From the NCBI RefSeq assembly GCF_900258485.1, contig NZ_OGVE01000002.1, positions 1-64,000 of the forward strand: a stretch of 64,000 nt of DNA, read 5' to 3'. Every line of letters starts with the position of its first letter. Within the stretch, counting starts at the first letter, position 1. A program made the translations under genes and the position numbers. The DNA comes from Helcococcus massiliensis (lineage in GTDB: Bacteria > Bacillota > Clostridia > Tissierellales > Peptoniphilaceae). Of this stretch, positions 1 through 64,000 are shown in pieces. Under the pieces are notes generated by a model. The model saw nothing but the letters and a program-made list of their open reading frames with translations. It was not told the DNA's origin and did no database searches.

Positions 1-74
1 TCTTTTAAGCTTACACATCCTTCTAAATATTCGTTTACAACTTTCTTTTTGAATTCTATACTATATTTTGCCAT
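1..74 (-). CDS. IS3-family transposase OrfA, N-terminal fragment
   Basis: Only the first 24 codons are visible, beginning MAKYSIEFKKKVVNEYLEG. This is the typical opening of the helix-turn-helix OrfA subunit of IS150-like transposases, which binds the element's terminal repeats and is normally joined to OrfB by programmed frameshifting. The ATG at 72-74 has a good AAGGAGG upstream. The gene continues out of the window. The family call rests on this short stretch plus the adjacent terminal repeat. Confidence 0.7.
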   Translation of the reverse strand, partial: MAKYSIEFKKKVVNEYLEGCVSLK

Positions 75-127
75 GAAAAAACTGACCTCCTTAGTTAGTT
101 TTTAGGTCCAACTTTTTGGGGTCAGTT
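1..127 (-). mobile_element. End of an IS3/IS150-type insertion sequence (cut by window edge)
   Basis: Reading the minus strand inward from about 124, the sequence TGACCCCAAAAAGTTGGACC (105-124) matches the usual terminal inverted repeat of IS150-group elements. It is followed by a Shine-Dalgarno (AAGGAGG near 85-92) and the start of an orfA-type transposase. The rest of the element lies beyond position 1, so neither completeness nor the target-site duplication can be judged. The exact outer boundary is uncertain by a few bases. Confidence 0.75.
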
Positions 128-185
128 TATTTTTTTCCTTACAACTCTCTTTTTTCATTGACTATGTTTTATCTAAAATATTTTA

Positions 186-1361
186 TCAAAAATTACCAAT
201 TTCAAAATTATTATCTCTTAACCAATCTATATAATCAGCTAATATCAATGAATTGGTTCTTGATACGGAATGTAATAAGACTACATCACCACTTTTAGTG
301 TTTTTTTGTAAAAAGCTTAAAGATTCGGAAGTAGAAGGTTGATTATCTGTATCCCAATCTTTATAGGCTAATCCCCATAAAATTGTTTTATATCCCATCT
401 TCTTGGCTCCAGCTACAGTTCTTTCACTGAAAACTCCTTCTGCTGGTCTATATAGCTTTGTTGTTGGCAATTCACCTATAATAGACTTATAAATGTCTTC
501 CCATTCTTTGATATCTTGAATTACTCTTTCAGAGGATACTTTTCTTGGGGTTAGGTGCTTATTGGTATGGTTACCAACAATATGTCCTTCTCTTACCATC
601 CTTTTAACTAAATTTGGATTATCTTTAATATAAGATCCTGTTACAAAGAAAACACCTTTTACATTTTTAGCTTTCAATGAATCTAATATATCACTTGTGA
701 TATTTTGGTATTCATAACCATTATCAAAAGTTAAATAAACTTTATTCCCAAAATTATAGTAGCCATTATTTTCTTTTAATACTTTTCTGCCATAGGCACT
801 TGGATGAGACCATGACCAGCCTGTAGTTTCTGTTGATCCAGCTGTTTTAATATTTTTATTGTCAGTAGATTTTCCATTATCCGGTTTAGTAGCTGATGGT
901 TTTTTATTTGATGTTTTTTTATTTGATGCTTTTGCAATTAAGCTTATATTTACCTTGTTTGGATTAATCCAGATACCAGCAACATCAGGGCTTTTACTTA
1001 TATTAATAGCCCCATTTTCATATGTCTTATAAACAAAATACTTGCCTGGACCATAGCTAGAAACTTGATCTTTTCCTTCCATAGCATTAGCGGCATTACT
1101 GAAACCTGAAACTGTCTCTAATATACTTATTTCATCACCACTTGTATATGCCCTCTTGGTCATTTCTTTTTCTGTTTCTTTTTTTGTTTCTTTAATTGTT
1201 TCTTTTACTGTCTCTTCAGTCGTTTCTTCCTTTTGAGTTTCTTTTTTAGTTTCCTCCACTGTTTCCTTAGTTTCCAATTCTGATTTAGATTTTTTACCAC
1301 AACTTGTCATTGCCAAAATTCCTGTAATAATGACCATAACTAATAATATTTTATTTTTCAT
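186..1361 (-). CDS. Polysaccharide deacetylase lipoprotein (PdaA/NodB-type)
   Basis: This 391-residue protein is a predicted surface lipoprotein that would remove acetyl groups from peptidoglycan amino sugars. A signal peptide ends in a lipobox with Cys21. Residues about 28-68 form a low-complexity Glu/Lys/Thr linker. About 78-134 looks like a small SH3b-like domain, and 205-391 is a NodB homology domain. The motif TFDNGYE (211-217) is the PdaA-type version of TFDDG, and HTNKH (265-269) supplies the metal-binding histidines. A late LLHSVS carries the conserved catalytic His. PdaA of Bacillus makes the muramic delta-lactam of spore cortex. The fold resembles that group, but a spore role is not implied here. 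It is transcribed alone or after the polymerases, with AAGGAG before the ATG. Confidence 0.85.
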   Translation of the reverse strand: MKNKILLVMVIITGILAMTSCGKKSKSELETKETVEETKKETQKEETTEETVKETIKETKKETEKEMTKRAYTSGDEISILETVSGFSNAANAMEGKDQVSSYGPGKYFVYKTYENGAINISKSPDVAGIWINPNKVNISLIAKASNKKTSNKKPSATKPDNGKSTDNKNIKTAGSTETTGWSWSHPSAYGRKVLKENNGYYNFGNKVYLTFDNGYEYQNITSDILDSLKAKNVKGVFFVTGSYIKDNPNLVKRMVREGHIVGNHTNKHLTPRKVSSERVIQDIKEWEDIYKSIIGELPTTKLYRPAEGVFSERTVAGAKKMGYKTILWGLAYKDWDTDNQPSTSESLSFLQKNTKSGDVVLLHSVSRTNSLILADYIDWLRDNNFEIGNF

Positions 1362-1403
1362 AAGAAAACTCCTTAATCTGACTTGCTTTATTATAATATA
1401 TAA

Positions 1404-2612
1404 TTATCTCTCAAATTTTTCATCTCCATATCTCTCATCTAAATCAGGAGAATAGCCTAATTTAACCATATCTTTACCAAAATTATTTTGTAAGTTAAAT
1501 ATAGCCTTGTCTAATTTTGATTTTTTATCTTCGTCCTTAAAATCTGCTAAAAAATTCGTTTGTACATTTGAATCTTTGGTAAGATTTATAGCTCTTAACT
1601 CTAAAAACCTTATAGATTTATCCCATTTATAATTTTCAAATAGGTCTAAGGCTGTATCCCTCAACACTATAGATGAAAAACTCGAATAATCTAAGATTTT
1701 TTGAAAACTTTCTTGTTTTAAATCCTTATCTTTTACACTAATTTGAACTCCCATAGCTTCTAAGTTTTCTTCAATCAGCCTTCTGCTTACCTTTTGGGCT
1801 AATCTATGAAAAACATATCTGATTTCTTCCTTGCTATCTAAGTTTTCAATAAAGGTTCTACCATGTGATATGGATTTAATTGGATCTAGGTGATGAAAAT
1901 CCTTTACTTCACTATTATCCAAACCATTTACTTGGTCCCAAATTTTCTCACCATGACTTCCTAAAATCTTTTCTAATTCTTCTCTTTTAGTTTTAGCTAT
2001 ATCTCCCAGAGAAAATATACCTGCCTCATTTAATTTTTTTACACTAGCTTGCCCTATCCCCATCATATTGGATATTTTCATGGGCCAAACTATTTGCTTA
2101 AAATTGTCTTTTCTTATCTCATTAACTGAATCAGGTCTAGCTATGTCTGAAGCTAGTTTAGCAAAAATTTTATTGAAACTAAGGCCTACACTCACTGTAA
2201 TACCCAACTCATCCTTTATTCTTTGCCTGATGGTATTTGCAATTTCCAAAGGGGTTCCAAATAACTTAGTAGACCCTGTTATATCCAACCAGGCTTCATC
2301 TAAACTGAAAGGCTCAACTTGATTGGTATAGGAATAATAAATCTCCCTAGCCCATATGGAATGCTTTTTATATTCATCATAATGTGGTTCTACTATTTTA
2401 AGGTCTTTACATCTCTTTTTTGCCATCCAAATAGGTTCAGCTGTTTTTATGTTGAAGATTTTAGCCTCTTCTGACTTAGCTAAAACTATACCATGCCTGC
2501 CATCATGACTTGCTGATACAACTAAAGGGATACCCCTAAGCTCTGGTCTTAGCTTCATTTCTATTGAAGCAAAACAATTGTTCATATCTATATGTAAAAT
2601 TTGCCTATTCAT
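1404..2612 (-). CDS. Y-family DNA polymerase (UmuC/DinB-like), copy A
   Basis: A 402-residue translesion polymerase of the ImpB/MucB/SamB family. The first catalytic motif HIDMNNCFASIE has Asp9 and a Phe14 at the steric-gate position. The second motif SLDEAWLD carries the paired Asp-Glu. Fingers and thumb regions (for example GIGQASVKKL, a helix-hairpin-helix) and a little-finger domain follow. The stretch ALDLF resembles a weak sliding-clamp-binding peptide. It lies 28 bp downstream of a paralogue in the same direction, so the two are probably co-transcribed from the promoter near 3870-3980. Its strong AAGGAGGGG Shine-Dalgarno fixes the start. It could equally be called Pol IV-like; the family is clear, the subfamily is not. 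Confidence 0.88.
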   Translation of the reverse strand: MNRQILHIDMNNCFASIEMKLRPELRGIPLVVSASHDGRHGIVLAKSEEAKIFNIKTAEPIWMAKKRCKDLKIVEPHYDEYKKHSIWAREIYYSYTNQVEPFSLDEAWLDITGSTKLFGTPLEIANTIRQRIKDELGITVSVGLSFNKIFAKLASDIARPDSVNEIRKDNFKQIVWPMKISNMMGIGQASVKKLNEAGIFSLGDIAKTKREELEKILGSHGEKIWDQVNGLDNSEVKDFHHLDPIKSISHGRTFIENLDSKEEIRYVFHRLAQKVSRRLIEENLEAMGVQISVKDKDLKQESFQKILDYSSFSSIVLRDTALDLFENYKWDKSIRFLELRAINLTKDSNVQTNFLADFKDEDKKSKLDKAIFNLQNNFGKDMVKLGYSPDLDERYGDEKFER

Positions 2613-2640
2613 ATCCCCTCCTTATAGATATTTTATCACA

Positions 2641-3867
2641 TTATCTCATAGAATTTGGAAGAGTATATATATCTTGGAGATCTGTTGGTAATTTTACATT
2701 TTCTTTCAAGGAAGCAAATGTTATAGAATCTTTCCCATGTTTTTTTCTAATTTCATAAATAGCTTGGTCCAGATTGCTTTTCTTAATTAAGCCATCTTCT
2801 AAAGCAAAAAAATCAAGCTGGGTCTTATCGATGTCAACCAAATATATAGCCCTTATGGCTAGGGCCCTTATAGGTCTAAAGACCTTATAATTTTCAAATA
2901 AATCCATGGCCCTTTCACACAAAATTATAGAAGAATAGGCTGGATAAGAATATTTTTTTTGATAAGAAACAGAATTAAATTCATAATCTCTTATGTGGAT
3001 TTCTATCCCATAGGCCTGGTAGCCATATTGGATTAACCTTTCACATACTTTTAAAGCTAAAACTTGAAAAACATGGTAAACTTCCTCAGCATTTAGTAAA
3101 TCTTCTGTACATGTAGACGAGTTGCCAACAGACTTTATTTCCGGTCTAAATCCCATATCGGCTACTTTTGATTGGTCTTGCCCATTAGCATATAACCAAA
3201 GCTTTTTGCCATTTTTCCCAAGTAGTTTTTCAACAATAGATAATTCTGTATTTGCCAAGTCTCCCAAAGTATATATATTGATTTTATTTAACTTTTTTCT
3301 TGTAGAAGATCCAATACCTAGGATAGAGCTTATGTCCAGAGGCCAAACAATCTTTCTAAATCTTTCATGAGGAATACATGTAATAGCATCAGGCTTTTTC
3401 ATGTCAGATCCAAGTTTAGCAAATATCTTGTTAAAACTAACACCTATACTTACACTTATACCTAATTCTTTTTTCATCCTCTTCCTAATATCTTCTGCAA
3501 TTACATTTGGATTTCCAAATAACTTTTTGGAAGATGTAACATCCAACCAAGCTTCATCTAAACCAAAGGGTTCTACCTGGTTGGTATAGGAATAATATAT
3601 TTCTCTAGCCATTAAGGAGTGCTTTAAATATTGGTCATATTGTGGTGGGACTGTAATCAAATCTGGACATTTCAACTTAGCTTCCCAAATAGTTTCGCCT
3701 GTTTTAACACCTAATTTTTTAGCTTTTTCTGATTTAGCAAGGACTATACCACGTCTTTCATCTACAGACCCACTAACAACCAAGGCCTGTCCTCTAAGCT
3801 TTGGATTTAATTTCATTTCAATAGAAGCATAGCAATTATTCATATCGCAGTGTAAAATATCTCTCAT
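2641..3867 (-). CDS. Y-family DNA polymerase (UmuC/DinB-like), copy B
   Basis: A 408-residue paralogue of the downstream polymerase, with the same domain order. The catalytic motif HCDMNNCYASIE places Asp8 as metal ligand and Tyr13 at the steric gate, where copy A has Phe. The second motif is GLDEAWLD. A helix-hairpin-helix (ILGIGSSTRKKL) and an AMDLF clamp-like peptide are also present. It is the promoter-proximal gene, transcribed divergently from an XRE/ImmA pair across a 129-bp spacer with three palindromes. Damage-linked translesion synthesis is the family function. Regulation by the neighbouring repressor is my inference. Confidence 0.88.
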   Translation of the reverse strand: MRDILHCDMNNCYASIEMKLNPKLRGQALVVSGSVDERRGIVLAKSEKAKKLGVKTGETIWEAKLKCPDLITVPPQYDQYLKHSLMAREIYYSYTNQVEPFGLDEAWLDVTSSKKLFGNPNVIAEDIRKRMKKELGISVSIGVSFNKIFAKLGSDMKKPDAITCIPHERFRKIVWPLDISSILGIGSSTRKKLNKINIYTLGDLANTELSIVEKLLGKNGKKLWLYANGQDQSKVADMGFRPEIKSVGNSSTCTEDLLNAEEVYHVFQVLALKVCERLIQYGYQAYGIEIHIRDYEFNSVSYQKKYSYPAYSSIILCERAMDLFENYKVFRPIRALAIRAIYLVDIDKTQLDFFALEDGLIKKSNLDQAIYEIRKKHGKDSITFASLKENVKLPTDLQDIYTLPNSMR

Positions 3868-3906
3868 AATAACTCCTTGACATAAGCTAATTTTAACCTT
3901 ACTATA

Positions 3907-3975
3907 GTGTCATAGTTAACACTTTTCTAAAGTATGGTGTCTTTTGTAACACTATTATAGTGCTACTAGTGGCAC
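3907..3975. promoter_or_regulatory. Three 16-bp palindromic operator candidates
   Basis: The divergent spacer has three related inverted repeats: GTGTCATAGTTAACAC (3907-3922), GTGTCTTTTGTAACAC (3937-3952) and GTGCTACTAGTGGCAC (3960-3975). They share the pattern GTGYYN-N4-NRRCAC, close to GTGTTA-N4-TAACAC. Centre spacings are 30 and 23 bp. Arrays like this are typical of XRE-repressor operators, so the gene product at 3997 is the obvious candidate ligand, controlling itself and the polymerases. Confidence 0.7.
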
Positions 3976-3996
3976 CTTGTCAATCTAGGAGATTTT

Positions 3997-4374
3997 ATGA
4001 ATTTTTCAGATAAACTAAAAAAATTAAGAAGTCAAAGCCAATTAACCCAAAGTGACTTTGCTAATAAAATAGGAGTAAGCCTTAGAACTTATAAGGCCTA
4101 TGAATTAGGTGAAAGAAGACCTAGAAAGCATGATATATATTTAAAAATCGCAGATATTTATGACTTAGATTTGAATAGTCTAATTACCGATGGAGAAGAT
4201 TTAAAAACTTTAAGTCATATAGAAAATGATTATAAAGATGCAGATGTAATAATAAAGGAAATGCTTGGTCTATTTTCAGGAGGAAAGTTAGACTTAGAAG
4301 ATAAAAAGGCTGTTTTAGATAGTTTAGAAGAAGCTTATTATATAGCAAAAATGAAAGAAGAAAACAATGAATAG
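3997..4374 (+). CDS. XRE-family helix-turn-helix repressor
   Basis: A 125-residue protein whose first 60 residues form a Cro/CI-type helix-turn-helix (SQSDF/TQSDFANKIGVSLRTYKAYELGERRPR). The rest is an acidic helical tail probably used for dimerisation or protease recognition. The start has AGGAG 5 nt upstream. The downstream ImmA/IrrE-like gene overlaps it by 8 bp, which implies translational coupling. In ICEBs1 (ImmR/ImmA) and Deinococcus (DdrO/IrrE), the protease cleaves the XRE partner to derepress targets. By analogy this protein would repress itself and the divergent polymerases. Family is certain; targets are inferred. Confidence 0.85.
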   Translation: MNFSDKLKKLRSQSQLTQSDFANKIGVSLRTYKAYELGERRPRKHDIYLKIADIYDLDLNSLITDGEDLKTLSHIENDYKDADVIIKEMLGLFSGGKLDLEDKKAVLDSLEEAYYIAKMKEENNE

Positions 4375-4882
4375 GTATCATTTTATAGAAGACCAAGCAA
4401 ATAAATTGATTGATAAATACAATACTAGAGACCCCTATACCATTTTGAAGAATCTTGGAGTAGAAATTTTGCCATTTAAAGGAAAAACTAAACTTTTAGG
4501 CATGTATACTCGCATATTAAATACTAGTTTTGTTTTTTATAATCCAGATAATAGTTATGAAATGAAAAAAATGGTCTTTGCTCATGAACTTGGTCATCAC
4601 ATTTTACACCAGGAAGAAGCCTTAAAAGATAAGATATTTGAATTTGAACTATTTAATATTGAAAATAGTTTAGAAACTGAAGCTAACTTATTTGCTTCCC
4701 ACCTATTAATAGACCAAGAGGAAATTCTGGATTTAGCGAATCTAGATTATACTTATGATCAAATAGCAGCTTCTCTAAATGTTAATGTTAACCTGCTGTT
4801 ATTTAAAATTTCTGAAATGAATAGAAAACAAAACATCTTAAAAACGATTCCAGAAATTAATAATAAATTTTTGAGATCTTAG
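4367..4882 (+). CDS. ImmA/IrrE-type zinc metallopeptidase
   Basis: A 171-residue cytosolic protease of the COG2856 family. The zinc motif is HELGH at residues 73-77 with the third ligand probably Glu105 in EANLFASHLL. No signal peptide or membrane segment is present. The gene overlaps the XRE gene by 8 bp, the usual arrangement for an anti-repressor protease and its repressor substrate. The expected role is to cleave the XRE protein after a stress signal and switch on genes behind the palindromic operators. The C-terminal half has no sensor domain I can name. Confidence in the family is high; the signal is unknown. Confidence 0.85.
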   Translation: MNRYHFIEDQANKLIDKYNTRDPYTILKNLGVEILPFKGKTKLLGMYTRILNTSFVFYNPDNSYEMKKMVFAHELGHHILHQEEALKDKIFEFELFNIENSLETEANLFASHLLIDQEEILDLANLDYTYDQIAASLNVNVNLLLFKISEMNRKQNILKTIPEINNKFLRS

Positions 4883-4974
4883 ATTAAATGATGTATAAAA
4901 TATGTATACTTATAAAATAGTATTGGAGAATAGGCCATCCTATCTTACCAATCAACCTCCGAGATAAGCTTTTG

Positions 4975-5049
4975 TGTTCATTACCTAAGTTAGGAGAGCG
5001 TCTAGGTGACAATCAGAAAGCATGGGTTCAAGTCACCGATGGCCCACCA
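4975..5049 (+). pseudogene. Decayed tRNA-Val(GAC)-like sequence
   Basis: Seventy-five bases align end to end with a tRNA. They include a D-loop AAGTTAGGA with GAGC, an anticodon arm TCTAG-GTGACAA-TCAGA giving anticodon GAC, a T-loop TTCAAGT and an encoded ACCA end. The D, T and acceptor stems have several mismatches, so it is unlikely to be functional. The better 5' partner for the 3' acceptor strand (ATGGCCC, 5039-5045) is AGGCCAT at 4932-4938. This suggests that about 40 bp were inserted after the acceptor strand. Confidence 0.5.
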
Positions 5050-5056
5050 TCGCATA

Positions 5057-5092
5057 CAAAAAAAAGCAACTGCCTTAAGACAGTTGCTTTTT
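5057..5092 (-). terminator. Intrinsic terminator of hup
   Basis: AAGCAACTG (5064-5072) pairs with CAGTTGCTT (5081-5089). On the minus strand the stem is followed by a run of T residues, just after the HU stop codon. Confidence 0.85.
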
Positions 5093-5102
5093 AAATAAGT
5101 TC

Positions 5103-5381
5103 TTATTTGTTAACAGCTTCTTTTAATGTTTTACCAGCTTTGAATACTGGTGCTTTAGATGCTGGGATATGAATCTTTTCTTCAGGATTTCTTGGGTTTC
5201 TACCTTCTCTAGCTTTTCTGTGTCTTACTTCGAAAGTACCAAATCCAACTAATTGTACTTTTTCTTCTTTTGTTAAAGCTTCTGTTACAGCTTCTAATAA
5301 AGAATCTAAAGCTTTTGTTGAATCAACCTTTGTTAAACCACTCTTTTCAGCGATTGCTGCTACTAATTCTGATTTGTTCAT
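5103..5381 (-). CDS. hup: HU-type DNA-binding protein
   Basis: A 92-residue nucleoid protein of the HU/IHF family. It starts MNKSELVAAIAEKSGL, carries the GFGTFEVRHRKAREGRNP signature of the DNA-clasping beta arms and ends in KAGKTLKEAVNK. Its length is standard. It is a single-gene unit with a near-consensus promoter and its own terminator, as expected for a very abundant protein. AGGAGG precedes the ATG. Confidence 0.96.
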   Translation of the reverse strand: MNKSELVAAIAEKSGLTKVDSTKALDSLLEAVTEALTKEEKVQLVGFGTFEVRHRKAREGRNPRNPEEKIHIPASKAPVFKAGKTLKEAVNK

Positions 5382-5423
5382 AATTTTTCCTCCTAAAATA
5401 TCAGTTTTTTTAACTGTAAGTTT

Positions 5424-5451
5424 ATTATACCATATGAAACGTGTATTTCAA
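5424..5451 (-). promoter_or_regulatory. Sigma-A promoter of hup
   Basis: On the minus strand TTGAAA (5446-5451) and TATAAT (5424-5429) are separated by 16 bp, about 45 bp ahead of the hup start codon. Confidence 0.75.
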
Positions 5452-5509
5452 GGCTTTTTTGCTTTTTTTTTATACTTTTTTATGCTTTTTATACTATTTT
5501 TATAAAATT

Positions 5510-6541
5510 TTATTCAGATTTTGTTTCTTTATTTGTTTCTGCCTTGGTTTCTTGATTTGTTTCACCTTGGGACTCTGAGTTTCCGTTTTGTAAACTTCCT
5601 TTTGGATCATAGAATTTAATATCTGCTTTTGATACTTGTTCTTGGATATATTTATTATAGGATTCTGTAGATAAAGCTTCCTTTATCATTTCTATATTTT
5701 TGTCTAAGCCTACATTATTTTCTGTTACTTGAACTATATGATACCCATGTTTAGTCTTTATTGGATCAGATATTTTACCAGATTCAACTGCGAATGCACC
5801 CTCAACAAAATCTTCATCAAATCTTGTTCTTGTTACCTTACCTAGGTCTCCACCTTTTTCTTTTGCAGCTGTATCTATAGAATACTCATCTGATACTGCT
5901 TTAAAATCTTCACCACTGTCTAGTTTTTCTTTAACTGTTTTTGCAGTTTCTTCGTCTTTTACAAGTATATGTTTTGCATTAACTGAATCTATATTATCTT
6001 TATTCTTTTCATAGTATTCATTTATTTCTTTATCTGAAATATCTAATTTTGAAGCATACATTTCTCTATGCTTTGTATTTTTAATTGAGTTCAAAACATT
6101 TTGAACAAAAACTTCTCTGGAAACACCTAACATACTTAAATAATTGTTGAAAGCTTCTTCTGATCCAAGATTTTTAATATATAATTCTAATTCTTTATCT
6201 AATTCTTCTTGACTTATTTCTATCTTGTTTTCTTCTAATTCCTTACTTACAATTTTATCAAGCACAAATAGGTTAGTTAATTCTTGTGTTAAGTTTTGTC
6301 TCATTGCTAAGATACCTGAATATAGGTCATAAAACTTGTAAAAGTCTTCATATGAAACTTCATCACCATTTATAGTTACATAAGCACCTTTTTTATTTCT
6401 TAAATCTTCTAAACCTTCGTTTGTTTTTCCTAAAACATCAGAATTTATTTCTCCATCTGAAGTTTTAATTTTACCATTTGAACATCCCACTAAAACTAAA
6501 ACTAAAGCTAAAGTTAGTGATAATAATTTTATTTTTTTCAT
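5510..6541 (-). CDS. prsA: PrsA-like foldase lipoprotein (parvulin peptidyl-prolyl isomerase)
   Basis: A 343-residue lipoprotein with lipobox Cys20. A SurA_N-like chaperone region (about 50-180) precedes a parvulin-type rotamase domain (about 185-280, beginning NAKHILVKDEE and containing KGGDLG and IKTKHGYHIVQV). It ends in a Glu/Thr/Lys/Asn-rich tail with repeated ETN/ETK units. It would help exported proteins fold at the membrane-wall interface. The start codon overlaps the stop of mfd by 4 bp, so it is the last gene of the glmU-prs-pth-mfd-prsA operon. Confidence 0.88.
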   Translation of the reverse strand: MKKIKLLSLTLALVLVLVGCSNGKIKTSDGEINSDVLGKTNEGLEDLRNKKGAYVTINGDEVSYEDFYKFYDLYSGILAMRQNLTQELTNLFVLDKIVSKELEENKIEISQEELDKELELYIKNLGSEEAFNNYLSMLGVSREVFVQNVLNSIKNTKHREMYASKLDISDKEINEYYEKNKDNIDSVNAKHILVKDEETAKTVKEKLDSGEDFKAVSDEYSIDTAAKEKGGDLGKVTRTRFDEDFVEGAFAVESGKISDPIKTKHGYHIVQVTENNVGLDKNIEMIKEALSTESYNKYIQEQVSKADIKFYDPKGSLQNGNSESQGETNQETKAETNKETKSE

Positions 6542-9500
6542 TTTTTCTCCTTATTTATTTTATCAATCAATTTCAAAAGATCTACCAATTTCATCATATA
6601 ATTTCCTTCTTTAGAAATTAATATAGTTGGATTTTCCGTCATATCAAATTTCATATCGCCCCTATAGTCTTGGGCTAATATTTTTAACTTGTCAAAATCA
6701 AAGTATTCCAGTTTTTTATATGATAAGGCTATTTGATTATCTTTTTCATTTAGCTCATCCATATCATTGTTTAACATCAAAGATCTTATATATGAAATAT
6801 CAATAATATTTTGCACAGGTTTTGGAATATCTCCAAACCTATCAGTTAACTCATCTATTATAGCATAATGGTCCTGGTCATTGTCAATATATGATATTTT
6901 CTTATAGATATTGATTTTTTCATTTTCATCTTCTATATAAGAATCAGGTATATAGGCATCTAAATATAGGTCTATTTTTACATTTCTACCTATATGTGAT
7001 TTAGTTTTTATCCCTTTTATCTCATCTATTTTTTCTTCCAGCATTCTTACATAAAGGTCATATCCTATTGACTCTATATGGCCACTTTGGCTTTCTCCTA
7101 AAAGATTTCCTGCTCCCCTTAGCTCTAGGTCTCTCATAGCTACCTTATAGCCTGATCCTAGCTCAGTAAAGTCTTTGATAGCTTTCAACCTTTTTTCAGC
7201 TATGGAAGTGAGCACTTTTCCTTGTGGATAAGTAAAGTACGCGTAAGATGTCCTGCTAGACCTTCCTACCCTACCTTTCAATTGGTAGAGTTGACTCAGA
7301 CCCATCATATCTGCATTATAAATGATAATTGTGTTTACATTTTGTATATCCATCCCAGTTTCAATAATGGTTGTTGTCAGTAGAAGGTCATATTTTCCAT
7401 TTGAGAAATCTTCTAAAATATTTTCCAATTGACGGGTTGGCATCTGACCATGGGATATAGCTATATTGGCTTCTGGGACTAGTTTTTTCAAGTCTTCATA
7501 TAATTTATTTATTGACCTTACCTTGTTATATACAAAATAAACCTGTCCTCCTCTAGCCATTTCCTTTAGGATCGCCTCTCTGATTAATAAAGGATCATAT
7601 TCCATGACATAGGTATTTATTGGTAACCTATTTTGTGGGTATTCGTCTAATATAGACATGTCTCTAATACCCGATAAAGACATCTGTAGAGTCCTTGGTA
7701 TAGGTGTGGCTGATAAGGTCAAAACATCTATATCTTCACTTAGCTCTTTTATTTTTTCCTTATGTTTTACTCCAAATCTTTGCTCTTCATCGATAATTAG
7801 AAGTCCTAAATTATCAAATTTAATTTTATCAGATAACAATGCATGGGTACCAACTATAAAGTCGATTTCTCCAGACTTCAACTTTCTAATAGTTTCCTCT
7901 TTTTCTTTAGGTGTTTTAAACCTAGATAAAAAATCTATGTTTATAGGAAAATCCTTAAATCTATTGTAAATAGTATTGAAATGTTGCTTAACCAAGATAG
8001 TAGTTGGTGCAAGCATAACAACCTGCTTGGAATCCATAACTGCTTTAAAGGCAGCCCTTAAGGCAACTTCAGTTTTACCATAGCCAACATCACCAGCTAA
8101 TAGTCTATCCATTACCTTTTTACTTTCCATATCATTTTTTATTTCACCAATAGCCCTGATTTGAGCATCAGTTTCAACATATGGAAATGCATCTTCAAAT
8201 TCTCCCTGCCAACTTGTATCTGGACTATATGAAAACCCATCAATTTCCATTCTTGTTGCATATAATTTTACAAGTTTATCGGCGATTTCTTCTATAGCTT
8301 TTTTAGCCCTATTTTTCGACCTAGCCCAGTCTGTACCATTTAAGTTGGATAATTTTGGCTTATTATCCTCATTACCAATAAACTTAGATATCATGGTCAT
8401 ATCTGTAGTTGGAACATACAATTTATCTCCCTTGCTATATTCTAACTCCAGATAGTCAGCCTTATTTCCATTTAGTTCTATATTTTTTATACCTAGATAC
8501 TTGGCAATACCATAATTATCATGGACCAGGAAATCACCCTTATTTAAGTCCACATAATTTATTATTTCCTTATTTTTTATGGTCCTGGATTTTTTCTTGT
8601 TGGTCTTTTTAAATATTTGATTGTAAGATACAAAATTAATCTTATCTTGATAATAGTCAAAACCCTTTTCTAAATGATAAGGAAATATATTTACCTTGGA
8701 TAAATTGTCAAAGTCTAATTTATCTATTATTTTTGATGCAAGCTCCTTATCTTCAAGGTCCTTATTTAGTTTTAAAGCATCTTCCTTATTTGCTGCAAAT
8801 ATATTTGTAATATATTTATTTTCAATATTATATTTTAAGTCCTCTACAAATAGGTTGAATTTACCATGGTAAGTCGGATTTTCCCTTACCTTACTTTCTA
8901 TTATTTCATCAAAATTTATATCAGGATTGCTTTTTAGTAGTCTTGAGAAATTTATCTTTGTATTATTGATGTTTTTTATTAAGTCGTCAAAGTTGTGGTA
9001 AATCCTTCTGTGGCTAGCTAAAAGTTCACCATTATCTATCCTATTTTCAATATCTTCCATATTGAAGGTTTCTATCTCTTTTGCTTCATGGATTTCTTTT
9101 GTAATGTCATCAAAAATTATCAAAGTATTTTCTGGCAAATATTCAAATATTGAAGCCAAATTTTCCTCTAAATATGGAATCAATAATTCAATATTATCAA
9201 TTGGATTTTCATATTCTATATTTTCTATAATCCTTGCAAATTTCTCTTCTGCTCTTATGTATGCTTGGTCTGATAAAATCTGTTTAGACTTTTCTAAATC
9301 ATTTTTGATTTTTATTATAATCTTATCTTTATTTTTATAGGCTATATAGTTTTCAGACATAGGATATATAGCGTAAGAATCTATAGTATCTATGGACATC
9401 TGAGTATTTATATCAAATTTTCTGATAGAGTCAACTTCTATATCGAAGAGTTCAATCCTAGTAGGTTTTTCTTCATGGACTTGGAAGATATCTATTATAT

Positions 9501-10005
9501 CCCCTCTTACAGAAAATTCTCCCTTGGCTTGAACCATGGTCCTCTTTTCATAGCCCAGGTCTACCAATTTCTTAACCAAGTCTTCTAATTTAATTTCACT
9601 ATCTAAATTTATGATAAAAGAATGGTCCTTAAAAGATTTTACACTTGACAACTTGCGTCTAAGCCCATTAACAGAACTAATGATTATAGGATTATCTCCA
9701 GAAATCATCTCTATGATAGACTTCATCCTATGACTTCTATTTGTAAAGTCTAAGTCTTGCAACAATTGATAATTCGTAGATAGGGCTGGTAGGTAAGAAG
9801 CTGGTATATTATTTATAGTGTAATTTTCATACAAGTCTCTTGCCTTGTTGTCATTATTAAGCACAAGAAAAACAGGTCTTTTTATATTTCGTCTTAACTC
9901 ATAAATAAAATGACCTGTGGCTTCATCTATTAATCCATAATTATATATAAACTTTTTATTCAGTTTTATAGCCTCTATTAAATTATTCAATGATTTAATT
10001 TGCAT
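6538..10005 (-). CDS. mfd: Transcription-repair coupling factor
   Basis: An 1155-residue superfamily 2 DNA translocase, close to the standard Mfd length. A UvrB-like N-terminal half is followed by a CarD-like RNA polymerase-interaction domain (begins near YVDLNKGDFLVHDNYGIAKY). The RecG-like motor has Walker A GDVGYGKTEVA, a DEEQ box and motif III SATPIPRT, and the C-terminal D7 domain is present. It removes RNA polymerase stalled at lesions and recruits UvrA. The gene lies 1 bp after pth and overlaps prsA, in the order common in Firmicutes. Confidence 0.96.
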   Translation of the reverse strand: MQIKSLNNLIEAIKLNKKFIYNYGLIDEATGHFIYELRRNIKRPVFLVLNNDNKARDLYENYTINNIPASYLPALSTNYQLLQDLDFTNRSHRMKSIIEMISGDNPIIISSVNGLRRKLSSVKSFKDHSFIINLDSEIKLEDLVKKLVDLGYEKRTMVQAKGEFSVRGDIIDIFQVHEEKPTRIELFDIEVDSIRKFDINTQMSIDTIDSYAIYPMSENYIAYKNKDKIIIKIKNDLEKSKQILSDQAYIRAEEKFARIIENIEYENPIDNIELLIPYLEENLASIFEYLPENTLIIFDDITKEIHEAKEIETFNMEDIENRIDNGELLASHRRIYHNFDDLIKNINNTKINFSRLLKSNPDINFDEIIESKVRENPTYHGKFNLFVEDLKYNIENKYITNIFAANKEDALKLNKDLEDKELASKIIDKLDFDNLSKVNIFPYHLEKGFDYYQDKINFVSYNQIFKKTNKKKSRTIKNKEIINYVDLNKGDFLVHDNYGIAKYLGIKNIELNGNKADYLELEYSKGDKLYVPTTDMTMISKFIGNEDNKPKLSNLNGTDWARSKNRAKKAIEEIADKLVKLYATRMEIDGFSYSPDTSWQGEFEDAFPYVETDAQIRAIGEIKNDMESKKVMDRLLAGDVGYGKTEVALRAAFKAVMDSKQVVMLAPTTILVKQHFNTIYNRFKDFPINIDFLSRFKTPKEKEETIRKLKSGEIDFIVGTHALLSDKIKFDNLGLLIIDEEQRFGVKHKEKIKELSEDIDVLTLSATPIPRTLQMSLSGIRDMSILDEYPQNRLPINTYVMEYDPLLIREAILKEMARGGQVYFVYNKVRSINKLYEDLKKLVPEANIAISHGQMPTRQLENILEDFSNGKYDLLLTTTIIETGMDIQNVNTIIIYNADMMGLSQLYQLKGRVGRSSRTSYAYFTYPQGKVLTSIAEKRLKAIKDFTELGSGYKVAMRDLELRGAGNLLGESQSGHIESIGYDLYVRMLEEKIDEIKGIKTKSHIGRNVKIDLYLDAYIPDSYIEDENEKINIYKKISYIDNDQDHYAIIDELTDRFGDIPKPVQNIIDISYIRSLMLNNDMDELNEKDNQIALSYKKLEYFDFDKLKILAQDYRGDMKFDMTENPTILISKEGNYMMKLVDLLKLIDKINKEKK

Positions 10006-10006
10006 A

Positions 10007-10579
10007 CTATATTAACCTTACAGAATTTACTTCATTCATAGCTTGATCTATGCCATTCTCTATTATTTTAATAACAGCATCCCTAGCTATCTCTATTTCC
10101 TGGTCTACAATTTTTCTTTCTTCATCTGAAAATCTAGATAAGACAAAGTCCGCTAAATTCATATATGAAGGTTTTTGATTTACTGCTATTTTTACCCTTG
10201 GAAAGTTTTTAGTTTTTAGTCTTTCAACTATAGACTTTAGGCCATTGTGAGTTCCTGGAGATCCATTTCTCTTTATTCTCACACTACCAAATTCTATATC
10301 AATATCATCAACTAAAACTATTATATTTTCTTCATCTACGTCAAAATAATTAGCAAATTGGACAAGACAATCGCCAGAGGCATTCATGTATGTCTCTGGC
10401 TTTACTAGTATTATTTTTTCACCTTTGTGTCTGCTTTCTCCATATACACCATTAAATTTAACCTTGTCTATATTAATGGCAAAGTAGTCTGCTAGTAAGT
10501 CTATAGCATCAAAACCTACATTGTGTCTTGTTTTATCGTACTTCTTACCTGGATTTCCTAAACCTACAATTAAATACAT
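10007..10579 (-). CDS. pth: Peptidyl-tRNA hydrolase
   Basis: A 190-residue Pth. GLGNPGKKYDKTRHNVGF at the N terminus holds the catalytic His and substrate-binding Asn, and the GSPGTHNGLKSI and RVKIAVNQ motifs follow. It frees tRNA from peptidyl-tRNA that drops off ribosomes. Its start codon shares one base with the prs stop (TAATG), so translation is coupled. A single-copy essential housekeeping gene in this position beside mfd is normal for the group. Confidence 0.96.
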   Translation of the reverse strand: MYLIVGLGNPGKKYDKTRHNVGFDAIDLLADYFAINIDKVKFNGVYGESRHKGEKIILVKPETYMNASGDCLVQFANYFDVDEENIIVLVDDIDIEFGSVRIKRNGSPGTHNGLKSIVERLKTKNFPRVKIAVNQKPSYMNLADFVLSRFSDEERKIVDQEIEIARDAVIKIIENGIDQAMNEVNSVRLI

Positions 10580-11562
10580 TATTTCTTATCTTTCATTATA
10601 TCTGATACAGATGTATAAGTTACTATACTCTTTATAGTTAAAGCTATCATTGGTGCCAATGATAAAACAGTAATTTTTTCATTTTCTTCTTCAATATTTT
10701 CATGAAATATTGTATCTGTAATTATACATTCCTTTACAGAAGAATTGTTTATTCTTTCTAAAGCTGAACCTGATAATACACCATGTGTAGCTGCTATGTA
10801 TACGTCTTTCGCCCCTTCTGACTTCAAGGTTTCTACGGCATTTACTATTGTACCCGCAGTATCAATAATGTCATCGATGATTATACAGTTTTTACCCTTG
10901 AATTCACCTATAACATTTAGTACAGCTGATTCATTTGGTCTTGGTCTAAACTTTTCAATAATAGCGATTGGTAAGTGTAAAACGTCAGCTAAAAGTCTAG
11001 CTCTTGTTACCCCACCTAGGTCCGGTGAAACTACTACCCAATCATGTTCATTATTTTCTTCTATAACTTTTTCAAAGTATTCAGCTATAACTGGTCTTGC
11101 TGTAAGGTGGTCAAATGGGATATCAAAGAAACCTTGGATTTGGGCAGCGTGCAAGTCTACTGAAACAACTCTGTCAGCACCTGCTGCTTCAATCAAGTTT
11201 GTTACCAACTTAGCTGTAATAGGTTCCCTACCCTTTGATTTTCTATCTTGTCTAGCATAGCCGTAGTAAGGCATAACAACATTTATCTTATGAGCTGAAG
11301 CTCTTCTTAAAGCATCAACTATAATTAAAGTCTCCATAATTGTTTCATTAGCAGGTTCTGAAGTAGGTTGTATTAAGAATACATCTCTACCTCTTACAGT
11401 TTCGTTAATTCTAACGTGGATTTCTCCATCAGCAAATCTGCTTATGGTAAGGTCTCCCAATCTTAAGCCAAGCTCATCTGATATGTCTTGTGCTAATTTT
11501 TTATTTGAGGATCCTGTATATAAAACTACTTCATTTTGTGCATCAAACATTGTCTTCTCCAT
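10579..11562 (-). CDS. prs: Ribose-phosphate pyrophosphokinase
   Basis: A 327-residue PRPP synthetase that joins ribose-5-phosphate and ATP for purine, pyrimidine, His and NAD synthesis. The N-terminal ATP region contains YGYARQDRKSKGREP, followed by the VVSPDLGGVTRARLLA segment and the PRPP loop IIIDDIIDTAGTIV. Length and motifs are standard. It overlaps glmU and pth by one base at each end, so the three form a tightly coupled unit. Confidence 0.96.
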   Translation of the reverse strand: MEKTMFDAQNEVVLYTGSSNKKLAQDISDELGLRLGDLTISRFADGEIHVRINETVRGRDVFLIQPTSEPANETIMETLIIVDALRRASAHKINVVMPYYGYARQDRKSKGREPITAKLVTNLIEAAGADRVVSVDLHAAQIQGFFDIPFDHLTARPVIAEYFEKVIEENNEHDWVVVSPDLGGVTRARLLADVLHLPIAIIEKFRPRPNESAVLNVIGEFKGKNCIIIDDIIDTAGTIVNAVETLKSEGAKDVYIAATHGVLSGSALERINNSSVKECIITDTIFHENIEEENEKITVLSLAPMIALTIKSIVTYTSVSDIMKDKK

Positions 11563-12935
11563 TATTCACCAAACTTTCTTGTATAATAACCTTTAATATT
11601 TTTCTGCTCACTTCTTTCTACTGCTAATTCTCCTTCTGCTACATCTCTTGTGATTGTAGATCCTGCAGCTAAGAAACCTTTATCTGCAACATTTATAGGA
11701 GACACTATATTTACATTTGCACCTAAGAACGCATCATCTCCAATTGTTGACCTAAATTTATTTTTACCATCATAGTTAGAGAATATTACCCCACATGATA
11801 CATTGACTCTCTTTCCTAGATCAGCATCACCTATATAGGCTAAGTGGCCTGCTTTTGCTCCATCATCTAAGACTGCATTTTTTACTTCTACGAAGTTTCC
11901 AACATGTACATTTTCTTTTAATTCAGCTTTTGGTCTAAGTCTTGCAAATGGTCCTACATCTGACCCATCTCCAACTATTGCTTGGTCAATAAATGAAGAG
12001 AATATAGTTACATTATTTCCTATTTTCGCATCATTTATTCTAGTATTCATACCAATCAAACAATCTTCTCCAATTTCAGTATTACCTAAAATCTTAGTAT
12101 TTTGTTCGATAATAGTATCTTTACCAATTTTTACACCCTTTTCAATGGTAATGGTTTCAGGATTTTCTAAGATAACTCCATCTCTCATGTAAGATTCATT
12201 TATTCTTCTTCTCATTACTTTTTCTACTTGAGCTAGTTGAATCTTATCATTAATTCCCATTATTTCTTCATTATCACTTAATTTATATGTATCTATCTTA
12301 CCTTTTTCTTCTTGTAAAATACCAAAGACATCAGTTAGGTATAATTCACCTTGAGAATTATTGATATCTAATTTATTTAATGCATACCTCAACTTTTCAC
12401 CATTAAATACTTGAATACCTGAGTTGATTTCTTTTACTTTTAATTCTTCAGGGCTACAATCCTTATGCTCAACTATTTTTTTGAACTGTCCTTTTGCGTC
12501 TTTTACAATTCTTCCATAGCCGCTTGGGTCTTCAAAATCAGCGGTCAATACAGTAGCAAGATTGTTTTCCTTATTCTGTTTGTCCATAAGCCCAACTAAT
12601 GTTTCCTTGCTTATTAAAGGAACATCTCCTGTTAAAACTAGAATATTATCATTGTCGCCAATGAAATCTTCCGCTAGTTTTACAGCATAGCCTGTACCAT
12701 ATGGTATACCTTCACCTATTTCTTGCTTTACATATTTTACCCTGTCTCCAAAGGCTTCTTTGACCTGATCTTCATTATTTCCTACAATCACAATCACTTC
12801 ATCAACTTTGGACTCAATTGAAGCGTCTATCATATAAGAAAGAATGGGTCTATTGCATAGTTTATGTAATACTTTTGAAATATTTGACTTCATTCTGGTA
12901 CCTTCTCCAGCAGCCAAAATAATTACCTTATTCAT
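11562..12935 (-). CDS. glmU: Bifunctional GlcNAc-1-P uridyltransferase / GlcN-1-P acetyltransferase
   Basis: A 457-residue enzyme making UDP-GlcNAc for peptidoglycan. The N-terminal nucleotidyltransferase domain has LAAGEGTRMKS and VLTGDVPLI. The C-terminal left-handed beta-helix (about 255-440) has hexapeptide repeats ending in the acetyltransferase region GAGSTI-like AAGSTITRDV. It is the first gene of the operon and has a clear sigma-A promoter. It is functionally linked to the salvage cluster at 31-46 kb, which returns GlcNAc-6-P to the same pathway. Confidence 0.96.
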   Translation of the reverse strand: MNKVIILAAGEGTRMKSNISKVLHKLCNRPILSYMIDASIESKVDEVIVIVGNNEDQVKEAFGDRVKYVKQEIGEGIPYGTGYAVKLAEDFIGDNDNILVLTGDVPLISKETLVGLMDKQNKENNLATVLTADFEDPSGYGRIVKDAKGQFKKIVEHKDCSPEELKVKEINSGIQVFNGEKLRYALNKLDINNSQGELYLTDVFGILQEEKGKIDTYKLSDNEEIMGINDKIQLAQVEKVMRRRINESYMRDGVILENPETITIEKGVKIGKDTIIEQNTKILGNTEIGEDCLIGMNTRINDAKIGNNVTIFSSFIDQAIVGDGSDVGPFARLRPKAELKENVHVGNFVEVKNAVLDDGAKAGHLAYIGDADLGKRVNVSCGVIFSNYDGKNKFRSTIGDDAFLGANVNIVSPINVADKGFLAAGSTITRDVAEGELAVERSEQKNIKGYYTRKFGE

Positions 12936-12969
12936 TGTACCTCACTTATTTTTACTAACATTCATTTTA

Positions 12970-12997
12970 ATTATACAACAATTGCTAGCTATGTAAA
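12970..12997 (-). promoter_or_regulatory. Sigma-A promoter of the glmU operon
   Basis: On the minus strand TTTACA (12992-12997) and TATAAT (12970-12975) are 16 bp apart, about 35 bp ahead of the glmU start. Confidence 0.75.
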
Positions 12998-13063
12998 ATT
13001 ATTATTTAATTACTAAGGTTTTTGTGATATTATAGTACCGAATAATTTAGAAAAGGGTAAAAT

Positions 13064-14446
13064 ATGTTTAAATTTGATTTTGGAGATAAAAATTTTAATA
13101 AAATACATTTTATAGGTATTGGTGGTATCAGTATGTCTGGTATAGCTATGCTCTTACACAGTAAGGGATACCAAATAAGTGGATCAGATAGGAAAGAAAA
13201 TCCACATATAAATAATTTAATTAAAGAAGGAATAAAAATCTATATTGGTCAAAGTAAAAACAATATTAGCGACCAAGATTTATTTGTTTATACAGATGCT
13301 ATTCCTCAACATAATGAAGAGCTTATGGCAGCTAAGGCTACTGGCAAACCGGTTGTTTCAAGAGGCGTCTTATTAGGTGCCTTGATGAGAAACTTTGACA
13401 GGTCAATCGCTGTATCTGGTTCTCATGGTAAGTCAACAACAACTTCTATGATAGCTAAAATCTTATTAAGCTCAGATGAAGATCCTACTATTCTTTTAGG
13501 TGGAGACCTAGATGAAATGGATGGAAATGTTAAGGTTGGAGATTCTGATATTTTACTTACAGAAGCATGTGAATTCAAAGCTAATATCTTAAACTACTAT
13601 CCATCAACAGCTATAGTATTAAACATCGATGAAGACCACTTGGATTACTTCAAGGACTTAAACCACATAGTAGAGACCTTTATTGGCTATATGAAAAATT
13701 TAGATGAAAATTCTAAGGCAATCATCAACCTTGATGATCCAAATACATCAAGACTATTTGAACATATCAAGGGTAAGGCAATAAGCTTCTCTCTTGAAGA
13801 TGATAAGGCTGATTACTATGTAAAAAGCTATAAATTGAATGAATTGGGACATTGTGAATTTGTTATAAATATAGATGGCAGAGATGAAGTATTTAATTTG
13901 AATGTTGCTGGTAAGCACAATGTTTATAATGCTCTTGCAGCTATCATCACTACCTATGAAAATGGTATTGATATAGAAACTACTAAAAAAGCAATTTCAG
14001 AATACAAGACCTTGCATAGGAGACTTGAAACTATAGGAGAAAAAAATGGCGCAATTGTAATCACTGACTATGGCCACCACCCTGTAGAAATAAAGACAAC
14101 CCTAGATGCTATAAAGACATTTTCAGATAGAAAGATTATCACTGTCTTTGAGCCTCATGAATTTTCAAGGACCAAGGCCCTACTAGATGATTTTTCAAAG
14201 GCTTTCTATGATTCAGATTTGACTATTGTTACAGATATTTATCCAGCAAGGGAAGAATTTGATCCAACTATCCATTCAAGCCACTTGGTAGAAAAATTGA
14301 AAGAAAATGGCGAAAATGCTATGTACTTGTCTACATTTGAAGAAGTTGTAGACTACTTAAAAGATAAGATTGATGAAAATTATCTTGTACTTACCTTAGG
14401 TGCAGGTAATACTCATATTCTAGCAAATATGATAGTTAATTCTTAA
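13064..14446 (+). CDS. murC: UDP-N-acetylmuramate-L-alanine ligase
   Basis: A 460-residue Mur ligase that adds L-Ala to UDP-MurNAc. The N-terminal UDP-binding Rossmann motif is HFIGIGGISMSGIA, the ATP loop is SGSHGKSTTT (about 118-127), and TDYGHHPVEI is the C-terminal MurC signature. Length is normal. It is transcribed divergently from glmU and ends at a strong bidirectional terminator, so it is probably a one-gene transcript. Confidence 0.96.
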   Translation: MFKFDFGDKNFNKIHFIGIGGISMSGIAMLLHSKGYQISGSDRKENPHINNLIKEGIKIYIGQSKNNISDQDLFVYTDAIPQHNEELMAAKATGKPVVSRGVLLGALMRNFDRSIAVSGSHGKSTTTSMIAKILLSSDEDPTILLGGDLDEMDGNVKVGDSDILLTEACEFKANILNYYPSTAIVLNIDEDHLDYFKDLNHIVETFIGYMKNLDENSKAIINLDDPNTSRLFEHIKGKAISFSLEDDKADYYVKSYKLNELGHCEFVINIDGRDEVFNLNVAGKHNVYNALAAIITTYENGIDIETTKKAISEYKTLHRRLETIGEKNGAIVITDYGHHPVEIKTTLDAIKTFSDRKIITVFEPHEFSRTKALLDDFSKAFYDSDLTIVTDIYPAREEFDPTIHSSHLVEKLKENGENAMYLSTFEEVVDYLKDKIDENYLVLTLGAGNTHILANMIVNS

Positions 14447-14463
14447 TAAAAAGATTTAAAATG

Positions 14464-14515
14464 AAATAGAGCTAAAGATCAACCTAACTTGGAATGTCTT
14501 TAGCTCTATTTTTGA
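14464..14515. terminator. Bidirectional terminator between murC and the ABC exporter
   Basis: A perfect 15-bp stem AAATAGAGCTAAAGA (14464-14478) / TCTTTAGCTCTATTT (14497-14511) with T runs on both strands lies between two convergent genes. Confidence 0.9.
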
Positions 14516-14521
14516 TATTTT

Positions 14522-16162
14522 TTACATCCTATTTAAATCATAACATTTATCAGCGTATTCTAGGAAATTGCTATTGTGACTTATAGATATAACGGTGTAT
14601 CCATCTTCTCTTACTAGCTTATTCAAGTTTTCTTTTATTATATTCTCACTATTAATATCTATGTTGGAACTTATCTCATCTAAAAGTAATATTTTATTTC
14701 CTCTTATCAAGGCTTGAGCTAAGGCTAGTCTCTGCCTTTCGCCACCTGAAATTAGTTTACCTGCTTCTCCGATATTGGTATCTAGCCCATTTTCTAAGGA
14801 TTTTACAAAATCATATATATTAGCTATTTTTAAGCATTCTTCTAATTTATCATAACTGATATTTTTCTTACCTAGAAGCAAGTTTTCCCTTATAGTGCCT
14901 GGGAACATAAATATATCCTGATAAACTCTAGTAATATTTTCTCTAATAGAAAAACTTGAGATTTCTTCTATATTTACCCCATCAAATAAGATGTTTCCTT
15001 TGTCAGTTTTATAAAAAGCTAAAATCAAGTCAAATATTGTAGATTTTCCTATACCAGATTTACCAACTATACCAGTCCATTTTCCTATTTCAAAATTCAT
15101 GCTTACATTTTCTAATACTTCTTTTTCAGAATTAGGATATTTGAAAGAAACATCTTCGAAGCTTATATCTTTATTTAAAACAAGTGGTCTTTTATGATCA
15201 TTTGCTTGGCTTTCACCACTTACATCAATATATTCAAGAAATCTAGAAAATTCAGCATCCTGCTTTTGTTTATTAATTTGCATTTTAAGTATTATATCTA
15301 TAAAACCATACAGCATAGCTGTATAGGAAATAATAGATATCAGAGATCCGGTTGTTAAATTTTCCCAATCTTCCATAATAAAGATAGCTGCTAAGGTGAA
15401 GGTTATACCTGTAAATAACATGGATAGAAAACCTGAAATCCAAATTCCAGAAGTAGAGTCCAAAGCTGCTACTTTTCCCCATATAGAAGCTGTATCTGCA
15501 TTTATGTCTGCAACTTCTTGTATTTTTTCATCTTCTAACCTATAGGATTTTACAAGTCCTATCGCTTTAAAAATATCAACTCTTTTTTGAGATATTTTAG
15601 CATTGTTTTCCATGACCCTATTTATTTGACTTTGAATGGTACCCGTCATCTTTCTTATAGGCCAAATGGCAAGTGGTATAAATAAAAGTTGGACCAAGGC
15701 TATATATGGTGAATATGTACATAAGATAATTAATATAATAACTGAAATAAATATGTAGCCATAATACATAGGTAATTCCGAGATATAAAAGTTTATATAT
15801 CCTGTAGCTTCCTTACTAGAATTTGTAACTAATTCTACAGAATTTTGCCTATCAAAAAATTCTAAGTCTTGGTCTACTAGATTTTTTGTGATCTGCATGG
15901 CTATATCATTCCCTTTATTTCTTGCAAACTTTATTGAAAAATAATTAAACAAAATCTGTGACAAAATATATACAGCAGGGATAGTCACAAATAGAATTAT
16001 ACCAAAGATAATCCCTCTAATATCTTGATTTGGTATGTAGGTATCTATTACTTTTTGCATAATTAATGGAGGTAGTAGCGACAATACTTTTGTAATTGTA
16101 AAAACTAGTATTGCAAGCATACTCCATTTTTTTAAGTTTTTACTATCTATTATTTTGTTCAT
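14522..16162 (-). CDS. ABC exporter, fused membrane and ATPase domains
   Basis: A half-transporter of 546 residues from the ATG at 16162, which has AAGGAG 7 nt upstream; a 12-residue longer start lacks one. An N-terminal six-helix ABC_membrane domain is followed by an ATPase with Walker A GKSGIGKST, signature ISGGERQRLALAQA and Walker B ILLLDEIS. It would act as a homodimer, exporting a lipid, peptide or drug. No precursor peptide or partner gene is visible beside it, so the substrate is unknown. It is slightly short relative to MsbA-type exporters (about 580). Confidence 0.88.
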   Translation of the reverse strand: MNKIIDSKNLKKWSMLAILVFTITKVLSLLPPLIMQKVIDTYIPNQDIRGIIFGIILFVTIPAVYILSQILFNYFSIKFARNKGNDIAMQITKNLVDQDLEFFDRQNSVELVTNSSKEATGYINFYISELPMYYGYIFISVIILIILCTYSPYIALVQLLFIPLAIWPIRKMTGTIQSQINRVMENNAKISQKRVDIFKAIGLVKSYRLEDEKIQEVADINADTASIWGKVAALDSTSGIWISGFLSMLFTGITFTLAAIFIMEDWENLTTGSLISIISYTAMLYGFIDIILKMQINKQKQDAEFSRFLEYIDVSGESQANDHKRPLVLNKDISFEDVSFKYPNSEKEVLENVSMNFEIGKWTGIVGKSGIGKSTIFDLILAFYKTDKGNILFDGVNIEEISSFSIRENITRVYQDIFMFPGTIRENLLLGKKNISYDKLEECLKIANIYDFVKSLENGLDTNIGEAGKLISGGERQRLALAQALIRGNKILLLDEISSNIDINSENIIKENLNKLVREDGYTVISISHNSNFLEYADKCYDLNRM

Positions 16163-16309
16163 TGGAACTCCTTTTAAGGATATATTTTTACAAATCATTC
16201 TTATTTACCATAAAAAACTTATAACATTTATATCTAAAATACATCATTGTTTATTATTTATCAACTGTTGTTTTTTCTCTATTATCTAATTTCTATTCAT
16301 AACTACAAA

Positions 16310-17008
16310 TTATAGTCTTATGATAAATTCAAACTCTTTGATTTTCCCCCTATCAACTTGGATCAAATCTAGATCCCTATTTAATGCATCATAGTTATAA
16401 GTTGGTTCAATACAGATATATTTATCTAATTCATCTGTCCAGATTACATATTTGTTTATATTTTTATTTTCTAATATAATTTTTTTACCATCTATCTCTA
16501 TTTCTTTAACTTGTCCTTTAAACAAACTTTCCCTTACTTGGTCTGTTATTTCTAGTTTTTCTCCATTTACTTTCAAGCTATTTACATCTTTGTAAGCAAA
16601 GTAAGGATGGAAGGCTGGGCTTATAGTAAATGGCTCTTCTCCTAGGTTTTCTACTTCTAACTTACTTGTGAATGTATTATCTTCAAGGCTATACTCTAAA
16701 CTAACTTCCATTTCTTCATAATCTTTTACTGGAGCTTGTAAAGTTAGTATAAGCTTATGATCACTTTCTTCTAAAATATCCCATTCTAAACTTCTTGCAA
16801 ATCCATGGTTACTTTGATTTATTTTTTCTGATACTCCAAAATGTGGTAGACATACATGGTTGCCACCTCTTAATTTACTACTATTCCCCACTTTTATTTC
16901 TTTTTTAGGATAAAAAATTTGTTCACCAGCCTTATTAAATTCTATTATATAGGCCCCTAAAGTATCTATCTTAACTTGTAAATCATTATGCTTAATTATT
17001 TTTATCAT
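16310..17008 (-). CDS. Aldose 1-epimerase family protein
   Basis: A 232-residue protein of the galactose-mutarotase superfamily. LRGGNHVCLPHFG and NQSNHGFARSLEWDI contain the substrate-binding Arg/His, and FTISPAFHPYFAY carries the second conserved His. It is shorter than canonical GalM (about 340) and nearer the hexose-6-phosphate mutarotase group. No sugar operon is adjacent, so the sugar is unknown. The start has GGAGG at good spacing. It stands alone, divergent from a glycosyltransferase. Confidence 0.75.
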   Translation of the reverse strand: MIKIIKHNDLQVKIDTLGAYIIEFNKAGEQIFYPKKEIKVGNSSKLRGGNHVCLPHFGVSEKINQSNHGFARSLEWDILEESDHKLILTLQAPVKDYEEMEVSLEYSLEDNTFTSKLEVENLGEEPFTISPAFHPYFAYKDVNSLKVNGEKLEITDQVRESLFKGQVKEIEIDGKKIILENKNINKYVIWTDELDKYICIEPTYNYDALNRDLDLIQVDRGKIKEFEFIIRL

Positions 17009-17112
17009 GTTCCCTCCTACTTTAAGCTAAGTATAGCACTTTAAATAATATTAATAAATTCTTAATTAATTCATTATTTAAATATGTTATAATATCAAAA
17101 ATGGAGGAAATT

Positions 17113-18300
17113 ATGAGAATAGCATTTTTTACTGAAACATATCCACCCTATATAAATGGTGTCGCAACCCAAACTAAGATGCTTAAAGATACTTATGAGC
17201 TTTTAGGACACGAAGTTTTAGTTGTAACTGTAGGGTCAGAAAAACAAAAAGAAAAAATATTGAAAGATGGAGTTTTATATTTGCCAGGTATAGAACTAAA
17301 AAAAATCTACAATTACAGAATTTCCATGCCTGTAAGTCCAAGTCATTTAGAAGAAGTGGTAGACTTTAATCCTGATATTATTCATGCTCAAAATGAATTT
17401 GGTGTTGGTTTAAGTGGAAGGAAATTTGCAAAGAAATATAATATTCCTTTAGTTTATACTCTTCATAGTGAATATGATAGATTTCTATTTTATGTAGGTT
17501 TGAAGGATGGAAATCCTTTATTTGAAAAAATTTCGAAAAAATTATCAGATCAATTTTTGAAAAAACTACCTGAATCAGCTGATATAATAACTAGCCCATC
17601 TTATAAGGCACAGGCTTATCTTGACAGACAGAATATAGATAAAAAAGTTTATGTTATTGAAAATACTATAGATAATTCAAAGTTTTTACCTAGTCCAGAA
17701 AAAGATCAATTTAGAAAAGATTTTAGAGAAAAGTATAAGCTTTCAGATTCTACAAAAGCTCTAGTTTTTGTAGGTAGAATTGGCAAAGAAAAAAATATAG
17801 AAGAATTAGTGGAAAGCTTTATTTATGCGAATGTCGATGCTGACAAAGCAAAATTATTTATTATAGGAAAGGGGCCTGATTTAGAAAGCATTACTGAAAT
17901 GATAAAAGAAAAAAATCTTGAAGATAAGATTATATGTCTTGGACCTGTTGATAATACCGATATTCCACTATATCTATCCGCTATGGATTATTACACAACT
18001 GCTTCTCTTTCAGAAATGCATTCCATATCCATGCTTGAAGGTATGGCGTCAGGCTTACCAGCCCTTATAAAATTGGATGAGCCTAATAAAAGTCAAATTA
18101 GACAAGGTTTAAATGGTTATACCTGGGAAGATAAGGAAGATTTTAAAAATCTTTTAGATAAAGTATTAAACTTTTCTGCAGAAGAAGAAGCTAAACTAAA
18201 AGAAACTACTTTAGCATATATTGAGAATAATAACAATATAAAACAAGCTGAGACCCTGTTAGCCTTGTATGAAAAAGCTATAAATGAAAAGAATAATTAA
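17113..18300 (+). CDS. Glycosyltransferase family 4 (diacylglycerol glucosyltransferase-like)
   Basis: A GT-B enzyme of 395 residues, starting MRIAFFTETYPPYINGVATQ. The ATG at 17113 has GGAGG at 17103-17107, and an upstream in-frame ATG at 17101 lies inside that site and is unlikely. The C-terminal half has VFVGRIGKEKNI and the EX7E motif EMHSISMLE with ASGLP. The closest group I recognise makes mono-glucosyl-diacylglycerol for membrane glycolipids or lipoteichoic-acid anchors. A TATAAT at 17088-17093 is likely its -10. It is monocistronic. Confidence 0.82.
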   Translation: MRIAFFTETYPPYINGVATQTKMLKDTYELLGHEVLVVTVGSEKQKEKILKDGVLYLPGIELKKIYNYRISMPVSPSHLEEVVDFNPDIIHAQNEFGVGLSGRKFAKKYNIPLVYTLHSEYDRFLFYVGLKDGNPLFEKISKKLSDQFLKKLPESADIITSPSYKAQAYLDRQNIDKKVYVIENTIDNSKFLPSPEKDQFRKDFREKYKLSDSTKALVFVGRIGKEKNIEELVESFIYANVDADKAKLFIIGKGPDLESITEMIKEKNLEDKIICLGPVDNTDIPLYLSAMDYYTTASLSEMHSISMLEGMASGLPALIKLDEPNKSQIRQGLNGYTWEDKEDFKNLLDKVLNFSAEEEAKLKETTLAYIENNNNIKQAETLLALYEKAINEKNN

Positions 18301-18304
18301 TAAT

Positions 18305-18345
18305 GAAAAATCCAAAATTTATAATAAATTTTGGATTTTCCATTT
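18305..18345. terminator. Bidirectional terminator
   Basis: AAAATCCAAAATTTA (18307-18321) pairs perfectly with 18325-18339 across a 3-nt loop, between the convergent glycosyltransferase and TRIC-like genes. Confidence 0.85.
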
Positions 18346-18348
18346 ATT

Positions 18349-19002
18349 CTATTTTATTATTCTAGTTGCCCTAGGTAGGTTTAAGTTGAAGTGGTATGAT
18401 ATCATTCTTATTACAAATATTAATATTATACAAGATATCATAACCAACCTGACTGGTAATCCAGTATAATAAGTCAATAAATGATAAGCTGTTGAACCTA
18501 TAATCGCGGCTGAAGCATATATATGTCCATCAAAAATATAAGGGGTGTTACTTACCAGCATATCTCTAATGATACCACCTCCAACACCTGATATAGTCCC
18601 AACAAATATATATAAAATTGCTGAATAAGAATTTGATATATTGTAAGCCACCTGCATACCAGTTATAACAAATACCGCAAGCCCCATGGCATCAGATAAA
18701 ACCAAGGTTTCATCAAATAATTTATTTACAGTCCAACGGTTAACATTGTCATCAAGTAAGTTTACTATAAAAACTATAGTAGCTACAACAATAGCTAGGT
18801 AAATATTGATACCAGACCTTAAAGAATATGGTGGGGTAATTCCTAAAATAAGGTCCCTGATCATCCCTCCACCTGTTGAGGTAACTATACCTAATATCAC
18901 AACACCTAAATAGTCATATCTTTTCTTGATGCCTTCTAAGGCTCCAGATATAGCAAAGGCTATTATACCTATGTATTCTACAAAAGTTAGAAAACTACTC
19001 AT
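18349..19002 (-). CDS. TRIC-like membrane channel (UPF0126, YadS/YicG type)
   Basis: A 217-residue membrane protein with about seven helices in two repeated halves. Each half carries the glycine-rich signature (GGGMIRDLILG, then GGGIIRDMLV). Bacterial members fold like trimeric intracellular cation channels, and some have been linked to glycine transport, so the physiological substrate is open. It lies 8 bp after hslO and is probably co-transcribed with it. Confidence 0.85.
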   Translation of the reverse strand: MSSFLTFVEYIGIIAFAISGALEGIKKRYDYLGVVILGIVTSTGGGMIRDLILGITPPYSLRSGINIYLAIVVATIVFIVNLLDDNVNRWTVNKLFDETLVLSDAMGLAVFVITGMQVAYNISNSYSAILYIFVGTISGVGGGIIRDMLVSNTPYIFDGHIYASAAIIGSTAYHLLTYYTGLPVRLVMISCIILIFVIRMISYHFNLNLPRATRIIK

Positions 19003-19010
19003 GACTACCT

Positions 19011-19892
19011 CTATTTAGCATTATTTATCATATTTTTTAGATCATCTTCATTAAATATATATGTTTTTTTGCAAAAGTCGCACACAACCTCTGCTTTCCC
19101 ATCTTCTTTAAGTATATTTTCTAATTCAATCTTGCCAATTGATTCCAGGCCTGTTTCAATTCTTTCTCTACTACAATCACAATATAAGCCTACTTCGTTT
19201 GTAGCTATAATTTCTGTTTCAAATTCTGAAAAGTATCTTGATAAGATTTCTTCTGGGCTTAAACCTCCATCAATCAATTCAGAAACTGGTTTTAATCCTT
19301 TAATTGCATCTTCTAATTTAATTAAATCTTCTTCGCTAGCATCTGGTAAAACTTGGATGAATATCCCGCCAGCAGCTCTGATAGAAAGGTCCTTATCTAC
19401 TAAAACCCCTAAGGCAATAGCTGTTGGAGTTTGTTCTGAATAAAAGAAATAATTAGCCATATCCTCTGCTATTTCCCCAGTTACAATTTCAGAAAGACCA
19501 ACATAGGGCTCCTTCATTTTCAAATCTTTTACAACTGATAAGTTTCCATCTCTACCAACAAAAGATCCTACATCTAATTTACCAGGATATTTTGATTCTG
19601 GGTCTGCCTGAGGATTAGTAGCTGTTACCTTTACAAAACCATCAGCATTTGCAACTGCAACTAGTTTTCCGCCAGGTCCCTTACCATCAAAAGATATGGT
19701 AAGACTTTGGTCATCTTGAAGACTTGCTAGCCCCATCATGCTGGCTATAGTAGCAAGACGTCCCATGGCAGCTGAACCTGTAGCAGAAGATTCATGGATA
19801 TTTCTAATTTCTTGAACCATATCTGTAGTTTGTCCAATAAAAAATCTAATAGTCTTATTTTTATTAATTGCTCTTATAACATAATTTCTCAT
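19011..19892 (-). CDS. hslO: Redox-regulated chaperone Hsp33
   Basis: A 293-residue holdase activated by oxidative unfolding. The C-terminal zinc switch is CDC (about 238-240) followed by CDFC (about 271-274), the CXC-X27-32-CXXC pattern of the family. The N-terminal folded domain is complete. It follows a terminator after csp and leads a two-gene unit with the TRIC-like gene. AGAGG precedes the ATG. Confidence 0.93.
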   Translation of the reverse strand: MRNYVIRAINKNKTIRFFIGQTTDMVQEIRNIHESSATGSAAMGRLATIASMMGLASLQDDQSLTISFDGKGPGGKLVAVANADGFVKVTATNPQADPESKYPGKLDVGSFVGRDGNLSVVKDLKMKEPYVGLSEIVTGEIAEDMANYFFYSEQTPTAIALGVLVDKDLSIRAAGGIFIQVLPDASEEDLIKLEDAIKGLKPVSELIDGGLSPEEILSRYFSEFETEIIATNEVGLYCDCSRERIETGLESIGKIELENILKEDGKAEVVCDFCKKTYIFNEDDLKNMINNAK

Positions 19893-19915
19893 AATTAATT
19901 CCTCTTAAAAAATTT

Positions 19916-19943
19916 AAAGAGGCTATTTACTAGCCTCTTTTTC
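19916..19943 (-). terminator. Terminator after csp
   Basis: AAAGAGGCTA (19916-19925) pairs with TAGCCTCTTT (19931-19940), between csp and hslO on the minus strand. Confidence 0.8.
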
Positions 19944-19959
19944 ACTTCCAATAATTTAA

Positions 19960-20163
19960 TTATAATTTAACTACATTAGAAGCTTGTGGGCCTTTGTCAG
20001 CCTCAACAATTTCAAATTCAACTGCTTGTCCTTCATCTAAAGTTCTAAATTCACCATCATCTTCTAAAGCAGTATAATGTACGAATACATCTTGACCATC
20101 TTCAGTAGTTAGGAAACCAAATCCTTTAGTAGCATTGAACCACTTTACTGTTCCTTTTGTCAT
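19960..20163 (-). CDS. csp: Cold-shock domain protein
   Basis: A 67-residue single OB-fold RNA chaperone starting [18 protein letters not shown], with the RNP motifs KGFGFL and DVFVHYTAL. The ATG at 20163 is chosen because GGAGG lies just upstream; a 4-codon longer start would overlap that site. Csp proteins melt RNA structure and are usually constitutively abundant in anaerobes. It is monocistronic, with its own terminator. Confidence 0.95.
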
Positions 20164-20231
20164 TTTTTCCTCCATATCTTTGTAGTTTACCTACTCTAAT
20201 ATCTTAACATATATTTGAATAAAAGTATAAA

Positions 20232-20978
20232 TTATTTAATTGCATGGAATAATATTCTTTGGCTTTTATTTTCCTTATATGGTCCACCATCTTCATCTCT
20301 GTATGAAATATTCTTAAAACCTATCTCTTCCAGGATTTCTTTTATCTTTTCAATTGAATGATATTTTTCTATTTGGTTTTCTTCAAATCTTGAATAAGAC
20401 CCATCATCATTCTTAACAAAGAAGTTTAAATCAAAGTTAACTTCTTCTCCATCTAATTGATTCTCCCAAGTATAAAAAATATTATCTCTTTCATATACGA
20501 AGGTATTGTCTGCTAATACTTCTAATAATTTATGTTTAGAATTTAAATCAAATATAAAAACTCCACCATATTTTAACCCTTCATATATTTTAGTAAATAA
20601 TTCTTTAAGCTTCTTATCATCTAAAATATAATTAATAACATCTAATAAAGTAATAATGGCATCAAATTCAAAGTTGTCATATGGAAACTTACACATGTCA
20701 AAATACAAAAGGTCTACATTATCATGGTCAATTAGTTTGTTATAAGCATGGTTAAGCATTTGATCCGAATAATCAAAAGCTGTTATTTTGAAATTTTTAT
20801 TTTCCGCTAACCTTTGTGTTAAATTACCTGTACCACAGGCTATTTCAAGTAAATTCCCTGATTGAATATTATTTTCACTCAATATATCAATAATATTTTG
20901 ACTATATTTTTTATAATCTATATCAAATACAAGCTCATCATAAAAATCAGAAAATTTACGGTACATTTTATTCATCAT
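20232..20978 (-). CDS. Class I SAM-dependent methyltransferase
   Basis: A 248-residue cytosolic enzyme. The SAM-binding glycine motif LLEIACGTGNLT (about 42-53) and the following DYSDQML are typical of small-molecule methyltransferases (Methyltransf_25 type). The start overlaps the end of hpt by 11 bp, and its ribosome-binding site is weak, so it is probably coupled to hpt and valS. No substrate can be named from the sequence. Confidence 0.8.
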   Translation of the reverse strand: MMNKMYRKFSDFYDELVFDIDYKKYSQNIIDILSENNIQSGNLLEIACGTGNLTQRLAENKNFKITAFDYSDQMLNHAYNKLIDHDNVDLLYFDMCKFPYDNFEFDAIITLLDVINYILDDKKLKELFTKIYEGLKYGGVFIFDLNSKHKLLEVLADNTFVYERDNIFYTWENQLDGEEVNFDLNFFVKNDDGSYSRFEENQIEKYHSIEKIKEILEEIGFKNISYRDEDGGPYKENKSQRILFHAIK

Positions 20979-21504
20979 CTTCAGGATTTACAAAGGCAAA
21001 TATATATGGGCAGTTTCTGTAATAGTTACCGTAATTTAGTCCATAGCCTACTACAAATAAGTCATCGATAACTTCACCTTTAAACTCAGGATAAATTTCC
21101 ACCCTTCTTCTATCTGGTTTATCCAAGAAGACAGCTGTTTTCACTGACTTAGGATTCTTCTTTAAGATATGTTCTTTGATAGCTTTCAAAGTATGTCCTG
21201 AATCACAGATATCATCAATAATCAATACATGCATATCTTCTACATCAGTTCTTATATCATGAACAATATCTACCCTACCTGAAGTTTCTTCGCTATCACC
21301 ATATGAAGAAGTTGTCATAAAATCAACATTAGTCGGAGTTTTTATTTCTCTTACTAAGTCTGCTGCAAAAACAAAACTTCCTCTCAATAAAGATATAGCA
21401 ACAATAGGCTCATTACCATAGGAATCACTAATTTGTTGGCCCATTCTCTTAACTGTTTCAGCAATTTCCTCTTTGCTAAATAGAACTTGCTTTTTTCTCT
21501 CCAT
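20968..21504 (-). CDS. hpt: Hypoxanthine phosphoribosyltransferase
   Basis: A 178-residue purine salvage enzyme making IMP/GMP from PRPP. The PRPP loop is VLIIDDICDSGHTLK, and the substrate-binding LLRGSFVFAADL and late FVVGYGLNYG are conserved. The ATG at 21504 follows GGAGGAGAA; a TTG 12 bp upstream is inside the Shine-Dalgarno and is not favoured. It lies 21 bp after valS and overlaps the methyltransferase. Confidence 0.94.
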   Translation of the reverse strand: MERKKQVLFSKEEIAETVKRMGQQISDSYGNEPIVAISLLRGSFVFAADLVREIKTPTNVDFMTTSSYGDSEETSGRVDIVHDIRTDVEDMHVLIIDDICDSGHTLKAIKEHILKKNPKSVKTAVFLDKPDRRRVEIYPEFKGEVIDDLFVVGYGLNYGNYYRNCPYIFAFVNPEDDE

Positions 21505-21525
21505 TTTCTCCTCCAATTTAGTTAA

Positions 21526-24156
21526 TTATAATTTACTTTTTGTTTCTATAATACTTTTTTCAACTTCTGTGAGCATCTTAGAATACTTTTCTACTTTTTC
21601 TTCTTCAGCCTCAACTAATTTTTGAGGAGCTTTTGAAGTGAATTTTTCATTTGCTAATTTACCTTTAGCCCTATTAAGTTCTGATTCAATATTTTTCTTT
21701 TCTTTTTCTAATCTAGCTAATTCCTTTTCATAGTCGATTAGTCCTTCTAAAGATAAGTATAATTTATAATCATCTTTAACTATAGTTGCTACATTTTCTA
21801 AACTTGAATTTTCATCGATAATTTCAATTTCATTTACCTTAGCTAATGATTTTAAGTTTGCAGATAATTCTGAGAATATCTTCTTGGTTTCTTCATTAGC
21901 AGTACTAATAAACAACTTTGTTTCTTTTTTATCTGGAACATTTAAGTCTTTTTTCTCTGACCTAATAGAAGTAATAGCGTCAATCAATTTTGATATAGAC
22001 TTTTCTTCATATTCATATGCATTTTCTTCTGAATATCTTGGGTATTCAGCTAGTATGATTAATTCGTCATTGCCAGGTATGAATGAATATATTTCTTCAG
22101 TAATAAATGGCATATATGGGTGTAAAAGTTTTAATATTTTATCTAAAGCAAATAATAAAACTCCTAAGGCATTGTCCTTGTCTTCACCTTCGTCATGCAA
22201 TCTATTTTTAACAAACTCAATATACCAGTCACAGAATTCAAACCAAATGAACTCATATAGATTACTTGCAACTATTCCCATTTCATATTGGTCTAAAAGT
22301 CTATTGGTTTCTTTAGCTAGGGTATTTATCCTTGAAATAATCCACTTGTCTTCTATGGTTAACTTATCTCTATTTAACTCATAAGTCTTATCTTCTTCCA
22401 TGTTCATAAAGATAAATCTAGAAGCATTCCATAACTTATTAGCAAAGTTTCTCTTGTCTTTAACCTCTTCATCGATATATCTCATATCATTTCCAGGAGT
22501 ATTTCCTGAAACTAGGTTCATCCTTAAAGCATCTGCCCCATATTTATCAATTTCATCTAATGGGTCTATACCATTATCTAGTGACTTAGACATCTTCCTA
22601 CCTTGGGCATCTCTTACTAAACCATTTAGGTAAACAGTATTGAATGGAAGCTTTCCAGTATTATATAAGGAAGAAAATACCATTCTAATCACCCAAAAAA
22701 AGATAATGTCATATCCTGTAATCAAGGCATTGGTTGGGAAAAAGTATTTATAATCTTCTGAATCGGCATCTGGCCAACCAAGAGTTGAAAATGGCCACAA
22801 GGCTGATGAGAACCAGGTATCTAGTGTGTCCGGATCTCTTGTTACCTTTCCATATACTTTTTCATCAGGTTTTTCTTTAGAAACTATTACTTCACCATCT
22901 TCAGTGTAGTATACAGGTAATCTGTGTCCCCACCATAATTGTCTCGAGATATTCCAATCCCTAATATTTTCTAACCAATTTACATATATCTTTCCAAATC
23001 TTTCTGGAATGATTTTCAGTTCACCATTTTTATAAGCATCTAAGGCTGGTTTAGCTAGACTTTCCATGGCTACAAACCATTGGTCTGACAATAGAGGTTC
23101 AATTACAGTACCACATCTTGAACAGTGTCCAACTGAGTTATTGATTTTTTCAATTTTTTCTACAAATCCAAGTTTGTCTAATTCCTCTACAACTAACTTT
23201 CTAGCTTCATATCTGTCCAAGCCAGAAAATTTACCATAGCCTTCTGATATAACAGCATCATTTTCTATAACTACACATTGACCTAAATTATGTCTCCTAC
23301 CTACTTCAAAGTCATTAGGATCATGGGATGGAGTTATTTTTACAGCTCCAGTACCAAATTCTTTATCAACGTAATCATCTGCTATTATAGGTATTTCTCT
23401 TCCTACTAGAGGTAAGATTAAAGTCTTTCCAACTAAATCTTCATACCTTTCATCAGTAGGATCTACAGCAACTGCCAAGTCACCCAGCATAGTTTCAGGT
23501 CTTGTTGTAGCTATAGTTAAAAATCCATCTGAATCTTTTAATGGATATTTAAAATACCAAATTTTACCTTCATTTTCTTCGTGGTCAACTTCAATATCTG
23601 ATAATGAAGTATTACATACAGGACAATAATTAATGATTCTCTTATCTTTGTAAATCAAACCATCATCGTACATATTCACAAATACTTCTTCTACAGCTTT
23701 TGAAAGGTTTTCATCTAAGGTAAAAGCAGACCTAGACCAGTCGGCAGAAACTCCTAATTTTCTCAATTGTTTATTTATATTTCCACCATATTTTTCGGTC
23801 CAAGCCCAAGCTTCTTCTAAAAATCCTTCTCTACCTAATTCTTCTTTAGATTTTCCATCATTTTTTATTTTTTCAACCACTCTCGCTTCTGTAGCTATAG
23901 AAGCATGGTCAGTACCTGGTAACCATAAGGTTGAATATCCTGACATCCTCTTATATCTAATCATTATATCTTGTAAAGTAGAAACAAGAGCATGCCCCAT
24001 ATGCAGATTACCTGTAACATTTGGTGGAGGCATGACTATTGTAAAGGGCTCCTTAGACTTATCTACTTCAGGTGTAAAGTATCCCCCTTCTTCCCATTCT
24101 CTATATATCCTATCTTCATAAGATTTAGGATTATAGTTTTTATCTAAATTTCTCAT
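21526..24156 (-). CDS. valS: Valyl-tRNA synthetase
   Basis: An 876-residue class I synthetase. The HIGH motif is in PPPNVTGNLHMGHAL and KMSKS in GRKMSKSLDNG. The CP1 editing domain lies between them, and the C-terminal coiled-coil arm (about 810-876) is typical of ValRS. The upstream region has a strong sigma-A promoter but no T-box core (GGGTGGNACCGCG-like), so tRNA-controlled antitermination is not evident. It heads a valS-hpt-methyltransferase unit. Confidence 0.96.
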   Translation of the reverse strand: MRNLDKNYNPKSYEDRIYREWEEGGYFTPEVDKSKEPFTIVMPPPNVTGNLHMGHALVSTLQDIMIRYKRMSGYSTLWLPGTDHASIATEARVVEKIKNDGKSKEELGREGFLEEAWAWTEKYGGNINKQLRKLGVSADWSRSAFTLDENLSKAVEEVFVNMYDDGLIYKDKRIINYCPVCNTSLSDIEVDHEENEGKIWYFKYPLKDSDGFLTIATTRPETMLGDLAVAVDPTDERYEDLVGKTLILPLVGREIPIIADDYVDKEFGTGAVKITPSHDPNDFEVGRRHNLGQCVVIENDAVISEGYGKFSGLDRYEARKLVVEELDKLGFVEKIEKINNSVGHCSRCGTVIEPLLSDQWFVAMESLAKPALDAYKNGELKIIPERFGKIYVNWLENIRDWNISRQLWWGHRLPVYYTEDGEVIVSKEKPDEKVYGKVTRDPDTLDTWFSSALWPFSTLGWPDADSEDYKYFFPTNALITGYDIIFFWVIRMVFSSLYNTGKLPFNTVYLNGLVRDAQGRKMSKSLDNGIDPLDEIDKYGADALRMNLVSGNTPGNDMRYIDEEVKDKRNFANKLWNASRFIFMNMEEDKTYELNRDKLTIEDKWIISRINTLAKETNRLLDQYEMGIVASNLYEFIWFEFCDWYIEFVKNRLHDEGEDKDNALGVLLFALDKILKLLHPYMPFITEEIYSFIPGNDELIILAEYPRYSEENAYEYEEKSISKLIDAITSIRSEKKDLNVPDKKETKLFISTANEETKKIFSELSANLKSLAKVNEIEIIDENSSLENVATIVKDDYKLYLSLEGLIDYEKELARLEKEKKNIESELNRAKGKLANEKFTSKAPQKLVEAEEEKVEKYSKMLTEVEKSIIETKSKL

Positions 24157-24201
24157 TTTTCCTCCAAATATCGTGTTTGACCTAAAATTATATTATCTGT
24201 A

Positions 24202-24230
24202 ATTATATTATTTATAGAGCTTATAGTCAA
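24202..24230 (-). promoter_or_regulatory. Sigma-A promoter of valS
   Basis: On the minus strand TTGACT (24225-24230) and TATAAT (24202-24207) are separated by 17 bp. The remaining divergent spacer up to 24397 shows only AT-rich sequence. Confidence 0.8.
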
Positions 24231-24397
24231 GAAAACTAGCTGTTTTCCAATACTTTTATTCACTCAATTATTTAGCATTTTTATATGATGTGAAATCCTT
24301 TTACTTTTTTACTTTTTGTTAATTTAAGGAAAAGACATAGTCGATTTAATCAAAGAATAATATTATTATGAAATAGTTATCATTTTTCTGTTTTTAA

Positions 24398-24425
24398 TAG
24401 ACAAATCTATAAATTTTGTTATAAT
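24398..24425 (+). promoter_or_regulatory. Sigma-A promoter of the PPDK operon
   Basis: TAGACA (24398-24403) and TATAAT (24420-24425) are 16 bp apart, about 35 bp before the start of the regulatory-protein gene. Confidence 0.7.
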
Positions 24426-24459
24426 ACTAATTATAAGGATATTAATTTTGGAGTTTGAA

Positions 24460-25257
24460 ATGCGTAATGAAAAGGTTTGGGTATTGTCAGATATAAATTC
24501 AAAGACATTTAATAATATTTTAATACAAAATTTCTTTTTACAAGAAGAGCAAACGAATATCAAGATTTTCGATAAGATTGATGATATTAAAGACTTGCAC
24601 GCTTTTGAGTTTTATAATGATAATCAAATCTTATACTATGCTTTCGAGGACAATTTAATGGCCGAGTATACGAAGAATCAGTGTATAGAAAAAGATATTA
24701 AACATTTAGATGTCTACCATCTTGTATACAAATTCTTGACAAGCGTATTTTCTAAAATAAGTCAGGGAGAAGATATTGAACTAGTAATTAAAAATAGCTT
24801 GGAAAATAACCCTGTTGACTTCGCTATTTTGAATGACGACGGTTCCAATCCTCAGTCTATTTTAGAAGCAGACATAGTGATACTTGGAGTTTCTAGAACA
24901 TCTAAAACTCCCCTATCAATCTATATGTCAAACCTAGGATACAAGGTAAGCAATCTTCCCTTGATCCCAGAAATAGAGCTACCTCAAGAAATTTTTCAAA
25001 TAGATCCTGAAAGTATTATTTGCCTAACCATCAATCCGGATAGGTTGGTAGAAATAAGAAAGGAACGCTTGAAATCTTTAGGTATACCTCATGATTCTGG
25101 CTACGCTGATAAGGAAAGAGTTCTACAAGAATTGGAATATACCGAAAATGTTATAAAGCAACTTGGATGTACACATTTCGATGTAACTCATATGTCGATA
25201 GAAGAAACTTCTGAAAAAATAAAAAATATTATGGAAACAAGAAAGGGGTCAAAATAA
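24460..25257 (+). CDS. Pyruvate phosphate dikinase regulatory protein (kinase/pyrophosphorylase)
   Basis: A 265-residue DUF299 protein that both phosphorylates (with ADP) and dephosphorylates (with Pi) the Thr next to the catalytic His of PPDK, switching it off and on. The P-loop-like GVSRTSKTPLSIYMSNLGYK is the family hallmark. The ATG at 24460 has TTGGAG upstream, so an upstream in-frame TTG inside that site is not used. The target enzyme gene starts 1 bp after its stop, which strongly supports the assignment. Confidence 0.9.
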   Translation: MRNEKVWVLSDINSKTFNNILIQNFFLQEEQTNIKIFDKIDDIKDLHAFEFYNDNQILYYAFEDNLMAEYTKNQCIEKDIKHLDVYHLVYKFLTSVFSKISQGEDIELVIKNSLENNPVDFAILNDDGSNPQSILEADIVILGVSRTSKTPLSIYMSNLGYKVSNLPLIPEIELPQEIFQIDPESIICLTINPDRLVEIRKERLKSLGIPHDSGYADKERVLQELEYTENVIKQLGCTHFDVTHMSIEETSEKIKNIMETRKGSK

Positions 25258-25258
25258 G

Positions 25259-27916
25259 ATGGCGAAGAAATATGTTTATAGTTTTGATGAAGGTAACAAA
25301 GATATGAGAACCCTCCTAGGGGGTAAGGGTGCTAACTTAGCTGAAATGACCAGGCTAGGAATAAATGTACCATTTGGTTTTACAGTATCTACTGAAGCTT
25401 GTATCAGATACTATGACGAAAGCGAACAACTTTGGGACGAATTAGTAAAAGAAATAGAAGCTAACATCAAGAAAACTGAAGAAAAAGTAGGTAAAAAATT
25501 TGGTGATGATACCAATCCTCTACTATTCTCAGTAAGATCTGGTGCGGTTGTATCAATGCCAGGTATGATGGACACAGTATTGAACTTAGGTTTAACCGAC
25601 GTTTCAGTTGAAGGTTTAGCTAAACATACAGACAACCCAAGATTTGCATACGACTCATATAGAAGATTTATCCAAATGTTCTCCAACGTATCTAAAGGAT
25701 TAGATGTTGAAAAATTCGAAGAAATCTTGGCTGACGAAAGAAAAAAAGCTGGAGTAGAATTAGACAAGGATATACCAGCTGAAAATCTGAAAGAAGTTGT
25801 AAGAAGATATAAAGAATTATACAAAGAAGAAACAGGTCATGATTTCCCTCAAGACCCTGAACAACAATTATTAGATGCTGTTGCAGCTGTATTTAAATCA
25901 TGGAACAACGAAAGAGCTAGATACTATAGAAATATGAATGACATAGCTCACGACTTAGGTACAGCAGTAAACGTACAAACAATGGTATTTGGTAACGGTG
26001 GCGACAACTCAGGTACAGGTGTTGCCTTTACAAGAGACCCTTCCACAGGTGAAAATATTCTTTATGGTGAATACCTAATTAACGCACAAGGTGAAGACGT
26101 TGTTGCTGGTATAAGAACACCAAGTCATATTTCAGAATTAGAAAAACAAATGCCTGAAATCTATAAACAATTCCACGAAACAGGTGAAAGATTAGAGCAA
26201 CACTATAGGGACATGCAAGACTTAGAATTTACGATTGATGATGGCACCCTATACATTTTACAAACAAGAAATGGTAAGAGAACAGCTCAAGCAGCTATAA
26301 ATATTGCTGTAGACTTAGTTGAAGAAGGATTAAGGACTAAGGAAGAAGCATTGATGATGATCAATCCTAATGACCTAGACCAATTACTACACCCTACCTT
26401 TAACCAAGAAGCTTTATCAAAAGCAACACCAGTAGCTAGAGGTTTGGCAGCATCTCCAGGTGCAGCAACCGGATATATTTCATTCTCAGCTGGTGATGCT
26501 ACATTAAGAAATGCTAAAGAAGAACCTGTAATCTTAGCACGTACAGAAACATCCCCAGAAGACTTACAAGGTATGGACTCTGCTAAAGGTATTTTAACAT
26601 CTCGTGGTGGTATGACATCTCACGCAGCTGTTGTAGCAAGAGGTATGGGTAAATGTTGTGTAGCCGGAGCTCACGAAGTACACATCAACGAAAAAGAAAA
26701 AACAGTTACAATTGGTGATTTAGTATTAGGCGAAGGCGACATGATTTCACTAGATGGATCAACAGGTAATATCTACCATGGTCAAATAGAAACTCAAGAT
26801 CCAGAATTAACAGGTAAATTTGCTAAATTCATGGAATGGGCAGATGAAAATAGAAGATTAAAAGTTAGAGCAAACGCTGATACTCCACATGATGCTCAAC
26901 AAGCTTTAGACTTAGGAGCTGAAGGTATCGGTCTATGTAGAACAGAGCACATGTTCTTTGCTGAAGATAGGATCAACGCAGTTAGAGAAATGATCTTAGC
27001 AAGCACAAAAGAACAAAGAGAAAAAGCTTTAGCTAAGATAGAACCAATCCAAGAAAATGACTTCTACGAAATCTATAAGGTAATGGAAGATAAAAATGTA
27101 ACAGTACGTCTATTAGACCCACCTCTACATGAATTCTTACCACATACTGATGAAGAAATAGCAATTGTAGCTGATGAATTAGGTGTAACAATCCTTGAAC
27201 AAAAGAAAGCTATCGATGAATTGCACGAAGTTAACCCAATGCTTGGTCATAGAGGTTTAAGACTTGCTATCACTTTCCCAGAAATTTACCAAATGCAAGC
27301 TAGAGCAATTATTAGAGCTGCATTAAGAGTAAGCAAAGAATTAGGTGTAGAAGTAGAACCAGAAATCATGATTCCTCTAGCAGGTGACCCAAGAGAACTT
27401 AAAGTTGTTACAGATTCAATAAGAAAGGAAATCGAACAAATATTTGAAGAAACAGGTATCACATTAAACTACCATATTGGTACCATGATTGAGATACCAA
27501 GAGCTACTTTATTAGCTGATGAAATTGCTGAAATAGCAGAATTCTTCTCATTTGGTACAAACGACTTAACACAAATGACCTACGGATTCTCTAGAGACGA
27601 TGCTGGTAAATTCTTGTCTCAATACCTAGATGATGGTATCTTTGAAAAAGATCCATTCCAAGTTATCGATCAAAAAGGTGTTGGTCAATTAATGGCTAAT
27701 GCAGTTAAATTAGGTAAGAGAACAAGAAAAGACCTACACTTAGGTATCTGTGGTGAACACGGTGGTGAACCTAGTTCAGTAGCATTCTGTGATGACTTAG
27801 GTTTAGACTATGTATCATGTTCTCCATTCAGAGTTCCAATCTCAAGATTGTCAGCTGCTCAAAAAACAATTAGAGACAGACAACACAAAATGACAAGATT
27901 GGTTGAAAGTTTATAG
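25259..27916 (+). CDS. ppdK: Pyruvate, phosphate dikinase
   Basis: An 885-residue enzyme interconverting pyruvate+ATP+Pi and PEP+AMP+PPi. The N-terminal ATP-grasp domain (GGKGANLAEM) is followed by the swivelling phosphohistidine domain with GGMTSHAAVVARGMGK, where the Thr-Ser-His triad includes the catalytic His and the regulated Thr. The TIM-barrel PEP domain ends with GICGEHGGEPSS. Codon use is noticeably enriched in optimal codons relative to neighbours, suggesting high expression. In anaerobes it often serves PPi-linked glycolysis. Confidence 0.96.
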   Translation: MAKKYVYSFDEGNKDMRTLLGGKGANLAEMTRLGINVPFGFTVSTEACIRYYDESEQLWDELVKEIEANIKKTEEKVGKKFGDDTNPLLFSVRSGAVVSMPGMMDTVLNLGLTDVSVEGLAKHTDNPRFAYDSYRRFIQMFSNVSKGLDVEKFEEILADERKKAGVELDKDIPAENLKEVVRRYKELYKEETGHDFPQDPEQQLLDAVAAVFKSWNNERARYYRNMNDIAHDLGTAVNVQTMVFGNGGDNSGTGVAFTRDPSTGENILYGEYLINAQGEDVVAGIRTPSHISELEKQMPEIYKQFHETGERLEQHYRDMQDLEFTIDDGTLYILQTRNGKRTAQAAINIAVDLVEEGLRTKEEALMMINPNDLDQLLHPTFNQEALSKATPVARGLAASPGAATGYISFSAGDATLRNAKEEPVILARTETSPEDLQGMDSAKGILTSRGGMTSHAAVVARGMGKCCVAGAHEVHINEKEKTVTIGDLVLGEGDMISLDGSTGNIYHGQIETQDPELTGKFAKFMEWADENRRLKVRANADTPHDAQQALDLGAEGIGLCRTEHMFFAEDRINAVREMILASTKEQREKALAKIEPIQENDFYEIYKVMEDKNVTVRLLDPPLHEFLPHTDEEIAIVADELGVTILEQKKAIDELHEVNPMLGHRGLRLAITFPEIYQMQARAIIRAALRVSKELGVEVEPEIMIPLAGDPRELKVVTDSIRKEIEQIFEETGITLNYHIGTMIEIPRATLLADEIAEIAEFFSFGTNDLTQMTYGFSRDDAGKFLSQYLDDGIFEKDPFQVIDQKGVGQLMANAVKLGKRTRKDLHLGICGEHGGEPSSVAFCDDLGLDYVSCSPFRVPISRLSAAQKTIRDRQHKMTRLVESL

Positions 27917-27927
27917 GAACAAAAGCA

Positions 27928-27965
27928 AAAATACAGGATAGAATATTCTATCCTGTATTTTTTAT
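27928..27965. terminator. Bidirectional terminator between ppdK and nrdA
   Basis: AAATACAGGATAGAATA pairs with TATTCTATCCTGTATTT around the centre at 27945/27946, with A and T runs at the two ends, between convergent genes. Confidence 0.88.
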
Positions 27966-27977
27966 TTGTAATATTTA

Positions 27978-29654
27978 TTAAGCCTCACAAGCTAAGCAAA
28001 CTGAAGTTTGATAGAACTTTTGTGCTGCATTTGTTGAGTGTTGGTAGTATAAGGTTTTTATACCATTTTCCCATGCATATAGGTGTAAATCGTTTAATTC
28101 TTTTGCAGAAGTTTTTGGATTAACCATTATATTTAATGATTGTCCTTGGTCTATATATCTTTGTCTTACACTTGCTTGGTTTATAACTTCAAATTGGTTT
28201 ATTTCTGAGAAGGTCTTAAACACATCTCTTTCATGGTCTGTCAAGAAATCTAAATGTTGTACAGATCCATCATGATTTCTTATATCTATCCATACTTCTC
28301 TTTCGTCTTTACCGTACTTCTTCAATACTTCTTTCAAGTAAGGATTTTGTACAGTAACCTTAGCCTTTGATACGTCTTTTACATAATTATTTGACCAAAT
28401 CGGCTCTATTGATTGGGATGTTTGTCCCAAGATAAAAGCTGAAGATGTAGTTGGTGCAACTGCCATCAAGGTTGTATTTCTTCTTCCCTTACCCTTTAAC
28501 ATCTTTGGTTCACCATATTTTTCAGCTAATTTTTGGCTAGCTTCTTCTGCTTGTTCCCTTATAGTTTTAAATAAACTTTCATTTAATAAACTAGCTTCTA
28601 CTGATTCAAAAGCAATCATTTTAAACTGTAATAGTGAATGCCATCCTAAGACACCTAAACCTAAAGCTCTATTCTCTAAAGCAAATTTATAGGCCTTTCT
28701 CATGAAGTAGAAGGCATCTTGGTCTTCCCTATGGTCAGAATCTCTTAATTTTTCTAATTTTTCTAGGAAATCATCCATTACTGCATCTAGGAAAAATATC
28801 ATAGTTTCTACAGCATCGGTATCCTTCCATTCATCAAAATGCAAGGCATTCATAGAAGATAAGTTACATACAAATGACCATTCTTCATTGTTTGGTAGGG
28901 CAATTTCTGAACATAGGTTAGAATGTGTTATTGGATAGTCCTTGTACCATTCAGGCTTGTTGTTATTTACTGTATCTGTAAAGAATATATATGGATATCC
29001 CATTTCAACACGTCTTTGTAAAAGTTTAGCCCATGTTCTTCTTTTATCAGCATCGCCACCTATCATGCCTAATAGCCATTCATCAGATACTGTCACCCCA
29101 TGGTTAAGGTTTTGAATTTCATTACCTTCAGTACCTATTTCTAAAAACTCATCTATATCCGGGTGGTCAATTGGTAGGTATGGAGCAAAACGTCCACGTC
29201 TAGCAGACCCTTGACTTACAGTGTCTGTCATTTGTTCAAATAACTTCATAAAGTGAACAGCTCCTGAGGATACACCATTATTTGTTATTGGCTCTCCTCT
29301 ACCTCTAACATCTCCAAAGTAACCTGAAGTACCTCCACCATATTTTGACATCATTCCTACTTCACTTGATGAATATAGGATACCACCCATGTCATCGGAA
29401 ATATAGGATCCAAAACATGAAATTGGAAGTCCTCTATTATTTCCAAAGTTGGTCCATACTGGTGTGGATAAGGAATAATATCCCTTGCCTAGGTAACCAT
29501 AAAACTTATCAGCAAAGCCTTCAATTCCTAATTTACTTTCAGCCACTTCAGCTATTTGTCTTAATCTTTCTTCAGCGGTTTGTCCTTCACCTAAATAGCC
29601 ACGACTTAGGAATAGGCGGCTATTGTCGGTCAACCAATAAAAATCTTTTCTCAC
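27978..29654 (-). CDS. nrdA: Class I ribonucleotide reductase, large subunit without ATP-cone
   Basis: A 558-residue catalytic subunit reducing NDPs. Active-site cysteines are in LPISCFGSY, NLCSEIALP (with Asn and Glu) and FVCNLSS. The radical-transfer Tyr pair is in TLYYQHST, and the C-terminal shuttle is VCLACEA. It starts directly at the catalytic barrel, with a GTG codon after GGGGAG. The usual N-terminal ATP-cone is missing and is instead fused to NrdB, encoded just upstream. The order is nrdH-nrdB-nrdA. Confidence 0.93.
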   Translation of the reverse strand: MRKDFYWLTDNSRLFLSRGYLGEGQTAEERLRQIAEVAESKLGIEGFADKFYGYLGKGYYSLSTPVWTNFGNNRGLPISCFGSYISDDMGGILYSSSEVGMMSKYGGGTSGYFGDVRGRGEPITNNGVSSGAVHFMKLFEQMTDTVSQGSARRGRFAPYLPIDHPDIDEFLEIGTEGNEIQNLNHGVTVSDEWLLGMIGGDADKRRTWAKLLQRRVEMGYPYIFFTDTVNNNKPEWYKDYPITHSNLCSEIALPNNEEWSFVCNLSSMNALHFDEWKDTDAVETMIFFLDAVMDDFLEKLEKLRDSDHREDQDAFYFMRKAYKFALENRALGLGVLGWHSLLQFKMIAFESVEASLLNESLFKTIREQAEEASQKLAEKYGEPKMLKGKGRRNTTLMAVAPTTSSAFILGQTSQSIEPIWSNNYVKDVSKAKVTVQNPYLKEVLKKYGKDEREVWIDIRNHDGSVQHLDFLTDHERDVFKTFSEINQFEVINQASVRQRYIDQGQSLNIMVNPKTSAKELNDLHLYAWENGIKTLYYQHSTNAAQKFYQTSVCLACEA

Positions 29655-29671
29655 TTCGTCTCCCCTAATGA

Positions 29672-30922
29672 TTAAAATAGATCATCTGCTGTGATGCTTC
29701 TTGATCTCTTGGTATAGTTAACAGATCTCTTTTCAAAGAAGTCAACGTGTTTTGTTGCAACAACTTCATCATCAAACCAATCTGTTTTTTCTACTTCTTT
29801 TTCATCTACTTCAAATATTCTTTCTAGGCCTATTGCTTCTAAAGAATTATTTAATCTATTTTTAATAAACTCTTCTACTGTATATCTTGGCATAAAGTCT
29901 AATTCACCTTCTTCAAAAATCCAATCCAATACTTCATGCTCTGATTCATAAGCTTCATTTACAAGGTCATAAATGTCCTTAGCCATGTCATCATCAAACC
30001 ATTTTGGTCGTTCTTCTCTTATAGTATTTATGAGGTCTACACCAAACTCACCATGGAGTTGTTCTTCTTTAGAAGTAGCTTCAATAGCATTTGAAATACC
30101 TCTAAATAAGTTTTTATACTTGTTAAATGACATAATTATTAAGAATTGACTAAATAATGATATATGTTCAATAAAGGCTGAGAATAGAAGTATAGCAATA
30201 GCATAGTCTCTATCATTTCCAGTCCTTGCATATTCGTTGTGTTTTCTTAGGTAATTTACACGTCTATTTAGAGCTGGTATTTCTTCTATCTTTTCAAATT
30301 CATTATTCAATCCCAATATTTCTAATAAATGAGCATAGGCATCACTATGTCTAACTTCAGATTCAGCAAAAGTATGGCCAACATTAGCAAGCTCAGGTTT
30401 AGGAAGTCTCTTGTATAAGTCTCCCCAGAACTCTTTAACATCCACTTCAATTTGTGCTATAGCTAGCATAGAATTTTTAATAGCTGTTCTTTCGTGGCTC
30501 TCTACATTTACCTTATAGTCTTGGATATCTGAAGTATAGTTGTACTCTGTATGTAACCAGTATGAATGCTGGATAGCTTCTTTATAAGCTTCAAGTTCTG
30601 GATATTCATATGGTTTTAGATTTTTTCTAGGTTTAAATATATCTCTTTTTCTTTCATTTTTTCTTTCTTCCCTATAAAGAATATATTCTTTAGCAGTACG
30701 GGTATGCTTATTAAGCATCAATACTTCTTCTACCTTGTCTTGGATTGTTTCAACATCAACACTATCTTGGTCAAAGGCTTCTACAACCTGGTTAGCACTA
30801 TCAAGTATGTCTTGGGTAGACATCTCCTCGGTTTCATGGTTAGCCTTTGTGATTGCTATAATAATTTTTTCTTTATTGAAATCAACTACTTCACCATTTC
30901 TTTTAACAACAGTCTTTATCAT
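29672..30922 (-). CDS. nrdB: Class I ribonucleotide reductase, radical subunit with N-terminal ATP-cone
   Basis: A 416-residue protein. Residues 1 to about 95 (VVKRNGEVVDFNKEKI...) are an ATP-cone, normally found on NrdA. The remaining part is a ferritin-like radical subunit with metal ligands in ESEVRH, FSAFIEH and KEEQLHGE. A Tyr lies four residues after the first ligand His (HSDAY), the position of the stable radical in E. coli NrdB. An ATP-cone on NrdB is known from a few bacteria and moves the dATP on/off switch to the small subunit. ATG at 30922 (AGGAG, 6-nt spacing) is preferred to a GTG one codon earlier. Confidence 0.92.
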   Translation of the reverse strand: MIKTVVKRNGEVVDFNKEKIIIAITKANHETEEMSTQDILDSANQVVEAFDQDSVDVETIQDKVEEVLMLNKHTRTAKEYILYREERKNERKRDIFKPRKNLKPYEYPELEAYKEAIQHSYWLHTEYNYTSDIQDYKVNVESHERTAIKNSMLAIAQIEVDVKEFWGDLYKRLPKPELANVGHTFAESEVRHSDAYAHLLEILGLNNEFEKIEEIPALNRRVNYLRKHNEYARTGNDRDYAIAILLFSAFIEHISLFSQFLIIMSFNKYKNLFRGISNAIEATSKEEQLHGEFGVDLINTIREERPKWFDDDMAKDIYDLVNEAYESEHEVLDWIFEEGELDFMPRYTVEEFIKNRLNNSLEAIGLERIFEVDEKEVEKTDWFDDEVVATKHVDFFEKRSVNYTKRSRSITADDLF

Positions 30923-30931
30923 CACAAACTC

Positions 30932-31159
30932 CTAAATGTGTTCTAAGATATCATTATATTCTACAAATTCAACTATTTCCCCATCAATTTCAATTTGAGG
31001 AAGTTGTCTATACCCTTTATTTATCAAGTTTTGACGGGCCTTATCGTCTTCACCTATATTTAACTCTTGGTAAGATATACCCTTCATTTCAAGCCATCTC
31101 TTTAACATTTTGCATTTACTACAACCTGTATTGGTATATAAATTAATCTCTTTAGACAT
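30932..31159 (-). CDS. nrdH: Glutaredoxin-like protein NrdH
   Basis: A 75-residue thioredoxin-fold reductant. The active site is TGCSKCKMLKRW (CXXC), and QLPQIEIDG carries the cis-Pro region. It probably supplies electrons to the NrdA/NrdB enzyme encoded immediately downstream (9-bp gap). The ATG at 31159 is favoured over a GTG one codon upstream. It is the first gene of the operon, with NrdR-like boxes about 110-155 bp upstream. Confidence 0.9.
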   Translation of the reverse strand: MSKEINLYTNTGCSKCKMLKRWLEMKGISYQELNIGEDDKARQNLINKGYRQLPQIEIDGEIVEFVEYNDILEHI

Positions 31160-31267
31160 CACTTCACCCTTCCTATTTTTTACATTATTATTATATAATT
31201 TTAACTAAAAAATGAACTATAAGCAAATTAAAACTAACTATATTGTATATTAAGAGATTTCATAATT

Positions 31268-31315
31268 AAAGCTTATATAGTGTTGTAATATTACGAACAA
31301 TACAATATATAGTTA
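31268..31315. promoter_or_regulatory. Tandem NrdR-box candidates upstream of nrdHBA
   Basis: AAAGCTTATATAGTGT (31268-31283) and ATACAATATATAGTTA (31300-31315) each match about 12 of 16 positions of the NrdR consensus ACACWATATATWGTGT. Their starts are 32 bp apart, the near-three-turn spacing seen for NrdR pairs. The remaining bases of the 31163-31493 gap show only AT-rich sequence apart from the mupG terminator. Confidence 0.65.
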
Positions 31316-31465
31316 TCTAATCACAAATTTATCAAATGAATAATGAGTGTATATATAAATTATTAACCATTTTATAGCCGTTAATTACTTGGTTATTTTG
31401 CATATATATTCTTTGGTTTGTATGTAATGTTTAAATGAAATTAATAATTTTTTGTAATAAATAGA

Positions 31466-31486
31466 AAAGACCCCGAAGGGTCCCTT
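31466..31486 (-). terminator. Terminator after mupG
   Basis: GACCC-CGAA-GGGTC on the plus strand gives a stable hairpin followed by TTTTC on the minus strand, 8 bp beyond the mupG stop. Confidence 0.75.
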
Positions 31487-31493
31487 TATCATC

Positions 31494-32660
31494 TTACTTC
31501 AAAAATTTTACAATGCTTATATCATCCAATAATTCTAGCATTATTTTTTCTTCTTCTGAAATTCTACCTATATAGTTTCTTTCACCATCATTTTCCATAG
31601 GTTCTTTGACTATCTGAACTTCTCCAGAATAGTGTTTATAATTGTCATTAACCATAACTATAGAGCCTACTTCGAAGTATTCTTTATCATATTTTCTAGG
31701 TTCTATAACTAAGTCAGGATCTAATCTTGACATTCTTGATCTCCACATCCATTCTGAATTATCTCCTAAAGACATGTGAGGTTCAAAATCAAATATAACA
31801 GATTTTTCTGTTTCAGATATGTCAGGGCAAATTTCAGGTTTAAGTCTTATCACCTTTAGCTGGTCTAGATTAATAGTTCCAGTTTCAACCAACATCTTTA
31901 ATATTGGTCTTTCTGTGTTTATGTTATCATCTTTAACTACTTCAGATAAGGCTTTTAGCTCCTCTTCTGTAGCATAGGCATTTCCAATTAGAATATCATT
32001 CACCATACCAGTTGCTAATAGAACCCTAGCTTGTAAGTCTATTGGTAGACCTCTTAATCTCTCAACAGTTGGCAAGCCATCTTTCGAATCCCATACCCCA
32101 TGAGTTTCAGGATTATTAGAACTTACAAAGGCACCTATATTTACATTTGTTAGTTCCTTCATTTCTTTATTTTTTTCTAAAAAACTATTCCAACTAAGAC
32201 CAGTGTATCTTTGAGGATAAAAGTTATGGCATACCATAAATTCATCGCCTTTGGCACCTGCATCAACTAGTCCTTTCACAATTTTTGGAGATGAATTAAA
32301 TTCTATTTTGATACCATAAGGATTTTTTACTAGTTGATAATCTTTTTCCCCACCATAACTAAGATCCATTCTTAAGACATCAACCTTAATATCGGCGAAA
32401 ACTGATAGATCATCTTCTGAAGCACCAAGTCTTTTGAATAGTCCTGGATTTACATCTAGGTCCACTTCCATATTATATTCATGGGCGTATTCTATTAATT
32501 CTCTGAAATAATCTAAAACTTCCTCCTTGCTTCCTTCAACTGAAAACATACTTGAAAATATTCTTTTGAATCCATATTTTGAAGCAAGTTTTATATATTC
32601 TTTTATTTCATCTAAGGGTCTTAAATCTGGATATACTGATATTCCTAATGTGTGTGACAT
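31494..32660 (-). CDS. mupG: 6-phospho-N-acetylmuramidase MupG (DUF871)
   Basis: A 388-residue cytosolic glycosidase: a TIM-barrel (about 1-240, from LGISVYPDLRPLDEIKEYI) plus a smaller C-terminal beta domain, the DUF871 layout. The S. aureus member MupG splits PTS-imported MurNAc-6-P-GlcNAc into MurNAc-6-P and GlcNAc. That role fits the adjacent cellobiose-type PTS and the MurQ etherase 10 kb away. It is the last gene of a IIA-IIB-IIC-mupG operon. DUF871 has more than one subgroup, so the exact disaccharide is inferred. Confidence 0.82.
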   Translation of the reverse strand: MSHTLGISVYPDLRPLDEIKEYIKLASKYGFKRIFSSMFSVEGSKEEVLDYFRELIEYAHEYNMEVDLDVNPGLFKRLGASEDDLSVFADIKVDVLRMDLSYGGEKDYQLVKNPYGIKIEFNSSPKIVKGLVDAGAKGDEFMVCHNFYPQRYTGLSWNSFLEKNKEMKELTNVNIGAFVSSNNPETHGVWDSKDGLPTVERLRGLPIDLQARVLLATGMVNDILIGNAYATEEELKALSEVVKDDNINTERPILKMLVETGTINLDQLKVIRLKPEICPDISETEKSVIFDFEPHMSLGDNSEWMWRSRMSRLDPDLVIEPRKYDKEYFEVGSIVMVNDNYKHYSGEVQIVKEPMENDGERNYIGRISEEEKIMLELLDDISIVKFLK

Positions 32661-32684
32661 ATTTTCTCCTTTCTTTTTACTTTT

Positions 32685-33989
32685 CTATTTATGTTCTTGT
32701 TCTGATAATTCTTTTTCAATTAACTCTTTTTCATATATTTTGAAGAATGGATACCAAACTAGCCACATTACAGGTATCATTAAGAAAGGCATTATTGCAT
32801 TTCTCCAATCTAGTGTTGGCATAAATGTATTTAGCCCCATTGGTAAAATAGAAAAAATTAATATATGAGGTAAAGCAATTAGATTAAAGTGATATGCTAA
32901 CCATAAGAATCCCATATACACAATTGGTGCTAATAAGAATGGAATTAATAGTATAGGGTTGTACATTATTGGAAAACCAAATATTACAGGTTCATTTATA
33001 TTAAAGAAACTAGGTATAAGTGACGCTTTTGATACAGCTTTTATTTGCTTAGATTCACTTTTCAATCCCATTAAAACTAAAGGTAATGTATTACCTGCAC
33101 CACCTACCACACCGTTAGCTCCAAATAAAAATACAGAACTAAATACTAAAGGTAAACCCTGCGCTGCCAATTCTGAGTTTGTAGTATATGCTGTTATTAA
33201 CGGAACCAACATAACAGAAAATATTACGGTTGTACCATGTATTCCAAAAAACCAGAAAAATTGAGCTAGCAAAATTATAACAGCCATACCTAATGGACTT
33301 ACTAAATATTTAACTGGATAACCTAAAATCGCAACAATTAAGCTAGATAATGTATATACCCCACCAGATAAATATCCGATTAATATAGTTAATCCATACC
33401 AAAATACTATATTTATAGCTCCTGGTATAATCGCATTAAAACCTTCTATAACGCCTGTTGGTACTACATCAGGTAATTTTATAACTAGATTTCTATCTAG
33501 TGCAAACTTAGTGATTCTTACAGAAATTAAACTCACTATTATAGCAACAAATAAACCTTGTGCTCCAAGATTATTAATATTTATCACATTCATAGATCCT
33601 GTCTCAGTTGCAACAACTTGAATAGGTGCAGCAACTATGAGATAGCAGATAATTGATATAAAACCTGCTTGTACAGGTGATCCTGCTTTAATTTTTATAG
33701 TATAATTATAAGCTAGTGAAAATGCCATGAATATAGCTATAATACCCATAGTATAATTGTATGGCATATATAACAGTTGATATATTCTATCTTCTGGTGT
33801 TATCTTAAATATTAATCCAGCTAAAGCAACTATTATTTGTATTATGGCACCTAATAAAATAATTCCCATATTTGATGACATCCCCGTAGATATGGTACTC
33901 ATAGCTGGACTATTTGTAAATTTTTCACTTAATTTCCTTAGACCTTCAATAAATTTACTATTCGCAAATTTTCTCAATCCTTCTTGCAT
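32685..33989 (-). CDS. PTS lactose/cellobiose-family permease IIC
   Basis: A 434-residue membrane permease with about ten helices. GANGVVGGAGNTLPLVLMG and FNINEPVIFGFPIMYNP (the NEP motif) are the hallmarks of the IIC-Lac/Cel family. It takes up and phosphorylates a disaccharide together with the IIB and IIA products encoded 9 bp and further upstream. The link to MupG suggests a cell-wall disaccharide such as MurNAc-GlcNAc rather than cellobiose. That is context inference. Confidence 0.9.
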   Translation of the reverse strand: MQEGLRKFANSKFIEGLRKLSEKFTNSPAMSTISTGMSSNMGIILLGAIIQIIVALAGLIFKITPEDRIYQLLYMPYNYTMGIIAIFMAFSLAYNYTIKIKAGSPVQAGFISIICYLIVAAPIQVVATETGSMNVININNLGAQGLFVAIIVSLISVRITKFALDRNLVIKLPDVVPTGVIEGFNAIIPGAINIVFWYGLTILIGYLSGGVYTLSSLIVAILGYPVKYLVSPLGMAVIILLAQFFWFFGIHGTTVIFSVMLVPLITAYTTNSELAAQGLPLVFSSVFLFGANGVVGGAGNTLPLVLMGLKSESKQIKAVSKASLIPSFFNINEPVIFGFPIMYNPILLIPFLLAPIVYMGFLWLAYHFNLIALPHILIFSILPMGLNTFMPTLDWRNAIMPFLMIPVMWLVWYPFFKIYEKELIEKELSEQEHK

Positions 33990-33998
33990 ATTATCCTC

Positions 33999-34661
33999 CT
34001 ATTTTATAATTGATTTAGCTTGTTTAACAATTGCTTCCGCATCACCTAAAGCGTAGACCATAGGTTCAATATTTTCTACTGGTATTGATACGTTTGATTG
34101 TATTTCATCTTTAGCAAATCCAATTTGTGGTCCTAGTAGTATACAATCATATTTTTCCCAAACATCACTATATGCTGATTTACCTACAGCTTGTATTTCA
34201 ATATCCTGGTTGTTTTCTTTTCCCCATTTTTCGACTTTATTTACCAATATACTAGTTGAAAAACCACCAGCACATACTAACAAAATTTTCATACTACCTC
34301 CTTTTTGATTTTTATTTAATATATTTCTTTTATAACTTTGCTCATTCGAACTTAAATTATTCATAATTAATTCACCCAACCCATTGACCGCTTCATCAGT
34401 CAATGTATATAGATCACTTGGAATATCGAGACAAATATAATTGTCAAATTTTATATTTTCAATAATTGTTTGTCGATATCTTTTAATTTGTGGACTTATC
34501 AAAATTAAATCATAACACCTATCTTCAATATTATTTTTTTCAGATAAATAAGTGGATTCTACAATATAATTTAATTTTTCTATATTAAATTTTTCATTTA
34601 ATTTTCTTGTTATCAGAGAACTTGACATTCCTGCTGAACATATGATTAAAATTTTTTTCAA
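33999..34661 (-). CDS. PTS lactose/cellobiose-family IIB, two IIB domains in one frame
   Basis: A 220-residue open frame holds two complete IIB domains. The first begins MKKILIICSAGMSSSL (phospho-Cys9). The second begins MKILLVCAGGFSTSI at 34292 (phospho-Cys7 of that unit). A perfect AAGGAGG sits 5 nt ahead of the second ATG, inside a short Asn/Lys linker. Either the proteins are fused, or the second (33999-34292, 97 residues) is also made alone. The first domain is more divergent after its Cys loop. A standard operon has one IIB of about 100 residues. Confidence 0.85.
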   Translation of the reverse strand: MKKILIICSAGMSSSLITRKLNEKFNIEKLNYIVESTYLSEKNNIEDRCYDLILISPQIKRYRQTIIENIKFDNYICLDIPSDLYTLTDEAVNGLGELIMNNLSSNEQSYKRNILNKNQKGGSMKILLVCAGGFSTSILVNKVEKWGKENNQDIEIQAVGKSAYSDVWEKYDCILLGPQIGFAKDEIQSNVSIPVENIEPMVYALGDAEAIVKQAKSIIK

Positions 34662-34663
34662 GT

Positions 34664-34987
34664 TTAATCCTTTTGAAGTTTTTTATGTAATGAAATAATT
34701 TCTTCTGCCAGCTCTCTAACAGTCATAGCGTTCATTAAATGATCTTGTGCATGAACCATTAGAAGTGTTACTTCATGTTTTTTATTGTTAATTTCATCTT
34801 GTATCATTTGCGTTTGAACTTTATGTGCTTCTAAAAAACAATCGTTCGCCTTTTTTAAATATTCTTCAGCAATGTCAAATTCATTTGTTTTAGCTTTTTT
34901 TATAGCTTCCATAGAATATGTTCTTGCTTCCCCTGATTGGGCTATTATTGTCATTATTATATCTTCATAAGTAAATGAATCTTTCAT
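34664..34987 (-). CDS. PTS lactose/cellobiose-family IIA
   Basis: A 107-residue helical trimer-forming IIA. The phosphorylated His is in LMVHAQDHLMNA. Length and helical pattern (SGEARTYSMEAIKKAK) match IIA-Cel. It receives phosphate from HPr and passes it to the IIB cysteines encoded 2 bp downstream. It is the first gene of the PTS-mupG operon, following a terminator and a palindrome. Confidence 0.93.
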   Translation of the reverse strand: MKDSFTYEDIIMTIIAQSGEARTYSMEAIKKAKTNEFDIAEEYLKKANDCFLEAHKVQTQMIQDEINNKKHEVTLLMVHAQDHLMNAMTVRELAEEIISLHKKLQKD

Positions 34988-35010
34988 ACTCCCTCCCTCT
35001 AAATAATCAT

Positions 35011-35032
35011 CATTTAATTATATTATTAAATG
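35011..35032. promoter_or_regulatory. Palindrome upstream of the PTS-mupG operon
   Basis: CATTTAAT (35011-35018) and ATTAAATG (35025-35032) form a perfect 8-bp inverted repeat with a 6-bp centre, 24 bp before the IIA start. It could be an operator for the PRD regulator encoded upstream. Being very AT-rich, it could also be fortuitous. Confidence 0.4.
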
Positions 35033-35084
35033 AAATCCTAAATTTGTTAATGTAATCTTTTTCATTTTCTATGAAAAAAAATAT

Positions 35085-35113
35085 TATAAAAAAAGAGCTT
35101 GTATTAAGCTCTT
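35085..35113 (-). terminator. Terminator between the PRD regulator and IIA
   Basis: AAGAGCTT (35093-35100) pairs with AAGCTCTT (35106-35113). On the minus strand it is followed by a long T run and overlaps the regulator's stop codon. Confidence 0.8.
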
Positions 35114-37007
35114 AAAAATTCAATAATTTATATATTTGTTTTTTATCACTACTTTCCAATATTAGATTTAAATAATTATCATCATCTAGTATTTTAAGCA
35201 GTTTTACATATAAGTCTTCTAAATTTCTAGATTCATTTTTTCCTATGGATAATAAGATAATAATTCTTACATCATTCTTACCCCAATTGATACCATTTTT
35301 AGGAATTCCTAAACTAATAAATGTTTTCTCAGTAATAGGTTTTATAGGATGTGGTATTGCCACCATCTTACCATAATCAGTGTCAGATATTTTTTCTCTT
35401 TCTAATATTGATTCATATAGCATATTCTTTTCGCATTCGTCAATATTTAATTCAAAACATAAGTATTTTATTAACTCTTCTTTATTTTTAAAATCAATAT
35501 TTAGATGTATATCATCAAGATTTAAATATACACTTTTTTCTTCATTATCAAATTTTTCCAAGTATTTGTTTAATTCAGTAAAGCTATTTTCATCAAATAT
35601 ATCTGAAATAACAATATGAGGCTTAGATGTTTTATTGTTAAAGGCTATAGTTGATATAATCAAATCATAGTCATTAGCATTATATTCACTTAAATTATAA
35701 TATTGGGTTGTGCCTATTATAGATATTTTGTTACTAAATCTGTTTTTTATTTTATAGGTTAATAACTGAGAACTTGCTAATCCAGTAGTGCAAATAATAA
35801 GTACTCTAAGCTTTGGGTTCTTTAAATTTAATCTTTCTATTGCAGCCCCAAAGTGAATAGTAAGATAGCCAATTTCGTCTTCATTTAATTTAATATTAAA
35901 TGAATCCTCTATTTCTTTGCAAGAATTCAAACATGCACTAAAAATATTTGAATAATTATTTTTTATAGAATTTAAAAGAGGATTTCTTATTTTCATATTA
36001 TTTTTCATCCTATAAATAGCTGGATATAAATGTGTTAAAATCCCGCAGAAAAGTTCTGTATCACCTGATAAATTAATGTCTAGAGCTTTCTCAATATTAA
36101 TAATTAAATTAGTTACTAATTCATTCATTTTAACTTCATTAATAATATTTTCTTCAACATCACTATATATTAATCTTGTTCCCATTAAATGCATAGTTAT
36201 ATAATATAATTCCTCTTCTGGAAATTTTATATTAAATTCATTTTCTAAATCATAAATAATTGATTTTGTTATAATATGCTCTTTATTGTTAGAAAATCCC
36301 TTTGAAATAATTTGATTAATGTGTATACCTTTCTCTATTCTCTTCATAGATATTGCCAGATGCATAGTTAAATTATATAGGTCTAGATCTGATAGTTGAG
36401 TATCTGTATTAGAAATATTTTGTACTACAATATTATGAATAGTATTTATTTCAACTTTATCAAAATTAAATAATTCTTCTCTAAAACGCATCATCTTGTA
36501 TGCATTAGTGGTATTATATATCAAGTCAGATATAGATTTTCTTATATCAAATTCTTTACCCACTATTTTCATTCCGTGATTAGGTTTATAATCAAAATTT
36601 AAGTTATAATTACTTAAATCATTTTTAACTTCAATAAGATCGTTTTGAATTGTAGACTTACTTACAAATAACTCATCTATAATATCATCTAGTTTAATAT
36701 AGTTATCCGCAAATAAATATTTTAATTTCAAATAAACTATTCTATCTTTTGGCTCATTAAAATTATATTTTTTAGGATAGATTAAATCCTTTTTTAGTTT
36801 CGTTACAAAAAAATTATTAGAAGTTAAAAATATACATTTTCTATCTTTTATGATAATTTCAGAATCATATTTTTTTAAAAATTCATTTAATGATTTTATA
36901 TCATTTCTTATTGTCCTGTCAGATACTCCAAAGATATCAGCTAATTCTACTAATTTATATTCTTTATTTATCAATTCTTTTAATATGTTTTTTTGTCTAT
37001 CATTCAT
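35112..37007 (-). CDS. PRD-containing transcription activator (LicR/MtlR type)
   Basis: A 631-residue sugar-responsive regulator. The domains, in order, are an N-terminal HTH (about 1-60, FGVSDRTIRNDI) and a second HTH/Mga-like region (FVSKSTIQNDL). Two PRDs follow, with conserved His in NLTMHLA and YITMHL and later GYLTIHFGAA. A IIB-like domain has Cys in LIICTTGLASSQL, and a C-terminal IIA-Fru-like domain has AIPHP. PTS phosphorylation of these sites sets its activity. It is encoded just ahead of the PTS-mupG operon, its probable target. Confidence 0.9.
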   Translation of the reverse strand: MNDRQKNILKELINKEYKLVELADIFGVSDRTIRNDIKSLNEFLKKYDSEIIIKDRKCIFLTSNNFFVTKLKKDLIYPKKYNFNEPKDRIVYLKLKYLFADNYIKLDDIIDELFVSKSTIQNDLIEVKNDLSNYNLNFDYKPNHGMKIVGKEFDIRKSISDLIYNTTNAYKMMRFREELFNFDKVEINTIHNIVVQNISNTDTQLSDLDLYNLTMHLAISMKRIEKGIHINQIISKGFSNNKEHIITKSIIYDLENEFNIKFPEEELYYITMHLMGTRLIYSDVEENIINEVKMNELVTNLIINIEKALDINLSGDTELFCGILTHLYPAIYRMKNNMKIRNPLLNSIKNNYSNIFSACLNSCKEIEDSFNIKLNEDEIGYLTIHFGAAIERLNLKNPKLRVLIICTTGLASSQLLTYKIKNRFSNKISIIGTTQYYNLSEYNANDYDLIISTIAFNNKTSKPHIVISDIFDENSFTELNKYLEKFDNEEKSVYLNLDDIHLNIDFKNKEELIKYLCFELNIDECEKNMLYESILEREKISDTDYGKMVAIPHPIKPITEKTFISLGIPKNGINWGKNDVRIIILLSIGKNESRNLEDLYVKLLKILDDDNYLNLILESSDKKQIYKLLNF

Positions 37008-37033
37008 AATTCACCTATTACATATTCAAAAAA

Positions 37034-37897
37034 TTATTTTTTATATTCCCTCTCCGCTAACAATAAAGCTCCCATTATACCTGCATTATCTTCCAGTTCT
37101 GGCCTTACTATGTATTTATCTATGTCAGGGTAAGTAACATAATTATTTATCATTTTTTCAAAATTATATTTAATGCTTTCAAATAATTGATTTTGCTTCA
37201 TTACCCCTCCACCCAATATAATTATCTCTGGCCTTAAAATCAAAGTATAATTAACTAAAGCTTGAGCAAGGTAACTTCCTAAGATATTCCATATTTCATG
37301 GTCTTTTTCTATATCCTTTCCTGAAAGTCCATATCTAGCTTGTAAACTAGGGCCAGATACTAAACCTTCCAAACATGAACCATGATAAGGGCAAACTCCT
37401 TCAAAATCATCAACTGGATCTTTTTTAATAAGTATATGACCCATTTCCGGATGTCCAAATCCTTCGACAAACTCACCATTCACTATGGCGCCTCCACCTA
37501 CTCCAGTACCAACAGTTAAATACAGGCATGATGATAGCCCCATACCACTTCCTAGTATATTTTCTCCTAGGCAAGCAGCATTGACATCTGTGGTAAAAGC
37601 AATAGGGATTTGATATCTGTCTTTCATGCTTCCAAGGAAGTTAAAGTTTCTCCATCCTTTTTTAGGTGTACTAGTTATATATCCATAAGTTTTTGAAGAC
37701 TTAACAACATCTATTGGACCAAATGATCCTATTCCGATTGATCTTAAGTTTTTATAGGAATCAAAAAAATTGAAAACATCTCTCATAGTAGATTCAGAAT
37801 CCCTAGTTGCTATAACCTTTTTATCTAATATATTTAATTTTTCGTCAGCTACGGCTAAGACAAATTTAGTTCCACCAGCTTCTATCGCACCATACAT
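37034..37897 (-). CDS. ROK-family sugar kinase
   Basis: A 287-residue kinase from the ATG at 37897 (AAGGAG upstream; the longer frame reaching 37966 has no site). AIEAGGTKFVLAV is the ATP-binding phosphate motif, and GHPEMGHI plus VCPYHGSCLEGLVSGP give the ROK zinc/substrate signature of the fructokinase branch. Its position with a PTS and MupG makes phosphorylation of released GlcNAc an attractive role. Fructose or mannose remain possible. It is likely co-transcribed with the PRD regulator (26-bp gap). Confidence 0.85.
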   Translation of the reverse strand: MYGAIEAGGTKFVLAVADEKLNILDKKVIATRDSESTMRDVFNFFDSYKNLRSIGIGSFGPIDVVKSSKTYGYITSTPKKGWRNFNFLGSMKDRYQIPIAFTTDVNAACLGENILGSGMGLSSCLYLTVGTGVGGGAIVNGEFVEGFGHPEMGHILIKKDPVDDFEGVCPYHGSCLEGLVSGPSLQARYGLSGKDIEKDHEIWNILGSYLAQALVNYTLILRPEIIILGGGVMKQNQLFESIKYNFEKMINNYVTYPDIDKYIVRPELEDNAGIMGALLLAEREYKK

Positions 37898-38134
37898 AAA
37901 AAGCTCCTTTCTCATGCTTATTATAACATTATGATCAAACCATATCACAATAAATTTTTCTTCCAAATTAATAAAAATTGGACTTAAAACTAACTTTTGG
38001 GGATTCTTGTCATTAAAGAGTCTTTTTTGTTTATGATATAATTTATGTAAGATATAAATAGGTATACTAGTAGCTATGGTTTTTATATTTTATTCACTTA
38101 TACCATCAAAAATAAGTAATAAAGGAGGGAATTA

Positions 38135-38890
38135 ATGAAGAAAAATGAGACTATTGAAAGAATGCTTGATCATAGATCAATTAGACAATGGAAGGACGAG
38201 CCTTTATCTGTTGAAATAATAGAAACTCTTAAGAAAGTAGCTATTAGAACATCTACATCAGAGGGTATGCAATATGCTTCAATTATTAGAGTTAAAAATC
38301 CTGCAAAGAGAGAAAGATTAGTCGAAGTATCTACTCAGAAGTACTTGGCTACCGCTCCAGAACTTTGGATATTTGTAGCTGATAACTATAGAAATGATAG
38401 AATTTATCGAGAAAATCTAGATGAAGATAATTTTTCTAATGATGCTGATAAATTCTTCCAAGCATTTACAGACGCTGCTATCATGGCACAAAATGTAATG
38501 AACGCAGCTGAATCAATGGGTTTAGGTGCAGTATACTTTGGTTCTATATTAAATAATCCTCAAAAGACTGTAGAAATATTAGAGCTCCCTGAAAATACCT
38601 TCCCCGTTGTGGGTATGGGTATTGGTTATCCTGATCAAGAACCAGAATTAAAACCAAGAATGAAAGCTGATTTTAGAATATTTGAAGATAGATATGAAAA
38701 AATGGATGACTATCATAAGCTTTTAAAAGATTATGATAAAGAAATGTCTAAATACTATGATTTAAGGGTTAAAAAGAAACCTCTTGATGAATTTACTAAA
38801 CAGGTAGAGGATAAATATAAAGTTCAAAGAATTGATAGATCTAAGATAATTAGAGTTATTAGAGATCAAGGATATAATTTAGATATTTAA
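38135..38890 (+). CDS. FMN-dependent nitroreductase family oxidoreductase (NfsA/NfrA-like)
   Basis: A 251-residue flavoprotein. RSIRQW at residues 14-19 binds FMN phosphate, and GLGAVYFGSILNNP and the C-terminal extension are typical of the NfsA/FRP subgroup. These enzymes use NADPH to reduce flavins, quinones or nitroaromatics, such as nitrofurans. It is a lone gene with AGGAGGG before the ATG and a strong terminator, unrelated to its neighbours. Confidence 0.87.
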   Translation: MKKNETIERMLDHRSIRQWKDEPLSVEIIETLKKVAIRTSTSEGMQYASIIRVKNPAKRERLVEVSTQKYLATAPELWIFVADNYRNDRIYRENLDEDNFSNDADKFFQAFTDAAIMAQNVMNAAESMGLGAVYFGSILNNPQKTVEILELPENTFPVVGMGIGYPDQEPELKPRMKADFRIFEDRYEKMDDYHKLLKDYDKEMSKYYDLRVKKKPLDEFTKQVEDKYKVQRIDRSKIIRVIRDQGYNLDI

Positions 38891-38916
38891 TTATTATATA
38901 ATTTAGATTGAATGAG

Positions 38917-38948
38917 CTGTCCCAAAAAAGGGACAGTTCAATTTTTTT
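38917..38948 (+). terminator. Intrinsic terminator of the nitroreductase gene
   Basis: CTGTCCC (38917-38923), an A6 loop, GGGACAG (38930-38936) and then a T7 run. Confidence 0.92.
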
Positions 38949-38995
38949 AACTTTCTTATCTTTTTTATGTTTGGACTTATACAACAGCCCCTTCT

Positions 38996-39682
38996 TTATG
39001 AAACTTCTGTAGTTTCTACAGTTAAAACCTCATCTATAGAAGATAACAATGTCACTATATCAGAAAACTGCATATGTCTTTTTAGTTTTAGCCTATATAT
39101 TTGTGTCTTTACTAATTCATCCTTAAGCACTTCAGTCTTCATACTTAATATTTCAAAGTTTTCATCAACACTTCCTACTAATTGTTTAATTTTGTCTTCT
39201 ACTTCTTTTTCTTGGAAAAATTTTACCAGTACTTGCTGTGGACCATGTACAACAAATATTCTTTTGAATCCAACTAAAACAGCTAGTATCAACAAAGATC
39301 CTATTATTGATATTTCATAGAATCCCATGCCTAAAGCCAAACCTATACCTGAAACCCCCCAAATGGAAGCAGCAGTGGTAAGTCCTACTATACTTCTTTT
39401 AGTTGTCAATATTGTACCTGCCCCTAAGAAACCTATACCACTGACAACTTGAGCTATTAGTCTTACAGCATCTACTCTAATATTTGATTCTGGACTAGCA
39501 GCTACGAAACTCATTACATCTATCTGTATCAAAGCAATTATAGTAGCCCCCATACTAACAAGTATATGGGTTTTTAATCCTGCACTACTATTATTTTTTT
39601 CTCTTTCAAGGCCTATCAATCCAGAAAATAAGATACTTAATAATAGTCTTATAAAAATTTCACTTACTGTTAATTTATACAT
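38996..39682 (-). CDS. MgtC/SapB-family membrane protein
   Basis: A 228-residue protein. Four or five N-terminal helices carry the family motifs GLIGLEREKN, GIGFLGAGTI and GLTTAASIW. A cytosolic ACT-like C-terminal domain follows (about 145-228). MgtC proteins modulate membrane ATPase or transport under low Mg2+, but most members in Firmicutes are uncharacterised. The start codon has its AAGGAG unusually far away (about 18 nt), so translation may be weak or the start uncertain. Confidence 0.85.
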   Translation of the reverse strand: MYKLTVSEIFIRLLLSILFSGLIGLEREKNNSSAGLKTHILVSMGATIIALIQIDVMSFVAASPESNIRVDAVRLIAQVVSGIGFLGAGTILTTKRSIVGLTTAASIWGVSGIGLALGMGFYEISIIGSLLILAVLVGFKRIFVVHGPQQVLVKFFQEKEVEDKIKQLVGSVDENFEILSMKTEVLKDELVKTQIYRLKLKRHMQFSDIVTLLSSIDEVLTVETTEVS

Positions 39683-39716
39683 ATTATTTTTTTAAATAAT
39701 CTCCTTAAATATTATT

Positions 39717-39744
39717 AAGCTGACCTCTATATAGAGGCCAGCTT
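39717..39744 (-). terminator. Hairpin after the PHP gene
   Basis: AAGCTGACCTC (39717-39727) pairs with GAGGCCAGCTT (39734-39744) with one wobble. The T run is short, so it may be a weak terminator or a 5'-UTR hairpin for the MgtC gene. Confidence 0.6.
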
Positions 39745-39750
39745 CTAATT

Positions 39751-40590
39751 TTATAATAATTCTCTTATCCAATCAAAGCATTCAAATTCAAATAAATTTT
39801 TATTAATATGAACTCCAAGTGGTACAAGTCTTTTATCACTATGAAAATCACTTCCCCCACTTCCTAAAAGTTTGTTTTCAACACAATACTTAGCAAGCTT
39901 TACACTATTAATCATAGCACAACTAGGGTGAAAACATTCGATACCATCTATACCTAAGTCGACTATAGTTTCAAATAAATCATCAAAACTATCAAAACCA
40001 TATTCATATGGATGGGCTAAGAATGCTACACCTCCTGCCTTGTGTATCAAATCTATAACTTCTTTAATTGATGGATAAGTTCTTCCTTCATCTAAAAACC
40101 ATGGACTTTCTGGATTACTTAAGCCTCTTCTAAAAAACTCTTTGTAAGTCTTAAACTCAAAATCATCATATTTTTCAAAAAGATGATAATAAATAGTCTT
40201 TTTAGACAGGCCTTTTTCTACTTTCTCCATTTCTAAGTTTTGATCTACTTGGTAACCATTTTCTTTAGATATTTCCTTTAAATCATTAAATAATAGGTTT
40301 TCAATTCTAGCTAAATTGTCAGCAGAATAAAAATCTCTATACCACTCATTTATAACTTTATCATCTACCTTATATCCTAAAATCTCTATGATTACTCCAT
40401 CATATGAAGTCGCGATTTCAGTTCCCTTTATATAATTAAGATCAAAGTTATCATATTTTTCATATGCTAAAGAATGATTGTGGTCAGTGATTGAAAATAA
40501 AGTAATTCCTTCTTTTTTTAGCCTTTCAACTAATTCATCAGGATTATATATGCCATCACTAAATTTTGTATGCATGTGTAAATCAAACAT
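39751..40590 (-). CDS. PHP-domain phosphoesterase in the MurNAc operon
   Basis: A 279-residue metal-dependent phosphatase of the PHP fold. HMHTKFSDG, TDHNHS, the later LAHPYEYGFD and GSDFHSD supply the metal ligands. The ATG at 40590 follows AAGAAGGA; an upstream TTG at 40614 would overlap murP. It lies 10 bp after murP and ends the operon. Characterised relatives remove phosphate from nucleotides (YciV/RnaAM) or histidinol-P. Its placement suggests a sugar-phosphate or 3',5'-bisphosphate substrate, but none is established. Confidence 0.82.
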   Translation of the reverse strand: MFDLHMHTKFSDGIYNPDELVERLKKEGITLFSITDHNHSLAYEKYDNFDLNYIKGTEIATSYDGVIIEILGYKVDDKVINEWYRDFYSADNLARIENLLFNDLKEISKENGYQVDQNLEMEKVEKGLSKKTIYYHLFEKYDDFEFKTYKEFFRRGLSNPESPWFLDEGRTYPSIKEVIDLIHKAGGVAFLAHPYEYGFDSFDDLFETIVDLGIDGIECFHPSCAMINSVKLAKYCVENKLLGSGGSDFHSDKRLVPLGVHINKNLFEFECFDWIRELL

Positions 40591-40600
40591 TTTGTCCTTC

Positions 40601-42031
40601 TTAGTAGTTTTCAATTAATTCATCTGGTATAAATATATAAGTAATTATTGCAGCTGCTATATAAGAAATTACCAAACCAATTAAATAATGTAATACTAAC
40701 TCTGGTAATATATGAGTTGCAGCTAAAACACCTGATGGGCTGAATGCTGTAGAACCAACTCCCTTAAACATTACATAGGCACCACCAAAGCCTGCACCTA
40801 AACCAGCTGTGATAAATGGTTTACCTAATGGAAGAGTAACACCGTAAATCAATGGTTCACCAATACCTAAGATAGCTGCTGGTAAACCACCAGTAATTAC
40901 TGATTGTAATTTTTGTTTTTTCAATCTTTTTGCTTTTACATATAAGGCTAATGAAGCACCAACTTGTCCTGCACCTGCCATAGCAACAGCTGGGAATAAT
41001 TTTGTGTATCCAACTGAATCGATTTGTAAGGTATATATAGGTGTAAGCCCTCTGTGTAGTCCAAATAGTACTAATGGCAAGAATGTAGCTGCCAATACAT
41101 AACCTGTTAATGTTAAAACTAAGGTGTTTTCTGAGTTTACAAAGAATCCTATTAAGTTACCAATTTGTACTGATATGAAACCAGTTACTGGCATTATTAA
41201 AAATATAAATAATGGAATTGTTATAAACATTGTCACAATTGGTGTAAATGATGTGTCTAATACTGCAGGCATCTTTTCGTGTACTTTTATTTCAATCTTT
41301 GATAAGATCCATACTCCTACAATAACACCTATAACACCACCAGCTCCTGCAGATAAAATAGAATCATTTGGTACATCTGCATTGAACCAACCAATTAATT
41401 CAGAAATATTATTAATTCTTTTATCTAAAGCAGCAGCACCTACCATACCACCAAGCATTGGGTTTACACCAAATTCTTTAGCAGAATTTACACCTGTAAA
41501 TATTACTAGATATGATAAGAATCCTGCACCAATTAATTCTACAACACCTTGTGTAACAAGCATTGCTGTTGTTTCAGGTAAAGTACCATTGGCAATTAAA
41601 ATTTTCAATACCCTACCTAAACCATTAGCAACACCAGATGCTATAAAGGCTGGAATCATAGGGATAAATATGTTAGATATTGTTTTTAGAGCATCTGTAA
41701 ATTTATTATTTTTCCTTTGCCCCTTAATATCTTCCTTATTACGTTTCCAATCAACATCAGATTCGTCAGTATTTACTTCTTTAATATTTTCTTTTCTAAA
41801 TTCATTGATAACATCTCTAACTTTTCCAGGTCCTAAAACTATTTGTACATAAGTTTCACCTTCTCCTACAAGACCTAAAACACCTTCAGTGTTTTTTAAG
41901 GCTTCGTAGTTTGCTAGACTTGTATCTTTTATATTTACACGTAATCTAGTCATGCAGTTTTCTGCATCTATGATATTTTCTCTTCCTCCCAGATGAGTTA
42001 ATATATCATTTGATAATTGTTTGATACTCAT
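40601..42031 (-). CDS. murP: PTS N-acetylmuramic acid-type permease IIBC
   Basis: A 476-residue glucose-superfamily PTS permease. The N-terminal IIB domain has phospho-Cys in AENCMTRLRV, a linker of about 30 charged residues follows, and a ten-helix IIC contains GIGEPLIYGVTLP. No IIA is fused, as in MurP, so a general IIA-Glc must serve it. It is followed 12 bp after murQ, which supports MurNAc (or a MurNAc disaccharide) as substrate. AAGGAG precedes the ATG. Confidence 0.88.
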   Translation of the reverse strand: MSIKQLSNDILTHLGGRENIIDAENCMTRLRVNIKDTSLANYEALKNTEGVLGLVGEGETYVQIVLGPGKVRDVINEFRKENIKEVNTDESDVDWKRNKEDIKGQRKNNKFTDALKTISNIFIPMIPAFIASGVANGLGRVLKILIANGTLPETTAMLVTQGVVELIGAGFLSYLVIFTGVNSAKEFGVNPMLGGMVGAAALDKRINNISELIGWFNADVPNDSILSAGAGGVIGVIVGVWILSKIEIKVHEKMPAVLDTSFTPIVTMFITIPLFIFLIMPVTGFISVQIGNLIGFFVNSENTLVLTLTGYVLAATFLPLVLFGLHRGLTPIYTLQIDSVGYTKLFPAVAMAGAGQVGASLALYVKAKRLKKQKLQSVITGGLPAAILGIGEPLIYGVTLPLGKPFITAGLGAGFGGAYVMFKGVGSTAFSPSGVLAATHILPELVLHYLIGLVISYIAAAIITYIFIPDELIENY

Positions 42032-42043
42032 AAATTGCTCCTT

Positions 42044-42937
42044 TTACTTATGAATAACTTCATCAATAATTCCATTATTATTGTCTAATTTATTTACAGC
42101 TGTTTCATAGTCAACTCCTAGAAGGATCATAACTATACCAGCTTTTACATGACCATTTGAAGCTTCTAATACCTTTATTGCTGTTTCTTCATCACATGAG
42201 GTAATATCTCTTAATATATTTATACCTCTTTGGTAAAGCTTTTTATTGCTTAGCTTCAAATCTACCATATAATTTTGATATACCTTACCTATTTCTTTCA
42301 TTGAAATTGTAGATATCATATTTAATACAAGTTTGGTAGCTGTACCAGCTTTAAGTCTGGTTGATCCAGTTAACACCTCAGGTCCTGGAACTACTTCAAT
42401 TGTAATATCAGCATGGTTTTTTATTTCACTATTTTTTGTAGCAACAACAGCAAAAGCATGCGCACCAAGTGATTTAGCATATTCTATCGCACCTATTACA
42501 TAAGGAGTCCTTCCACTTGCTGCAATACCTATTAATACATCACCTTTAGTGAAATTTATTTTTTCCAAATCTTTTTCAGCCTCTGAAAAGGAATCTTCAG
42601 CCCCCTCTTTAGCTTTTACAAATGCGTTTTCTCCACCTGCAATTAATCCTACTACTGTATCATAGTCAACACCAAAGGTTGGCGGACATTCAACAGCATC
42701 TAAAACTCCTAGTCTACCACTAGTACCGGCACCTATATATATAATTCTATTTTTGTTTTTAAGAGCCTGGGATGTATATTCAATTACCTTACTTATTTTA
42801 TCAATTTCAGGTTCTATACACTGAACCGCTTTGATATCTTCCTTGTTCATTAAACTTACGCTATCTTTAATGGACATGGAACTAAAATCTCGAGACTCTA
42901 CATTGTTTCTTTCAGTATCGATCTTTTTTAAATCCAT
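42044..42937 (-). CDS. murQ: N-acetylmuramic acid 6-phosphate etherase
   Basis: A 297-residue SIS-fold lyase converting MurNAc-6-P to GlcNAc-6-P and D-lactate. It starts LKKIDTERNNVESRDFSSM; the family signature TERRN is present as TERNN. The SIS region includes IYIGAGTSGRLGVLDAVECPPTFG, and GSTRLKAGTATKLVLN lies near the active site. Length is standard. It lies between the secreted hydrolase gene (17 bp) and murP (12 bp). Confidence 0.94.
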   Translation of the reverse strand: MDLKKIDTERNNVESRDFSSMSIKDSVSLMNKEDIKAVQCIEPEIDKISKVIEYTSQALKNKNRIIYIGAGTSGRLGVLDAVECPPTFGVDYDTVVGLIAGGENAFVKAKEGAEDSFSEAEKDLEKINFTKGDVLIGIAASGRTPYVIGAIEYAKSLGAHAFAVVATKNSEIKNHADITIEVVPGPEVLTGSTRLKAGTATKLVLNMISTISMKEIGKVYQNYMVDLKLSNKKLYQRGINILRDITSCDEETAIKVLEASNGHVKAGIVMILLGVDYETAVNKLDNNNGIIDEVIHK

Positions 42938-42954
42938 AAATCCTCCCTTCTACT

Positions 42955-44856
42955 TTATTTATTTTTAATCTTCTTTTTATTGGCGATATACATAACAAGA
43001 AATATTGCAGATAAAGATGTAAATTCTAAATATAGACCCTTATCAGATGTTTTAGGATTTTTTTCTTTTGCAGTGATTACTTGTTTGTCTTCCTTATTAT
43101 TCTTACCACTCGTATCTTTCTTGTTTTCTTCGCTTGATTCTTTTGTAATTTCTTTTTCAGTTTCCTTTTCTATTTCTTTTTTAGTTTCTTTTTTAGTTTC
43201 TTTTTCAGTTTCTTTTTGACTTTCCTCAGATTTAATTAATCTAATTTCTTTTAAATCTTCATCTTGACTTTCACCTAATAAAGATATTAGTTTTTGTATT
43301 TTTTCTGTATTATAGTATTCATTAAGTTTAGTATTTGAATCTTTTCTTGAGTCTAAAACACTAATTAAAGATCGAATTACATTTCTATAGGATGCATCTT
43401 TTTCATTTAAATCTACTTCAGATCCATCTTTATTTAATTTATTTTCGATTAAACTTATTAATAAATCTTCTGGACTTTCTATTTCATCTTGGCCTAACCC
43501 CAATCCTCTATATACTAATTCAGATACTAAACCATATGATGAAACATTACTTCTTTTTGTATAAAAATCATTATCTCCAGGCCCCATAATTGGTGTATTT
43601 CTTGCATTGGTGTTTAAAGATAAAGTAATATTATTTTCTTTATCTATTAATGTATTTGTTCCAGTCCAACCAGTATGGCCTATTGTTCCTGCAGGAGCAA
43701 ATTTTGAGAACCATACGGTTCCTTTGCCATCTTCACTTTTTCTTCTCCATCCGCCTACTGCTTGTGAATTCATTTCTGAACTTTCCATGAAAGAATCTAT
43801 AGTTTTTTGGTCAAATAATTTTACTCCATCCAATTCTCCACTATTTAACATAGCTTGACCTAGATAAGCTATTTGTTTTGCACTAGCAAATAGTCCAGCA
43901 TGTCCAGCTACACCTTCAAAGGAATGGAAGGCTTTTTCATCATGTACTTCACCTTGTAAAACATAACTTCTTACATTATTAAAAGTTCTTCTACCACCAC
44001 GAGTATTACCATTTACTTCTGTAGAAGCAATTTGATTCTTATTAAATCCGTTTTTAAGAGGATTAAAGGTAATTTCATTTAATTTTAATGGATTATATAT
44101 ATTTTCTTTGACATATTGATCTAAAGATAAACCACTTAATTTTTCTACTATAAAACCTGCTAACATCATATCTACATCTGAATATTCCCATTCAGTATCA
44201 GGTTTTCTTACTAAAGGTGTTTTCATAACCATTTCAAAAGTTGTTTTTTTATTTTGAGAATATAAATCATTTTTGCCATTTTCTATCATATCTGCTTTAT
44301 CATAATTTTCATCATGATATTTTGGAGATGGTACAAATCCAGCCCTATGACTTAAAATCATTCTTAATGTTATCTCGTCTTTCCAATTATTTTCATTTGC
44401 ATGATTTAAAAACTCTGGAAATATTTCAGATATCTTAGTATCCAAAGAAATTTTTCCTTCAGAAACTAATTTTTGCATAGCATAAACTGTTGCATACATT
44501 TTAGTATTACTTGCTAAGTCAAAAATAGTATCTTCTGTAACTTTCACTAAGTCCTTGTCATCAAGTACTTTATTTTCTCCAGGAATAATGTTGCCATCTT
44601 TATCTTTAATATTTTCATACTTGTTTATGTAACCATAAGCAGAATTTTTAATAAGTTTTCCATCTTTATAAACTGCTAATTGAGCACCAGATAATCCATA
44701 ATTTGTTTCTGCCTCTATTAAATCATCTAGTAAACTTATGTATCCTTTATTTACAAAAATATCATCTATTTGATCTTTTGCTTTTACTGTTGAAAAGCTA
44801 GTGAGTAAGAGTACAAAAGATAACAATATAGAAGAGATTCTCTTTCTTGTTTTCAT
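42955..44856 (-). CDS. Secreted serine hydrolase, PBP4B/AmiE-like, with wall-anchor-like tail
   Basis: A 633-residue exported protein. A signal peptide (1-26) is followed by a class C beta-lactamase fold with Ser116-x-x-Lys119 (SNTK), a YSD second motif and HTG as third box. A Glu/Lys/Thr-rich low-complexity region (about 545-595) comes next, then NPKTSD, a hydrophobic helix and a KKKIKNK tail. This looks like a sortase or membrane anchor. E. coli has yfeW (PBP4B) after murQ-murP, and B. subtilis has the related AmiE/YbbE in its mur operon. A role in trimming muropeptides outside the cell is therefore likely. Confidence 0.85.
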   Translation of the reverse strand: MKTRKRISSILLSFVLLLTSFSTVKAKDQIDDIFVNKGYISLLDDLIEAETNYGLSGAQLAVYKDGKLIKNSAYGYINKYENIKDKDGNIIPGENKVLDDKDLVKVTEDTIFDLASNTKMYATVYAMQKLVSEGKISLDTKISEIFPEFLNHANENNWKDEITLRMILSHRAGFVPSPKYHDENYDKADMIENGKNDLYSQNKKTTFEMVMKTPLVRKPDTEWEYSDVDMMLAGFIVEKLSGLSLDQYVKENIYNPLKLNEITFNPLKNGFNKNQIASTEVNGNTRGGRRTFNNVRSYVLQGEVHDEKAFHSFEGVAGHAGLFASAKQIAYLGQAMLNSGELDGVKLFDQKTIDSFMESSEMNSQAVGGWRRKSEDGKGTVWFSKFAPAGTIGHTGWTGTNTLIDKENNITLSLNTNARNTPIMGPGDNDFYTKRSNVSSYGLVSELVYRGLGLGQDEIESPEDLLISLIENKLNKDGSEVDLNEKDASYRNVIRSLISVLDSRKDSNTKLNEYYNTEKIQKLISLLGESQDEDLKEIRLIKSEESQKETEKETKKETKKEIEKETEKEITKESSEENKKDTSGKNNKEDKQVITAKEKNPKTSDKGLYLEFTSLSAIFLVMYIANKKKIKNK

Positions 44857-44929
44857 TTTATCTCCTTTAAAATTTAAGACATAATATCCAACATTTATAA
44901 TCTAGATTACTTTGTTAATTATATGTTAC

Positions 44930-44944
44930 TTGAAATCGTAAACA
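44930..44944. promoter_or_regulatory. CcpA cre-site candidate upstream of the mur operon
   Basis: TTGAAATCGTAAACA fits the consensus WTGNAANCGNWNNCW at every fixed position. It lies 74 bp before the operon's first start codon, in the murR-operon spacer. Catabolite repression of MurNAc use would make sense. Confidence 0.6.
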
Positions 44945-45001
44945 TTTACAATTGGTAAAAAGAATTTTGTAATAAAGTTTCACACTTTGTAATTATTTTA
45001 A

Positions 45002-45850
45002 CTATCCTTCCTTGTCTAATAGCTGGCCTGTTTTGGTAATATTATCAGCATATTTAAGTTTCATTTTATCTACATATGCGTTAAATATCACATCTATAAG
45101 GGATAATTGACTAATCCTACTTGACCCTGCACTAATTCTTTGAAGACCTTCTATACTTGGGACAAACATTTTATAATCTGCTAAATTCATAAGTTTGTTA
45201 CTATCGTATCTTGTAATTGATATCAATTTTGCTCCATTATCTTTTATCATATTAGCCATTTTAACAATTTCTTGAGTCATTCCAGAATAAGAAATAACTA
45301 TAGCAATTTCATCTTTTTGTACATTTGATGCACTTATCAACTGCATATGAGTATCTTCATGTAAGATACTATATTTATTTATCCTTTCTAATTTTTGTTG
45401 AAAATCCTTGCAAACTAAATAACTAGCGCCTATTCCAAACAGCCTTATAATTTTTGCTTCATCAATTTTCTCTATAATCTTGTTTAATTCAACAAAATCA
45501 ATTAGATTGTAGGTATTGGTAATAGCATTTACATTTTCATTTAGTACGATTTGAACTGTTTTATGAATGTCATCACCTTCAAAATCTATAAATTTATTTC
45601 TAAAAATTTCTTCATTGAAAGTTAATTCATTCATAATTGCAAGCTTTACATCTTTAAATCCTTCAAAACCATTTTTTTTACAAATTCTTACTATCGTTGG
45701 TGCACTACAATATCCTATCTTAGCTAAAGTATATATATCCATAGTAGTTACTTTTCTAGGGTTATCTAAAATATATCTGATGACAGGTTTTTCTATATCT
45801 GTTGCTTGATACTTATAATAACTTTGTAGTCTAAACAATATTTTTTTCAT
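45002..45850 (-). CDS. murR: RpiR-family regulator MurR
   Basis: A 282-residue repressor: an N-terminal RpiR helix-turn-helix (about 1-75, IGYCSAPTIVRICKKNGFEGF) and a C-terminal SIS sugar-phosphate-binding domain (about 120-260, with LFGIGASYLV and VISYSGMTQEI). MurR homologues sense MurNAc-6-P. It lies upstream of, and in the same direction as, the hydrolase-murQ-murP operon, with a 145-bp spacer that includes a cre-like site. Regulation of that operon is strongly suggested by context. Confidence 0.85.
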   Translation of the reverse strand: MKKILFRLQSYYKYQATDIEKPVIRYILDNPRKVTTMDIYTLAKIGYCSAPTIVRICKKNGFEGFKDVKLAIMNELTFNEEIFRNKFIDFEGDDIHKTVQIVLNENVNAITNTYNLIDFVELNKIIEKIDEAKIIRLFGIGASYLVCKDFQQKLERINKYSILHEDTHMQLISASNVQKDEIAIVISYSGMTQEIVKMANMIKDNGAKLISITRYDSNKLMNLADYKMFVPSIEGLQRISAGSSRISQLSLIDVIFNAYVDKMKLKYADNITKTGQLLDKEG

Positions 45851-45974
45851 ATGATACTCCTTTTCTTAAAGATAATTATATCAATTAAACTTTATCTTGT
45901 TAAACTCTGCAATTAATAGGTTTTTATCCTCAAATGTTATACAATATTAATATGTTTTAAGTAAGGAGTTATTT

Positions 45975-47516
45975 ATGGAAGTTACAAAATATTTTGATAA
46001 AAAGATTAAAAAGATACCTTCAAATATAAAAAGGGCATTTTTATATACCTTAGTAGTGGGTGTATTAACTCACATGTTTTTCTTAACCAATAAATTTATA
46101 AACCACGATGACCTTTTGCAATTAGTTCACGACATGGATTTTTCAAGTTCTGGTAGATGGTTTTTGAAATATGGTAATGCTATTAGTTCTAATTTGAGTA
46201 TGTCCTGGGTTAATGGCTGTTTAGTTATCATTTATACTGGTATAATGACTGCAATTTTGATTGATATATTTCAATTAAAAAGTAAGTTGAGTATATTTTT
46301 TGCATCAGCAATGATGATTACTTTTCCTTCTAATGCCGCCCTATTCCCTTACTCAAATAGTTATGATGCTTACGCATTTGGTGGCCTTTTAGCCTTTATA
46401 GGTATGTACCATTTTATTAAAAAAGAAAATATTTCTTTAATAACTATTTCACTTACAGTATTAGGACTTGCTAGTTATCAGATTTACTTCTCCTTTTGTT
46501 TTGCGACTATCGTTGTATATTATCTAGTAAAACTTTTAAGGAAAGAAATAAAGGCTGATAAGTTTGTTAGAAATTTACTTCTAACACTAATCAATTATTT
46601 AATAGCAATCATCTCTTATGTAATCATAACTAAATATGTATTGAAAATTGAATTAACAGACTACCAAAATATAGATAAGATGGGATCATTGAGCATCTTA
46701 GACTTGATCAAGTCTATACCAAATACTTACGTTAAGTTTTATGAGTTCTTTATAAAAGATTCTTACTATCAATTTTCTTATTTGAAATATTTAAATGTAC
46801 TATTTTTTATAGCTTGCCTATACTTGATTATCGATGCTATAAGCAAGCTCAAAAATAAGGAAATAGTTTTAGCAAGCTTAACACTCTTCTTACTACCTAT
46901 ATTTATAAACCTAATATATTTGATGGCTCCAAATTCAGCCATAGGTTTAAGGATGCTACAAACATATATCGTGTTTTATATTTTATCTATCGTACTGGTA
47001 GAATATTTTGCAAATAAAATACCAGCAAAGATAATAGCTGGATGGATAATTTGCTTAAGCTTGTTCTTAAGTATATTTAACTTTGTAGTTTTAGCTAACA
47101 AGGCTTATACAGCCTATGAAATTGATAAGAGCAATATCCTATCCTATACAACTAGGGTCTTATCAAGAATTGAAAATGAAGACTTCTATGAAGCAGATAA
47201 AAAAGTTTACTTTATAGGTAATCCTGATATCACAAATAGCTTTACACAAAGATATACAAGTCCGGATGTATTAATTTCAACAATTTTAGATAAAAAAGTA
47301 GTTGCCCACTTGTACTGGAAATTATATCCAATAAGATATGCAGCCTTCCCAAATGAAGTTGATAATATGTGGTACCCAGACTATTCAGCAACTAATGATG
47401 AATTAAGACAAATTATTGATGATATGCCTATGTATCCAGCAAAGGGATCAATCATAGAATATGACAATGAAATATATATCAAGTTTAGAGATTACAAAAC
47501 TTGGGCTAATCAATAG
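45975..47516 (+). CDS. GtrII-like polytopic glycosyltransferase/membrane protein
   Basis: A 513-residue integral membrane protein with about eleven helices. The extracytoplasmic loop after the first helix, with NHDDL and SSSGRW, is characteristic of the GtrII family, which transfers glucosyl groups from polyprenyl-phosphate sugars to surface polymers. The soluble C-terminal part (about 385-513) is presumably extracellular. No GtrA/GtrB flippase or polyprenyl glucosyltransferase is adjacent, so the donor pathway would be elsewhere. It is divergent from murR, with AAGGAG upstream of the ATG. Confidence 0.72.
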   Translation: MEVTKYFDKKIKKIPSNIKRAFLYTLVVGVLTHMFFLTNKFINHDDLLQLVHDMDFSSSGRWFLKYGNAISSNLSMSWVNGCLVIIYTGIMTAILIDIFQLKSKLSIFFASAMMITFPSNAALFPYSNSYDAYAFGGLLAFIGMYHFIKKENISLITISLTVLGLASYQIYFSFCFATIVVYYLVKLLRKEIKADKFVRNLLLTLINYLIAIISYVIITKYVLKIELTDYQNIDKMGSLSILDLIKSIPNTYVKFYEFFIKDSYYQFSYLKYLNVLFFIACLYLIIDAISKLKNKEIVLASLTLFLLPIFINLIYLMAPNSAIGLRMLQTYIVFYILSIVLVEYFANKIPAKIIAGWIICLSLFLSIFNFVVLANKAYTAYEIDKSNILSYTTRVLSRIENEDFYEADKKVYFIGNPDITNSFTQRYTSPDVLISTILDKKVVAHLYWKLYPIRYAAFPNEVDNMWYPDYSATNDELRQIIDDMPMYPAKGSIIEYDNEIYIKFRDYKTWANQ

Positions 47517-47552
47517 GCTTACATATAAAAGCCATTGGTGTATAATTAAAAT

Positions 47553-48515
47553 ATGAATAAATTTATTTCACCTAAAATTAAAGAAAAAAGAATAGACTTA
47601 ATGGGTACCCATATCTCCATTAAAATTTATGGGAACTATAGTGAAAAAATCTTAGAAGAATGTGTAGATTTACTCTACTACTACAATAATATTTTTTCCA
47701 TGTATGATAAAAATACTGAGTTATACAAGTTTAATGCAAACAAATCTCTTGAATATTTAAGTATTTCTGACGACTTATTTTATCTAATAGACCAAGGGAT
47801 AAAACATAGCTTGCCAGAAGATTCCATGCTAAATATTTGTATATCTCCCCTAGTAAAATTGTGGAATATAGGTTTTTCTAATGCAAGTGTGCCTGGTCAA
47901 GAAGAAATAGATCAAGTCTTGGACTACACTAATCCACAATTAATAGTTTTAGACCAGGAAAATAAAAGGATAAAAAAATTAAATAAAGATTTGCAAATAG
48001 ACCTGGGTGCCCTTGCAAAAGGATATATAGCAGATAAATTGATCGATTATTTAGAAAAATCTGGAGTAAAGTCTGCCATGGTAAATCTAGGCGGCAATAT
48101 AAAAGTGCTGGGGCTCGCCCTTCACAATCCAGACCTTTACTTTCACATAGGTTTACAAGACCCAAAAGAAAAAAGAGGAAATCACTTATTGAAACTACTA
48201 CTAAACGGCAAGTCAATAGTGACTTCTGGTATTTATGAAAGAAAACTAGAGACTGATGAAAAGATTTACCACCATATACTAGACCCAAAAACCGGCTACC
48301 CAATAAAAAGTGATATGGCTTCTATTTCAGTTATATCTGATACTTCTTTAGATGGTGAAATTTGGACCAGTCGCTTATTTGGTAAAAACTTTAAAGACAT
48401 AGAAAAAACTTCAAAAACAGAAAATATTGATATAATAGTTATATATAAAGACAATACAATAAAATACACTCAAGGTGTTAAAAAATATTTAAGAAGAAAG
48501 GAATATCATGACTAA
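47553..48515 (+). CDS. apbE: FAD:protein FMN transferase
   Basis: A 320-residue ApbE. MGTHISIKIYG, DLGALAKGYIADKL, NLGGNIKVLG and HHILDPKTGYP are family signatures for FAD and Mg2+ binding. There is no signal peptide or lipobox, so it acts in the cytosol, unlike the exported ApbE of Rnf/Nqr systems. It overlaps the next gene by 8 bp and so forms an operon with two flavin reductases, which are its candidate partners. Confidence 0.93.
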   Translation: MNKFISPKIKEKRIDLMGTHISIKIYGNYSEKILEECVDLLYYYNNIFSMYDKNTELYKFNANKSLEYLSISDDLFYLIDQGIKHSLPEDSMLNICISPLVKLWNIGFSNASVPGQEEIDQVLDYTNPQLIVLDQENKRIKKLNKDLQIDLGALAKGYIADKLIDYLEKSGVKSAMVNLGGNIKVLGLALHNPDLYFHIGLQDPKEKRGNHLLKLLLNGKSIVTSGIYERKLETDEKIYHHILDPKTGYPIKSDMASISVISDTSLDGEIWTSRLFGKNFKDIEKTSKTENIDIIVIYKDNTIKYTQGVKKYLRRKEYHD

Positions 48516-49137
48516 ATTTGCAGCTATTGTTGGAACAAATAATCCAAAGTCAACAAATAGAAAATTGTTAGAATATCTACAGTCACAATATTTCTATATA
48601 GCGGACATAGAAATATTAGAAATAGACGATTTACCAATATTTGATGTGCATTCTGATTATCAAATGCCTGAATCAGTTGCCAAAATCAAAAAGGCAATAG
48701 ACGAATCTGATGGAATAATCATAGCAGCAGCTGAATATGACCATATGCCTACAGCAGCCCTATTAAATGCTATTTCCTGGCTATCATATAAGATCCACCC
48801 CCTATCAGGAAGACCTGTACTAATAACAGGTGCATCTTATGGAAACTTAGGTACTTCAAGGTCTCAAGGAGCTCTTAGGACAATACTTGTATCTCCAGAA
48901 GTAGATGCTCAAGTATTTTATAAGACCTACCAATTGGGTAATTCCCTTCAAGCCTTTGATGATTGGGGTGACTTAAGAGGCAGAGAAAAAATTCAAGAAA
49001 TGGAAGAACTCTTCCATGAATTCTTGAGATTTGCAGAAATGATTAATAAATCCAGAGAAGAAAAGCTAATTAACATTCATGACTTTGATAATTTCAAATG
49101 GGATAAGATCGATAAAGATACCTGGGAGGTTGAATAA
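48508..49137 (+). CDS. NADPH-dependent FMN reductase family protein, copy 1
   Basis: A 209-residue flavodoxin-fold reductase: N-terminal FMN loop VGTNNPKSTNRKL, then AAAEYDHMPTAALLNAISWLSY and LITGASYGNLGTSRSQ. It lacks the C-terminal extension of its downstream paralogue. It overlaps apbE by 8 bp and the next gene by 1 bp. Family members reduce flavins, quinones or azo dyes; the physiological acceptor is unknown. Confidence 0.87.
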   Translation: MTKFAAIVGTNNPKSTNRKLLEYLQSQYFYIADIEILEIDDLPIFDVHSDYQMPESVAKIKKAIDESDGIIIAAAEYDHMPTAALLNAISWLSYKIHPLSGRPVLITGASYGNLGTSRSQGALRTILVSPEVDAQVFYKTYQLGNSLQAFDDWGDLRGREKIQEMEELFHEFLRFAEMINKSREEKLINIHDFDNFKWDKIDKDTWEVE

Positions 49138-49787
49138 TGAAATTAGTTGCAATAGCAGGTTCTATATCTGAAAAATCTTATAATAAAAAGTTGTTAGAAT
49201 TTGCTAAATTAAAATTTAATGGAAGAATAGATATAGAAATCTTGGATATAAGTGGTATACCTATATTCAACCAAAGTTTGGACTACAAGGACTATCCAAA
49301 ACTTATCGAATTAAATGATAAAATTGAGGAAGCAGATGGAGTTATCATAGCTACACCAGAGCATAACTACACCATTCCTGCTGTACTTAAATCAATTTTA
49401 GAATGGTTCTCTTACAAGCTACAACCATTTAAGTCTAAACCTGTTTTGGTCTTGGGCGCTTCATATACTGAACAAGGTACAGCCAAAGCACAAAGTCATT
49501 TAAAAGAAGTCTTAAATGCACCAGGTATAGAAGCCTTTGTAATCCCTGGTAGTGAATTTTTACTATCTCACGCCTTAGAGAAATTTGACAAAGATGGATT
49601 TTTAATTGATGAACAAACTATCGATTACCTAGAATATGTAATATTAAGATTTGAAAAATTTGCTGAAATAGTAAAAGAATTTGATATTTCAAATATCGAT
49701 TCAGCCTATACTAGAGCTTTAGCGGCAGGTGGCTACATTGAGGAAGACCCTTATGATGATGGTACTGCTGGGGCTAGTGAGTGGTAG
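49137..49787 (+). CDS. NADPH-dependent FMN reductase family protein, copy 2, with flavinylation-like tail
   Basis: A 216-residue paralogue of the preceding gene (IAGSISEKSYNKKL, ATPEHNYTIPAVLKSILEWFSY, VLGASYTEQGTAKAQ). The acidic C terminus ends DPYDDGTAGASEW. DGTAGAS resembles the ApbE target motif Dgx(s/t)(s/g)A(T/S), with Ser as possible FMN acceptor. The Thr usual at the fourth position is Ala. Since apbE is two genes upstream in the same operon, covalent FMN attachment here is plausible but unproven. A terminator follows. Confidence 0.87.
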   Translation: MKLVAIAGSISEKSYNKKLLEFAKLKFNGRIDIEILDISGIPIFNQSLDYKDYPKLIELNDKIEEADGVIIATPEHNYTIPAVLKSILEWFSYKLQPFKSKPVLVLGASYTEQGTAKAQSHLKEVLNAPGIEAFVIPGSEFLLSHALEKFDKDGFLIDEQTIDYLEYVILRFEKFAEIVKEFDISNIDSAYTRALAAGGYIEEDPYDDGTAGASEW

Positions 49788-49812
49788 GATGATAAAAGTG
49801 AATAAAGATAAC

Positions 49813-49846
49813 AATTGCAAGGTTAAATGAGCCTTGCAATTTTTGC
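49813..49846 (+). terminator. Terminator of the apbE operon
   Basis: AATTGCAAGG (49813-49822) pairs with CCTTGCAATT (49832-49841), followed by TTTT. From 49847 to 50054 I see no gene or clear structure. Confidence 0.85.
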
Positions 49847-50054
49847 TTCTAAATAATATTCTCCTTGTTTAGAATATAAGGCATTTGGGAATACTCCCCC
49901 ACTCACATCTCATTATAAAAATACTCTTTTATTTCATCAAATATATCTAAATCAGCTTTTAGAAATTTCTATTTCATTTATCTACCACTTTTTAATTTTA
50001 AACATCATAGTGAATTCAATTAAACATTTATTATCTATATCCAAAATCCTTTAC

Positions 50055-50106
50055 GTAACAAAAACAACGAAAAAGTGCAACGTATTTTTTTACGTTGCAC
50101 TTTTGC
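50055..50106. repeat. 52-bp direct repeat, copy 1 (contains large palindrome)
   Basis: This segment is repeated at 51457-51508 in the same orientation with two mismatches. Inside it AAAAGTGCAACGTA (50071-50084) and its exact complement (50091-50104) flank six T residues. It lies 62 bp beyond the AlbA_2 gene's stop, where the hairpin plus T run could also act as a terminator on the minus strand. Confidence 0.85.
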
Positions 50107-50167
50107 TTATTTTTCTTTTTCGTTAAGTCCCTATCATATTAACATCATGTTTAATGCTTTTTATTAT

Positions 50168-51427
50168 CTATATCTTTATATATTTTGTTCCCCTACCTAG
50201 TCCTACTTTCTTAACTAGTTCCTCACTCATTAATTCTTCTAGTTCTCTAAGGGTCTTGTATTTATCAAAACCTGATATTTTTTCAATTTCCAATCTACTA
50301 ATCTCTTTATTTCTAGGCATTTTTTGTAGGATAATAGATGCATTTTTGCTTATTCCTTCTACCTTATCAATAAGAATAGGAAGTCTGACTATTATTGAAT
50401 TAGGATAAGTTTGAAATTGGGGTTGTCTAGCTCTTCCTTGATATAAATATTTTATCCTTCTTATCCCAGTTCCAAATTTTTCTATTAACCCTAGTCTATT
50501 AAATAGACTTCCGATTTTCTCATTTCTGAGAATAGAAATTTGACCACTAATATATTCTTCACTGCTTATTCCCTTAGGTAAACCACCTGGAGATGATATA
50601 TCGATATATTGATCATGTAATTCAACTTTAATCGGTGCAGATATACTCCAATCTCTGTGAACAAGTGCATTTGCTATTGCCTCTCTGAAGGCATCTTCAG
50701 GTATAAGTTCAATTGTTTTTCTAACAAATCCATCAACTTTTTCATACTTAAAATACCTGTTAAACACTTCTATCGCTTGATAATAGGCACTAAGTATAGA
50801 AGTATTTTCAATAATAATTCTTTCTTTAAATTCGTTTATATTATCTCCAAACTTAACAATATCAAATATTTTATAATTATTTTCATCCGATATAATATTC
50901 GCTGCTAAATTATAACCTTTTTTATCATCATATAATCCTAATGTTTTTAAGATATCTAAACTTAAACTATCTATATTCATCTTTTCTTTTAATGCACTTT
51001 CTAAAATGTTAAAAGATAAGTTCTTATCTTTAGATGGCAAATCTTCATAATCTTGGTTCATTCCCTCTAGTATAAGTCTTTTTAATTCTTCTCTATCATC
51101 TACAGGTAGACTTGAAGAATCTCTTCTCATATATGCCTTCCCCTTGTAAAAATAGGGTTTTAATTCACCTTCATATACTTTTAGTAAGACAATTTCATTT
51201 TGTTCATCTATTTCGATATTATACTCTGGAATTGGAGTGATACTATCATTTATTTTGTTCTCTATCCTTAATGTCAATTCTTTTAAATTATCAATATGCA
51301 AAGATTCACCACTATCATCTACTCCAAATTGAATAATTCCATCATTATAATTTGCATAAGCACTAACTGTTTTTAAAAAACTATCTGATAATTTTGACTT
51401 AAATTCTAAATTATATGTTTCTCTCAT
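50168..51427 (-). CDS. AlbA_2-domain putative transcriptional regulator / ATP-binding protein
   Basis: A 419-residue protein. An N-terminal AlbA_2 (Schlafen-like) domain (about 1-120, ETYNLEFKSKL and NDGIIQFGVDD) precedes a HATPase_c_4-type region with EAIANALVHRDWS and GTGIRRIKYLY. A C-terminal winged-helix-like part (about 355-419) follows. Such proteins are annotated as DNA-binding regulators and some belong to defence islands; their biochemistry is poorly known. The gene is bracketed by 52-bp direct repeats, and its own -35 lies in the repeat palindrome, implying autoregulation. Confidence 0.82.
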   Translation of the reverse strand: MRETYNLEFKSKLSDSFLKTVSAYANYNDGIIQFGVDDSGESLHIDNLKELTLRIENKINDSITPIPEYNIEIDEQNEIVLLKVYEGELKPYFYKGKAYMRRDSSSLPVDDREELKRLILEGMNQDYEDLPSKDKNLSFNILESALKEKMNIDSLSLDILKTLGLYDDKKGYNLAANIISDENNYKIFDIVKFGDNINEFKERIIIENTSILSAYYQAIEVFNRYFKYEKVDGFVRKTIELIPEDAFREAIANALVHRDWSISAPIKVELHDQYIDISSPGGLPKGISSEEYISGQISILRNEKIGSLFNRLGLIEKFGTGIRRIKYLYQGRARQPQFQTYPNSIIVRLPILIDKVEGISKNASIILQKMPRNKEISRLEIEKISGFDKYKTLRELEELMSEELVKKVGLGRGTKYIKI

Positions 51428-51453
51428 GATAATATTCTCACCTCCATGATCTT

Positions 51454-51482
51454 ATAGTAACAAATACAACGCAAAAGTGCAA
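51454..51482 (-). promoter_or_regulatory. Promoter of the AlbA_2 gene overlapping the palindrome
   Basis: On the minus strand TTGCAC (51477-51482) and TACTAT (51454-51459) are 17 bp apart. The -35 sits inside the left arm of the 20-bp palindrome at 51467-51512, so protein binding there would block RNA polymerase. Confidence 0.6.
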
Positions 51483-51508
51483 CGTATTTTTTTACGTTGC
51501 ACTTTTGC
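51457..51508. repeat. 52-bp direct repeat, copy 2 (contains large palindrome)
   Basis: It is identical to 50055-50106 except at two positions. Here the palindrome is longer: 20-bp perfect arms (51467-51486 and 51493-51512) around TTTTTT, with CAACG occurring twice in each arm. Between 51513 and 51695 a few more AACG/GCGTT words occur, but no gene. Confidence 0.85.
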
Positions 51509-51695
51509 GTTGCTCTTTAACGTATTTTTAGGTTTGCGTTAGCTAACTATACGCAAGCTAGAAAACTCCACCGTGTATTGTACAACAAATGTCCACAATG
51601 AAGTACTTCCGAGATAAATCTATTTCGCAATTTTTATCGCAAATTTACGCCCATTCACATCTAATTCTTTCATAATAAATTTTTATCCCATCCCA

Positions 51696-52646
51696 TCATG
51701 GTAACATAGACAAGATAAACTCTCCATTTCCTTCAATCTTATACTTTCCATTTTGGGCTGGTAAAAAGAAACTATCTCCTTTAGTAAATTCTAAAGATTC
51801 TTCTCCCATTTGAATTGTGCCTCTGCCATCGATGATTGTCAAGGCTTGGAAGGAGTCTTCATTTATATTGTAAATTTCATCACTTATTTGCCCTTTGAGG
51901 ACATCGAAATAGTCTGATTTTACAAGTCTTTTTAGGTTATCATTTATTTCATTGTCATTTTCAAAATTATAAGTCTTATTTACTGAAAGATTAGAAACTT
52001 CAATAGCCTTGTCTACATGAAGCTCTCTTTCATTTCCATCCTTGTCTCTTCTCTTATAGTCGTAGACCCTATAGGTAATATTTGAGTTTTGTTGGACCTC
52101 ATATATTAAAATACCACTTCCTATAGCGTGGATTGTTCCTGCTTCTATAAAGAATACATCACCCTTTTTAACTTCCACCTTGTTTAACAGGTCTAAAAAA
52201 CTTCCTTGGTCTATAGCTTGGGTAAATTCTTCCTTGCTAACCTCTTTATTTAATCCGTAGTAAAGATATGAGCCAGGCTTGGCATCAATCACATACCACA
52301 TTTCAGTTTTACCATAGTCATTTTCATGGCTTAGACCATATTCATCATCAGGGTGAACCTGGATAGACAAGTTGTCTTGGGCATCTATAAACTTGTTTAG
52401 TATAGGAAACCTATCTTTATTATAGTTCTTACCTATTACTTGATTTCCCATATCTTTTAGATATTCTGTAAACAATTTCCCTTGGTATTCTCCATTTTCT
52501 ATTTGTGATACCCCATCTTTATGGGCCGAAATTTCCCAAGTTTCAGCAAGCTTATCTAAATTAGTTTCTTTATTAAATTTTTCTACAAGATTTTTGCCAC
52601 CCCATAAGTAATCTTTTTGAGCAGCCTTTAATTTTAATATAGTCAT
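51696..52646 (-). CDS. manA: Mannose-6-phosphate isomerase, class I
   Basis: A 316-residue cupin enzyme interconverting mannose-6-P and fructose-6-P. Zinc ligands are in SIQVHPDDEYG, KTEMWYV and EAGTIHAIGSG. The ATG at 52646 follows GGAGG; a longer frame has no site. The short form (about 315) is normal for Firmicutes. It stands alone, so its role could be mannose catabolism or GDP-mannose supply. Confidence 0.93.
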   Translation of the reverse strand: MTILKLKAAQKDYLWGGKNLVEKFNKETNLDKLAETWEISAHKDGVSQIENGEYQGKLFTEYLKDMGNQVIGKNYNKDRFPILNKFIDAQDNLSIQVHPDDEYGLSHENDYGKTEMWYVIDAKPGSYLYYGLNKEVSKEEFTQAIDQGSFLDLLNKVEVKKGDVFFIEAGTIHAIGSGILIYEVQQNSNITYRVYDYKRRDKDGNERELHVDKAIEVSNLSVNKTYNFENDNEINDNLKRLVKSDYFDVLKGQISDEIYNINEDSFQALTIIDGRGTIQMGEESLEFTKGDSFFLPAQNGKYKIEGNGEFILSMLP

Positions 52647-52718
52647 ATCTCCTCCTAATCTTATATATAATAATATCATAAGTAAATCTGATTTAGATAT
52701 TTTATAATTAAAACAAAA

Positions 52719-52742
52719 AACTAGAAAGTTTCCCTTCTAGTT
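52719..52742 (-). terminator. Terminator of the CorC-type gene, overlapping its stop codon
   Basis: AACTAGAA (52719-52726) pairs with TTCTAGTT (52735-52742). The stem on the minus strand includes the TAG stop and is followed by a T run. Confidence 0.82.
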
Positions 52743-54008
52743 TTTTTCATTCTTAATCGCCTTAACCAGTAATTTCTCTATTCTATTATTTTCTACTTCT
52801 TCAATTATAAATAGATAATTTTCGTAGATAAATGAATCATCTTTTTGAGGTATTTTATCTAAAATTTCAATAGCAAATCCTGACAAGGTATTTGAATAAA
52901 AGTCATCAGAATCATGCAAGCCTAAAAATTCAAAGGCATCATCTAGGTCTGTCATTCCTGATATTTCTATAGACCCTTTTTGCACCGAAATTTTTGATTC
53001 ACTATCTTCATCATCAGTCTCATCCCATATATCCCCTACCAATTCTTCAAGTAAGTCTTCCATAGTGATTATACCTTCAAAACCACCGTGTTCGTCAATG
53101 ATAGCTGACATATGAACCTTTTCTTTCTGCATCATCTTAAGAGCTTCAGATAACTTAAGAGTACCCGGTATGTATAAGATTTCTGTAATGATATCTCTAA
53201 TTTTAAGGTCGTGGTTTCCTCTTAATTTCATTCTTAAATATTTATTAAAGTCTTTTTCGTGAATTTGACCGATTACCTTATCGATAGTTTCTTCATATAC
53301 TATTAACCTAGAATAGGAATATTCATCGAACAAGGCTTCTATTTCATCTTCGTCTTCGTCTATATCGATTGCTATAACATCAACCCTTGGTGTGATAATA
53401 TTTTCTACATTTTCATCATCAAAGTCCATAGCCTTGGTTACCAAGGTATGCTCGTCGTCTTCTATCGATCCCTCTTCCTTGGCTACATCTATATACTGTT
53501 GCAAAATATCTTCAGAAACCTCAGCTTCTTCTTTGCTAGGAATGATTTTTTTCAAAGCATTTTGTAAGGCTCCCATAATTAACACTAAGGGATACAAAAG
53601 CTTCATAACAAAATTTAAAACTGGTGTAAATCTTAAAGCTATGTCTTCCGGCATTATCTTTGCAACTAGCTTTGGTGAAATTTCAGAAAAAATCAAAAGT
53701 AGTATGGTTGTAACTATTGTAGATATCAAGGCCCCATATAGTGGAAATATATTTACAAAAAATACTGTTGCTACAGCTGAAGCTGTAATATTTACAAGGT
53801 TATTTCCTATCAATATTGTAGATAAAAGGTCATCATATCTATCGTGTAATTTCAATGTTTTTTTCGCTTTTTTATCACCTTGTTTCACTAATACATCCAA
53901 TTTAGCACGCTTAAGTGAAGTAAAGGCTGTTTCGGATGATGAAAAAAATGCTGACATCGCCACGCAAGCAAAAAATATTAATATATAAACTAACTGGTCT
54001 GAGTCCAT
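52737..54008 (-). CDS. CNNM/CorC-family membrane protein (HlyC/CorC)
   Basis: A 423-residue protein from the ATG at 54008, which has upstream purine-rich GGAGG/AGAGG; an ATG six codons earlier lacks a site. A DUF21 domain with about three to four helices (SAFFSSSETAFTSLKRAKL) is followed by a CBS pair (about 200-320) and a C-terminal CorC_HlyC domain. CNNM proteins are linked to Mg2+ and Co2+ export or homeostasis. It is monocistronic and divergent from folA. Confidence 0.9.
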   Translation of the reverse strand: MDSDQLVYILIFFACVAMSAFFSSSETAFTSLKRAKLDVLVKQGDKKAKKTLKLHDRYDDLLSTILIGNNLVNITASAVATVFFVNIFPLYGALISTIVTTILLLIFSEISPKLVAKIMPEDIALRFTPVLNFVMKLLYPLVLIMGALQNALKKIIPSKEEAEVSEDILQQYIDVAKEEGSIEDDEHTLVTKAMDFDDENVENIITPRVDVIAIDIDEDEDEIEALFDEYSYSRLIVYEETIDKVIGQIHEKDFNKYLRMKLRGNHDLKIRDIITEILYIPGTLKLSEALKMMQKEKVHMSAIIDEHGGFEGIITMEDLLEELVGDIWDETDDEDSESKISVQKGSIEISGMTDLDDAFEFLGLHDSDDFYSNTLSGFAIEILDKIPQKDDSFIYENYLFIIEEVENNRIEKLLVKAIKNEKN

Positions 54009-54156
54009 TAATCCTCTGTCCTCCATATTTCAAAGTGTCATAACAATAATACCACTATTTATAAATAATATAAAGCTATAAATATTTTGATATCAAAACT
54101 TTTGGGTATACTTAATTTATAAAACAATATTTAGCTAATAAGTATAGGAGGAATAA

Positions 54157-54660
54157 ATGTATAACAATATTTATATGATAGTTGCAGCCACTGAGAAATC
54201 TAGGGCAATCGGTATTGATGGACAAATGCTTTACCATCTACCAGAAGAATTGAAATATTTTAAAGAAACAACAGATGGCCATACTATTGTTTGCGGGAGA
54301 AGGACCTACCATACTTTTAATAAGAAGCCTCTTCCAAATAGAAAAAATATAGTATTGACTAGGTCAAATGAAAAATTCGAAAATGCCTATACTATGAATT
54401 CAAAGGAAGAAGTACTGGATTATGCTGAAAACCACCCAGAAGAATTAATTTTTATAGTCGGTGGAGACAATGTTTATAGTCAATTTATAAACCATGCTAA
54501 GAGACTTTATGTAACTGAAATAGAAGAAAACTTTCCTGCTCTAGCAGATAGTTTCTTCCCAAGATTTGATCCAGATGACTATACAGTAATTTCTGAAAGT
54601 AAAAGTCATAAAAATGAAGATAATATTAGCTATAAATATGTAGTTTATGAGAAAAAATAA
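54157..54660 (+). CDS. folA: Dihydrofolate reductase
   Basis: A 167-residue DHFR: IVAATEKSRAIGIDGQMLYHLPEE holds the substrate-binding acidic residue and Trp/Tyr-equivalent positions, followed by GRRTYHTF, and GGDNVYSQF is the NADPH site. The usual Trp after the Met20-loop is Tyr here (QMLYHLPEE). No thyA lies beside it. AGGAGG precedes the ATG. It is the target of trimethoprim; susceptibility cannot be read from the sequence. Confidence 0.94.
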   Translation: MYNNIYMIVAATEKSRAIGIDGQMLYHLPEELKYFKETTDGHTIVCGRRTYHTFNKKPLPNRKNIVLTRSNEKFENAYTMNSKEEVLDYAENHPEELIFIVGGDNVYSQFINHAKRLYVTEIEENFPALADSFFPRFDPDDYTVISESKSHKNEDNISYKYVVYEKK

Positions 54661-54664
54661 AAAT

Positions 54665-54722
54665 AAATGGTTCAACAATTTTCCTTGAAATAATTTCTAA
54701 GAAAATTATTGAACCATTTTTA
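54665..54722. terminator. Terminator after folA
   Basis: AAATGGTTCAA-AATTTTC (54665-54683) pairs with 54701-54719 with one internal mismatch and ends in T residues. The stretch to 54810 holds nothing else I recognise. Confidence 0.8.
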
Positions 54723-54810
54723 AATTGAGTATCTTGTATGTTAAAGTCACTTCTGCAGTGAAGAGTTTCATTTTACTTTGTTAGACTAGGTCTGGAAATT
54801 CATCAAAAAC

Positions 54811-55302
54811 TTATTTAGAAATAATAGTTTCTAATTTTTCTTTTGTTTCCTTGCTAGCTTTAGATTTGAAAATATTATAATTTTTTATTGAATCTAAAAT
54901 AAGCTTAGAATCAGATTTTTTCTGATAATTCTTATCAGCTTCCCTTAAATCACCCAATTCTTTGTTATAGTAATTGATTAAAATTGATAGAGGATCTTTT
55001 TTTTCTTGCAATTTGTTCATTATCTTTAATTGACTAATTCTAGGAGGAACTACTTCAGAATTAGAAGAAAGTGGAATATCTTTTAATAAAGGATAGTTAA
55101 AAAATGCATAAGCGAGTTCCATATCATTGAGTTTATCTACTAATTTAGTATCTAAGTCATAATTTTCCCAAGGAATTTTATCATAGGCATACTCGTACTT
55201 TTTCTCATAAACTTCATCTATTTGGGATATATTACTTTTTGAGCAGGCTGGTAAAAGTAATAAACATAGTAAAGCCAATAAAAATATAACTTTTTTTCTC
55301 AT
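54811..55302 (-). CDS. Small predicted lipoprotein of unknown function
   Basis: A 163-residue protein with a lipoprotein signal peptide ending LLLLPAC (Cys20). The mature part is charged and mostly helical, with no domain I recognise. Length and composition suggest a surface-exposed helical lipoprotein. It is a single gene between terminators, with a GGAGG-type site. A coiled coil is possible in the last 60 residues. Confidence 0.7.
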   Translation of the reverse strand: MRKKVIFLLALLCLLLLPACSKSNISQIDEVYEKKYEYAYDKIPWENYDLDTKLVDKLNDMELAYAFFNYPLLKDIPLSSNSEVVPPRISQLKIMNKLQEKKDPLSILINYYNKELGDLREADKNYQKKSDSKLILDSIKNYNIFKSKASKETKEKLETIISK

Positions 55303-55447
55303 CCTTACCTCCTTCTTATATTAAAGTATTACTATAATAATCTTTGATAATTAAGCATTGTATTATTAACTTAATTATAAATCTTTGTTATTTTATCGTC
55401 AATAATTTACCTACTATTTGAAAGTCTATTTTATGCAGCCTCTCAAA

Positions 55448-55491
55448 AAAAAAGTAGGATATGAGATTATCTCAAACATCCTACTTTTTTT
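55448..55491 (-). terminator. Terminator of nox
   Basis: AAAGTAGGAT...GAGA (55451-55466) pairs with TCTC...ATCCTACTTT across a small loop. T runs occur on both strands, just past the nox stop. Confidence 0.82.
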
Positions 55492-55499
55492 ATCTTCTA

Positions 55500-56837
55500 T
55501 TATTCTGCTGATATTGCAGCCATTGTAATGTAATTGTATGGTTGGTTGAAGTGTGGTAAGAAGAATAAATCAGTTAAAGCTAATTTATCTATTGTTACCT
55601 TTTCTTGGATAGCTAATGAGAATAAGTGAATACCCATTGACATATCATATTCTGATGCCATTTGTGCACCTAAGATAACTCTTGTCTTCTTATCATAAAC
55701 AATTCTGATTTTTACTGTTGGATTTGTTGTTTCAATAAATCCTGGTTTTTGTGTATCTTCAAAGTCTGTGTGTCCAACTTCAATACCTAAAGCAGCTGCT
55801 TTTTTAAGGGTAATACCTGTTGAAACCATATTTAATCCGTAGATTGAAATACCATTTGAACCTTGTACACCATTTGATTCTAATTCTACACCTGCAGCAT
55901 TGCTACCACCTACGATACCACTTCTTGCAGCATTTGATGCAAGAGCAATGTAGTTTGGAGCATCAATTGTATTGTCATAAACTGTAGCACAGTCACCAAT
56001 AGCGTAAACGTCTTTAATGCTTGTTTCTTGTTTTTTATTTACTAGGTAAGCACCATTTCTGAATGTTTCTAGTTGGTCTTTACCTATTACTGTATTTGGC
56101 TTAAATCCAATACATAAGACAACTAAATCAGTATCGATTTCTTTTTCATTTGTAACTATTGATGTAACTTTACCATTTTCACCTTTAATTTCTTGTACTG
56201 ATTGTCCTAATTCAAGATTTATATTGTGTTTAGATAAGTTTTCTTTCATTAAATCTGTAAATTCTTCATCATAATAAGTTGATAATACAGTGTCAGCCAT
56301 ATCTACTAAAGTGGTATTTTTACCATGTCTTTCAAAGGCTTCTGCTAATTCAACACCTATATAACCTGCACCAACAACTGTAACATTTTTCACGTCTTTA
56401 TCTTTTATTTTTTCAATTACAGCTTGGGCATCTTGATATAACTTAACTTGCATTACATTTTCTAATTCATGTCCTGGAATATTTGGAATTATTGGTTCTG
56501 AACCTGTTGATAAAATTATTTTATCGTATGTATCAACAATTTCTTCGCCATCTTTAGTTTTCGCATAAATCTTTTTGTTTTCGAAATCTACTCTTTCAAC
56601 TGCTGTTTCCATATAGACTTTTGCACCCTTGGATTCAAATTCTTCCTTGCTTGCATAGAAAAGTCCATCTGGTTTAGAAATTTGATTTCCTATCCATAAT
56701 GCCATACCACAACCTAAGAATGAAATATTGCTATTTCTATCATATATAACTACTTCGTGGCCAGCATTTTTATCTAATATAGTCCTAACTGCTGCTGTAC
56801 CTGCATGGTTAGCACCTACTACAACTATTTTGCTCAT
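55500..56837 (-). CDS. nox: NADH oxidase / CoA-disulfide reductase family flavoprotein
   Basis: A 445-residue FAD enzyme. An N-terminal GXGXXA-type FAD site ([13 protein letters not shown]) is followed by the redox Cys in [10 protein letters not shown] (equivalent to Cys42 of water-forming Nox), the NAD site [15 protein letters not shown] and [18 protein letters not shown] closes the FAD site, and a dimerisation domain follows. It probably reduces O2 to water, protecting an anaerobe and regenerating NAD+. Peroxidase or CoA-disulfide reductase relatives cannot be excluded. It is monocistronic. Confidence 0.9.
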
Positions 56838-56917
56838 TATATTCTCCCTTTATATAATTAATTTGTAAATACCTTTACCTATCTATTATAAACCTTTTCA
56901 CAAACATAGCAAGCTTT

Positions 56918-57892
56918 TTAAAACTTAAGCCATGCTACTATTTCTTCTAGATATAAGTCATCTGAAAAACCATGGTCTTGGTCAGGAATAAATATCCTAG
57001 TCATATTCACTCCCTCATCTTTGGCAGCTTTGATATAGTCTTCTACCGACTCTTGTGGAATAGTATGGTCCTTATTTGAATAAGCTATAAATTGCCATAC
57101 ATAGGTATTGCTTATATGCTCTTTTAAATCCAAGTCTTTTAATACACTCGCTCTCTTTTTTGGACTATCAATTTTTTCTTTTTCCAATATAGATGAAAGC
57201 ATTGGTAAATGGTAATTGAAAGTCAATTGAGGATAAATAAATGCAGCCTTATTTACTGAATCATCTACTCCATCAATTTCATCAATTTTATAGTCAGTAG
57301 GAAAATTATTTTTACCCATGTATTGATTTACAAAGGCTCCTACTGCATAAGCTCCTGCAGAAAAACCCATCAAATATATCTTATCTTCATCAATACCATA
57401 TTCATCCTTGTGGTATCTTAAAAATCTTACAGCCCTTTGGGTATCTAGCATTGGTATAGGAAACTTATATGGATTTGTCCTATAGTGAAGTAAGAATGCT
57501 GATATCCCAGCCTTATTAAGTCTAGAAGCTATAGCCTTCCCTCCTGAAACAGACCCGTCAATAGTCTTATAGGCAAAGCCTCCACCAGATAAGACTATAA
57601 CAGCTTCTTTTGAGCCTTCAACTGGATAAGGAATAAGATAAGGAATATCTGTGAATTCTTCATTTTCATAGCCACCCTTTATTTCATGTAAGTAGGTGAA
57701 GGTATCCCCTAGCCTTGAAATATCAACATATTCTGTATTGGTTATCGCCCTAGCATATTGGACTGTTGCATCATACCTATTGTATGAATAATCTATATCC
57801 ATATAGTCTAGCTTGGATTTTTCAGAATAGCCTGCTGGTTTTTCCCATATATCTATTTTTTTATCTATATCTACAGTTTGTATTGTTTTCAT
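56918..57892 (-). CDS. Alpha/beta hydrolase (esterase-like)
   Basis: A 324-residue cytosolic hydrolase. The oxyanion region VLSGGGFAYKT, the nucleophile elbow GFSAGAYA (Ser) and DQDHGFSDD (His) form the catalytic set. It resembles the acetyl-esterase/BD-FAE group that removes acyl or formyl groups from sugars or kynurenine. The first 80 residues are not part of the core fold. The substrate is unknown. It has its own GGGAG and no operon partner. Confidence 0.82.
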   Translation of the reverse strand: MKTIQTVDIDKKIDIWEKPAGYSEKSKLDYMDIDYSYNRYDATVQYARAITNTEYVDISRLGDTFTYLHEIKGGYENEEFTDIPYLIPYPVEGSKEAVIVLSGGGFAYKTIDGSVSGGKAIASRLNKAGISAFLLHYRTNPYKFPIPMLDTQRAVRFLRYHKDEYGIDEDKIYLMGFSAGAYAVGAFVNQYMGKNNFPTDYKIDEIDGVDDSVNKAAFIYPQLTFNYHLPMLSSILEKEKIDSPKKRASVLKDLDLKEHISNTYVWQFIAYSNKDHTIPQESVEDYIKAAKDEGVNMTRIFIPDQDHGFSDDLYLEEIVAWLKF

Positions 57893-57957
57893 CTACTCCC
57901 TTTCTAACTTATAATGTGATAATCATATATAAATTATAACATTCTTAAGTTAAAAAA

Positions 57958-57986
57958 CTGCCACAAAATATAAAGATTTTGCGGCA
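57958..57986 (-). terminator. Terminator of lacD
   Basis: CTGCCACAAAAT (57958-57969) pairs with ATTTTGCGGCAG (57975-57986, one wobble). On the minus strand it is followed by TTTTTT. Confidence 0.8.
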
Positions 57987-57999
57987 GGCTCTTATTTAA

Positions 58000-58968
58000 T
58001 TATTTTTCTAACCTACTTGTCCAAGGTGTTGAAACTTCTTCAATTACTTTGTTTAAGCTTAAAATATTTTCTTTACCTTGTGTTTGTAGCCATTCTAAAC
58101 CTTTATCTTGGTCTTCAATAAAGATATCTACGCCATCTTTCCATGTAGCTCTACCACATAATACCCCGTGGAATTCTGCTCCAGCTTCTTTAGCAAATCT
58201 CAATGTTTCTGTAAACATATCCATTGGAACCCCTGCTGATAAGAAGATATATGGTAGGTGGCTTGCATTTGTTTGGTCTAAGAATGCTTGTTTAGCTTCT
58301 TCCTTGCTTGTTACAAATTCACCATCTGTAAATCCTTCTGTGTAGTAAGGATCTATAGGAACTTCCATTTTCAATACATCAATCTTGTATTGTGGTTTTG
58401 AAAATTCTCTCATTGCTTCATTAACTTTTCTAGCCTTAACTTTAGCAAATTCTTTTTTGTCAGTAATCTTGTTATCATAAGTTAAAATTTCTAAGAAGTA
58501 TGGAATATCTTGGGCATCACATTCGTCCCCAACTCTTTCTACTGCTGCTTTTTTGATGTCATTGTTTTTATCGCAGTCATCCACATCATAGTATAAAAGA
58601 ATTTTTACAGCATCAGCTCCCATTTCTTTGATTCTACGTACTGATAGGCCTTCGATTAAGTCTAATCTTCTGTGGTCATCTCTAAAACCTGTTACTTCAT
58701 ACGACATTAAAAGTCCTGCATCCTTGTCAATATGGTCAATAGCTTCTAAACCATAAATTGGGTCTAAAAGGATTGATGAAGCATACTTGGTTAACTCTTC
58801 AGCAACCAAAGCCTTATATCTACTAATAGCCTTTGCTTGGTCTTCACCTTGTAATTTTGAAAACATCTTTTCCATTGATCCTCTTTGGTCAATAGCTAAA
58901 GCTGCAATCACATTGTTTTTATCTGATAATTGTTCTAGGTGTGCAAATTTCTTTTCTGAAATTTTCAT
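58000..58968 (-). CDS. lacD: Tagatose 1,6-diphosphate aldolase (class I)
   Basis: A 322-residue Schiff-base aldolase of the LacD family. AALAIDQRGSMEKMF at the N terminus, KILLYYDVDD (probable substrate-binding) and DVLKMEVPI with the Schiff-base Lys are visible. It cleaves tagatose-1,6-bisP to DHAP and glyceraldehyde-3-P and often accepts fructose-1,6-bisP. No lacABC or tagatose genes are near. AGGAGG precedes the ATG. Confidence 0.9.
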   Translation of the reverse strand: MKISEKKFAHLEQLSDKNNVIAALAIDQRGSMEKMFSKLQGEDQAKAISRYKALVAEELTKYASSILLDPIYGLEAIDHIDKDAGLLMSYEVTGFRDDHRRLDLIEGLSVRRIKEMGADAVKILLYYDVDDCDKNNDIKKAAVERVGDECDAQDIPYFLEILTYDNKITDKKEFAKVKARKVNEAMREFSKPQYKIDVLKMEVPIDPYYTEGFTDGEFVTSKEEAKQAFLDQTNASHLPYIFLSAGVPMDMFTETLRFAKEAGAEFHGVLCGRATWKDGVDIFIEDQDKGLEWLQTQGKENILSLNKVIEEVSTPWTSRLEK

Positions 58969-59085
58969 AAGTCCTCCTATATTTTACAAATGAGAAATCT
59001 CTAACTTGTCATTACCATTATATTATATTTACTTTTTTTTTGCTAGTGTTTTGAACTTTATATTGTTTTGTTTATTTTATAAGTT

Positions 59086-59114
59086 TTGACAAAGTTATTT
59101 ATATTCAGTATAGT
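59086..59114 (+). promoter_or_regulatory. Consensus sigma-A promoter for a small RNA
   Basis: TTGACA (59086-59091), 17 bp, TATAGT (59109-59114). Transcription should start near 59121, exactly at the first base of the following RNA's closing stem. Confidence 0.8.
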
Positions 59115-59120
59115 AAAGAT

Positions 59121-59207
59121 GAAAATAAAGGTGATTGTGGCCTCAATCAAATGCCAATGGGAGTAATCTCTATGGACTGGGTCTCAGTCGCCTTTATTTT
59201 CTTTTTG
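59121..59207 (+). ncRNA. Candidate stand-alone small RNA with cloverleaf-like fold
   Basis: An approximately 80-nt transcript is delimited by a consensus promoter and a stem followed by TTTTCTTTTT. AAAATAAAGGT (59122-59132) pairs with its complement (59190-59200). Inside are hairpins GATTG/CAATC (59133-59148), GAG/CTC (59161-59170) and GACTG/CAGTC (59175-59189), making a four-way junction. No open frame of note is present. It does not match SRP RNA, 6S, tmRNA, RNase P or a riboswitch core that I know. An antisense or regulatory role is unknown. Confidence 0.65.
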
Positions 59208-59218
59208 ATTAAATAGAT

Positions 59219-59361
59219 AAAAAGTACATCTATGTCTTACAAATTATTAGATTTAGATGTACTTTTATAATTTTTAGGATATGTAGGACTGCCTGTCCCT
59301 ACCTCTTCAAGCTTTTGCCACGTGAACGGCAGATATTCTTCGCCAATATCCTATTTGAATT
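59219..59361 (-). ncRNA. Candidate structured RNA, convergent to the preceding one
   Basis: ATATCCT/AGGATAT (59346-59352 with 59276-59282) encloses a GTAGG/CCTAC hairpin (59283-59302), a GCC/GGC hairpin and a possible long-range pairing CTGCC/GGCAG. On the minus strand a TATAAT (59369-59374) lies about 10 bp before the probable start. A 13-bp hairpin plus T5 (59219-59267) would terminate it. A matching -35 is weak. Strand and function are tentative. Confidence 0.4.
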
Positions 59362-59467
59362 TTACAAGATTATAATGAGAAATGTAAAGTACTATTTTAA
59401 CATTTATTTTATTTTGTAACTTTTGATATTTTTTGCTAATTTTATAATTTTAAAATATAATATATCT

Positions 59468-59545
59468 AGATAGCTATCTAAGAACACCAGGTCGGCCCTA
59501 TTTTTTTTGGCTAACTGTAGGTGTTCTTTTTTTATTAATCATAAA
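59468..59545 (+). ncRNA. Candidate small RNA/attenuator-like hairpin
   Basis: TTGCTA (59433-59438), 17 bp, TATAAT (59456-59461) would start a short RNA. It is almost entirely a hairpin closed by AAGAACACC / GGTGTTCTT, with inner CAG..GGCC/GGCT..CTG pairing and ending in a T7 run. With no gene following within 180 bp on this strand, it is more likely an RNA or decoy terminator than a leader. Confidence 0.45.
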
Positions 59546-59663
59546 AAAATTTTGAGAAATAAAAATATCTAAAGAATACAAACTTTGTGGACTTATTTAC
59601 ATAATTCGCCTTAAAGTACTCAATCAAATTTTACAAGATAGGACCAATTATCTAAATTATAAA

Positions 59664-59703
59664 AAAAGCTGCAAAATTTGTTAAACAAGATTTTGCAACT
59701 TTA
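59664..59703 (-). terminator. Terminator of the tRNA-Arg gene
   Basis: A stem from AGCTGCAAAAT with ATTTTGCAACTT (wobbles allowed) is followed on the minus strand by TTTTTTT, immediately beyond the tRNA 3' end. Confidence 0.8.
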
Positions 59704-59707
59704 CTTA

Positions 59708-59784
59708 TGGCGTCCACGAGAGGATTCGAACCTCCGACACCCGCCTTAGGAGGGCGGTGCTCTATCCAGCTGAGCTACGTGGAC
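59708..59784 (-). tRNA. tRNA-Arg (anticodon CCT)
   Basis: The 77-nt minus-strand sequence folds as a full cloverleaf. The acceptor stem is GTCCACG/CGTGGAC, the D-arm GCTC-AGCTGGATA-GAGC, the anticodon arm CCGCC-CTCCTAA-GGCGG and the T-arm GGAGG-TTCGAAT-CCTCT. CCA is encoded. Anticodon CCT reads AGG. Confidence 0.97.
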
Positions 59785-59924
59785 ATATTAATTTTTGACT
59801 AAAACTAGTTTATCATATTTAGAATAATTCTAAAAATATTTTTTAGAAATGTGTAAATAAGTGAATTAGCAATATATCTAGTATATGGTATACTAGAAGT
59901 GAATATAATTATAAGGAGTTTTAT

Positions 59925-60263
59925 ATGTCATTACCAAAATGCCCTAAATGTGGGGAAACATACACCTATGAAGATGGACACTTATATGTATGCCCTATGT
60001 GCTTTTATGAATGGACTGAAGAATCATTAAAGGCAGAGGATGAGGCTTTAATTTTAAGAGATTCGGTAGGAAATGAAATTTATGAAGGCGCTGAAGCTAC
60101 TATAAGTCAAGACTTGAAACTTGGTTCAGATACTATTAAAAGAGGATCCAAGGTTAAAGGGATTCAAATTTTAGACAAGGAAGTTAATGGTCATGATATC
60201 CAAGGTAAGATAGATGGCTTTGGAAACTTACTATTAAAGTCTTCTGTTATTAAAGTTAGATAA
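59925..60263 (+). CDS. yjdM: YjdM/PhnA-like zinc-ribbon protein
   Basis: A 112-residue protein: an N-terminal zinc ribbon CPKCGETY...CPMC (about residues 6-27) and a C-terminal SH3-like beta barrel (EATISQDLKLGSDTIKRGSKVKGI). It was once named PhnA for its neighbourhood in E. coli, but it is not a phosphonatase; function is unclear. Monocistronic, with AAGGAG before the ATG and a terminator after. Confidence 0.9.
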   Translation: MSLPKCPKCGETYTYEDGHLYVCPMCFYEWTEESLKAEDEALILRDSVGNEIYEGAEATISQDLKLGSDTIKRGSKVKGIQILDKEVNGHDIQGKIDGFGNLLLKSSVIKVR

Positions 60264-60283
60264 AATTTTAGTTTACATCAGTA

Positions 60284-60316
60284 GAGACTGCACCATGGGC
60301 AGCCTCTTCATTTTTA
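60284..60316 (+). terminator. Terminator of yjdM
   Basis: AGAGACTGC (60284-60292) pairs with GCAGCCTCT (60300-60308) and is followed by TCATTTTT. Between here and 60445 the only pattern is scattered TTTACATGA / TCATGTAAA words in both orientations. Confidence 0.75.
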
Positions 60317-60445
60317 TAAGTTCATGTAAAATTTACTTTGAATTTTTATTTACATGAGTTTTTCGTTATTTTATTATGTAAATTTTTATTAAGATATTTA
60401 TTTACATGAATAATGCTTTTTGAATCAAATTTATAATTATCTAGA

Positions 60446-60868
60446 AATATGCGCCATAATTTACCGAGAAATTGGCTCAAATCGAGAACTTTCTTGTGTT
60501 TTGCGCCATTTCACAAGTATTGAAAAATAGAAAAGGGCACAAATATAACCTTTTTTTCTAATATGCGCCAAAATTTACCAATAAACTGGCTCAAATCTAA
60601 ATTTTTCCTGAATTTTGCGCCATTTCACAAGTATTGAAAAATAGAAAACGGCGCAAATATAACCTTATTTTCAAATATGCACCAAAATTTACCAAGAAAT
60701 TGGCTCAAATCGAGAACTTTCTTGTGTTTTGCGCTATTACACAAAGAGAAAAAATAGAAAACGGCGCAAATATGAGCTTATTTCTAAATTTGCACTATAT
60801 TTTTCCAAGAGATTGGCTCAAATCTAAATTTCACCTGAATTTTGCGCCAATTCACAAGTTAACAAAAT
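60446..60868. repeat. Four-unit 114-bp tandem repeat with A-B-A-B order
   Basis: TGCGCC-like starts recur at about 60450, 60564, 60678 and 60791. Each unit has TGCRCC, AATTTACC, TTGGCTCAAATC, a second TTTTGCGCC and CACAA. Units 1-3 then carry AATAGAAAACGGCGCAAATAT-like ends. Units 1 and 3 share CGAGAACTTTCTTGTG in the middle, while units 2 and 4 share TAAATTT(TT)CCTGAA, giving a 228-bp higher-order period. It lies in the only long gene-free stretch between yjdM and the HAD phosphatase. A 78-codon frame over it is chance. Confidence 0.9.
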
Positions 60869-60895
60869 AAAACAGGCTCATACAAAGCCTGTTTT
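60869..60895 (-). terminator. Terminator of the HAD phosphatase gene
   Basis: AAAACAGGCT (60869-60878) pairs with AGCCTGTTTT (60886-60895), overlapping the stop codon of the gene and followed by T residues on the minus strand. Confidence 0.85.
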
Positions 60896-61523
60896 ACTCA
60901 TCAAATTTTAATATATCCTTAAGCCTGAAAACCAATATATCTTCTTGACCTTTGGATTCTAAAAAACTTTCTTCTGCTATATAAAATATAGCCTTTATTC
61001 CTGCATTTTTGGCACATTCCACATCAAGGTGTCTGTCTCCTACATAATATGTTTGGTTTTTATCCATGTCATATTTATCTATTAAATAAGTCAAAGCCTC
61101 TGGATCAGGCTTTCTTTTAAATCCTTCTTCAGCGGTAATTATTTCTTCGAAAAATTTATCCATACCCAACTTTTTCAATAAAGGATAGCTTGTATCTCCC
61201 CTATGGGTGTATACATAATGCTTGGCACCTCTATTTGCTAGTTCGTCTAAGACTTCATAGGCACCATCGATACTGGTTAAATCTTTTTCTATTTCTTTTC
61301 TTATCTTAGAATACCTGGACTTTAATTCTTTATATTGCTTTTTTGTTAATTCAGATAATTGTTCTATATATGAAGTTACTGAGTCACCAACAACCTGCTT
61401 ATATATTTCATCTTTAGAAAATTCAAGTTCATTTTCTTTTGCTAATAGATAAGCAGTTTCAACTATGCCCTTATATGAATCAAAAAGCGTACCATCTAAG
61501 TCCCAGATATAATTTTTATGCAT
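60894..61523 (-). CDS. HAD-family hydrolase (phosphoglycolate phosphatase-like)
   Basis: A 209-residue phosphatase from the ATG at 61523 (TAGGAG upstream); the longer frame overlaps the next gene and lacks a site. Motif I WDLDGTLFDS has the nucleophile Asp. YTHRG is motif II, RKPDPE motif III and YVGDRHLDVECAKNAG motif IV. The helical cap is of the Gph/PGMB type. Substrate could be phosphoglycolate, a nucleotide or a sugar phosphate. It lies 19 bp after the small unknown gene. Confidence 0.88.
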   Translation of the reverse strand: MHKNYIWDLDGTLFDSYKGIVETAYLLAKENELEFSKDEIYKQVVGDSVTSYIEQLSELTKKQYKELKSRYSKIRKEIEKDLTSIDGAYEVLDELANRGAKHYVYTHRGDTSYPLLKKLGMDKFFEEIITAEEGFKRKPDPEALTYLIDKYDMDKNQTYYVGDRHLDVECAKNAGIKAIFYIAEESFLESKGQEDILVFRLKDILKFDE

Positions 61524-61542
61524 TATACAACTCCTAAAACTA

Positions 61543-61836
61543 TTATTTGTACTTATCAAATAAAATCAATGTACCTTCACCATATAAATGGTCATTGATT
61601 ATTTCTTTTAGTTTTTTATCTTTTATCAAAATTTCATCTAACTTATCTATTAGCTTATCTATATCTTTTCCATCTGCTAATTCTTTTGTGAAGTTTTCTT
61701 CTCCTGTAGCTGCAAGATACCATTTTCTAGAAAATAAGGTTAGGTTGTACAAACTATTTTTATATATGAATTGAATATCATTAGACTTTCTGATAGTTTC
61801 AATTGCTTTATCATAAGTTATTAATTCTTTATTCAT
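61543..61836 (-). CDS. Conserved-looking small protein of unknown function
   Basis: A 97-residue protein, mostly alpha-helical at its C-terminal end (KDIDKLIDKLDEILIKDKKLKEI). YNLTLFSRKWYLAA is its most distinctive segment. No membrane segment or known motif. Its start overlaps the end of the upstream methyltransferase gene by 4 bp and it has a good AAGGTG site. It sits inside a three-gene unit, so it is probably expressed. I do not recognise the family. Confidence 0.7.
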   Translation of the reverse strand: MNKELITYDKAIETIRKSNDIQFIYKNSLYNLTLFSRKWYLAATGEENFTKELADGKDIDKLIDKLDEILIKDKKLKEIINDHLYGEGTLILFDKYK

Positions 61837-63155
61837 CTTTTCACCTTCCTTTTCATTCTTACTAGAGTTTCAATTTCTAGTGTATTTACAAATTGATCAT
61901 AAGCTATGATGTCAATTAATTTATACCCATATTTCTTAAACCTTTTTATATCTCTGGCTAAGCTTGCTGGATTGCAAGATATATAAATAATATTTCCTAT
62001 ATTTGAATCACCAATTTTAGAGATTATATTTTCATCTAAGCCTCTTCTTGGTGGATCAAATAAAACTGTAGTGTTTTCCCTATTTAATTTAAGGTCTTCT
62101 ATAGCTTTTTCTGCAGGCTTATTTATAAATTCAATATTATCAACCTTATTTATTGCTGCATTTTCTTTAGCATCTTGAACTGCATCCTTGTTGATCTCCA
62201 CAGACATTATCTTTTCAACTTGGTCAGCAAAAAGTATAGAAGTGGTAGAAATACCACTATACAGGTCTAGAAGTATTTGAGGTTTGATATCTTTCAAGTA
62301 TTCCTTGGCTTGCATATAGATGTCATAGGAAACATCCTTGTTGACTTGCATAAAAGCTTTGGCTGAAATATTAAAGGTCTTATCCCCCAATTGTTCTTGT
62401 ATCTTTTCAGCACCAAAAATATGCTGTAAATCTTGCATCTTATAGTTTCTAGATTTGGTGTTTTTGCTTATATAAAAAGAATTTATTTTTCCACTATCTT
62501 CCAAATCTTTTGCAAGTTTTGAAAAGTCAAAGTTCTCGTTGTAGACCAAGATAAGCATAGTCTGCCCAAGAGAAGTTGATCTTATGATTATATTTTTTAC
62601 AAGCCCTTTATTCGTCCTTGGATCATAACCCTTTATATCGTGTTGTTTCAATAAATCTTTTAATAAAAGTACAATATCATTTATCTCTTTGGTGTTCATC
62701 AGACACTGGTTGATTTTTACATGGTCATTTGTAGACCTTGAAAAATATGATAAATCACCATTTGGATCAACTTTTAATTCTAATTTGTTTCTGTAGCCTT
62801 GCTTTTTATCAGCTTCTACAAACTTTATATCTTCTAAATTTTCACCAGCTATCCTATTTATCTGATTTATAAGCTTGTCTTTCTTAAATTCTATCTGTTT
62901 GTCATAAGAAATATCATATAATTCATAAACACCACAGAGATTTTCTTCTCCTACATTATCAGAAGTTAAATATGGAGATTCTTTTATAATATCTTTAATA
63001 ATAGCTTCACAGAAATTCTTCTTTTCTTTTACAATTTCTACTGCTACTTTTTGTCCAAGCTTAGCCTGGTCAACAAAATAAACCAAGCCATCTTTTTTAG
63101 CTACACCTCTGCCCTTGTCATCTAAATCAAATATTTCGAATATTATATTTTCCAT
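61833..63155 (-). CDS. RNA uracil-5-methyltransferase (RlmD/TrmA family) lacking the Fe-S cysteines
   Basis: A 440-residue enzyme: an N-terminal TRAM/OB domain (about 1-60), a central RNA-binding region, then a SAM domain with DLYSGISTTSILFA. NTTVLFDPPRRGLDE and YISCNPASLARDI contain the catalytic Cys. The usual CX5CGGC iron-sulfur cluster is reduced to NLCGVYELYD, so the cluster seems lost. Substrate could be 23S rRNA or tRNA. It overlaps the small gene by 4 bp and precedes trkH. Confidence 0.86.
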   Translation of the reverse strand: MENIIFEIFDLDDKGRGVAKKDGLVYFVDQAKLGQKVAVEIVKEKKNFCEAIIKDIIKESPYLTSDNVGEENLCGVYELYDISYDKQIEFKKDKLINQINRIAGENLEDIKFVEADKKQGYRNKLELKVDPNGDLSYFSRSTNDHVKINQCLMNTKEINDIVLLLKDLLKQHDIKGYDPRTNKGLVKNIIIRSTSLGQTMLILVYNENFDFSKLAKDLEDSGKINSFYISKNTKSRNYKMQDLQHIFGAEKIQEQLGDKTFNISAKAFMQVNKDVSYDIYMQAKEYLKDIKPQILLDLYSGISTTSILFADQVEKIMSVEINKDAVQDAKENAAINKVDNIEFINKPAEKAIEDLKLNRENTTVLFDPPRRGLDENIISKIGDSNIGNIIYISCNPASLARDIKRFKKYGYKLIDIIAYDQFVNTLEIETLVRMKRKVKR

Positions 63156-64000
63156 CTATACCTTCTTCCATGTGTCTGGTGAAAATAAAATTATCATAGG
63201 GAATATTTCAAGTCTCCCCGCTATCATAGCAAAAGATAATAAGATCTTGTTAAAATTGGAGAGCATAGCAAAGGAAGATGTCGGTCCAACTTTGCCAAGA
63301 CCTGGTCCCACGTTGTTAAAGGTTGTTGCTACAGCTGAAAAGGCTGATATAAAGTCTTGTAAATCTATTGATACACTCAATATTAAAATAAAGAAAATTA
63401 TAACATACAAGCTAAAGTAGTTTATAAGTGTCCTTAAATACTTATCTTCCACAACCTTTCCGTCGTATCTCATTTTCATAACTCTTTTAGGATTTCTTTG
63501 CTTCTTTATTTCAATCAAGGCCAACTTGCTAGCCATTGATACCCTGATTACTTTTAATCCACCTGCTGTAGAACCAGCCATTCCACCAATTACCATTAGT
63601 GATAGTATGATAATCTGTGAAAATAAAGGCCAAGTTGTATAGTCATTAGAAGAAAACCCCGTCGTAGATATGGTTGAAGACACTGTAAAGAATGAATGTC
63701 TTAAAGCTTGTAATACGCCCAAATCTGAGCTTATATTAATGGTTATGAGCAAAATAGCTGAAAGCACTATTCCTATAAACCATTTTAATTCTTCATTATC
63801 AAAAAAGTTTTTAGCTTTACCAATTAAAAATAAGTGATAAAGAGAAAAGTTTATTGAAAAAGCTAGCATCCCAAGCCCTATTATCATTTCAATAAGGACT
63901 GAGTTATAGTGTGCAACTGATCCATTTCTTATAGAAAATCCTCCAGTACCTGCTGTTTCAAAGGCATGGGTAATGGCATCAAATAACGGCATACCTGCCA
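63156..64000 (-). CDS. trkH: TrkH/KtrB-type K+ transporter subunit (partial)
   Basis: The C-terminal part (about 280 codons) of a K+ uptake channel; the N-terminal part lies beyond 64000. In-frame reading continues past the edge (AGMPLFDAITHAFETAGTGGFS), matching the TrkH filter region GTGGFS. Further membrane segments include STISTTGFSSNDYTTW and AGSTAGGLKV with the filter Gly residues. TrkA would normally be encoded nearby but is outside the window. It ends 1 bp before the methyltransferase gene. Confidence 0.88.
   Translation of the reverse strand, partial: AGMPLFDAITHAFETAGTGGFSIRNGSVAHYNSVLIEMIIGLGMLAFSINFSLYHLFLIGKAKNFFDNEELKWFIGIVLSAILLITINISSDLGVLQALRHSFFTVSSTISTTGFSSNDYTTWPLFSQIIILSLMVIGGMAGSTAGGLKVIRVSMASKLALIEIKKQRNPKRVMKMRYDGKVVEDKYLRTLINYFSLYVIIFFILILSVSIDLQDFISAFSAVATTFNNVGPGLGKVGPTSSFAMLSNFNKILLSFAMIAGRLEIFPMIILFSPDTWKKV

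Follow-up and report, generated by a model that had tools for sequence, protein, structure and literature searches.

Inducible mutagenesis is taught as an output of LexA and RecA. Switches that pair a peptidase with an HTH repressor are known from other settings. The chromosomal IrrE/PprI-DdrO system of Deinococcus, an M78 peptidase with an XRE protein, is associated with radiation and desiccation and exerts LexA-independent control over DNA repair genes, while the Deinococcus translesion cassette is reported to be under LexA/RecA and not DdrO (PMC8072749). CapP-CapH pairs control anti-phage functions in some CBASS operons, and ssDNA stimulates CapP to cut CapH (PMC10904395). ImmA-ImmR of ICEBs1 in Bacillus subtilis, which governs excision and transfer of a mobile element, and the corresponding phage pairs have overlapping repressor and peptidase genes, a short single-chain peptidase and a divergent target promoter with several operators. 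On the polymerase side, YqjW/UvrX-type enzymes of Bacillus and of Listeria plasmids are controlled by LexA, and the POL modules of the Listeria plasmids carry LexA boxes (PMC8508797). In Myxococcus xanthus the XRE-family regulator DdiA acts in a LexA-independent damage response affecting an error-prone polymerase; it promotes dnaE2 directly or indirectly, and the accessible part of the report mentions neither a partner peptidase nor a divergent Y-polymerase (PMC12288472). XRE is absent from a 2026 survey of such polymerases (PMC12926913), and our literature search, confined mostly to papers available without subscription, returned only Deinococcus, ICE, CBASS, Myxococcus and TA papers and no description of a polymerase coupled to an XRE-peptidase pair. 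We conclude that the arrangement is real and chromosomal; the kind of switch is known, and its proposed coupling to translesion polymerases appears to be new.

The switch module occupies positions 1404–4882 of the window, i.e. of the whole 64,000-nucleotide stretch of Helcococcus massiliensis DNA that was analysed, and a sequence check placed all parts reported in the initial annotation where they had been located. Two intact genes for Y-family translesion polymerases lie in tandem on the minus strand, with PolA (2641–3867, 408 aa) promoter-proximal and PolB (1404–2612, 402 aa) as the second gene of the operon. A divergent spacer of 129 bp (3868–3996), for which an Rfam search gave no credible match, separates PolA from the plus-strand gene of an XRE repressor with an N-terminal HTH (3997–4374, 125 aa). 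The latter is overlapped by 8 bases by the gene of an ImmA/IrrE/CapP-type zinc metallopeptidase (4367–4882, plus strand, 171 aa).

PolA and PolB are 52% identical in pairwise comparison. Both contain IMS and IMS_C domains (PF00817 at 1.7e-40 in PolA; PF00817 at 7.7e-43 and PF11799 at 1.9e-17 in PolB) and, with the catalytic acidic residues (motif LDEAWLD in PolB), they are Y-family polymerases. The best NCBIfam model for PolA, NF002848/PRK03103, scored below its cut-off, and a match to phrog_1268 also places the polymerases in the broad YqjW/UvrX-type subfamily. Unlike LexA-controlled members of that subfamily, they have candidate XRE sites instead of LexA boxes and no YqjX/YolD partner, as judged from the ORFs and Pfam matches beside them. 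The combination of two polymerases with the peptidase pair, stressed in the initial annotation, is present here but is not the usual form, which has a single polymerase: among the loci compared the tandem occurs only at this one, and PolB pairs in the tree with the lone polymerase of Helcococcus sueciensis (support 100/100). The tandem form is a duplication in the Helcococcus lineage. By eye, the sequence QLDFF near the PolA C-terminus resembles a clamp-binding motif.

The peptidase matches PF06114 (Peptidase_M78) above cut-off (9.5e-17), and its motif HELGHH (H73, E74, H77) and the downstream glutamate E103 that mark the M78 family are invariant in 28 sequences. Its AF2 model (pLDDT 89.7) is most similar to CapP (Z 14.3), followed by IrrE (11.6) and PprI-ssDNA (10.8), before scores drop to 6.6; the predicted structure thus has the CapP/IrrE fold. 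The XRE protein matches HTH_3/HTH_19 (PF01381/PF12844), and its HTH structure is similar to those of CapH, ImmR and DdrO (Z 10.6–11.0), with CapH (7t5u, Z 11.0) being the closest among the named pairs. Its C-terminal part, modelled as two helices (residues 70–95 and 100–124), resembled no clear family in the structure comparison; the Gly-Gly at the helix turn (residues 95–96) is invariant in the conservation alignment, and we infer that the turn region may be the site of cleavage. By analogy with the described pairs, the peptidase would cleave its XRE partner.

The module thus shares an M78 peptidase and XRE repressor with IrrE/PprI-DdrO, paired genes with CapP-CapH, and the gene overlap, short peptidase and divergent promoter with several (here candidate) operators with ImmA-ImmR. 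It differs from the Deinococcus system in that the peptidase gene shares an operon with the repressor gene and candidate operators before genes were found at the locus only, whereas IrrE serves a multi-gene regulon. Moreover, IrrE has a GAF-like C-terminal domain, which is absent from the sequence and AF2 model of the 171-aa peptidase, ending after its HTH part; it therefore falls outside the strict IrrE/DdrO class. Unlike CapP-CapH and ImmA-ImmR, the module adjoins core genes and is proposed to have translesion polymerases of the host as its output.

Within the spacer, the polymerase promoter (3954–3983, minus strand; TTGACA-18-TATAAT) matches the consensus at 12 of 12 positions and the XRE-peptidase promoter (3877–3905, plus strand; TTGACA-17-TACTAT) at 10 of 12. 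Three related 16-bp palindromes are candidate operators. O3, GTGCTACTAGTGGCAC (3960–3975), lies exactly between the −35 and −10 elements of the polymerase promoter; O2, GTGTCTTTTGTAACAC (3937–3952), lies just 3' of the polymerase −10 in the start region; and O1, GTGTCATAGTTAACAC (3907–3922), lies just 3' of the XRE −10, a position suited to autoregulation. O2 is the weakest palindrome, its match being limited to the four outer base pairs. The pattern GTGY-N8-RCAC does not occur beyond these sites in the window, and a count of three same-arm palindromes was reached in none of 5000 dinucleotide shuffles and in none of 1479 other 129-bp windows; this count used four-base arms, an earlier statistic requiring 5/6 arm pairs having missed O2. 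Binding of XRE dimers to O1–O3 and repression of the polymerase promoter are thus predictions well supported by sequence.

Comparison with other genomes extends this picture. A consensus-strength polymerase promoter recurs at most of 42 divergent loci, and the placement of an operator within the promoter is repeated at many of them with different sequences. A per-locus shuffle test of the 17–18-nt promoter spacers, low in power, was not significant (mean p ~0.4). Operator types appear to follow the XRE recognition helix: SLRTYKxYE goes with AGTGYYA-N4-TRRCACT, S(L/T/I)K(T/S)ISRYE with AAG(A/T)CA-N5-TG(A/T)CTT, SLRT(I/V)xNYE with ACGCAA-N5-TTGCGT and RT(V/I)(G/V)SYE with AGGAAGA-N3-TCTTCCT. Andreesenia, held out from the first set of loci in which these types were read by eye, and essentially the one genome of this test, has the helix SIRTYKGYE and, as expected, two AGTG-N10-CACT sites, and the Tissierella operator (GGACA-N5-TGTCC) fits in part. 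These pairings support the view that operator and recognition helix change together. A wider role is a separate matter. Operator near-matches inspected elsewhere in the genome (G000) fall inside genes, and the exact matches inspected outside the module in Anaerococcus, with a narrow pattern that misses imperfect sites, were intragenic or apparently due to chance. A function of XRE as a genome-wide LexA substitute is therefore unsupported.

A lack of conservation outside this locus had been named beforehand as one of the points on which the proposed switch could fail; that outcome is excluded, as 12 families of the class share the arrangement. Of 68 related peptidase genes, 22 are found no more than 2 kb from a polymerase of this kind, as against ~0.2 expected, and 20 of these 22 are divergent. 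The divergent order is found in Peptoniphilaceae, Tissierella, Andreesenia and other Clostridia, usually with one polymerase. XRE is paired with the peptidase in nearly all genome loci fetched. Among 80 loci retrieved through a related peptidase, 54 have a Y-polymerase in the fetched flank and 26 have none; Anaerococcus vaginalis and A. obesiensis have kept the XRE-peptidase pair without a polymerase. Loci of this kind imply that the pair can serve other targets.

Taking these data together, we consider it likely that the module is a dedicated chromosomal, LexA-independent switch for translesion synthesis, as the initial annotation had proposed; the promoter-embedded operators, the helix covariation and a spacer free of LexA boxes all back this reading. 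An XRE dimer on O3 and another on O2 would keep both polymerase genes off, while occupancy of O1 would autoregulate the XRE-peptidase genes. The activated peptidase would cut XRE, most likely in the loop of the last two helices near Phe93-Ser94-Gly95-Gly96, whereupon the strong promoter would fire and PolA and PolB would be made until XRE builds up again. A GAF-like sensor domain, which might point to the trigger, is missing from the peptidase. By analogy with PprI and CapP, the likeliest trigger, at about even odds, is DNA damage perceived through ssDNA. A zinc or redox signal, as in IrrE, ranks second.

The alternative that survives best leaves repression by XRE in place and exchanges the signal for zinc/redox (e.g. 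oxygen exposure of an anaerobe) or another cue, the polymerases then acting in mutagenesis under stress or in the repair of oxidised DNA. Zinc-mediated activation of Deinococcus IrrE by redox signalling, described in one report (PMC7907104), with the zinc model also set out in another (PMC8072749), and the missing GAF-like domain speak for it. Given that ssDNA is the reported activator of both PprI and CapP (PMC10904395), that CapP is the closest fold and that the outputs are lesion-bypass polymerases, we regard it as unlikely.

COG2856-Xre pairs have been catalogued as TA-like and mobile (PMC2701414), related peptidases (30–43% identity) occur in phage and plasmid records, and a 189-aa version recurs nearly unchanged in different genera, as might be expected of a TA-like or immunity module of a mobile element that came to adjoin the polymerases. 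The module, however, is chromosomal. Its right-hand neighbours are core genes (HU, PrsA-like foldase, Mfd, Pth, Prs, GlmU and MurC), and no integrase, conjugation or phage genes were found to ~30 kb on this side, a test that is one-sided because the contig ends 1.4 kb to the left. PADLOC matches at the locus reflect shared peptidase and HTH domains only, and no CBASS genes lie near the module. Operators in the polymerase promoter and a divergent arrangement kept over 12 families, unlike a passing element, make this origin very improbable.

Equally little room is left for the polymerases being ordinary LexA/SOS genes with an unrelated or merely autoregulated XRE-peptidase neighbour. The host does have LexA, with boxes upstream of lexA, and an exact LexA box precedes 6 of 16 orthologous polymerases without the pair, versus 4 of 69 with it. 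Yet the 129-bp spacer contains neither GAAC nor GTTC, whereas the lexA promoter has a GAAC-N4-GTTC box; the palindromes sit in the polymerase promoter; and the divergent linkage also holds in Anaerococcus, where no LexA DNA-binding domain was found in 31 species. At some distant loci (L185, L187 and L322), sites resembling GAAC-N4-GTTC might represent LexA boxes. That XRE activates the polymerases and cleavage turns them off is hardly credible, since an operator between −35 and −10 is repressor geometry and a perfect consensus promoter needs no activator, even though XRE-family proteins can activate and DdiA promotes dnaE2 directly or indirectly (PMC12288472).

Recurrence of the repressor-peptidase switch in at least 12 families of anaerobes, together with the apparent repression, means that mutagenic repair is probably switched on without LexA. 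It is tempting to speculate further, with somewhat less than even confidence, that the switch took over translesion polymerase control from LexA across many Clostridia families and is a main route from damage to mutagenesis in Anaerococcus. If the switch works as proposed, error-prone polymerases would be controlled by repressor proteolysis in a large group of anaerobes, among them human-associated genera such as Anaerococcus and relatives of Peptoniphilus, and SOS inhibitors or LexA-based predictions would therefore miss these enzymes. The system is compact, such that peptidase sensing, repressor cleavage and polymerase output are directly measurable, and a natural comparison is offered by a type of polymerase that certain lineages place under LexA and other lineages under XRE-peptidase.

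The pair is also linked to a second polymerase type in a version in which XRE, peptidase and a UmuC-like polymerase form one operon. A YolD-looking protein of 116–118 aa without a Pfam match accompanies only this version. Faecalibacterium carries the UmuC-like version and would, if the proposed control holds, be a human-associated genus using it.

The arrangement proposed in the initial annotation at 1404-4882, namely two translesion polymerases divergent from an XRE-peptidase pair, was borne out as reported. Both PolA (2641-3867, minus strand) and PolB (1404-2612, minus strand) carry IMS and IMS_C domains with an intact catalytic motif; they share 52% pairwise identity and are the sole Y-family polymerases found in the host genome (1.36 Mb, rated 100% complete). 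Because only 28 bp separate them, they look like one operon transcribed toward lower coordinates. Oriented oppositely, across the 129-bp spacer (3868-3996), are the genes of the putative XRE repressor (3997-4374) and the M78-type peptidase (4367-4882), which overlap by 8 bases. In the tree PolB clusters with a lone H. sueciensis polymerase (support 100/100) and PolA adjoins this group (91/88), which most likely places the duplication within the Helcococcus lineage. Further tandem polymerase pairs were not seen among the loci fetched.

The motif GTGY-N8-RCAC occurs three times in 64 kb, every time inside the 129-bp spacer. Counted as same-arm palindromes of unspecified arm, the spacer again holds three, a number reached in 0 of 5000 dinucleotide shuffles and 0 of 1479 other windows of equal size. 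Read on the minus strand, the promoter of the polymerases (TTGACA-18-TATAAT) matches the consensus at 12 of 12 positions. The putative operator O3 (3960-3975) occupies the space between its -35 and -10 elements, O2 (3937-3952) lies over its start region, and O1 (3907-3922) directly follows the -10 element of the XRE promoter. The regulon of XRE looks local, because the single further exact genomic match to GTGYYANNNNTRRCAC and the one-mismatch sites that were inspected are all intragenic.

Covariation is the strongest argument from sequence for binding of the palindromes by XRE itself. When loci were grouped by XRE recognition helix, the palindromes fell into matching groups, the four classes being assigned by eye: SLRTYKxYE with AGTGYYA-N4-TRRCACT (first class), S(L/T/I)K(T/S)ISRYE with AAG(A/T)CA-N5-TG(A/T)CTT (second class), SLRT(I/V)xNYE with ACGCAA-N5-TTGCGT, and RT(V/I)(G/V)SYE with AGGAAGA-N3-TCTTCCT. 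Among later-fetched loci, that of Andreesenia (SIRTYKGYE) has two first-class sites with one mismatch apiece and that of Tissierella (SSKTISRYE) has GGACA-N5-TGTCC, near the second class.

Linkage of peptidase and polymerase extends well beyond this host. In an evenly sampled, class-wide set of 391 genomes, 22 of 68 peptidase matches lay within 2 kb of a polymerase match, where gene density predicts about 0.2; of these 22, which come from 12 families, 20 are divergent, at distances of 500-785 bp. Within the family, a related peptidase is present in 85 of 130 genomes; in Anaerococcus it was found in all 31 species searched. In most of these species it adjoins a 413-431-aa polymerase, and most of their genomes encode, besides this polymerase, a canonical DinB elsewhere. 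Informative exceptions are A. vaginalis and A. obesiensis, which retain the XRE-peptidase pair without the polymerase, and A. octavius, whose polymerase reading frame is split. Among 80 loci fetched via the peptidase alone, with neighbours counted within the fetched flank, the polymerase was divergent in 40 and co-directional in one, a UmuC-like polymerase was co-directional in 12 and divergent in one, and 26 had no polymerase; hosts include Anaerococcus, Aedoeadaptatus, Tissierella, Andreesenia, Faecalibacterium, Solobacterium and Lachnospiraceae bins. In family f18 (G145, G179, G233, G322, G362, G396) the peptidase lies 3.7-6.1 kb from a polymerase on the same strand, non-divergently. A near-constant 189-aa peptidase with its XRE (L202, L209, L210, L212, L214, L216, L217, L219) occurs in Anaerococcus, Peptoniphilus, Neofamilia, a Streptococcus gallolyticus assembly and a viral contig, a distribution suggesting a recently spread mobile element.

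In a second architecture (L092-L095) the order is XRE, peptidase, a UmuC-like polymerase (470 aa), a 116/118-aa protein and a 93-aa protein (DUF5960), all in the same direction; H. sueciensis (L095) has its pair with this operon instead. The 116-aa protein has no match in Pfam and by eye resembles YolD. That a single regulatory pair is linked to two polymerase types argues for a functional tie rather than a shared neighbourhood. At L086 (G077, 238-3428) a RecD2 helicase gene, preceded by a putative operator of the expected sequence (GTGTCAAAGATAGCAC), replaces the Y-polymerase downstream of the pair on the same strand.

The host encodes a LexA of 208 aa with AGAACATTTGTTCT upstream of lexA itself, and the spacer has no such box. 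A LexA DNA-binding domain was not found in the 31 Anaerococcus genomes, where LexA-profile matches are patchy, mostly confined to the S24 peptidase part, and absent from 11. Across related genomes an exact LexA box precedes 6 of 16 polymerase genes lacking an adjoining XRE-peptidase pair versus 4 of 69 having one (non-independent counts); one polymerase type thus appears to be LexA-controlled in some lineages and XRE-peptidase-controlled in others. In distant Clostridia (L187, L193, L198, L213; XRE helices of RTIQNYE/RSIQNYE type) the putative operators are CGAAC/GTTCG-like and resemble LexA boxes; these loci may be under LexA, or their XRE may have come to recognise a similar site by convergence.

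In structure comparison the model of the peptidase (pLDDT 89.7) aligns with CapP (Z 14.3, rmsd 3.0 over 145), IrrE (Z 11.6) and ssDNA-bound PprI (Z 10.8), with unrelated structures from 6.6. For the HTH part of the XRE model, CapH, ImmR and DdrO score Z 10.6-11.0; this confirms the fold only, because many unrelated HTH proteins score almost equally. By sequence profile, the protein that XRE matches best over its full length is the phage phi106 repressor (9sf2). In the C-terminal part of XRE two helices are joined by a turn that carries an invariant Gly-Gly, and since DdrO is cleaved in the loop joining helices 7 and 8, its last two (PMC8072749), this turn is suggested as the cleavage site. The best reading is that XRE would repress the very strong polymerase promoter and that proteolysis, by analogy with known pairs, would relieve this repression. 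Those pairs offer ssDNA, the trigger for PprI and CapP (PMC10904395), or zinc/redox, given for IrrE (PMC7907104), as candidate triggers. A search of open-access papers turned up no description of a Y-family polymerase under the control of an XRE-peptidase pair, which does not by itself prove novelty.

A PdaA-like polysaccharide deacetylase gene (186-1361) begins 43 bp past polB and shares its direction; no terminator was called in the gap, and the gene could be co-transcribed with the polymerases in this host; it was not seen at relatives' loci. At the contig end (1-75, minus strand) lies, by eye, the apparent start of an IS3-type transposase orfA (MAKYSIEFKKKVVNEYLEG...). Between the peptidase gene and hup, a stretch of about 118 nt (4932-5050), called by neither Rfam nor standard ARAGORN, combines a closing stem of 7 bp without mismatch (GGCCATC/GATGGCC), a T-arm-like GGGTTCAAGTC and a CACCA end, and is possibly a degenerate tRNA gene or a tRNA-like RNA.
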